Shown here: positions 1 to 28,870 of the stretch, in pieces
Numbering within the stretch: position 1 is the first letter of the stretch
Layout: the number at the start of each line of letters is the position of its first letter
IMG/VR virus record: IMGVR_UViG_3300036985_004434
Coordinates: 1-28,870 of that record
Reading direction: 5' to 3' (one strand)
Length of the DNA: 28,870 nt
From: a virus
Notes under the pieces: model-generated
The model's input: the letters and a program-made list of their open reading frames with translations, nothing else
Told to the model about the DNA's origin: nothing
Database searches by the model: none
Made by a program: the position numbers and the translations under genes

Positions 1-118
1 TTTCTAAACTATATTTTTTATCGTATTCTTTTTTATTTTCTTTTATTTTAAGTTTGTTTTCTTCTCTATATATTTTCATATATATTTTTTTCTTTTCTTT
101 TTTCTCTAAATCAATCAT
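1..118 (-). CDS. N-terminus of HNH-endonuclease-like protein (partial, runs off left edge)
   Basis: An open frame starts with ATG at 118 and stays open for 39 codons to the window edge. The product is almost entirely Lys, Glu, Tyr, Asn and Ile. It contains KEYDKKYSLE, which closely matches KEYQKKYHLE at residues 52-61 of the HNH protein encoded at 19201-19974. That protein has the same Lys-rich N-terminal repeat tract ahead of its nuclease domain, so I infer a second homing-type HNH endonuclease gene. The catalytic part lies outside the window, so the function is not proven. The ATG sits 8 nt after the U-run of the upstream terminator (127-165), so expression may depend on read-through. Confidence 0.6.
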   Translation of the reverse strand, partial: MIDLEKKEKKKIYMKIYREENKLKIKENKKEYDKKYSLE

Positions 119-126
119 AATTTAAT

Positions 127-165
127 AAAAAAGCCCCCAATCAGTAAGAGCTTGAAAGGAGGCTT
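127..165 (-). terminator. Intrinsic terminator of the leftward unit
   Basis: On the minus strand there is an 8-bp stem (165-158 with 138-131) with one G·U pair, a 19-nt loop, and a run of six T (132-127) of which two also pair. The G·U pair would be an A·C mismatch on the plus strand, which supports leftward use. It ends the leftward operon and/or the short RNA at 233-127. Confidence 0.7.
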
Positions 166-233
166 AGTTTAGTTGTTACTAAAAGTTAGTAAGTATTAAT
201 CGGCTCTTACATCGCTTAATACTTACTTTAGGT
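127..233 (-). ncRNA. Structured RNA with kissing-loop hairpin and terminator
   Basis: Read leftward, the RNA would begin just after the -7 box at 238-245. Hairpin 1 has a perfect 12-bp stem (216-227 with 188-199) and a 16-nt loop. The terminator hairpin follows (158-165 with 131-138). Eight loop bases of hairpin 1 (203-210, GCTCTTAC on the plus strand) are exactly complementary to eight bases of the terminator loop (144-151, GTAAGAGC). An alternative 6-bp hairpin (176-181 with 187-192) would compete with the 3' arm of hairpin 1. The HNH-like ORF follows 8 nt after the U-run. It could be an independent small RNA or a leader/attenuator. Folds are seen in the sequence; function is inference. Confidence 0.55.
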
Positions 234-237
234 TTTA

Positions 238-245
238 CAAATATA
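238..245 (-). promoter_or_regulatory. Bacteroidota -7 box TATATTTG
   Basis: The minus strand reads TATATTTG, fitting TAnnTTTG, in the short gap after the stop codon of the 268-573 gene and immediately before hairpin 1 of the structured RNA. No clear TTTG is seen at -33, so the call rests on the -7 box and its position. Confidence 0.45.
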
Positions 246-267
246 CAATTTTTCTATTAAATACGTA

Positions 268-573
268 TTATTTTTTACTTATTTCGTATTGATGCAAAAA
301 ATTCCCAAGTTTATCAACCAATTTCTCGTCTAACCAACTTTCAGAATCAGCATAAAACAATAAGCAGTGCATTAGCTCATGATAAAATGTAGCATGGATT
401 ATTTCAACCTTATAATCTAACCAAACTTTTTTTGATTTAAATTTATTGGCAATTATTATCTTATTTTCAAATGATATAAACTGACCATAACACTTATTCT
501 TATGACAATATTCATTATCGATAATTACTTCAATCGTTTGACCTAAAAGCTGGAAGGAGGAAGGTATAATCAT
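268..573 (-). CDS. Small HExxH putative zinc metalloprotein
   Basis: This is a 101-residue protein with HELMH at residues 65-69 inside a hydrophobic stretch (FYHELMHCLL), the zinc-binding pattern of zincin metallopeptidases. A further acidic residue after the motif (for example E75 or E81/D84) could be the third ligand. It resembles the short phage SprT-like or ImmA/IrrE-like proteins in size and motif, but I cannot choose between those families. A Cys/His group near residues 23-28 (CHKNKC) is also notable. Its ATG overlaps the stop of the upstream gene (570-947), so the two are probably translationally coupled. It is the last complete gene of the leftward operon before the terminator. Confidence 0.75.
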   Translation of the reverse strand: MIIPSSFQLLGQTIEVIIDNEYCHKNKCYGQFISFENKIIIANKFKSKKVWLDYKVEIIHATFYHELMHCLLFYADSESWLDEKLVDKLGNFLHQYEISKK

Positions 574-947
574 AATTGTAAAAAAGATTTCTTCATTTCC
601 TCTAATAGTTCTGCTCTCTGTTCATCTGTCATTAAGGGTGGTGGAATATAATCTTTTTTGCTCATTTTCAGTTCTTCGCAATCAGCCCACAACTCATCCT
701 CGTCTTTTAATATCTCTTTACCATCCTTATCAAAAGCCTTAAAATCCTCTCTACCTGCTTTTTCATACAAGAACCAGCCAATATTATCAGCAGCCTCTTC
801 TCCGTAATAACATTTCATCAGCATCTCTATGATGTTGACATACTCGTCCGTTATGTTAGTTAAATCTACCTTTGGATACAACGCATTAACAACTGCGTCT
901 GATTTTCTTATCCTGTTAAGGATGTCCTTAAATACTTCTAATTTCAT
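570..947 (-). CDS. Hypothetical phage protein, 125 aa, acidic
   Basis: The product is mixed alpha-helical and acidic. The middle part (CYYGEEAADNIGWFLYEK, residues 47-64) looks like a compact folded domain, and the C-terminus has a charged helix after a Pro-rich turn (IPPPLMTDEQRAELLEEMKK). I do not recognise the family with certainty. It lies in the leftward early-type operon between a 74-aa gene and the HExxH gene, whose start it overlaps. The start is ATG at 947, followed by a Lys-rich beginning (MKLEVF). No membrane segment or signal peptide is visible. Confidence 0.7.
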   Translation of the reverse strand: MKLEVFKDILNRIRKSDAVVNALYPKVDLTNITDEYVNIIEMLMKCYYGEEAADNIGWFLYEKAGREDFKAFDKDGKEILKDEDELWADCEELKMSKKDYIPPPLMTDEQRAELLEEMKKSFLQL

Positions 948-974
948 GATTTTTATTATTTGTTAAATGTTTTT

Positions 975-1199
975 TTATTCCTGTGTAAAGTTTTCTTTAA
1001 AATAGTTATTGCAGTCATCTTCTGTGGCTATAGCTCCCTCATCGTAAGTTCCCTGTGCGTATGAGTTCTTTAAGTCCTGTTCTTCTATTAGCAAGAATCT
1101 CTGAAACTCTAAACGAAGGTCGTTACCTATGAAGTGTCTATTCACCCTCATGTAGTCTATTAGCTGAGCTACTGCTGTCTTTTTATTATTTCTTGCCAT
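975..1199 (-). CDS. Hypothetical phage protein, 74 aa
   Basis: A short soluble protein: a basic N-terminus (MARNNKKT), one probable helix (VAQLIDYMR), and a polar, acidic C-terminal half. No motif is recognised. The ATG at 1199 lies 5 nt after the stop codon of the newly described 47-aa ORF at 1205-1348, consistent with one polycistronic leftward message. The codon mix resembles its neighbours, so it is probably a real gene, but no function can be proposed. Confidence 0.65.
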   Translation of the reverse strand: MARNNKKTAVAQLIDYMRVNRHFIGNDLRLEFQRFLLIEEQDLKNSYAQGTYDEGAIATEDDCNNYFKENFTQE

Positions 1200-1204
1200 T
1201 ACTA

Positions 1205-1348
1205 CTAAATTTTTAATTTTTTAAAATATCTTCTTGCTGATAGTAGGCATATTAGTTTTTCAGTATTCGGTTTTATTCCTATTTCTGGAAAAACTTCCAT
1301 CATCACCTTAATTGCTCTTGTCGTTTCTTTTCTACTGTATATTGTCAT
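1205..1348 (-). CDS. Small hypothetical protein, 47 aa
   Basis: An ATG at 1348 opens 47 codons ending in TAG at 1205-1207. The product starts MTIYSRKETTRAIKVMMEVF and is basic (many Lys/Arg), with a probable amphipathic helix at residues 7-20. It fills the otherwise empty gap between the 63-aa and 74-aa genes on the same strand, with 48 nt upstream and 5 nt downstream spacing. Position in the operon and a balanced composition support it. No family is recognised. Confidence 0.55.
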   Translation of the reverse strand: MTIYSRKETTRAIKVMMEVFPEIGIKPNTEKLICLLSARRYFKKLKI

Positions 1349-1396
1349 TTTCTATTTATTATTATTTTATACATTAATAAAATTTTGTATGTTGTA

Positions 1397-1588
1397 TCAT
1401 ACCTTATCGGGTATAATACCTTCTGCTAATTCTGCAATGTGGTTATCTATTACAACTTCAGGAAATGTAATACCAACTAATAATGATTTAAAAGCTACAA
1501 AGAAATCTTCAATACCTGAATCATCACTCAATTCAATTGTGTGCTTCATTCCAAATGCAGTTGCACTAATTATTATTTTATCTGTCAT
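1397..1588 (-). CDS. Hypothetical phage protein, 63 aa
   Basis: A small acidic protein, probably a single alpha/beta domain: a beta-like start (DKIIISATAFGM), an acidic turn (ELSDDSGIEDFF), then a helix and a hydrophobic strand (LLVGITFPEVVI). Short proteins of this pattern seem common in phages of Flavobacteria, but no function is known to me. Its ATG overlaps the TGA of the upstream gene by four bases (ATGA), a typical translational coupling. It is placed in the leftward operon just downstream of tRNA-Gln and the 61-aa gene. Confidence 0.7.
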   Translation of the reverse strand: MTDKIIISATAFGMKHTIELSDDSGIEDFFVAFKSLLVGITFPEVVIDNHIAELAEGIIPDKV

Positions 1589-1770
1589 AATTTATCTCCT
1601 CCTATTTCGTTTGATGGAAAGCTATCGTAGAATGCTTTTACATATAATAACCTATAGTTTCTTTGCGCTTCTTCTGCGTCCCACTCCTTATTTCTCTCAA
1701 TAAGTCTATCGTAATCTTTTTGAGAAATTATTCTCTTTAGTGCTTCTTCTCTGCTTGTTGTCTTTTCCAT
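1585..1770 (-). CDS. Hypothetical protein, 61 aa, first gene after tRNA-Gln
   Basis: A charged helical protein beginning MEKTTSREEALKRI, with a likely helix rich in Lys/Glu/Asp through residue 35. No family is recognised. I choose ATG 1770 over the in-frame ATG at 1800, because the longer form would begin inside the 3' end of tRNA-Gln (1793-1865). The leader between tRNA and ATG is short and A/T-rich. It contains ATTAATCACAT directly ending at the start codon, which is exactly complementary to the repeated motif of the small RNA at 7425-7498, a possible antisense control site. The stop overlaps the next start (ATGA). Confidence 0.65.
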   Translation of the reverse strand: MEKTTSREEALKRIISQKDYDRLIERNKEWDAEEAQRNYRLLYVKAFYDSFPSNEIGGDKL

Positions 1771-1792
1771 GTGATTAATATTTTTATTTAAG

Positions 1793-1865
1793 TTGTCCAA
1801 CTAGGGCTCGAACCTAGACTCTACTGAACCAAAATCAGTTGTGTTGCCAGTTACACCATCAGACA
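1793..1865 (-). tRNA. tRNA-Gln (anticodon TTG)
   Basis: A full 73-nt cloverleaf reads on the minus strand. The acceptor stem is TGTCTGA with TTGGACA (two wobble pairs). The D-arm is GTGT/ACAC with GG in the loop. The anticodon stem is ACTGA/TCAGT with loop TTTTGGT, so the anticodon is TTG (Gln, CAA). The variable loop is AGAGT, and the T-arm is CTAGG/CCTAG with loop TTCGAGC. The discriminator is A and no CCA is encoded. U1-A72, as in bacterial tRNA-Gln, supports the identity. It lies inside the leftward operon, so it must be cut out of the transcript. Confidence 0.95.
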
Positions 1866-1946
1866 GTTTTGATGTCTTTCCATCAGTCAGGTAAGTTCTC
1901 CAGATTAATGGACTGGATGCCATATAGGAAGATTACCGTTTCTTCG

Positions 1947-2039
1947 TGGTCAGGACAGGTTCTGCCCCTGTATGTGTACCGAGTTATAGATTATGAGTAC
2001 ACTTAACCTTATTAGCGTCTACTATTTCGCCACCTGACC
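1947..2039 (-). ncRNA. Degenerate tRNA-Leu-like element
   Basis: The minus strand has a perfect 7-bp acceptor stem (GGTCAGG with CCTGACC) followed by A, a U8-G9 linker, and a D-arm closely matching tRNA-Leu (GCGAAAT then GTAGACGC). A 5-bp stem in the T-arm position (ACAGG/CCTGT) abuts the acceptor exactly. The rest departs from a tRNA: the T-loop is GGCAGAA instead of TTCnAnn, and no 5-bp stem with a 7-nt anticodon loop can be drawn. The middle instead holds a 6-7-bp hairpin (2002-1996 with 1980-1974). The 93-nt length fits a class II tRNA. I read it as a decayed or repurposed tRNA-Leu upstream of tRNA-Gln. Confidence 0.4.
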
Positions 2040-2049
2040 ATATTTTTTA

Positions 2050-2415
2050 TTATCTACTTATTACTACTCCATTATACATTAGCGTTACCTGACAAGGCAT
2101 TTCCACATTCTCCACTTGCTTGTGTCTTTTTCTCAACCTCTTACAATACTGCTCGTAAGTCCACTGGCAATCGTTTTTAATATTATAAGACTGCCATTTG
2201 TAAATCAACCCCTTGGCGCAATTATGTGTTAAATCGTACACTATGTCTCTGATATTAAAGTAGTAGTGCTCAAAGTACTTAACTACATCGCCTGATTCTT
2301 GCGCCATATTGTAGTCAAAAATAACTTTTTGCTTCTTTATAAACTCGTCAATATATCCTGTGCATATGCGCTCGTACTGAAAGTTTAATGTGGTCAAATT
2401 TTCTTTGCGTGTCAT
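2050..2415 (-). CDS. Hypothetical phage protein, 121 aa, basic
   Basis: A basic protein rich in Tyr, Lys and Arg, with aromatic clusters (FEHYYFNIRDIVYDL near residues 48-62; WTYEQYCKRLRKRHKQ near 85-100). The Lys/Arg-rich segment could contact nucleic acid, but no known domain is recognised. It follows the phosphoesterase gene after 2 nt and precedes the tRNA region, so it is the last protein gene before the tRNAs. The start at 2415 (MTRKENL) is the only one that fits the tight junction with the gene before it. Confidence 0.7.
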   Translation of the reverse strand: MTRKENLTTLNFQYERICTGYIDEFIKKQKVIFDYNMAQESGDVVKYFEHYYFNIRDIVYDLTHNCAKGLIYKWQSYNIKNDCQWTYEQYCKRLRKRHKQVENVEMPCQVTLMYNGVVISR

Positions 2416-2417
2416 AA

Positions 2418-3581
2418 TTAAAAAATATGAGTTATTCTGGCTATTTGACCATTTTCTTTACAATGCAAAAATGCTTCGCAAGCCTTAGGAGCGTGCTGGT
2501 AGCCATTCCTGTGATGCCAACTGTCTGTTCCTGAGGGACTTCTAAGACTTTCAATAGTTATACCTGCATAGTCCTTACTTGTCTTGTGATGAACGTGATG
2601 CGTATAAATATAACGATGTTTTGTTTCCGCCCATTCTTTAGCAAATTCTACTGCCATTAATAGAGGTAAATCTTGTTGTTTAGCACCATCGCCATGAGTA
2701 GTTCCTATTAAATTATTAAAGTATTGGAATCCTTTTCTGTGTGCTATCGAACAATCAAAAGTTATGTTAGTACAGTCTTTAAAATATGTTTCTATCACTT
2801 GTGCAAGAAAGAAACCATTTGTATAGTCATGATTACTAGGGTTAAACGTAAAATGAACGTCTGCAACTCCTATTAGTAACTCTAATACATCAACATATAA
2901 TTGTTTGGCTATTAAAAAATTACTATGCCACATTCCATCAGTGTCTTGAGGAGTACCACTAGTTGTTGTTCTGGCTGGACTATCTATATGAAGTATATCG
3001 TTACCCCCAATAAATAATATCTTGTCAATATTAAAAGAACTAACCTTTTGTAATATACCTTTTACGCCATCTAATACTCTTTGAACAGCTATTTGATTGT
3101 TATAACTCTCTCCGCTTTCAAAAGCTGTACATAGCTTACCTATATGAATATCTGCTGGGTCTAAAACTAATAAATAACTATTTTTATTTTCTATTCTTTC
3201 TAAAACAGGAAACTTAGGAACATATTCTTGTATGTCTTTTATTAATTCCGCTCTAAAACTTGATTCTATTGCATCCTCTGGCTTTATAAAATTAGGATTC
3301 TTAACAAACAAACTAGTGTTTTTGCTTTTAACCCACATATGTTTAACTGTGGTGTTATCAATATCTAAACTATCAGTTGCTTCGTATGAGCCTTCATAAA
3401 CATCCAATATTCTTTTCTTATTCCTTCTTACATAAGTCCTCAATAACTCAACTTGATACTTATCTTCTTCTCCTATAACTAATCTAGCTACTTGAATATC
3501 AGATAATGACTCATTTTCAGTTAAAAACTTCTTGATATTATCATCGTAAGAAGCCCATTGTGATGTTGATTTATTTGCCAT
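2418..3581 (-). CDS. Calcineurin-like metallophosphoesterase
   Basis: A 387-residue protein of the binuclear metal phosphoesterase superfamily. Metal-ligand motifs occur in the expected order: D144-x-H146 (DIHIG), G192-G-N-D195, N250-H-D252, H296-G-D298, and a His cluster at 328-332 (HHVHH), corresponding to GDxH, GDxx, GNHD/E and GHxH. The first about 110 residues look like a separate helical region, possibly DNA-binding (ESLSDIQVARLVIGEE). The substrate is unknown; nuclease or cyclic-nucleotide phosphodiesterase activity is known in the superfamily. Phage homologues of this size often sit in early or nucleotide-metabolism clusters, as here next to DUF3310. Confidence 0.88.
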   Translation of the reverse strand: MANKSTSQWASYDDNIKKFLTENESLSDIQVARLVIGEEDKYQVELLRTYVRRNKKRILDVYEGSYEATDSLDIDNTTVKHMWVKSKNTSLFVKNPNFIKPEDAIESSFRAELIKDIQEYVPKFPVLERIENKNSYLLVLDPADIHIGKLCTAFESGESYNNQIAVQRVLDGVKGILQKVSSFNIDKILFIGGNDILHIDSPARTTTSGTPQDTDGMWHSNFLIAKQLYVDVLELLIGVADVHFTFNPSNHDYTNGFFLAQVIETYFKDCTNITFDCSIAHRKGFQYFNNLIGTTHGDGAKQQDLPLLMAVEFAKEWAETKHRYIYTHHVHHKTSKDYAGITIESLRSPSGTDSWHHRNGYQHAPKACEAFLHCKENGQIARITHIF

Positions 3582-3589
3582 ATGTTTTT

Positions 3590-3883
3590 TTATAAGTAAG
3601 ATTCTGCTATTCTTTTTAATTGATTTTCTTGCTCTTCTCTTAGCTGAATTTCCATCTCCTCAATTATATTTGACTTACTTTTCATATTATCAACTTCTCT
3701 TTGTAAGTTCCATAAAGCCTTTTCTAAGTCCTCAAGTTTATTTCCTTTTTTACCTGCTCTTAACACATACTTTATAGTATTGCCTAACATAAAGTTTAGG
3801 TCGTAGTGCTCTATAATCTTGATAGGTTCAAATGGATTATCTTTGCCTCCGTAATGTACTGGGTGATTGACTTTATTCTCCAT
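3590..3883 (-). CDS. DUF3310 family protein (T7 gp1.7-like nucleotide kinase family)
   Basis: This 97-residue protein shows the DUF3310 signature: NHPVHYGG near the N-terminus (residues 6-13), then IKIIEHYDLNFMLGNTIKYVLRAGKKG, and EDLEKALWNLQREV. Phage T7 gp1.7, a nucleotide kinase, belongs to this family; activity here is inferred only. The last about 30 residues are a charged helix (EEMEIQLREEQENQLKRI) beyond the usual domain. It is the second gene of the leftward operon, 8 nt after the 41-aa gene and 8 nt before the phosphoesterase, and probably acts in nucleotide metabolism during phage replication. Confidence 0.88.
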   Translation of the reverse strand: MENKVNHPVHYGGKDNPFEPIKIIEHYDLNFMLGNTIKYVLRAGKKGNKLEDLEKALWNLQREVDNMKSKSNIIEEMEIQLREEQENQLKRIAESYL

Positions 3884-3890
3884 TTTTCTA

Positions 3891-4016
3891 TTATAATTTA
3901 TTTATATGTTTACTTAAAAATAAGGCAAAGTCGTATTTAAAACTATTATTTGGACAGACTTCAAATGCCCAATTAATTAATACTGATGTTAGCCAGCCTC
4001 TGAATTCGTTCATCAT
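3891..4016 (-). CDS. Small hypothetical protein, 41 aa, first gene of leftward operon
   Basis: ATG ATG at 4016-4011 opens a 41-codon frame (MMNEFRGWLTSVLINWAF...), ending in TAA at 3891. It lies exactly between the promoter at 4036-4066 and the DUF3310 gene, with a leader of only about 16 nt. The central segment GWLTSVLINWAFEV (residues 7-20) is hydrophobic and amphipathic, and the C-terminus is basic. It could be a small membrane-associated or protein-binding peptide. No family is certain, but its position, directly after a strong promoter, makes expression likely. Confidence 0.65.
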   Translation of the reverse strand: MMNEFRGWLTSVLINWAFEVCPNNSFKYDFALFLSKHINKL

Positions 4017-4035
4017 AAATTTATAATTTATTTTG

Positions 4036-4066
4036 CAAATATATTTCATAAAATGAGAAAAGCAAA
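4036..4066 (-). promoter_or_regulatory. Main leftward promoter (TTTG-N19-TATATTTG)
   Basis: The plus strand shows CAAATATA (4036-4043) and CAAA (4063-4066). On the minus strand this is a -33 TTTG, a 19-nt spacer, and a -7 TATATTTG, an exact match to the Bacteroidota consensus. It drives the 41-aa, DUF3310 and phosphoesterase operon. It is back-to-back with the rightward promoter at 4157-4187, so the 4067-4156 interval is the early control region. I see no clear operator palindrome there. Confidence 0.85.
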
Positions 4067-4156
4067 TTATTTTTTATTTATTTTTAATTATTTATTATTG
4101 GTTTGTATTGAGAATAATTTTAATTGGCTGATTTTCATTAATAGTTAAAAATAAAA

Positions 4157-4187
4157 CTTGTTGGTTTAAAATACTAAACTACATTTG
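4157..4187 (+). promoter_or_regulatory. Main rightward early promoter (CTTG-N19-TACATTTG)
   Basis: CTTG at 4157-4160, a 19-nt spacer and TACATTTG at 4180-4187. The ATG of the 47-aa gene starts only 4 nt after the box, so the transcript is probably leaderless or nearly so. It reads the replication operon. Confidence 0.8.
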
Positions 4188-4191
4188 CCAC

Positions 4192-4335
4192 ATGGAAAAT
4201 ATAGAAAATTATAAAAGCGTTTTAGAGTACGCAAAGGAAAAAAGTATAAGCGTTCAAGCTGTATACCAAGCAATATCAAGAAAGACCTTAGATTGCATCA
4301 AGTTAGGAAAAACTATCTTAGTAAAGGTTAAATAA
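4192..4335 (+). CDS. Small helix-turn-helix-like protein, 47 aa
   Basis: A 48-codon frame from ATG 4192 to TAA 4335 encodes a basic peptide. The segment LEYAKEKSISVQAVYQAISR (residues 11-30) has the spacing and character of a helix-turn-helix as in excisionase/MerR-like or Cro-like proteins, followed by a beta-like tail (IKLGKTILVKVK) such as the wing or 'name the cargo' strand of excisionases. It is the first gene behind the rightward promoter and faces the leftward promoter across 150 nt, the position of a phage switch regulator or replication-origin binding protein. The role is inferred from the fold guess and context. Confidence 0.65.
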   Translation: MENIENYKSVLEYAKEKSISVQAVYQAISRKTLDCIKLGKTILVKVK

Positions 4336-4345
4336 AAAATAAATC

Positions 4346-4981
4346 ATGGCGGAGAATAAAAAATCATTTTTACTTTATTGTGATATAATTTACACAATAG
4401 AAAAGCTAACAGACGAGCAGGCAGGAAAACTTTTAAAACATACTTTAAAATATGTAAACGATTTAAATCCAATTCCAGAAGATATACTAACCGAAGTTGC
4501 TTTTGAGCCTATAAAACAATCTTTAAAAAGGGATTTACTTAAATACGAGGGAATTAGAGTAAAGAATAAGGAGAATGCAGATAAAAGATGGGCGGATAAA
4601 AATAATGCGACCGCATCCGACCGCATCCCATCGGATACCAAAAATGCCGATAGTGATAGTGATAGTGATATAGTAAAGGATATTATAAATTGGTCTGAGC
4701 TTTTAAAGTTCTTTAATTCTAAAACCAAAAAGAACTGCAAGGTTATACCAACAAAAGCTAAAACTGCTTTTACTGCTAGGCTAAAAGAAGGTTACAGTAA
4801 ACAAGATTTTGCTACAGCTATACAAAACTGTGCGGCAGACGAGTTTCATATAAACAATCCTCATCATCTAACTCTAGAGTTTATAAGCAGACAGGATAAA
4901 CTAGATAAATACTTAAATATTGGAGATAAACCAAAAAACGCAGAAAAACAAAATCCTAAAAACCTAAGAGTAGTAATATGA
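4346..4981 (+). CDS. Replisome organiser-like protein (DUF6291 plus phage C-terminal domain)
   Basis: This is a 211-residue protein. Residues 1-85 (KKSFLLYCDIIYTIEKLTDE, later FEPIKQSLKRDLLKYEGIR) match the DUF6291 pattern found in Bacteroidota phages. After a Ser/Asp linker (DSDSDSD, residues 102-108), residues 118-195 match the 'conserved phage C-terminal domain' (Phg_2220_C / TIGR02220 type): FFNSKTKKNCKVI, ARLKEGYSKQDFATAI, KLDKYLN. That C-terminal domain is typical of replisome organisers or primosomal loaders. The gene overlaps the following DnaB-like ATPase gene by four bases, which supports a helicase-loading or origin-binding role. Function is inferred from family and context. Confidence 0.8.
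   Translation: MAENKKSFLLYCDIIYTIEKLTDEQAGKLLKHTLKYVNDLNPIPEDILTEVAFEPIKQSLKRDLLKYEGIRVKNKENADKRWADKNNATASDRIPSDTKNADSDSDSDIVKDIINWSELLKFFNSKTKKNCKVIPTKAKTAFTARLKEGYSKQDFATAIQNCAADEFHINNPHHLTLEFISRQDKLDKYLNIGDKPKNAEKQNPKNLRVVI
4649..4670 (+). repeat. GATAGT hexamer repeat coding Asp-Ser linker
   Basis: Three full GATAGT units plus GATA, in frame, encode DSDSDSD between the two domains of the replisome organiser. An imperfect 10-nt repeat of ACCGCATCC lies just before (4609-4628). Both sit in the interdomain linker, where length variation would be tolerated. Confidence 0.8.
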
Positions 4982-5973
4982 AAGTCAAAAGAATTAACGA
5001 TGTAACAGAACAGCTATTCGACTTACATAAAAACAATACAGCAAATTTACTAAGCACTGGTTTTAAAACTTTAGACGATTACTATCAAGTTAGACCTAGT
5101 AATACTACTATCATTTACGGTTACCCTAGTGCAGGTAAGAGTGAGTTTGCTATGCAATTACTTATAGGTCTTACAGTTAAATACGGAAAGAAGCATTTAA
5201 TCTATACACCTGAGACAGGAACGGCAGAGGAAATATTCTCCGAGATAGCACACTCATTAACAGGTAAAAGCTTTGATAAAAGGTTTCCTAATTACATTAC
5301 AGAAGCAGAAATCTATAGGGTACAACCTTTTATTCAAGAACATTTTGCAGTTATTGAGGACGATGGAGTAAACGGATTGAGTCTTGATAATTATTTTGAG
5401 TTAGCTAGAGAAGTGAAGAGAGATAGAGGTCTAGACTGCACTTTACTAGACAACTTCAACGATTTAGAGCACAGTGCATCAGATTTAGCCAATATTGCAT
5501 CTTATCTTCCTGTCTTTCTTCCTAAATGGAACAAGTTTTCTAAGATAGAGAATTTACATTCTTTTATGATATGTCACGCAAGAAACCCTACAGGTGTTAA
5601 GTCTGGCGAGTTACCAAAAGCACCAAGTGTATTTGAGATAAATGGCGGTCAGTCTTGGTACGCTAAGGCTCAGAGCTTAATTTGTGTTGATAGACCCTAT
5701 GAAGAGATAAATGGATTAATGCAACAATCTAATACAGCAAATATTGATGTTAAGAAGATTAAACCTAAGATTGTAGGTAAAAAAGGATTAGTCCCTTTAG
5801 AGTTTGAATTTAGTAAAAAGTGCTACAACGAGACAGTTGATGGTCGTATACTTAGAATAGATACTGGATTTAAAAACTCGTATCAAGTTCCAGAAGAAAC
5901 TAAAAAGAAGATAGGCGAGAAGATAGTTACACAAGCAAGTTTTGATTTACCAGAAGATTACACCCCTTTTTAA
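4978..5973 (+). CDS. DnaB-like RecA-fold helicase ATPase
   Basis: A 331-residue protein with the DnaB C-terminal domain layout. STGFKTLDDYY (26-36) is the family entry motif. Walker A is GYPSAGKS at 48-55, a catalytic Glu candidate is at YTPET (76-80), and a Walker B-like strand is TLLDNFN at 155-161 (D158). MICHARNP (197-204) and GGQSWYAKAQ (223-232) correspond to the later RecA motifs. The DnaB N-terminal domain is absent, so this is a short, helicase-core-only form as in several phages. It follows the replisome organiser with a 4-nt overlap. The inferred role is replicative helicase. Confidence 0.85.
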   Translation: MKVKRINDVTEQLFDLHKNNTANLLSTGFKTLDDYYQVRPSNTTIIYGYPSAGKSEFAMQLLIGLTVKYGKKHLIYTPETGTAEEIFSEIAHSLTGKSFDKRFPNYITEAEIYRVQPFIQEHFAVIEDDGVNGLSLDNYFELAREVKRDRGLDCTLLDNFNDLEHSASDLANIASYLPVFLPKWNKFSKIENLHSFMICHARNPTGVKSGELPKAPSVFEINGGQSWYAKAQSLICVDRPYEEINGLMQQSNTANIDVKKIKPKIVGKKGLVPLEFEFSKKCYNETVDGRILRIDTGFKNSYQVPEETKKKIGEKIVTQASFDLPEDYTPF

Positions 5974-5975
5974 AT

Positions 5976-6371
5976 ATGACACTAGAAGAATATAAAGAAA
6001 TACAAAAAGTAAGAGCAGACGATTATAAGGTAATGGTCAAAAAGGTTGAAGAGTACTTTGCCTTATTTTCAACTAACACTAGAAACGTAGAGCTGTACGC
6101 AGAATTCTGGGAGTTCAATGAGTTTATAGAGACTTTTGAGCTGAAAGCTATAAAAGCAGAGGGTAAGCAAAAGGAGAACGCCCTAGAGCACCTAAAGACT
6201 CTTTACCGTATGCAGGAATTTAATGCAAAAGTATTTGCTAGGTTTAATTACGAGAATGTTTTGCTAAATGCAAAGGCTAAAAGGTTACAAAAAGAGCAGT
6301 TTGTCTTCCTAGATGAAATTAAAGATTTAAAGGAACAAATAGAACTTACAGAAAAAATACAAAACTTATAA
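5976..6371 (+). CDS. Hypothetical helical protein, 131 aa
   Basis: The product is nearly all alpha-helical and charged, with coiled-coil-like stretches (LKAIKAEGKQKENALEHLKTL near 54-74; AKRLQKEQFVFLDEIKDLKEQIELTEK near 101-127). No family is recognised. It starts 2 nt after the helicase stop and so belongs to the replication operon. A scaffold or accessory replication factor would fit, but nothing in the sequence proves this. Confidence 0.7.
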   Translation: MTLEEYKEIQKVRADDYKVMVKKVEEYFALFSTNTRNVELYAEFWEFNEFIETFELKAIKAEGKQKENALEHLKTLYRMQEFNAKVFARFNYENVLLNAKAKRLQKEQFVFLDEIKDLKEQIELTEKIQNL

Positions 6372-6388
6372 AATAAAAAAATATACAC

Positions 6389-6820
6389 ATGAAAAAAAAT
6401 CTAAATTACAAAGAATGTTCCTTTATTTTAAATAAATCTGAGGAATATTGCCAAGGTCTTATGATGAAAGAACAAGGCAAGATGGGCTTACACAAGGACT
6501 TAACCTTAAAAGAATTTAAGGAAGAGGTTGCCTCTTGGAGAATCTCAGTAGACAGATTATCAGAGATAACCAAGATAGATGTGGCTCATCTATTAGAGGA
6601 TATTAACAAGAACTTCTTTAGAAACGAGGTTTGCGTTGAGTATTTGCTAAAGAAAGTAAATCAGAAGTTTAAACCAAATGTAAAGACTGGTGCATACCCT
6701 ATTTCAATAGTTATTCCTGAAGAAATTACAGCATTGATGGACGAGGATAATCAGAAGAAGTGCATAAAGGTTTTAGAGGAAAGAGTTAGTAAAAATGTTA
6801 ATTTTAAAATAGTTCAATAG
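6389..6820 (+). CDS. Hypothetical protein, 143 aa
   Basis: A basic, helical N-terminal two thirds is followed by a short alpha/beta C-terminus (YPISIVIPEEITALMDEDNQKK, then VNFKIVQ). A pattern such as ITKIDVAHLLEDINKNF (around residues 62-78) could form a helix-turn-helix, but it is weak. No family is recognised. It is preceded by an A-rich leader typical of this genome, lacking a Shine-Dalgarno, and lies in the same direction as the replication genes. Confidence 0.65.
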   Translation: MKKNLNYKECSFILNKSEEYCQGLMMKEQGKMGLHKDLTLKEFKEEVASWRISVDRLSEITKIDVAHLLEDINKNFFRNEVCVEYLLKKVNQKFKPNVKTGAYPISIVIPEEITALMDEDNQKKCIKVLEERVSKNVNFKIVQ

Positions 6821-6831
6821 AAAAAAAATAT

Positions 6832-7206
6832 ATGATAACAAAATCGCAATGGAAATCCATGTCAGAAGAGGAGAAAGACAAAATAATGGTTAACGTAAGA
6901 ATTTCAATGGTTGGTCTTCATGCTACCCTAAACGCAGCCAGTCATTACAAGAATTTTATTCGAGAATACGAGGTCGGAATAGGTAATAAGAAGACTGTTA
7001 AGGTTTTAAAGGATGCTTTTATTAGTTTGGAGTACTTATTAACATTTATTGATGGTGCTTTTAGAGGAAGTAAGGAAGTTAAACAGGAGCACATGGATGC
7101 AGAAGAGGAGTTTACCTATAAAATTCTTGAGAACTTAGAGGACGAGTGTTTCCAGTTTGTCAATCACGAGATGGGTTTCAATATGATTAAAAAGGTTATT
7201 GGATAA
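6832..7206 (+). CDS. Hypothetical helical protein, 124 aa
   Basis: An alpha-helical soluble protein (SQWKSMSEEEKDKIMVNVRI at the start; FISLEYLLTFIDGAF near 63-77; a Glu/Asp-rich helix near 88-110). No motif or family is recognised. The stop overlaps the ATG of the 62-aa gene (7206), so the two are likely co-translated. It is part of the operon that starts at 4157. Confidence 0.65.
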   Translation: MITKSQWKSMSEEEKDKIMVNVRISMVGLHATLNAASHYKNFIREYEVGIGNKKTVKVLKDAFISLEYLLTFIDGAFRGSKEVKQEHMDAEEEFTYKILENLEDECFQFVNHEMGFNMIKKVIG

Positions 7207-7394
7207 TGGAAATTAGAATACTTAAACAGGGTGCTTATGAGACGGACAAGGGCGAAAAGATTAAGATTATCGAAATATGGTATGGGGCTAATCCTCGTAT
7301 CGTATTTCAAATAGGAGACACTGTTTTTACTAGGAGTAGAAAAATATTTGAGGATGGGATAAGAAATAACAAAATAATTAAAAAACTTTATTGA
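7206..7394 (+). CDS. Small beta-type hypothetical protein, 62 aa
   Basis: The product alternates hydrophobic and polar residues in strand-like fashion (EIRILKQGAYET, EKIKIIEIWYG, RIVFQIGDTVFT), suggesting a small beta barrel or SH3-like fold with a basic C-terminus (RNNKIIKKLY). No family is certain. It is the last gene of the rightward replication operon. Its stop lies within the -33 region of the promoter for the small RNA at 7425-7498, so the transcription units abut. Confidence 0.65.
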   Translation: MEIRILKQGAYETDKGEKIKIIEIWYGANPRIVFQIGDTVFTRSRKIFEDGIRNNKIIKKLY

Positions 7395-7419
7395 AATGTG
7401 AAAAATGTTTTTATATTTG
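7390..7419 (+). promoter_or_regulatory. Promoter of small RNA (ATTG-N18-TATATTTG)
   Basis: ATTG at 7390-7393, an 18-nt spacer and TATATTTG at 7412-7419, followed by CACT. The same TATATTTGCACT string occurs at the promoter of the 23737 gene. No ORF lies between this promoter and the terminator at 7470-7498. Confidence 0.7.
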
Positions 7420-7424
7420 CACTC

Positions 7425-7498
7425 GATTGTTGGATGTGATTAATCCAAGTTCTTCATGTGATTAAAACTGCCCAGTAGTAATATTGGGCTTTTTTTTT
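7425..7498 (+). ncRNA. Small RNA with duplicated ATGTGATTAA motif
   Basis: The stretch is bounded by a promoter and an intrinsic terminator and has no coding frame, so it should make an RNA of about 74 nt. Hairpin 1 pairs TTGGAT (7430-7435) with ATCCAA (7443-7448) around the loop GTGATTA. The motif ATGTGATTAA occurs at 7434-7443 and again at 7456-7465. The terminator hairpin follows. Extended by one base each, the two motif copies match 11 nt of the reverse complement of the start region of the leftward gene at 1585-1770. A trans-acting antisense role is inferred; the exact 5' end is estimated from the -7 box. Confidence 0.6.
7470..7498 (+). terminator. Intrinsic terminator of the small RNA / replication operon
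   Basis: GCCCAG (7470-7475) pairs with TTGGGC (7484-7489) with an 8-nt loop, followed by nine T. The GC-rich stem and long U-run make this a strong intrinsic terminator. It separates the replication operon and small RNA from the virion operon. Confidence 0.88.
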
Positions 7499-7512
7499 GT
7501 TTATTTAAATAG

Positions 7513-7520
7513 TACATTTG
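7513..7520 (+). promoter_or_regulatory. Virion operon -7 box TACATTTG
   Basis: TACATTTG lies 14 nt after the terminator U-run and 21 nt before the ATG at 7542. The -33 position falls in the U-run, so only the -7 box is good. It would start the transcript covering the 265-, 445- and 2804-aa genes. Confidence 0.65.
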
Positions 7521-7541
7521 CATTATAAAAATAAAATAATT

Positions 7542-8339
7542 ATGCCTTTACCATTAATAGCAGCAGGAATAGGAGCAGGACTACAAGCTTATAATATGTA
7601 TAATTCTTGGCAAGACAAGAATAAAGCAGAAGCAGCTGCTGCCGAATTAGATAGACAGCCAGTTCCCCAGTATACCCCAGACGCAAGATTAAATAGTTTC
7701 TACCAACAAGCAGTTGCTGGTGTTGCTAATCCACAAGGGTATACAGGAGCAGAAACGGCAGGATATAACTCTCGTTTAGCTCAAATAATGGCTTCTAGAA
7801 ACTATAATGCTCAAAATATGGCTGGCGGTCAACTATCAAGAGCTATTGGCGGAATGGGTAACGCAGAATCTATAAATGCTTTAAACCAATTTAGCGGTAA
7901 CGATGCTTCTTTAAGAAGAAGTGCTTATAACGCTGCCATGGGTAGACAACAAAGTGCTATGAATGAGTATAATAGACTTGGAATTATGAATACTCAAACA
8001 GCTTTACAAAGAAGATTAATGAAGGAGCAAGGTTTAGGTCAAGCTATTCAAAGCAATAAAGCTATGATAAGCAATAGTTTAAATAACTTAGGCGGAGATT
8101 TAATGGGTTACGGTATGACTAAAAGTTTGATGGCTGGAAAAGCAGGTGCAGGCACAGGCGCAGGAAGTACAGCAGATGCATACAGCCCTGATTTATATTC
8201 AACTTATTTAGGAACAGGCAATAAAATGGGACTAAAAAATAGATTTAATAATTATGTAGAACCATATAACGATGGAGGTTTTAGTGGTATTGACAATACT
8301 AATAAGCAATATAATTTTAGAACTGGGAAATACGAATAA
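7542..8339 (+). CDS. Internal virion / ejection-type protein, 265 aa
   Basis: I start at ATG 7542 (MPLPLIAAGIGAGLQAYNMY), because the frame upstream would begin with TTG inside the -7 box. The N-terminus is a Gly/Ala-rich hydrophobic segment (about 3-19), followed by a Gln/Asn/Ala-rich low-charge body with many short helices (NSRLAQIMASRNYNAQNM). This composition is typical of small internal core or DNA-ejection proteins of podovirus-like phages, encoded just before larger ejection proteins, as here. No specific family is claimed. The stop overlaps the next ATG (TAATG), so translation is coupled. Confidence 0.7.
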   Translation: MPLPLIAAGIGAGLQAYNMYNSWQDKNKAEAAAAELDRQPVPQYTPDARLNSFYQQAVAGVANPQGYTGAETAGYNSRLAQIMASRNYNAQNMAGGQLSRAIGGMGNAESINALNQFSGNDASLRRSAYNAAMGRQQSAMNEYNRLGIMNTQTALQRRLMKEQGLGQAIQSNKAMISNSLNNLGGDLMGYGMTKSLMAGKAGAGTGAGSTADAYSPDLYSTYLGTGNKMGLKNRFNNYVEPYNDGGFSGIDNTNKQYNFRTGKYE

Positions 8340-9676
8340 TGGAAGATACTATAGGACTCGCAGGGAGCTTAGGCTTAATAAATAAGGGCGGTGCTGCCTT
8401 TGGCGGTAACGTACTAACAAGGGTAGCTAATAAAGAGCTTGAAATGAATGCAGCCGAAAAAAAGGCTGAAGCAGTTAGATTAGCCAAACAGGCTCAAGAA
8501 GAGAAGATGTTAGCTGGTAGAATGAAAGTTGGAGGCAAGTTTGACGAGCTTGCTAGAAAAGATGTAGAGAAGAGCACTAACGATATGCTTATGACTAAAG
8601 GATATTTAGACCCTCAAAAACTTGCTACATACAATTTAGATATGGGCAGATATGAAGAAGCAACTAAAGAAAGAGCTGCCGCTAAAGAGATTTTAAGTAA
8701 GAATAAATACTTAATACCAGAAGCAGATAGTAAAGCGTTCCAGACTCACGACATTCCATATTTAACAGAAAGAGCAAAAGACCCTAAAAGTGGAATTACA
8801 GCAGACCCTAACTTGCCTAATGTATATCGCTTAGCTACTGAAAAATTAATTCCTAAAATTAATACAGGTGAAGAAATGAAAAAATCTGTTGCCTTCCTTT
8901 CTGATGGTGATTATGAATTAAAAAGTGCAACTGTAATAAAAAAAGATGGTAAAGTATTTGCTCAAAGAGCAGTAAAACCCGAAGCTTTAATAAATTCTGC
9001 TCAAATATATTTAAGGGATAAGACTAATTACGAAAATTTTGTAAGTGATTATAAGCCAGAAATTGAAAGCATAATAAAAGCCAATCCTTTAATCAGCGAA
9101 AACAGTGCTGCTATAAAAGTATATGCTCAAGAGCTGGGTAAAATAGGTAAGATAGAAACAAATATCACGCCAAGCAAAGGATTTACTATAAATAATTTTA
9201 CCTCAACTGGTAGGGGAACTTTTGAGAATAAAAAAATAAGAATAACTGAAGTTGAGCCAACACCAACTGTTAAGCAAGGAGAATACCTTTACACTTATAT
9301 TGGAACAAAACCAGATGTAGTAAACTTAAACGTAGGCGGTAAAGATGATGCTGTTAAGAAATTTAAGGACGTTACTTATGTAGGCAAAATAGATAATAAC
9401 AAAGGTTATGTTTTAGGAACAAGAACAGCAACTATTAAAGAAAGGGAGAGTCCAGAATATGAAGCCCACAGAGAAAATGGCGGAACTAAGGATAATTTTC
9501 CAGCAAGAATAGAAGTGCCACTATCTGTTATTAAGGGTGTTCTTCAAATAGACGAAGATACTTGGAAAAAGATGAATTCTGTAGGCGGTAGTTCTAAGCC
9601 AGCAGTAAAAGCATCAAACACAACATCAAAACCAAAAAAAGGTACAGTACAAGGGGAAAAAGACGAGAGATTATAA
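8339..9676 (+). CDS. Probable internal virion protein, 445 aa
   Basis: A Gly-rich N-terminus (GLAGSLGLINKGGAAFGGN, residues 5-23) precedes an Ala/Lys/Glu-rich coiled-coil-like region (AAEKKAEAVRLAKQAQEEKM, about 38-57), then a mixed alpha/beta part (about 140-400) and a Lys/Ser/Thr-rich disordered tail. It lies between a small internal-virion-type gene and the 2804-aa giant gene with tight junctions (1-nt overlap before, 3 nt after). This resembles the middle member of a three-protein ejection set. The assignment comes from context and composition; no catalytic motif is visible. Confidence 0.6.
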   Translation: MEDTIGLAGSLGLINKGGAAFGGNVLTRVANKELEMNAAEKKAEAVRLAKQAQEEKMLAGRMKVGGKFDELARKDVEKSTNDMLMTKGYLDPQKLATYNLDMGRYEEATKERAAAKEILSKNKYLIPEADSKAFQTHDIPYLTERAKDPKSGITADPNLPNVYRLATEKLIPKINTGEEMKKSVAFLSDGDYELKSATVIKKDGKVFAQRAVKPEALINSAQIYLRDKTNYENFVSDYKPEIESIIKANPLISENSAAIKVYAQELGKIGKIETNITPSKGFTINNFTSTGRGTFENKKIRITEVEPTPTVKQGEYLYTYIGTKPDVVNLNVGGKDDAVKKFKDVTYVGKIDNNKGYVLGTRTATIKERESPEYEAHRENGGTKDNFPARIEVPLSVIKGVLQIDEDTWKKMNSVGGSSKPAVKASNTTSKPKKGTVQGEKDERL

Positions 9677-9679
9677 AAT

Positions 9680-12600
9680 ATGCCAGATTTTAATGAATTG
9701 GTAAAGAATCTATATACTTCAAAAGATAGAGAACTTACACAGGAAAAGTTAGATTACATAAACAAGACTTACACTGGCAAAGAAGAAGATTTTGTCAAGA
9801 ATTTTTATGCCACTGTTGGAGAAGAATTGCCTCAAGAAAAATTAGATTATATTTCTAAAACTTATTTGATAAAGAAAACTCCTGCTGTTCCATCGTTTTC
9901 GACAGATATATCAAACACGAATACATTACCTGTAATGAAAGATTCTCCTTTGCAGGCAAATGTAGATAAAGTTGTTAAAGAACCTGTTGCACCTGCTATG
10001 CCAAAAGCATTTAGTATGCCTAAAGAAAAGACAGTAGCAGATAAAGACCCAATAGGTAGAACTAATTTATATAAAAGCACTGTTGATAATATAACAAAAA
10101 GAATTTCTAACAACCTTTTAATTGCAGATGAATTAGGGAAAAAAGGTGATGGTCAAGGTATGCAGAACGTAATGTCGCAAATAAACCAAGACCAAAAGAA
10201 AATAGAGTCATTAAATAAAGGCATAGATGCTCAACGTGTTATAGCAGAAGACATGGGCTACAACACTAAAGGAGAAAGTTTGTTAAGAGGTGTTAAGAGT
10301 ACGCTTGCCTACTTCCTTACAGCTCCAGAAGGTTACGATGAATCAATATCAGCCATAGAAAGAAGTTTTTATGGTATGGTTGGCATTGACACTGGTAAGA
10401 TGACAAAAGATATTATTGATTGGAAAGCTAAGACAGAAAAAGAATTAGGAAAGCCTATTGGAGTAGAAGAAATGAGGTTAAGCGATGATTTAGCTGTTAT
10501 TGGAAGAAAAATATTAGACCAAACAAGTAAAGAAAAAAGCATAGCTAATTTAGGTTCTAAGTATGGCGGAGACGTAATTAAACTTGTAAAAAGTGGAGAT
10601 GTTGGAGAGATTGTAAGTCAAGGAGTAAATTCATTTTTAGAAAATGCACCTACATCTTTAGCTTTTTTAAATCCATATTCAGCAGCAGGAGTAGTTGGTG
10701 GAATGATGAACCAAGAAATTACACAAGCTAAAAGCGAAGGTAAGGAAATTGGCGCACAAGTAGTAGCTGCTGGAGCAATAAAAGCAGCATTGGAATTTGC
10801 TACTGAGAATATGATGGGTGGAGGTAAAGTTGTAAAAGATTTAGTGGCATCAATAGGAAAGGAAGCAGCAGAAAAAGTTGTTAAGGAATCTATTGAAAAA
10901 ATGGTCAAAGAAGGTTTCCTTAAAAAATATGGTAAAGCTATTAAAGAAGAAATATTAGGAGAAGTTACTAATCAAATAGGTAGTAATGCTGTTGATATTT
11001 ATATGAACGGCAAAAAAGACGTTAAACTTAGTGACGGTATTAGCGATGCTGCTTTTGCCGCAATATTTTCAAGTGGGATACAAACAGCACCAGTATTATT
11101 AGCACAGAAGTATGTAGATAAAAAAGCGATAGCAGCTTCTCAAGAAAAGAAAACACAAGCAGCAAAATTAATGGAAAGTGCTGTATCTCAACCAACTATA
11201 ACAGCACAAGATGCCATAGAAGAAAAAGCACAAAAACTAGAAGCAGAGGCTAATAAAGAAATTGACAGCCATGTTGAAACGGCTAAAAAAGCAACAGACG
11301 AAGATTTATCAAAAATAGATAATTTAGATACTTCAATTGACGAAATAAGTGCAAGTATCAACGAAAATTCTGACCCAGAAGTAATTGCAATACTTGAGGA
11401 AAAAAAGCAAGAACTTGAAAAAGAGCGTACAAGCACAATAAAAGAAATAGAAAAAAGACCAACACTAAATACCAAATTCTATCAGGGTGTTGATTTTAAA
11501 GCACAAACAGGATTGCCTAATGGTGACTACACTGAAGAACAAGTAAAGGCGGCAAGAGAAAACAAATTAAAAGAAGCAGGCGTACCGCCATTAGAAATAG
11601 AAAAAATAAATGCAGAACAAGAAGTTATACCAGCAACTGAAACCCCTGCTGCACCAATTAGCGGTGTTAGTGGTGAAGTACAGGAACTTGGTGATGTAGA
11701 AGAAGTAGCAGCCAAACTACAAAAAAGTATTGACAAAATTAACGAACAAAGAGATTCTGAAATAAGAACAGCAACAGGTAAAGTTATTTATACCGATAAT
11801 CCAACGGAAGCGGAAAAATCGCAAAGGGTTAAAGATAAGGTACAAGAAATTAATGATAGATATAATGCTATTATAGAACGTGAAAAAGAAAAACAAGCCA
11901 AAGAAACTACTAAATCAATAGCAGAGCAAGAAGTAACTAAAAAGACAACAGAGGTTACCCCTAAAGAAGGTGACAGCGTTATTGTAAAATCTCGTTTTGG
12001 TCGTGATGAAAAGTTGGTATTTAATAAAGGAGAGTGGAAAGTACAATTTGGTAAAGATGCATTTAGTGATATTGGTAAAGCTGCTCAACAAGAGGCTCAA
12101 GATGCGTTTAATGAAAAGAATGCACCTGTTGCTGAGGTTAAGGAACAAGCTCCTGTAGTTGAAAATGTACCTGTAGAAAAAACCACAAGTGTGTATGTAG
12201 CTCCTTTTTACGATGCTATGGTAAAAACCACAGAAGAAGCTAATGACGTAGAAAAATCTCCAGCATATAAGAAGTATATAGAAACTATAAATTCAGTAGC
12301 TGAAGCACTTGGAATAAAAATAAAATCATTAGCAACTAATATTGGCGCATACACAAACGATGATGGTGTTAAGGTGCGAGAGGTGTCAACTAAAGTTGAA
12401 TTAGAGACCACAAATATAGACGAAGCTACTGAGTTTGCTGTTTTGATGGGAGCACTTGCTCCTGAGGTTCAAGAATCTACAATAGCGGCACAGGGATTGT
12501 CTAAGGAAGATTTAGGAACAAAAAAACATACTGGAAATTTAATAAAAGTAAAGGTAGATAACCTAGAAGAGGCTATAGCTATTGCAAAAGAAATAGGCTT

Positions 12601-15600
12601 AGACCATACTATTAATTTAAAAGAAAATACTATTGATTTTATAGCTTTTAATTATTTTAGTAAAAACGCTAAAGAATTATTTAAAAGAAATTTAGGTAGA
12701 TTTGCAATAAAAATAAAAGAAAAAGGAATAAATTATGAAACAAAATCAAAACCAATTGAATCCAGATTCATCCAATCAGGAGCAGACCCAAAAAGCGATT
12801 TCAGAAGAAAAGATGTCCTCGAAAGAATGGCTGGATTACTCGAACGAGCTAATGGAGATAATGGGAGCGACATGGGACTTCTCGGACGCAGGAAAATGCT
12901 TCGTAATGCCATACAGGAAGCCACCAGAAGAAACAACGAATTCATAAGACAGCAAGAACTTGCTAGCGAAAGAAAAGAATATGGCAAGCTTAGAGCAAAA
13001 CAAATAGAACTAGAAAAAAAGGGAGAAAGATTATCAGACGAAGAGGTTAAGAGATTTACCGAACTTCTTAATATTCTTATTCCTTCTACTCAAGAAACTG
13101 TTAGAAACGCATCAGAAGACTACGAAGAAGCAAGAAAAGAACTTGAAAAAGTTGCAGCTAAAGTAATAGGAGACTTAGGTTTTTTATCTACCTTTGGAAT
13201 AAAAAGAGCCGAAAGAGCTGCTACTAAGATACTTAGATGGTATAAAGGTAAGGCACAATGGCTTGGTGATGGTGCTAGAACAAACCTAATTGCTTACAGC
13301 GAGAAGGATGTAATGGTTCTTTATAAAAAACTACAAGCACAGTACAAGGGCGGTATAATAAGAACCGAAAAAGATGATACTGGATTAGGATACCCTAAAA
13401 GACTTCTTGAAGTAAGAGCTTCAAATGGTAAAATCGCAGAGTTTCAGGTAATGACACCTGAAGGTTATTTAGCCAAGGATGGTGTTAATGGTTTTCCAGA
13501 GGCGCAAATGGATTTTGCTGCTAAAGAGTTATCTAAAATACAAAAAAGATTAGGTTGGTTAATACCAGATGGCGTTGGGCATTATTTCTACGAGATAGAA
13601 AGAGATTTTAATGTTCCTACGGATTTAAGAGAAAGGGCTAAAGCTATTAGTTTAAAATACTACGATGCGTTCCTTAATCCAGATTCAAAGTATACTGAAA
13701 AAGAATTTTTAGATGAGATATCTCAGTTTAAGAAAGATGTTGACGCTGCTGACAAGACAAATTGGGATAAGGGTAACAATGGAATATCTCCAGTAACTGT
13801 TAATGACTTTATAGAAGATACAAATAATCAGTACGAACCAATTTCGGTTTCAGACACTAGTCACGATACCTTTACCAAGGACAATGCCATAGACTACGAA
13901 GAAGATGAAAAGGAAGGCGATAACGGACGTTCTTATACTTACTTAGCATCGGTAACTGTAGAGTTAGTAGATGACGTTAGTGGCGATACAATAGGAACAA
14001 TATCTAAGTTAAAAAGCGAAGATGGCGAAATAACTTGGAATGCCGAGGATACAGATGGCAATGAAGTAATTGAAAATGCTGGAAGTAAAAACGCTGCTCA
14101 ACAGGCTCTTGTAGATAATTATAACAAGCAGAAGCTAAAGGAGTTTAATAAGGAGAAGGCTAGAGCCATTAAGGAAAGAACTAAGGAAAGAATTAAGGAA
14201 GCTGAGAAAGCTGCAAAAGCTAAAGAAAAAGCTGCAAAGGATGCTGAGAAAGCAAAGCCAGTACAAACAGAAAAAGAAAAGGCTAAAGAGAAAGCCAAAG
14301 AAGCTTTAAGAGCTAAGGCTGCTAAAATTAATGCTGACGTTATTAGTGCTGCTCAAAAAGTTCAACAGGCTTTAGAGGCAACAGGGATAACTGTAGAAGT
14401 AATTGATAACGACCAAGATTTTCAAGATAAACTTGACGCTGAAGGAGTTAAGAGAGGTAGTGCATCGGAGGCAACTGGTGTGTTTATATCTAAGTCAGGT
14501 AAAATATTTATCAATGCAAGTAAGGTTGATGCTAAGTGGGGCAGTGTGGATGTATGGCACGAGGGAATTCACCCTGTCATTAATATAATAAGGAACACAA
14601 ACCCCAAGTTATACAAATCAATAATAGACGGACTAAACGAGCTAGTTGCTAGCAATCCTGAGATAGCTGCTGTTGTTGAGTGGGCACAAAGTAATTACGA
14701 GGGAGAAAATACTTTAGAGGACGAAACTATAACTGAGACCATAGCAAGAATAGCAAATGGCAATATAGATTTATCAAAGATACCTACATCGTTAAAAGAT
14801 AAAATAATAGATTTTATTAATGGAATTGCTAAGTCTTTAGGGCTGAAGCCTATACTAAAAGGTTCTAATATTGCTACGTTTAAGAAGCTAGCAAAAGAAA
14901 TATCTGCTGCACTTACAGAAGGTAAAAGTATTAGTGGTATAGTTGGCGAGGAAAACGTAAAAGATTTTGGCACTCCTATTGGAACTCCATCTCAATTAAA
15001 AAAGTCTTCCAAAACAACAAAAAAAGAAGAAAGTAAAGTAGTTGTCAATAAAAAAGGACATAAATTATCATTTGTTAAAGAATCTGACATAATAGATATG
15101 GAAGTATTAATAAATGATATAGTGGCAAAAAACCAAAAAGTATGGTTTTGGGTTGCAGACCAGTTGGGAAGAGGATTTTATTTTGACAAAGTAACCAAGA
15201 AAAAACACTATTTAGATGCAGGTGCTAGTTTTGCTTTAGACCCAGAAAATAGAGATAAAAATATTATATGGGCTACTGGAAAAGGCGAAAAATCAATAAA
15301 TAGATATATATCAGAGTCTGATTATATTTTTATTATAAGTGGTTCTCCTTTAATAAGTAAACTATTTAATAAAAGAGTTTTTGAATTATTAGAAAAAAGA
15401 TTTAAAAATTACAATGACTTCAAAAAAGGAGTATTAGAAAATTCTAAAACAAAAGATATTATTGAACTAGTAAATTCATTTGATTCTTGGAAATCATTTA
15501 AAGAATCTCCAAAAAGAAAAGAATTGTTATTAGCTATTGACGCTCAAAAAGATAAGAATACTCCTTTAAAACTTTTCTTAGAAAAAAATAATGCTTTTTT

Positions 15601-18094
15601 AGATTATAATGCTTTAAGAGATGGTTTTTATGCAGATAATGATTTTAAGCTAAATGATATAATGTTAGTTTTAAAGCCAACTGGTTTTGGTGGTCAATCT
15701 AATCATTCTACTTATTCTAATAACGTATTGGGCGATGTTGTTGGTGTTCCTGATAGAAAAATAAACGCTTACGATTTAATGACTAGCGAATTTAAGAAGG
15801 AAAACGATTTAAAGCCTTCTGCTCAAAGTCAAGTAGTAGCTCCATTTGGAATAGGGGTAAAAAATATTGTATCACCTCAGTTCTCACAAGGAAAAAGAGG
15901 CGATATTACTGCTAACGAAAACTTAATAAACGGATTCTATTCACCTTTAGAAAAAACAATCAATGATTCTAAGCAAGATAAAATGCCTGCAAAACAATGG
16001 ATAGAAAAGTTTGCTAAAGGCGAAGAAGCTAAGTGGACAGGATTAGCTGATTGGTTAAGTTCTCAAACAGGTTCTGTTTCTAAAGCAGATATTCAAAACT
16101 ACCTAGATGACAATAGAATTGAAGTTACTGAAGTAGTTAAAAGTAGTGAAATTTCTGACGAAGAAATTGACACTTTATTGGAAGATGAAGTAGGACAGGA
16201 CATGACAAGGAATGAAGCAAGAGAATTTCTTGAAAACGAGGATAGACAAGATGATACAAAATTCTCTTCATACCAATTAGAAGGAGAAAAAGAAAATTAT
16301 AAAGAGGTATTGGTTACTTTGCCGAGAACTACGGGTAAGTTTGATATAATTGATAGTAAAGGGGATGTTTATAATACAGTTGATACAAAAGAAGAAGCTG
16401 ATAGATTAGCAGCTATGGTATCAAAAACGCAAGGTTCAAAATTTTCCGTAAAAGAACAAGTTAAAAAAGACTTCAAATCTACCCACTATGACGAAGCCAA
16501 CATACTTGTTCATTTAAGAATGAATACTCGTATAGATTCAAATGGTAATAAAGTATTATTTATTGAAGAAGTACAAAGCGATTGGGGGCAAACAGGAAAA
16601 AGAATAGGATTTGAAAAGCCTGAAGATACTCAAGCAATAAAAGAATTAGAAAATGAAAAACAAAAGGTTTTAGATAGTTCTAAATCTTATCAATTATTAA
16701 ACAAAAATACTGAAGGAAACTTATCTGTTGAAGTATTTGATGCTATTCAACAAATAGCAACAAGAAATATTGATAATCAGTATTCTACAGAAGAATCTCG
16801 AAAAGAAAGATTCTTAAAAGATATTGAAAACACATTGTCTTATTGGGAAAACTATAAATATGTTGTACCTAATATGAATCAAAAAGAGTTGTCAAATTTT
16901 TATGATGTTTATATTAAAGAATTAGAAAATAATAGTAAAAAAATATCTGGGTATTCACCATCTTACCAACTTGCTTCTGTAGAAAATAAATTAGAAGATA
17001 TAAATAAAAAGATTTTTGAATTTTCTGCAAAAGAAGGTGTAAAAAAAGCACCATTTGTAATGGATACAAATGCTTGGACTAAACTTGGCTTAAAGGTAGC
17101 TTTAAAAGAAGCAGTAAGACAAGGAGTTAAAAAGATTGCATGGACTACTGGTGAGCAACAAAATGATAGATATGATTTAAGGAAGCAGGTTGATAAGATT
17201 GAAATAATAAAACGAGAAGGTGCAGATAGTTACAGAGCAAAAACATATAAAAATGGTGATATATTAGAAGACCAAGACTACATTGCTTTTGACCAATTAG
17301 AAGGAATGTTTGGCAAAGAAATAGCTAAAAAAGTACAAGAAGGGGAAAGTATTTTTGAAGGAGAAGGATTAGCGGTTGGTGGTAAAGGAATGAAAGGCTT
17401 TTATGGTTCACCTTCTGAAAAAAGTTTAGGCATAGTAGGTAATGTAGCTAAGAGTTTGTTTAAGCAAGAACCGAAGACGGTGGAGATTGAAGGTAAAAAA
17501 CAATCAGACCCAAATAATATTGGCATAGTGAGAGTAAGCGGAACAGATACTTGGCAATTAATGGATGGGAATAAAAATCCAATATTTGACACTTACAAAG
17601 AAGCTAACGATGCGAGAAAAGAGTTAAAAACAAATACTACCACTCAAAACTCAATAGACATAACACCAGAGTTAAAAGCACAAGTTCGAGAAGGTTTATC
17701 TCAGTTCTCAAAAGGAGGCAGAGATGTTCAGCCTGTTGTTGATATGATTAAAGAATCTCAGAACGAAGGTGAGTTAACTGACAAAGAAATAGCTGAAACT
17801 TTAGAGGAGTATTTCCCTAAAGAAGATATTCAAGCGGCATTTGATTTAATCAACAACCCAACTGAAAATGAATCGCCTACGGCAACCACAGAGCAAGCAG
17901 AATTTACTCCAAATGCTAAGGATATAAAAGCATTTGAAAAGATACTAGGAACTACAAGCGGTGCTATTAGAAACAAGAATATAGCTGAAGCTGTCAAAGT
18001 AAATCCTAAAATACAAGAGATTATGGATAACTTTGAAGACTTAAAGAAACAATTAATGGCTAGCGTAGAACTAACAACTGACTGTTCTTGGTAA
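9680..18094 (+). CDS. Giant large polyvalent protein, 2804 aa (internal virion / ejected)
   Basis: The N-terminus carries two copies of a short repeat (LTQEKLDYINKTY and LPQEKLDYISKTY). Next comes a Gly/Ala-rich hydrophobic part near 310-480 that may contact membrane, then long charged coiled-coil linkers with ALP-rich spacers. Around 1160-1320 is an alpha/beta domain (GYPKRLLEVR, AEFQVMTPEGYL). HEGIH at 1627-1631, with E1686 as a possible third ligand, is a zinc-peptidase motif. Later blocks are known from phage large polyvalent proteins: VWFWVADQLGRG, WTGLADWL, SVSKADIQNYL (from 2134), EVQSDWGQ (2298-2304) and WTTGEQQNDRYDL (from 2488). Such proteins are packaged and delivered with the DNA. 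Individual enzymatic roles besides the HExxH are not resolved. Confidence 0.82.
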   Translation: MPDFNELVKNLYTSKDRELTQEKLDYINKTYTGKEEDFVKNFYATVGEELPQEKLDYISKTYLIKKTPAVPSFSTDISNTNTLPVMKDSPLQANVDKVVKEPVAPAMPKAFSMPKEKTVADKDPIGRTNLYKSTVDNITKRISNNLLIADELGKKGDGQGMQNVMSQINQDQKKIESLNKGIDAQRVIAEDMGYNTKGESLLRGVKSTLAYFLTAPEGYDESISAIERSFYGMVGIDTGKMTKDIIDWKAKTEKELGKPIGVEEMRLSDDLAVIGRKILDQTSKEKSIANLGSKYGGDVIKLVKSGDVGEIVSQGVNSFLENAPTSLAFLNPYSAAGVVGGMMNQEITQAKSEGKEIGAQVVAAGAIKAALEFATENMMGGGKVVKDLVASIGKEAAEKVVKESIEKMVKEGFLKKYGKAIKEEILGEVTNQIGSNAVDIYMNGKKDVKLSDGISDAAFAAIFSSGIQTAPVLLAQKYVDKKAIAASQEKKTQAAKLMESAVSQPTITAQDAIEEKAQKLEAEANKEIDSHVETAKKATDEDLSKIDNLDTSIDEISASINENSDPEVIAILEEKKQELEKERTSTIKEIEKRPTLNTKFYQGVDFKAQTGLPNGDYTEEQVKAARENKLKEAGVPPLEIEKINAEQEVIPATETPAAPISGVSGEVQELGDVEEVAAKLQKSIDKINEQRDSEIRTATGKVIYTDNPTEAEKSQRVKDKVQEINDRYNAIIEREKEKQAKETTKSIAEQEVTKKTTEVTPKEGDSVIVKSRFGRDEKLVFNKGEWKVQFGKDAFSDIGKAAQQEAQDAFNEKNAPVAEVKEQAPVVENVPVEKTTSVYVAPFYDAMVKTTEEANDVEKSPAYKKYIETINSVAEALGIKIKSLATNIGAYTNDDGVKVREVSTKVELETTNIDEATEFAVLMGALAPEVQESTIAAQGLSKEDLGTKKHTGNLIKVKVDNLEEAIAIAKEIGLDHTINLKENTIDFIAFNYFSKNAKELFKRNLGRFAIKIKEKGINYETKSKPIESRFIQSGADPKSDFRRKDVLERMAGLLERANGDNGSDMGLLGRRKMLRNAIQEATRRNNEFIRQQELASERKEYGKLRAKQIELEKKGERLSDEEVKRFTELLNILIPSTQETVRNASEDYEEARKELEKVAAKVIGDLGFLSTFGIKRAERAATKILRWYKGKAQWLGDGARTNLIAYSEKDVMVLYKKLQAQYKGGIIRTEKDDTGLGYPKRLLEVRASNGKIAEFQVMTPEGYLAKDGVNGFPEAQMDFAAKELSKIQKRLGWLIPDGVGHYFYEIERDFNVPTDLRERAKAISLKYYDAFLNPDSKYTEKEFLDEISQFKKDVDAADKTNWDKGNNGISPVTVNDFIEDTNNQYEPISVSDTSHDTFTKDNAIDYEEDEKEGDNGRSYTYLASVTVELVDDVSGDTIGTISKLKSEDGEITWNAEDTDGNEVIENAGSKNAAQQALVDNYNKQKLKEFNKEKARAIKERTKERIKEAEKAAKAKEKAAKDAEKAKPVQTEKEKAKEKAKEALRAKAAKINADVISAAQKVQQALEATGITVEVIDNDQDFQDKLDAEGVKRGSASEATGVFISKSGKIFINASKVDAKWGSVDVWHEGIHPVINIIRNTNPKLYKSIIDGLNELVASNPEIAAVVEWAQSNYEGENTLEDETITETIARIANGNIDLSKIPTSLKDKIIDFINGIAKSLGLKPILKGSNIATFKKLAKEISAALTEGKSISGIVGEENVKDFGTPIGTPSQLKKSSKTTKKEESKVVVNKKGHKLSFVKESDIIDMEVLINDIVAKNQKVWFWVADQLGRGFYFDKVTKKKHYLDAGASFALDPENRDKNIIWATGKGEKSINRYISESDYIFIISGSPLISKLFNKRVFELLEKRFKNYNDFKKGVLENSKTKDIIELVNSFDSWKSFKESPKRKELLLAIDAQKDKNTPLKLFLEKNNAFLDYNALRDGFYADNDFKLNDIMLVLKPTGFGGQSNHSTYSNNVLGDVVGVPDRKINAYDLMTSEFKKENDLKPSAQSQVVAPFGIGVKNIVSPQFSQGKRGDITANENLINGFYSPLEKTINDSKQDKMPAKQWIEKFAKGEEAKWTGLADWLSSQTGSVSKADIQNYLDDNRIEVTEVVKSSEISDEEIDTLLEDEVGQDMTRNEAREFLENEDRQDDTKFSSYQLEGEKENYKEVLVTLPRTTGKFDIIDSKGDVYNTVDTKEEADRLAAMVSKTQGSKFSVKEQVKKDFKSTHYDEANILVHLRMNTRIDSNGNKVLFIEEVQSDWGQTGKRIGFEKPEDTQAIKELENEKQKVLDSSKSYQLLNKNTEGNLSVEVFDAIQQIATRNIDNQYSTEESRKERFLKDIENTLSYWENYKYVVPNMNQKELSNFYDVYIKELENNSKKISGYSPSYQLASVENKLEDINKKIFEFSAKEGVKKAPFVMDTNAWTKLGLKVALKEAVRQGVKKIAWTTGEQQNDRYDLRKQVDKIEIIKREGADSYRAKTYKNGDILEDQDYIAFDQLEGMFGKEIAKKVQEGESIFEGEGLAVGGKGMKGFYGSPSEKSLGIVGNVAKSLFKQEPKTVEIEGKKQSDPNNIGIVRVSGTDTWQLMDGNKNPIFDTYKEANDARKELKTNTTTQNSIDITPELKAQVREGLSQFSKGGRDVQPVVDMIKESQNEGELTDKEIAETLEEYFPKEDIQAAFDLINNPTENESPTATTEQAEFTPNAKDIKAFEKILGTTSGAIRNKNIAEAVKVNPKIQEIMDNFEDLKKQLMASVELTTDCSW
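12735..12947 (+). CDS. Candidate overlapping gene, 70 aa, nested out of frame
   Basis: A +1-frame ORF lies wholly inside the giant gene. It has AAGGA at 12723-12727, seven bases before its ATG, a spacing suited to ribosome binding and unusual in this genome. The product reads like a folded protein, not a shadow: MSSKEWLDYSNELMEIMG (residues 27-44), then ATWDFSDAGKCFVMPYRKPP. Over the same bases the giant protein's frame uses unusually many CGN, CTC and GGN codons (a Gly/Arg-rich run), as if the +1 frame constrained it. It could be a true overprinted gene or a gene remnant fused into the large ORF. No family is named. Confidence 0.5.
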   Translation: MKQNQNQLNPDSSNQEQTQKAISEEKMSSKEWLDYSNELMEIMGATWDFSDAGKCFVMPYRKPPEETTNS

Positions 18095-18118
18095 TCAGAT
18101 AACAAAAACTTAAATTTG
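18087..18118 (+). promoter_or_regulatory. Promoter of ferritin-like gene (CTTG-N20-TAAATTTG)
   Basis: CTTG at 18087-18090, inside the end of the giant gene, then a 20-nt spacer and TAAATTTG at 18111-18118. The ATG follows 8 nt later, so the message would have almost no leader. The ferritin-like gene can thus be expressed apart from the virion operon. Confidence 0.7.
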
Positions 18119-18126
18119 TAAACAAT

Positions 18127-18621
18127 ATGAACAAATACTACGAAATATCAGACGAGGCAATGGAGATTATCGCTCCATTAGCTGAAATAGAATTAGAACA
18201 ATCAACCTTCTACAATCAATTGGCTGTAGTGGCTAATAAATTAGGCTTTTTGATGGCACAAAAATATTTTAACCAAGAAGCTATAGAAGAGAAAGAACAC
18301 TTCATGGGCTGGGTTGATTATATCTCTGGAAGGGGCAATGCTTATACTATTCCTGCTATTGGAATAACCAAGTGCAAGAGCAAGAGCTTGTACGAGCTAA
18401 TAGAAATGGCTTTAGAGAAAGAAATTGAGGTTAGTAAGTTATATGCAGAGCAAGGTATGAAGTTATTTAATGTAGACCAACTTGCATACCAGAAGTTAAT
18501 TGGTTACTTGCAAATACAAAACGAAGCTGTAATATTCTACACCGATTTGTGTGCAGTGTTCGAGAATTTAGACAAAGCAGGAGAGCTAACAGCAGAGCAT
18601 TCGTACTTTGAAATAGGATAA
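18127..18621 (+). CDS. Ferritin-like di-iron protein, 164 aa
   Basis: A four-helix-bundle pattern of ferritin length. Likely metal ligands follow the spacing of bacterial ferritins: E22 or E24 in helix A (IELEQSTFYNQLA), E55 and H58 in helix B (EEKEHF), E98 or E101 in helix C (LEKEIEVSKLY), and E133 in helix D (QNEAVIFYTDL). The Gln of the usual QxxE motif is shifted, so a complete ferroxidase site is not assured. It could store iron, bind Dps-like, or be a virion component. It interrupts the row of giant virion genes and has its own promoter, which suggests an accessory insertion. Confidence 0.82.
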   Translation: MNKYYEISDEAMEIIAPLAEIELEQSTFYNQLAVVANKLGFLMAQKYFNQEAIEEKEHFMGWVDYISGRGNAYTIPAIGITKCKSKSLYELIEMALEKEIEVSKLYAEQGMKLFNVDQLAYQKLIGYLQIQNEAVIFYTDLCAVFENLDKAGELTAEHSYFEIG

Positions 18622-18629
18622 AAAAAATT

Positions 18630-18705
18630 AAGTCAAGGGTGTGTTGTTAATGGCAGCAGTCTGCGAAAGCAGAGGATGAAGTTCGATTCTTTGCCCCTAT
18701 GACTT
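18630..18705 (+). ncRNA. tRNA-like cloverleaf without anticodon loop
   Basis: A four-arm fold can be drawn. The acceptor is AAGTCA (630-635 of 18 kb) with TGACTT plus GGG with CCC across a small internal bulge. A T-G linker follows. The D-arm is TGTTG/CAGCA with GG in the loop. The anticodon position holds a 5-bp stem TCTGC/GCAGA closed by the tetraloop GAAA, so no anticodon exists. The T-arm has the canonical loop TTCGATT on a weak 5-bp stem with two G·U pairs. It cannot decode, so it is either a decayed tRNA or a tRNA mimic. It lies 8 nt after the ferritin-like gene and before a T-run. Confidence 0.4.
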
Positions 18706-18719
18706 TTATATTTTTTTTA

Positions 18720-18750
18720 TTTGTTTGTTTCAAATAAAGCAGTACATTTG
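18720..18750 (+). promoter_or_regulatory. Promoter of kissing-loop RNA (TTTG-N19-TACATTTG)
   Basis: TTTG at 18720-18723, exactly 19 nt, and TACATTTG at 18743-18750: a full match to the Bacteroidota consensus. The next ORF is 450 nt away, with a terminator in between, so the direct product is non-coding. Confidence 0.82.
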
Positions 18751-18753
18751 TTG

Positions 18754-18870
18754 CGTTGTAATGCGGATTCAACGATTTTCATTTGTATATTTTCATTTTT
18801 ATTAATAATATAACCGCCTTTAGATAGGCATTAAAGAAAACCTAAACATCCGCATTGTTTGGGTTTTTTT
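18754..18870 (+). ncRNA. Kissing-loop RNA, about 115 nt
   Basis: Hairpin 1 pairs CGTTG (18754-18758) with CAACG (18770-18774) around an 11-nt loop containing ATGCGGA (18761-18767). A U/A-rich linker with a small GCCT/AGGC hairpin (18817-18828) follows. Then comes a 12-bp terminator hairpin whose whole 7-nt loop, TCCGCAT (18849-18855), is the exact complement of ATGCGGA. With flanking bases the complementarity is 9 nt. The transcript begins near 18755 from a consensus promoter. Loop-loop pairing is the obvious tertiary contact; the biological role is unknown. Confidence 0.65.
18837..18870 (+). terminator. Terminator hairpin with complementary loop
   Basis: A 12-bp stem (18837-18848 with 18856-18867, one T·G), a 7-nt loop and a seven-T run. 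An outer 7-nt inverted repeat (18825-18831 TAGGCAT, 18871-18877 ATGCCTA) can extend the stem, giving a long, nearly symmetrical hairpin that could act in both directions. Confidence 0.82.
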
Positions 18871-18960
18871 ATGCCTACTGTTGTATAGATATGTACAGTA
18901 CAAAAAACAAATCTCACATACATTTAAACAATAAATAATTGGTGAATACTGTTGATGTTT

Positions 18961-19169
18961 TAAGGGTTCAAAGATACAGATAGTGATAACCATATAAATA
19001 AGCCAATTATTTCTAAAAGTTCAATTAAAAATAAAAGCGGAGAGGTCTGTATTTTATACCTATAAAAATAGGTCGCTAGGATTGGGCAGTTTAACTACTG
19101 TTATTGTGTTTACTGTTAAAAGGAAACGGCAATAAGAAATACAGGTTATTCACTAGGTAAAAACCCTTA
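18961..19169 (+). ncRNA. Structured leader upstream of HNH gene
   Basis: Nested complementary segments are visible: TAAGGGTT (18961-18968) with AACCCTTA (19162-19169); GATAACC (18985-18991) with GGTTATT (19144-19150, one G·T); CTGTATTT (19047-19054) with AAATACAG (19137-19144). Inside the last are a 6-bp hairpin with loop AAAA (19058-19063 with 19068-19073) and TTTAAC/GTTAAA (19090-19095 with 19115-19120). The second and third helices share one base at 19144. No convincing ORF lies in 18871-19200. It may be a leader that controls the HNH message or part of a mobile RNA element. Confidence 0.4.
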
Positions 19170-19200
19170 CTATGTTTAAAATATAAATAATAATATAATT

Positions 19201-19974
19201 ATGACTTACCTAGAAAAAAGAGAAAACAAAGAAAAATTACTACAAAAAAGAAAAGAATATAATAAAGAATATCGGTTAAATAATAAAGAAAAAATTGCTG
19301 AAAAAGCAAAAGAATATTATATAAATAATAAAGAACAAATTAAAGAAAAGACAAAAGAATATCAAAAAAAATATCATTTAGAAAATAAAAAAGAGAAAAA
19401 AATATACGATAAAAAAAATAAAAAAGAATATTATTTAAAAAACAAAGAAAAGATAAAAGAATGGAGAGAAAAAAATAAAGAATCTTTAAAAGAATATTGT
19501 TTAAAAAACAAAGAAAAAACAAAAGAATATCAAAAACAGTATCGTTTAGATAATAAACAACAGCTTGGCGAAAAGAAAAAAATATACAATAGAATTAATA
19601 ATCAACATATTACCAAGTATCAAAATAATAGAAAAAAAATAGACCCTTTATATAAATTAAGGTGTAGTATTAGCTCATTAATTTCAAATTCAATAAAAAG
19701 ACAAGGCTATAAAAAAGATTCAAAAACTTGTCAAATATTGGGATGTAATTATGAAGAATTTAAAAAACACTTGGAACGTCAATTTACTTTTGGTATGAAT
19801 TGGGAAAATCAAGGTGAGTGGCATCTCGACCATGTTTACCCAGTTTCGCTAGCAAAGGATGAACAAGAGCTAATAAAATTAAACCACTATACTAACTTTC
19901 AACCTTTATGGGCAATTGACAACTTATTGAAAGGGAATAAGGTAATTGCAAATACCCAGATAAAACTAGTATAA
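19201..19974 (+). CDS. HNH homing-type endonuclease, 257 aa
   Basis: Residues 1-130 are repeats of about 12-25 residues rich in Lys, Glu, Tyr and Asn (KEYYLKNKEKIKEW style), probably a long basic helix that binds DNA. Residues 150-250 form the nuclease part: a core with SKTCQILGCNYEEFKKHLE, then WHLDH (207-211) carrying the catalytic His, and NHYTNFQPLW (228-237) with IDNLLKGNK (239-247), which complete the HNH metal site. It resembles free-standing phage homing endonucleases. No RuvC domain is present. It lies between two virion genes and after a structured untranslated region, a typical insertion site for such selfish genes. Confidence 0.85.
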   Translation: MTYLEKRENKEKLLQKRKEYNKEYRLNNKEKIAEKAKEYYINNKEQIKEKTKEYQKKYHLENKKEKKIYDKKNKKEYYLKNKEKIKEWREKNKESLKEYCLKNKEKTKEYQKQYRLDNKQQLGEKKKIYNRINNQHITKYQNNRKKIDPLYKLRCSISSLISNSIKRQGYKKDSKTCQILGCNYEEFKKHLERQFTFGMNWENQGEWHLDHVYPVSLAKDEQELIKLNHYTNFQPLWAIDNLLKGNKVIANTQIKLV

Positions 19975-19990
19975 TTTCAAGATAAAAGAT

Positions 19991-19998
19991 TATTTTTG
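19991..19998 (+). promoter_or_regulatory. -7 box TATTTTTG before 1232-aa gene
   Basis: TATTTTTG fits TAnnTTTG, 20 nt before the ATG at 20019. The -33 region has no clear TTTG. It would restore transcription of the downstream virion gene after the HNH insertion. Confidence 0.4.
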
Positions 19999-20018
19999 CC
20001 TAAATAATAATATATTAC

Positions 20019-23000
20019 ATGAGTTGTTTTGTTACATACAAGGGAATTAAATACAGTGAAGCCCAGTTTTTTGCGTTGCTTTCGAGCGGTTTATACGACA
20101 AGCTAATAGCTGAAGGCAAGTTTGTTCCTAAAATAAAGCTAACCACTACCTCAACTGCACCTGCCCCAACAGGAGGCAAGATGAAAGAACGCAGCCTAAC
20201 GAAACAGTTCCTAAAAGACAATCCTTCTTTACAAATGTCAGAAGGAGCTATAAACTACGAAGAGATATCTAATAAGAGCACCGTAGAAGAAGTAATGAAT
20301 CTAATGGATGAACTAGGATTAGATGCTTCAGTATACGCTGTTAACGATTGGAAGAATGGAATGAACTTACGAGTTAGGTTTACCATGGCTCAAATTGCAA
20401 TAAAGAAGCTATCAGCAGAAGGAAGATTAGACGAGGCTAATGATTTAAGAGAAAAGTTAGTAGTTGCTGCGACAGAGGCTGGACAAGGTATACAGGCGTT
20501 TGCTATGTTCCCAGCTCTTACGCCTGAAGGAGAGCTAAGAAAGATGTTGAAGATGATAAACAACATCAACAAGAAGAAAGAGAAGGCAGACGATAAACTT
20601 ACCAAAATAAAGGAAAAGTTTAAAGAAGCTAACGAAGACGCTATAAACGAAGCTGTTGAAAATTTAGGAGGAAAGCCTTCTGAGAAAAGAAAAAAAGCAG
20701 CCAGAACTTATGCTGACTACGGTACTAAGAACAAGGTAATTACAAAGGCGAAATACGAGGAAATGAAAAAAGCCCTTGCTAGTAAATCTTTTGCAGTAGC
20801 CATACCTGTTCAATTAATTCCTATCGGTGTGTATCACTTAGAGGCTGGCTCAAGAAAGTTTAAAGAATTTAGTGAGGCACTTATAGAAGATTTTGGCGAC
20901 AAGGTAAAACCATACCTAGCTGATTTATACAGAAAAGCGGCAAAAGAATTAAACATTCCTGCATCTGAGATAGATAGCGAAGCAACTATTCTACAGGAAA
21001 ACAAAGACAGAAGAGCTAGAGAAGCTAAGAAAAGTGTTAAGGGAGGTCTTAAAGATTTAAATACATCTATTTCAAAAATAGCTATAGAGCACTATACAGT
21101 AGTAGATTCTGCTAAAAGAACTTTAGTAGAAAAAATAATGGAAGGCACTGAACTAACTGAAAATGAGGCTAAAGAATATGCAAAAGCTATAGAAGAAGAA
21201 TTTGAAAGAATAGTTACAGAAAAGAAAAAGAAAATATTAGATACAGTATTTAATCCTAAAGAAAGAAAGAAACCTGAGCTAAAGAACTTAGAATCAGAGT
21301 TATTAAAGTTAACAAATCTAGGAGCGTTTAAAGAACAAGACTTAGTAGAAGCATATGCCGACAAGATGGGATGGGCTAAACTAAATCAAGAAGAAATAAC
21401 AGAAATAGAAAGGTTAGCTTCAATAGTAGAGGAGTCTCCAGAAGGAATAAAAAGAGCACAGGCAGTTGAAGACTTATTAGGCTACGAATCTAAAATAAAA
21501 GGAATACCATTAATGGATGTTATTACATCTATATGGTACGCAAATGTTTTATCTGGATACAACACTCAAGAAGTTAACTTTGGGGCTAACGTAGTTCAGT
21601 TGTTATTTTCTTATGGAGAGACCGCTATAAAAAATCCTAAGACAGGATTATTTATGGCTAGAGGTATTATAAATGGGGTTAACAGAGGTATACTAGAAGC
21701 AGGAAGCTCTTTAAAGACTGGTTATAACCCAATTAGAGGAAGAGTGGAAATACCTTCTACCTTAGAACTTGTAACTTTTAAGGGCGGTAAATATAATCCA
21801 GCTAACTACTTAAAGTATGTAAGAAGACTAATGGTAGCATCCGATGTTATTATGTTTGAAGCTCAGAAAGAAATGAGAGCTTATCAATGGGCTAGAATGT
21901 TAGCCGCTAAAGAAAATAAGCTTGACCCTAGTGTTAAAATTAAACAAAGAGCACTTGATATATTGCACGCAAATGATAGTACTATTCCTGATGCAAAAGT
22001 AAAGGCAGCTGAAGAGGCTCAGGCAGAAATAGATGCGGTAAATGCTGAAAATATATCTAGTTCTGAAAAAGCAAAAAAAATCAGAAATATAAAAACAAAT
22101 GAAAAAAGAAGGGCATTTGAATTAGTTCAAAATAGCAGAAGTCCAGAAATAATAGATGAAAGTAATGCTTATGCTGCTTGGAATACTTTTAATCATCCTG
22201 CATCTGGTTTATTGGGTTTTTTTGCTGAACTTATAAACAAAGGGATAGGCAAAAATAGTGCAACTAAATTAGGTAGATTTGTTGTGCCTTTTACAAACGT
22301 AATAGCAAATTTGGCTAATATGGGTATCAACTACACTCCTTGGGGTTATCTAAGAGCTGCTAGACAAGGCTCTGTATCTGGATTACCTAAAAAAGATTGG
22401 GATTCTATGTCAAAAATGCAACAAGACCAACATAGAGTAGAACTAGTAACAAAAGCTACGGTAGGATTAGCTGCGTCAGTAGCTGTATTAATGCTTACCA
22501 TAAAAGGCGATGACGATGACGAGCCTTTATTAGAAATAACAGCAAATGGAACTGGTCAATACAAGAAAAACGAAATGCTTAAAAATGAAGGATGGCAACC
22601 ATACTCATTCAGGGTTTACAATAAGAAAACTAAAAAATATGGCGATTGGATTTCGTACCAATTTACTCCTTTATTAGTAATGCTTAGTTTTATTGGGAAC
22701 TTAAAAGATTACGAAAAATACAGAAAAGGCGATTCTGAAGACACTATTATAAGTAAAATGTCTTTTGGAGCTATTAGTGCATCAAGAACTTTTTTAGACG
22801 GCACTTTTTTAACATCGGTAAATTCATTTCTTAAAGCCCTTACAGAAACAGAAAATGTTGGCGAAGAATTTATAAAGTCTTTATTTAAAACTGCCAAAGG
22901 ATTTGTATTACCTTCGTTATACACTCAGTCTGCTAGAGATATTCAAAGAGCATTTGACGTGCCAGAAAAAGAAGTAGGAACTAGTTTAGTAGCAGAGCTA

Positions 23001-23717
23001 GTAAGAGATATTCCTGTCGCTAGAAATATGCTAAATGACAAAGTGAATATATGGGGAGAAAGGTCTATTGCAGACACAGATAAGTTTACATCTAAATCTG
23101 AAGATACAGACTTGACTGCAACACTGACAAGTAAAAAAATATTTTTAACAAGACCAAATATAAAGACAGCTAATATTATAGATATAGAAAGCGGTAAGTT
23201 TAGAGCAATGACTGATAATGAGTTCTTTGATTATGCTGAGGCAAGAGGTAAGTACCTAAAAGAAAACTTATTGTTAAGACTTGAAGATATTAAAGATATG
23301 TCAAAAGAAGATGCTCAAAAAGAAGTAAACTCTATTGTTTCAGATGCGTCAAAATTAGCTGAGGCTAAAATATCTTTACCAGAAGAGTCTTATAATAGTT
23401 TAAAAAGAGAAATGAAAGACGAGTCTCGTGAAAAGAAATTTGATTCAAAGGATAAAAAGCAAGAAAAAGATATCGAGGAAAGATTGGCTAAAGTAACTCC
23501 TGAGTATAAAAAAGAAATAGAAAATATTAAGAAAAATGACGTTAGTCAGATATCTAGGTTTGTTGTTTCTAAAATTAAGCAAAATGGAAATACGTTTAAA
23601 GAGATTGAAAAACTTGTAGCAGTCGAAAAGCTTACAGATGCATATGCCGATATTGTATTTAGTGAAGTAAATAAAATATTAAAACAACAAAGAGCAGCAG
23701 AACAAACAATAAAATAA
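20019..23717 (+). CDS. Second large polyvalent / internal virion protein, 1232 aa
   Basis: The N-terminus (MSCFVTYKGIKYSEAQFFAL) is a short module. It is followed by a long, charged, helical part (about 100-480) with coiled-coil character. Around residue 506 a conserved-looking block (WYANVLSGYNTQEVNFGANV) resembles a large-polyvalent-protein-associated domain. A Gly/Ala hydrophobic segment at about 808-828 (TVGLAASVAVLMLTI) looks like a membrane helix and is followed by an Asp-rich patch (DDDDE). The C-terminus is again Lys/Glu-rich. Together with the 2804-aa gene it likely forms the ejected core. In some phages these are one gene; here ferritin-like and HNH genes lie between. The domain label is an inference. 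Confidence 0.72.
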   Translation: MSCFVTYKGIKYSEAQFFALLSSGLYDKLIAEGKFVPKIKLTTTSTAPAPTGGKMKERSLTKQFLKDNPSLQMSEGAINYEEISNKSTVEEVMNLMDELGLDASVYAVNDWKNGMNLRVRFTMAQIAIKKLSAEGRLDEANDLREKLVVAATEAGQGIQAFAMFPALTPEGELRKMLKMINNINKKKEKADDKLTKIKEKFKEANEDAINEAVENLGGKPSEKRKKAARTYADYGTKNKVITKAKYEEMKKALASKSFAVAIPVQLIPIGVYHLEAGSRKFKEFSEALIEDFGDKVKPYLADLYRKAAKELNIPASEIDSEATILQENKDRRAREAKKSVKGGLKDLNTSISKIAIEHYTVVDSAKRTLVEKIMEGTELTENEAKEYAKAIEEEFERIVTEKKKKILDTVFNPKERKKPELKNLESELLKLTNLGAFKEQDLVEAYADKMGWAKLNQEEITEIERLASIVEESPEGIKRAQAVEDLLGYESKIKGIPLMDVITSIWYANVLSGYNTQEVNFGANVVQLLFSYGETAIKNPKTGLFMARGIINGVNRGILEAGSSLKTGYNPIRGRVEIPSTLELVTFKGGKYNPANYLKYVRRLMVASDVIMFEAQKEMRAYQWARMLAAKENKLDPSVKIKQRALDILHANDSTIPDAKVKAAEEAQAEIDAVNAENISSSEKAKKIRNIKTNEKRRAFELVQNSRSPEIIDESNAYAAWNTFNHPASGLLGFFAELINKGIGKNSATKLGRFVVPFTNVIANLANMGINYTPWGYLRAARQGSVSGLPKKDWDSMSKMQQDQHRVELVTKATVGLAASVAVLMLTIKGDDDDEPLLEITANGTGQYKKNEMLKNEGWQPYSFRVYNKKTKKYGDWISYQFTPLLVMLSFIGNLKDYEKYRKGDSEDTIISKMSFGAISASRTFLDGTFLTSVNSFLKALTETENVGEEFIKSLFKTAKGFVLPSLYTQSARDIQRAFDVPEKEVGTSLVAELVRDIPVARNMLNDKVNIWGERSIADTDKFTSKSEDTDLTATLTSKKIFLTRPNIKTANIIDIESGKFRAMTDNEFFDYAEARGKYLKENLLLRLEDIKDMSKEDAQKEVNSIVSDASKLAEAKISLPEESYNSLKREMKDESREKKFDSKDKKQEKDIEERLAKVTPEYKKEIENIKKNDVSQISRFVVSKIKQNGNTFKEIEKLVAVEKLTDAYADIVFSEVNKILKQQRAAEQTIK

Positions 23718-23724
23718 AATAACC

Positions 23725-23732
23725 TATATTTG
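23725..23732 (+). promoter_or_regulatory. -7 box TATATTTG of structural operon
   Basis: TATATTTG followed by CACT and then the ATG at 23737, only 4 nt after the box: a leaderless or near-leaderless start. The same TATATTTGCACT string is used at 7412-7423. No good TTTG is seen at -33. Confidence 0.65.
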
Positions 23733-23736
23733 CACT

Positions 23737-24648
23737 ATGAGCCTTTTCCCAACAAACAACTTAGAAATTGTAGACCCTTTCGGTGAGATAATTAACTTTA
23801 CAGATACTACAGGTGGTTACGCCACAAACAATACTGGTGGATACGGAAGCCCTAACCTTACCTATGCACAAGTTGGCGGAATAAATTTACTAATAGGAAA
23901 CTATGTAAACATAACTCCCTCAGCACTAGGCGTTGGAGCTGCCTTAGTTCGTTACACTCAATACATTAAGACGAGTGGAGCTTCACAAACCTACGATGGC
24001 AAGATAGTAACAGTAGGTAATTACTTTGTTCCTCATGTAACAGGACTAGTAGTAGTTGCTGGCGATACATTTGAAACAACAGGATATTACAATCCGCTAA
24101 TAACTCCATCAAGATGGTTGCCAACAGCTTTAGGAACTCCCTTGTACTTAAGTACGCAAGACTTAGGTTATACCACACTTGGCGTTATTCCTGATAGCAT
24201 CTTAACCTTACAGTACGAAGTATACGGAGTTGTAAATACTACAGCTTTCACAACAACTTTAGGTACTAAGTACTTAGTTACTGGAACTGGAACTGTTGTA
24301 TACTTAGGAAGCACCTATAAACAAGGAGAAGTATTTACAGCTTCAGGAGCATCAACAGTAAGTGTAGGAACTGGAACTTTTGGAGTTGCACCTTATAATA
24401 GCGGAGCAGTAAGTAACTTTCAAACTATCTATAACTTAGAAACTAGTTTAGTATCCCTACAAACCTCAAACATCTTAAATCCTAAAAGTCAAGGCAGGGA
24501 ATACAACTATCAGATAGCCACCATCTTTACAAATATCTACACTATGCAGAATGCTGCCAATATTGGTTTAGTAAGTTTAGGTCAGGCATATAATAATATT
24601 GTAAGCTTACAGGAAGAAGTTGATAATTTAGCTAATAATATATATTAA
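23737..24648 (+). CDS. Virion structural protein, 303 aa
   Basis: Rich in Thr, Gly, Tyr, Val and Asn, with beta-strand patterning and very few charged residues, as usual for phage decoration or tail proteins. A module around residues 183-220 (KYLVTGTGTVVYLGSTYKQG, then EVFTASGASTVSVG) recurs in the 283-aa protein at 26266-27117, so the two share a domain. The C-terminal 60 residues are helical, with hydrophobic heptads (AANIGLVSLGQAYNNIVSLQEEV), suggesting oligomerisation. The stop overlaps the next ATG by one base. The exact virion position is unknown. Confidence 0.7.
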   Translation: MSLFPTNNLEIVDPFGEIINFTDTTGGYATNNTGGYGSPNLTYAQVGGINLLIGNYVNITPSALGVGAALVRYTQYIKTSGASQTYDGKIVTVGNYFVPHVTGLVVVAGDTFETTGYYNPLITPSRWLPTALGTPLYLSTQDLGYTTLGVIPDSILTLQYEVYGVVNTTAFTTTLGTKYLVTGTGTVVYLGSTYKQGEVFTASGASTVSVGTGTFGVAPYNSGAVSNFQTIYNLETSLVSLQTSNILNPKSQGREYNYQIATIFTNIYTMQNAANIGLVSLGQAYNNIVSLQEEVDNLANNIY

Positions 24649-24902
24649 TGGACTACAATCAAATAATATATCAATTAAGACTGGAGCAAGTTCGTTGTAC
24701 GCAATTAGGATTACCATTTGACGTTAGTGATGACACTATTATTTATTTGAGCAATCTTATTCACAGCTATAATTTTGTTGGAATAACTGATAGTCAAAGA
24801 ATAATAATAAGGAATGAGATTAACGGTATAATCCAAGACGTTAACTATTATACGTCTTTTACTCAAGGGTTATTTAACGGCTACTATAATTCACAAGTTT
24901 AA
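24648..24902 (+). CDS. Hypothetical protein, 84 aa, structural operon
   Basis: A short mixed protein with Tyr, Ile, Asn and Gln, coupled to the preceding structural gene (TAATG). It contains likely helices (QIIYQLRLEQVRCTQLG; DSQRIIIRNEINGIIQDV). No family is recognised. Its position in the structural gene cluster suggests a virion assembly or connector role. The palindrome at 24904-24920 follows right after its stop codon. Confidence 0.65.
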   Translation: MDYNQIIYQLRLEQVRCTQLGLPFDVSDDTIIYLSNLIHSYNFVGITDSQRIIIRNEINGIIQDVNYYTSFTQGLFNGYYNSQV

Positions 24903-24903
24903 A

Positions 24904-24920
24904 CTTTGTAAATTACAAAG
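24904..24920. repeat. Perfect palindrome over the -33 box
   Basis: CTTTGTAA, a central A, and TTACAAAG form a perfect 8-bp inverted repeat. It covers the TTTG of the promoter at 24905-24936 and begins 2 nt after a stop codon. It may be an operator for a dimeric regulator. It has no T-run, so it is unlikely to be a terminator. Confidence 0.6.
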
Positions 24921-24936
24921 GAAAAGACTAATTTTG
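24905..24936 (+). promoter_or_regulatory. Promoter of tail-fibre gene (TTTG-N20-TAATTTTG)
   Basis: TTTG at 24905-24908, a 20-nt spacer and TAATTTTG at 24929-24936, then about 25 nt to the ATG at 24962. It is one of the best consensus promoters of the window and overlaps the palindrome, so it may be regulated. Confidence 0.75.
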
Positions 24937-24961
24937 CAATAGAAAATAATAATAATAATAA

Positions 24962-26263
24962 ATGTCAATACAGTTATCAAGAGCCAACACAGGAACGCCA
25001 TTAACCACAGCAGATTACAATAGCGATAATCTGATAGTGGAGACTGCTGTTAATTCATTACTAGGCACATCTAGCAGTGGAGGTACTGTAACAAACTTTA
25101 CAGAAGTAGATACAGACGTTGCTGAATTATTTAGTGCAAGCGTGTCTAATCCGACTACAACACCAGAAATAACATTCTCAAGAATAAGCAAGGCAGCTAA
25201 TCTTGTATATGCTTCTCCAGACGGAGCTTCAGGTAAACCTACAATGAGAGCCTTGGTGTCGACAGACTTACCAGTAGTTCCTTTTACAAAAGGAGGTACA
25301 GGGCTATCTGCTATAAATGCAAATAGAATCATTAGAACAAATAACGCAGGTTCAGCAATAATAGAGGGAGCTATAACAGCAGGTTCATCAAAAATTAGTA
25401 TTAATCCTACTAACCCAAATTTTGAATTAGATGTAGTTCCAGCAAACATAGAAATAGATACCTTGGCAGCAACTACTCCTTTGTCTTTTGCTAAGGGAGG
25501 AACTAATGCGGCAACAAGACAATTAGCAATAAACGCTCTTACAGATACAAATGTTACCGTAAATATAGGAAAAGCTTTAATAGTAGATGGTTCTAATAAT
25601 GCAACTTGGACAACATTTGCGGCAGGAGTTTCAAGTGTAAATGCTTTAACTGGTGCTGTTTCTCTTATTACTGCCTTAATTCCTGAAAGTGGTAATTTAT
25701 ATTATACAGATGTAAGAGTTGCTGCTAATAGTGCAGTAGTTGCAAACACAGCAAAGGTTACTAACGCTACTCACACAGGTGATGTTTTAGGAAGTGGAGC
25801 TTTAACAATAGCTGCGAACGCAGTTACTTACGCTAAAATGCAAGTAGTGAGTGCTGCTAAGAAAATATTAGGAAGAATTACCGCAGGTGCAGGTAGCGTA
25901 GAAGAAATAACTATTAGCGGTAACTTAGCAATGACTTCTACTGACTTAATTGTTAGAACTTCTAAAATAAAAACTATTACAGCTAATTATAGTGTACCTA
26001 TCACAGAAGGAACTATTTTAGTAAATGGAACAAGTTTAACAATAACATTACCTGATACTTCTACAGTAGCAAATGGTGATGAGTTTATAATTAAAAATAT
26101 AGCAGGTGCTACAACAAATTCTTTGGTAGTTTTTAACGCAGGTATTGAAGAAATAGATGGTTCGGCTACCTATACTGGTTTAAACTTAGCCTACAACTGT
26201 GTTACCGTTAAATACGGTGGCTCAAACAGATGGTATATAATGAGTAAAATAACAACTGGATAA
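24962..26263 (+). CDS. Tail-fibre-like protein, 433 aa
   Basis: Low-charge, Thr/Ser/Ala/Asn-rich and strand-forming. It carries features seen in many phage fibres: two copies of a FxKGGTG-type motif (VPFTKGGTGLSAI around 109-121 and LSFAKGGTNAATRQ around 174-187), a VNALTGAVSL motif near 225-234 and LYYTDVRVAAN soon after. The C-terminal part (about 340-433) resembles a fibre tip: TITANYSVPITEGTILVNG, then DEFIIKNIAGATTNSLVV. It probably forms a trimeric fibre that contacts the host surface. The gene starts after its own promoter. The specific receptor is not deducible. Confidence 0.8.
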   Translation: MSIQLSRANTGTPLTTADYNSDNLIVETAVNSLLGTSSSGGTVTNFTEVDTDVAELFSASVSNPTTTPEITFSRISKAANLVYASPDGASGKPTMRALVSTDLPVVPFTKGGTGLSAINANRIIRTNNAGSAIIEGAITAGSSKISINPTNPNFELDVVPANIEIDTLAATTPLSFAKGGTNAATRQLAINALTDTNVTVNIGKALIVDGSNNATWTTFAAGVSSVNALTGAVSLITALIPESGNLYYTDVRVAANSAVVANTAKVTNATHTGDVLGSGALTIAANAVTYAKMQVVSAAKKILGRITAGAGSVEEITISGNLAMTSTDLIVRTSKIKTITANYSVPITEGTILVNGTSLTITLPDTSTVANGDEFIIKNIAGATTNSLVVFNAGIEEIDGSATYTGLNLAYNCVTVKYGGSNRWYIMSKITTG

Positions 26264-26265
26264 TC

Positions 26266-27117
26266 ATGGCAACAGATATAATCATCTCAACAGACAACAG
26301 TACAAATACCACCTTAGGTATATACGATAGTACTGACTACACTGGACTAGGAATTAGTATTTCTGATGTGAAGGCAGTTAGATTTTTATTCTCTACCTAT
26401 AATAGTGTATTAAACTCTGGAACAGTAGGAGCTTTAATAGCTAATAATGAATATATTGTAATAACAGGTTCTTTTACTATGAATGGTATTCTTTACTCTT
26501 CAGGAGACGTATTTGTAGCATACGCAGCTTTTACCTTACCAACAACAGCAGGATTATTAGTTAGCTCTACTGGTTACTACAGCACATACAATACACTAAT
26601 ACCAAGCACAATAACTAATTATAATTTTTACCCTTCTGATTTAAACGAGAACTCTACAACATTTGCAGACTCGGCAAGAACAGTTAATTACGAAATCTAT
26701 ACAACAGAAAGTGCAGCAGGAACAATAGCAGCAGGTACTTATATTGTAAAAGGAACTCCAAATGCTTTTATTTTAATAGGAGCAGAAAAACACTATGTAG
26801 GTCAAGTATTTACAAAATCAGGTTCTTTTACATTCTCAGGAACACCGACAGTTGTTAGAAGTTTTGATGAAAATTCTTTTGACTTCTGGACTAATGCAGC
26901 ATCAAGTGTTATATACCAAAGCTATGTAAATAGTTTATCTAATAGCACACTAAACGCAAGCGAAGATTTCAAGGATAACTTTATAAGAACCAATACTTTA
27001 TACTCTTTGCCTTATGTGCAGAGTGCTACTAGCATTGCATATGACTTTAGCGCAGTACAAGCATCACTTGATATTATTGTCAACTACTTAGGAACTAAAA
27101 ACAAAAACTTAAAATAA
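26266..27117 (+). CDS. Virion structural protein, 283 aa, paralogue module
   Basis: Thr/Ser/Tyr/Asn-rich and beta-patterned, like the 303-aa protein. The segment GTYIVKGTPNAFILIGAEKH, followed by YVGQVFTKSGSFTFSGT (about 162-198), parallels the module in that protein. The C-terminal part, with helices (YVNSLSNSTLNASEDFKDNF), may oligomerise. It starts 2 nt after the fibre gene, so both are co-expressed. It is likely a fibre-associated or decoration protein. Confidence 0.7.
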   Translation: MATDIIISTDNSTNTTLGIYDSTDYTGLGISISDVKAVRFLFSTYNSVLNSGTVGALIANNEYIVITGSFTMNGILYSSGDVFVAYAAFTLPTTAGLLVSSTGYYSTYNTLIPSTITNYNFYPSDLNENSTTFADSARTVNYEIYTTESAAGTIAAGTYIVKGTPNAFILIGAEKHYVGQVFTKSGSFTFSGTPTVVRSFDENSFDFWTNAASSVIYQSYVNSLSNSTLNASEDFKDNFIRTNTLYSLPYVQSATSIAYDFSAVQASLDIIVNYLGTKNKNLK

Positions 27118-27129
27118 ATAAATAAAAAG

Positions 27130-27366
27130 ATGTTAAGACCTAATTTCAATTCAATGTTCACAAGAACCTGTAAGAAGATATCTGACAAACAGATTTCTAA
27201 TATTGCGGACTTTAAGAAAGGAAGAACAACACTAATGGGCTCTCAGTTTGTTAATTACAATTCTTTTGTAACAACTCAAACTCAGGACAACTTAATGAAT
27301 GGAAATACAGACTATAACAGCATGAATATTAACTTAGACTACTTACTACAAAAATGGGATTACTAA
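27130..27366 (+). CDS. Hypothetical structural-cluster protein, 78 aa
   Basis: A small protein with Asn, Gln, Lys and Thr and no membrane segment. The N-terminal part is basic (FTRTCKKISDKQISNIADFKK) and the rest polar. It overlaps the start of the next gene by 13 nt in another frame. No family is recognised. Its position among fibre genes suggests a virion or assembly function. Confidence 0.6.
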   Translation: MLRPNFNSMFTRTCKKISDKQISNIADFKKGRTTLMGSQFVNYNSFVTTQTQDNLMNGNTDYNSMNINLDYLLQKWDY

Positions 27367-27818
27367 CATCGATACCTCAATCCGTAATGGATTCAATTGT
27401 AAGCTATATAGACAATAGAGCAAACTCTAATGTTGTAGCCTATACTCCAATATGGTCAGGAACAGGGCTTACTTATTCTTCTAATCCTGCAACTGGTTCT
27501 TATATTAAAATAGGAAGACTTGTACATTTTACTATAAATATAAACTGTGCTACTGTTACTAATTTTGGAACTGGACAGTATTCAGTAACTTTACCTTTTG
27601 CTCCATCTGTTCAATATGTATTTAGAGATGGACAGGTTTATGATGATTCTGCTGTTCAGCATTATAGAATACTTGGGGAAGGAATTCCTTCAACTACTAA
27701 TATGTTATTATGGTACGGAGGAACTACTAATGACTTAGCATTTAAATTTAATACACCTGTCAATCCACTTTCAGTTGCTGATGATTGGTATGTTTCAGGA
27801 ACTTATATTTGCGTATAA
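27354..27818 (+). CDS. Virion protein with fibre-type beta domain, 154 aa
   Basis: After a helical N-terminus (SIPQSVMDSIVSYIDNRA), residues 29-110 show a pattern common in phage virion proteins: YTPIWSGTGLTYSSNPATGS, IKIGRLVHFTI, TVTNFGTGQYSVTLPFAPS. This beta-rich domain is found in fibres and receptor-binding parts of many marine and Bacteroidota phages, though its role is not well defined. The last 40 residues form further strands (WYVSGTYICV). It is the final gene of the fibre cluster. Confidence 0.72.
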   Translation: MGLLTSIPQSVMDSIVSYIDNRANSNVVAYTPIWSGTGLTYSSNPATGSYIKIGRLVHFTININCATVTNFGTGQYSVTLPFAPSVQYVFRDGQVYDDSAVQHYRILGEGIPSTTNMLLWYGGTTNDLAFKFNTPVNPLSVADDWYVSGTYICV

Positions 27819-27878
27819 TAATAACCAACAAAAATCATTTTTAGCGTGAAGAACTGAAAATGAACATAATAAAAACAT

Positions 27879-28271
27879 ATGGCACTAACAGAAAAGGAAA
27901 GTAAAGAACTGTCCAAGTTATCTATGGACTTACAAATTAAAATAAAGGAGTGGAGTAAACTTTTTGATACAGTCAAAAAAAGTCATTCTTTTTCTACTTA
28001 TATGACAATATATAAGCAAAGAAAATCTTGGCAAGACGAAATAGATACTTGCCCTTTTACTGTTAGGGCAAAAGACGAAGGAGAAGATTCAAGAGCGCAA
28101 TCCGAAACGATAATGAAGATAATCAAGCTATTACCTGACTTAGATTCTGACTTAGAAAAGCTATACATAAAAATGACTACTGATGAGAAAACAGAAGTAG
28201 AGAGAGTTAAGGCAGGAGAAGCAGAAAACATTTTAGCTAAACACTTAGAAGCTAATGGCAAAAAAGCATAG
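27879..28271 (+). CDS. Possible small terminase subunit, 130 aa
   Basis: A highly charged, mostly helical protein (SKELSKLSMDLQIKIKEWSKLF; LLPDLDSDLEKLYIKMTTDEKTEVERVKAGE). It directly precedes the large terminase gene and overlaps its start by 17 nt. The place and helical charged character fit a small terminase subunit, but no helix-turn-helix is obvious, so the name is only contextual. A preceding gap of 60 nt (27819-27878) holds no clear promoter or terminator. Confidence 0.5.
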   Translation: MALTEKESKELSKLSMDLQIKIKEWSKLFDTVKKSHSFSTYMTIYKQRKSWQDEIDTCPFTVRAKDEGEDSRAQSETIMKIIKLLPDLDSDLEKLYIKMTTDEKTEVERVKAGEAENILAKHLEANGKKA

Positions 28272-28870
28272 TATAGAATTATTCGGAACAAGTGGAGAGC
28301 CTGATGACAACGGAAAAGTAAATAATTTATCCTACGAGTGTCCAGAACCATTTGAACCTGTATATAATAAAGACTTACCCAAGAAACAACAGAGGTGGGA
28401 AAGACCTAAAGACCCAAACTTTAGCCACATGACTGTTGAAGAGAAGCAAAACTATCAGTTAAAAGAGTTATTCAGATTAGAGAACGGTTATCATTTCTAT
28501 AACAACGGTGAGTTAGTTTATCTTACTGGTTCTCATTACGGATTCCTAAAACACTGGGACTTAGGCGGAGGTGTATACCCTAACTATAGATGGGCGCATG
28601 GTCAGATGGCTTTAATGCAAGACCTTTGTAAGAAGGACAAGAACTGCTACGGACTAGTTGCCTATACACAGAAGCGTTACGGTAAATCAGAAATGATTCC
28701 ATCACGAATGTTGTTTGATAGTTTACTAAGACCAAAGGCTAGTTACTTCCTACAGGCTACAAAAGATGATAAGGCTCAGGCTTTATTTCAAAGAACATTA
28801 AATGCATTTTTATCGCTAAGCAATTCACTCCCTTACATTTGTCAACATACATACAAGAACGATAGTATAT
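28255..28870 (+). CDS. Large terminase subunit (TerL), N-terminal part, cut by window end
   Basis: An ATG at 28255 opens a frame that remains open to 28870 (205 codons). The start overlaps the preceding gene by 17 nt. Residues about 85-120 (YHFYNNGELVYLTGSHYGFL, then KHWDLGGGVYPNYRWAHGQ) match the adenine-binding region typical of terminases of Bacteroidota phages. TQKRYGKSE (138-146) is a Walker A variant with G143-K144-S145. This is the packaging motor ATPase. The Walker B and nuclease parts are outside the window. The start is chosen for the tight junction and Lys-rich beginning (MAKKHS). Confidence 0.8.
   Translation, partial: MAKKHSIELFGTSGEPDDNGKVNNLSYECPEPFEPVYNKDLPKKQQRWERPKDPNFSHMTVEEKQNYQLKELFRLENGYHFYNNGELVYLTGSHYGFLKHWDLGGGVYPNYRWAHGQMALMQDLCKKDKNCYGLVAYTQKRYGKSEMIPSRMLFDSLLRPKASYFLQATKDDKAQALFQRTLNAFLSLSNSLPYICQHTYKNDSI

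Follow-up and report, generated by a model that had tools for sequence, protein, structure and literature searches.

A predicted small RNA of Bacteroidota phages whose terminator loop complements its own 5' hairpin loop

A promoter, two complementary hairpin loops and a terminator in one intergenic region

The window, the whole stretch of DNA analyzed, is a 28,870-nt (28.9-kb) virus record, IMG/VR IMGVR_UViG_3300036985_004434, from a bacteriophage of Bacteroidota. It carries Bacteroidota-type promoters, and relatives of its DNA helicase and terminase lie in Flavobacterium, Cellulophaga and Maribacter phages. Downstream of a gene for a 164-aa protein with a ferritin-like domain by Pfam, a promoter of the sigma-ABfr type is found on the plus strand: the -33 element TTTG at 18720-18723, a 19-nt spacer and the -7 element TACATTTG at 18743-18750, with transcription expected to start near 18755. 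These elements match the Bacteroidota consensus TTTG / TAnnTTTG (PMC7366714). The promoter is followed by a 5' hairpin, H1, at 18754-18774 (+), whose arms, 18754-18760 and 18768-18774, pair with one U.U mismatch and enclose the loop AUGCGGA (18761-18767). A linker containing the motif TTTGTATATTT (18782-18792) and a middle hairpin, GCCU-UUAGAU-AGGC (18816-18829), lead to a strong intrinsic terminator at 18835-18869, with arms 18835-18848 and 18856-18869, and a U-run at 18864-18870 that marks the expected 3' end. The whole 7-nt loop of the terminator, UCCGCAU (18849-18855), is the exact complement of the H1 loop, and complementarity reaches 9 nt with the flanking bases.

An earlier note had described this arrangement from the sequence alone, and its observation is confirmed, with every element that it named present in its place. 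The region folds better than all 200 dinucleotide shuffles (z -5.1), although this is mostly due to the terminator. No ORF is contained between promoter and terminator; only incidental TTG-start or minus-strand frames of up to 57 aa overlap. It is the only such loop pair in the window with a loop of 6 nt or more. A search against Rfam 15 at the gathering threshold returned only a tRNA at 1793-1865, and at permissive thresholds the matches within 18500-19250 all fell far below the cut-off.

A tRNA-like element lies between the ferritin-like gene and the promoter, at 18630-18705 (+). It has a AAGTCAAGG...CCCTATGACTT closing stem, a D-like arm and a T-arm with loop TTCGATT, but CTGC-GAAA-GCAG in place of the anticodon arm. 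It is conserved in all five phages of the window group, including the one without the kissing RNA; the version in the related contig L002 scores 20.2 bits against Rfam tRNA (cut-off 29), while the window and L005 versions do not score at all. A second promoter-terminator unit in the window, at 7412-7500 (+) just before the 7518 gene (TATATTTG, terminator loop GTAA), has no kissing loops and is conserved in the phage records G003 and G005.

Covariation of the two loops in related phages

Do the loops change together? Four viral contigs, L002 to L005, encode the upstream ferritin-like protein. L002 and L003 (same RNA sequence) and L004 carry the RNA after it, while L005 has the flanking sequence without the RNA. 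In L004, which was found through the neighboring protein rather than through the loops, the H1 loop is GUUAGGA on a perfect 7-bp stem and the terminator loop is UCCUAAC, each exactly 7 nt in the fold. On the alignment of the close relatives the kissing helix is 100% paired, with three of seven pairs changed on both sides; the terminator stem keeps 14 of 14 pairs, three with double changes, and H1 has one such pair. Sliding the partners by 1-3 columns removes nearly all of this signal. The condition that the earlier note had set for its own refutation, one loop changing without the other, was therefore not observed. Between the window and L004 the loops are the most divergent part, differing at 6/14 positions against 9/63 in linker plus middle hairpin (Fisher p=0.024), while the middle hairpin GCCUUUAGAUAGGC is identical in the window, L002 and L004. 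The linker motif TTTGTATATTT is also present in L002 and L004.

Relatives of the terminase gave further, more distant phage records. A covariance model built without the kissing pairs detected a copy in records G304 and G306 at another genomic place: TTTG-N19-TATATTTG, the linker motif TTTGTATATTT, H1 loop AAUAGAG with an 8-bp stem available, and terminator loop CUCUAUU, both loops exactly 7 nt. This is independent support, since the search did not select for complementarity. A scan for terminators whose loop complements an upstream hairpin loop then identified three more pairs: CGUGCGG/CCGCACG in record G305 (copy 1), GUAGAGA/UCUCUAC in the same record (copy 2; 10-bp H1, 13-bp terminator) and GUAGGAG/CUCCUAC in record G309 (20-bp terminator). 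The middle hairpin is not present in the distant copies. In total there are six distinct loop pairs in nine copies, eight phage records and four genomic places, with two pairs of records carrying identical RNAs. As three of the six pairs came from a scan that selects for complementarity, the unbiased weight rests on L004 and G304/G306. All six pairs are Watson-Crick at all seven positions, with 2-3 pair types per position, and every true case has a TAnnTTTG promoter 8-24 nt upstream of the first kissing strand, whereas the stray matches have none. Computed duplex energies, about -5 to -12 kcal/mol before loop costs, are strongest for the cognate pair in every row of the cross table, and the two RNAs of G305 do not cross-pair; by these computed energies alone the six pairs are mutually orthogonal.

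Such pairs exceed chance. Of 327 terminator-like hairpins in the related phages (register variants and identical copies counted), 15 have a complementary upstream hairpin plus promoter, representing nine RNA copies, six of them distinct, against 0.4 when upstream regions are permuted between terminators and 0 in twelve locally shuffled genome sets. In 740 kb of two Bacteroidota chromosomes, 253 terminators gave none with a promoter. The same scan of Flavobacterium elemoF, Maribacter Panino, MW202828, Cellulophaga phi18:3, FCL-2 and 14 distant IMG/VR records, some of them scanned only in part, gave no convincing case. A covariance model run over 296 Bacteroidota genomes returned three weak matches, driven by terminators or partial resemblance, none with complementary loops on inspection, and an exact-pattern scan of genome contigs with the conserved middle element gave two hits, both within what looks like coding sequence and without the context of the RNA. 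A search of each RNA's own genome for targets found no complementary stretch of 12 nt or more for three of the six RNAs and only A/T-rich or chance-length matches for the others.

Genomic places and neighboring genes

The RNA sits after the ferritin-like gene and the tRNA-like element in the window group; after a relative of window gene 570-947 and a second small RNA in G304/G306/G305; upstream of an HNH gene in the divergent region of G305; and at the end of the G309 contig after a short gene. A conserved putative small RNA, RNA-A, with loop GTTCTCATAAT (L046:1372-1460 (+); L060:13746-13850 (+)), lies directly upstream of the kissing RNA in G304/G306 and G305, and its loops are not complementary. 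Homology between places is visible in the 17-nt tail GGGTTTTTTTATGCCCA shared by L002 and G305 copy 1, although these lie at different places. The RNA thus behaves as a movable, self-contained transcription unit, like a 'moron' gene without a protein. It is cleanly absent from L005/G006, and since G006, a 68-kb record with terminase, portal and the same neighboring genes, lacks it, it is dispensable.

Other parts of these regions also vary. The HNH/endonuclease VII-like ORF at 19201-19974 (+) of the window is absent at this place in L002, L004 and L005 and is probably a recent homing insertion; its leader, 19030-19150, looks structured. The giant polyvalent protein (window 9680-18094; L002:952-4968; L004:247-4968; L005:232-4968) has a conserved C-terminal tail (...TTEQAEF.P..KDI...ELKKQLM..VELT.DCSW), while the domains before it are exchanged between relatives. 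In G304/G305 the ferritin-like gene is followed by a terminator with a long conserved loop, CATGCCT.TCA...CGATGCACACTTTGG (L052:2105-2165; L054:2010-2065).

Interpretation and comparison with other RNAs

We consider it more likely than not, with moderate confidence, that 18743-18870 is the gene of a stand-alone phage small RNA of about 115-120 nt, with its own host-type promoter and intrinsic terminator, belonging to a family found so far only in one clade of Bacteroidota phages, and that natural selection keeps its 5' hairpin loop and terminator loop complementary over 7 nt. In the most likely mechanism the two loops would kiss within one molecule, clamp the 5' hairpin onto the 3' terminator and mask both loops, giving a compact and probably long-lived RNA that opens only for its target or for another copy of itself, acting in trans or on itself. 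That the loops change quickly but always together, each pairing best with its own partner, fits a self-recognition or orthogonality pressure. The sequence analysis establishes the promoter and terminator sequences, the complementarity and compensatory change that reveal selection on the loop pair, the changing genomic position and the absence from some relatives; transcription, pairing in the cell, intramolecular rather than intermolecular contact, action in trans, the target and any function in infection are inferences from it. The fit is uneven between copies. In the window 81 nt lie between the kissing strands, ample for an intramolecular contact, but in G309 only 41 nt do, of which about 15 nt of linker must span a long helix, so that intramolecular kissing would be tight. 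In G305 copy 1 part of the kissing strand lies in the H1 stem, and the minimum-energy fold pairs the two segments as one long helix instead of two hairpins.

Does the RNA instead control the gene that follows it? The interpretation in the earlier note is partly supported: a stand-alone small RNA with a selected kissing interaction is favored, but attenuation of the HNH gene, which it had offered as one possible role beside regulation and protection of the 3' end, is not supported and we reject it, because the HNH ORF is missing downstream in L002/L003 and L004 and the RNA occupies four different places. Attenuation of whichever gene follows is not excluded and is the main rival, though a tentative one. 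In this view the same promoter would make either a terminated short RNA or a read-through mRNA, the balance being set by the kiss between H1 and terminator, in cis or by the short RNA acting in trans on the nascent leader. A start codon follows the U-run closely in three of six cases, G304 (HTH-like ORF), G305 copy 2 (HNH ORF) and G309, and a prophage precedent exists in IsrK of Salmonella (PMC4825925). However, the window, L002, L004 and G305 copy 1 have no gene within about 300 nt of the terminator, the downstream gene differs at nearly every place, and no conserved regulated gene lies directly downstream.

An intermolecular device, in which H1 of one RNA kisses the terminator loop of the next to form dimers or rings, as phi29 packaging RNA does with its two loops, seems unlikely. 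Two mutually complementary loops in one molecule allow head-to-tail assembly, each RNA pairs best with its own kind, and the short G309 linker is easier to explain between molecules than within one; but absence from G006 argues against an essential packaging part, G305 holds two versions that do not cross-pair, and no Rfam family matches. An ordinary terminator with a chance 7-nt match upstream is very unlikely: terminators are common and dominate the energy of the region, but this reading is contradicted by compensatory change in six loop pairs and by controls of 0-0.4 against nine copies. A more speculative and unlikely possibility is a protein-free self-recognition device, in which the terminated RNA would recognize nascent copies or sister RNAs through its own loop pair, limiting itself by dosage and marking phage identity (superinfection or copy sensing). 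Diversifying pressure would then explain why the loops are the fastest-changing part yet stay complementary and do not cross-pair, even between two copies in one genome.

Kissing loops, phage small RNAs and pairing terminator loops are each known, but we found no paper, in the literature library searched, describing a small RNA whose 5' loop complements its own terminator loop, and this combination, fixed by covariation, appears new. It defines a previously undescribed family of predicted phage non-coding RNAs by compensatory change in a long-range loop-loop contact, in phages of a major bacterial phylum whose phage RNAs are little studied. It lends itself to a clean genetic test (single-loop mutants against the compensatory double mutant) and, if the loops are specificity determinants, would provide a natural collection of orthogonal 7-nt kissing pairs.

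How does it compare with described systems? IsrK, from the Salmonella prophage Gifsy-1, is likewise a short terminated phage RNA with phage genes behind its terminator; it acts in trans on its own read-through mRNA (PMC4825925) in a different host, and we did not find complementarity between its 5' hairpin and terminator loops described. The c4 antisense RNA of P1/P7 and the CI RNA of P4 are phage RNAs whose partner sequence lies in the same transcript and whose specificity is in loops, but they are processed from a leader and control immunity, for which there is no evidence here. The packaging RNA of phi29 has two mutually complementary loops in one phage RNA; the RNA described here matches no packaging RNA family in Rfam, is not next to the packaging genes and is dispensable in this clade. 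LhrC of Listeria is a two-hairpin small RNA with a pyrimidine-rich terminator loop that takes part in base pairing (PMC4132741), but its loops target an mRNA Shine-Dalgarno region and are alike rather than complementary. We considered a C-rich anti-Shine-Dalgarno role and set it aside because Bacteroidota mRNAs naturally lack Shine-Dalgarno sequences (PMC6847099). In the kissing antisense control of ColE1 by RNAI and RNAII, the loops are 7 nt long. There, short hairpin loops kiss, the sequence of the pair sets specificity, and changed pairs become compatible or orthogonal (PMC9458437); here kissing and its specificity are inferred from the sequences and from computed duplex energies. The ColE1 loops, however, are on two RNAs read from opposite strands of one locus and are complementary by necessity, whereas here both lie on one strand between one promoter and one terminator and must co-evolve.
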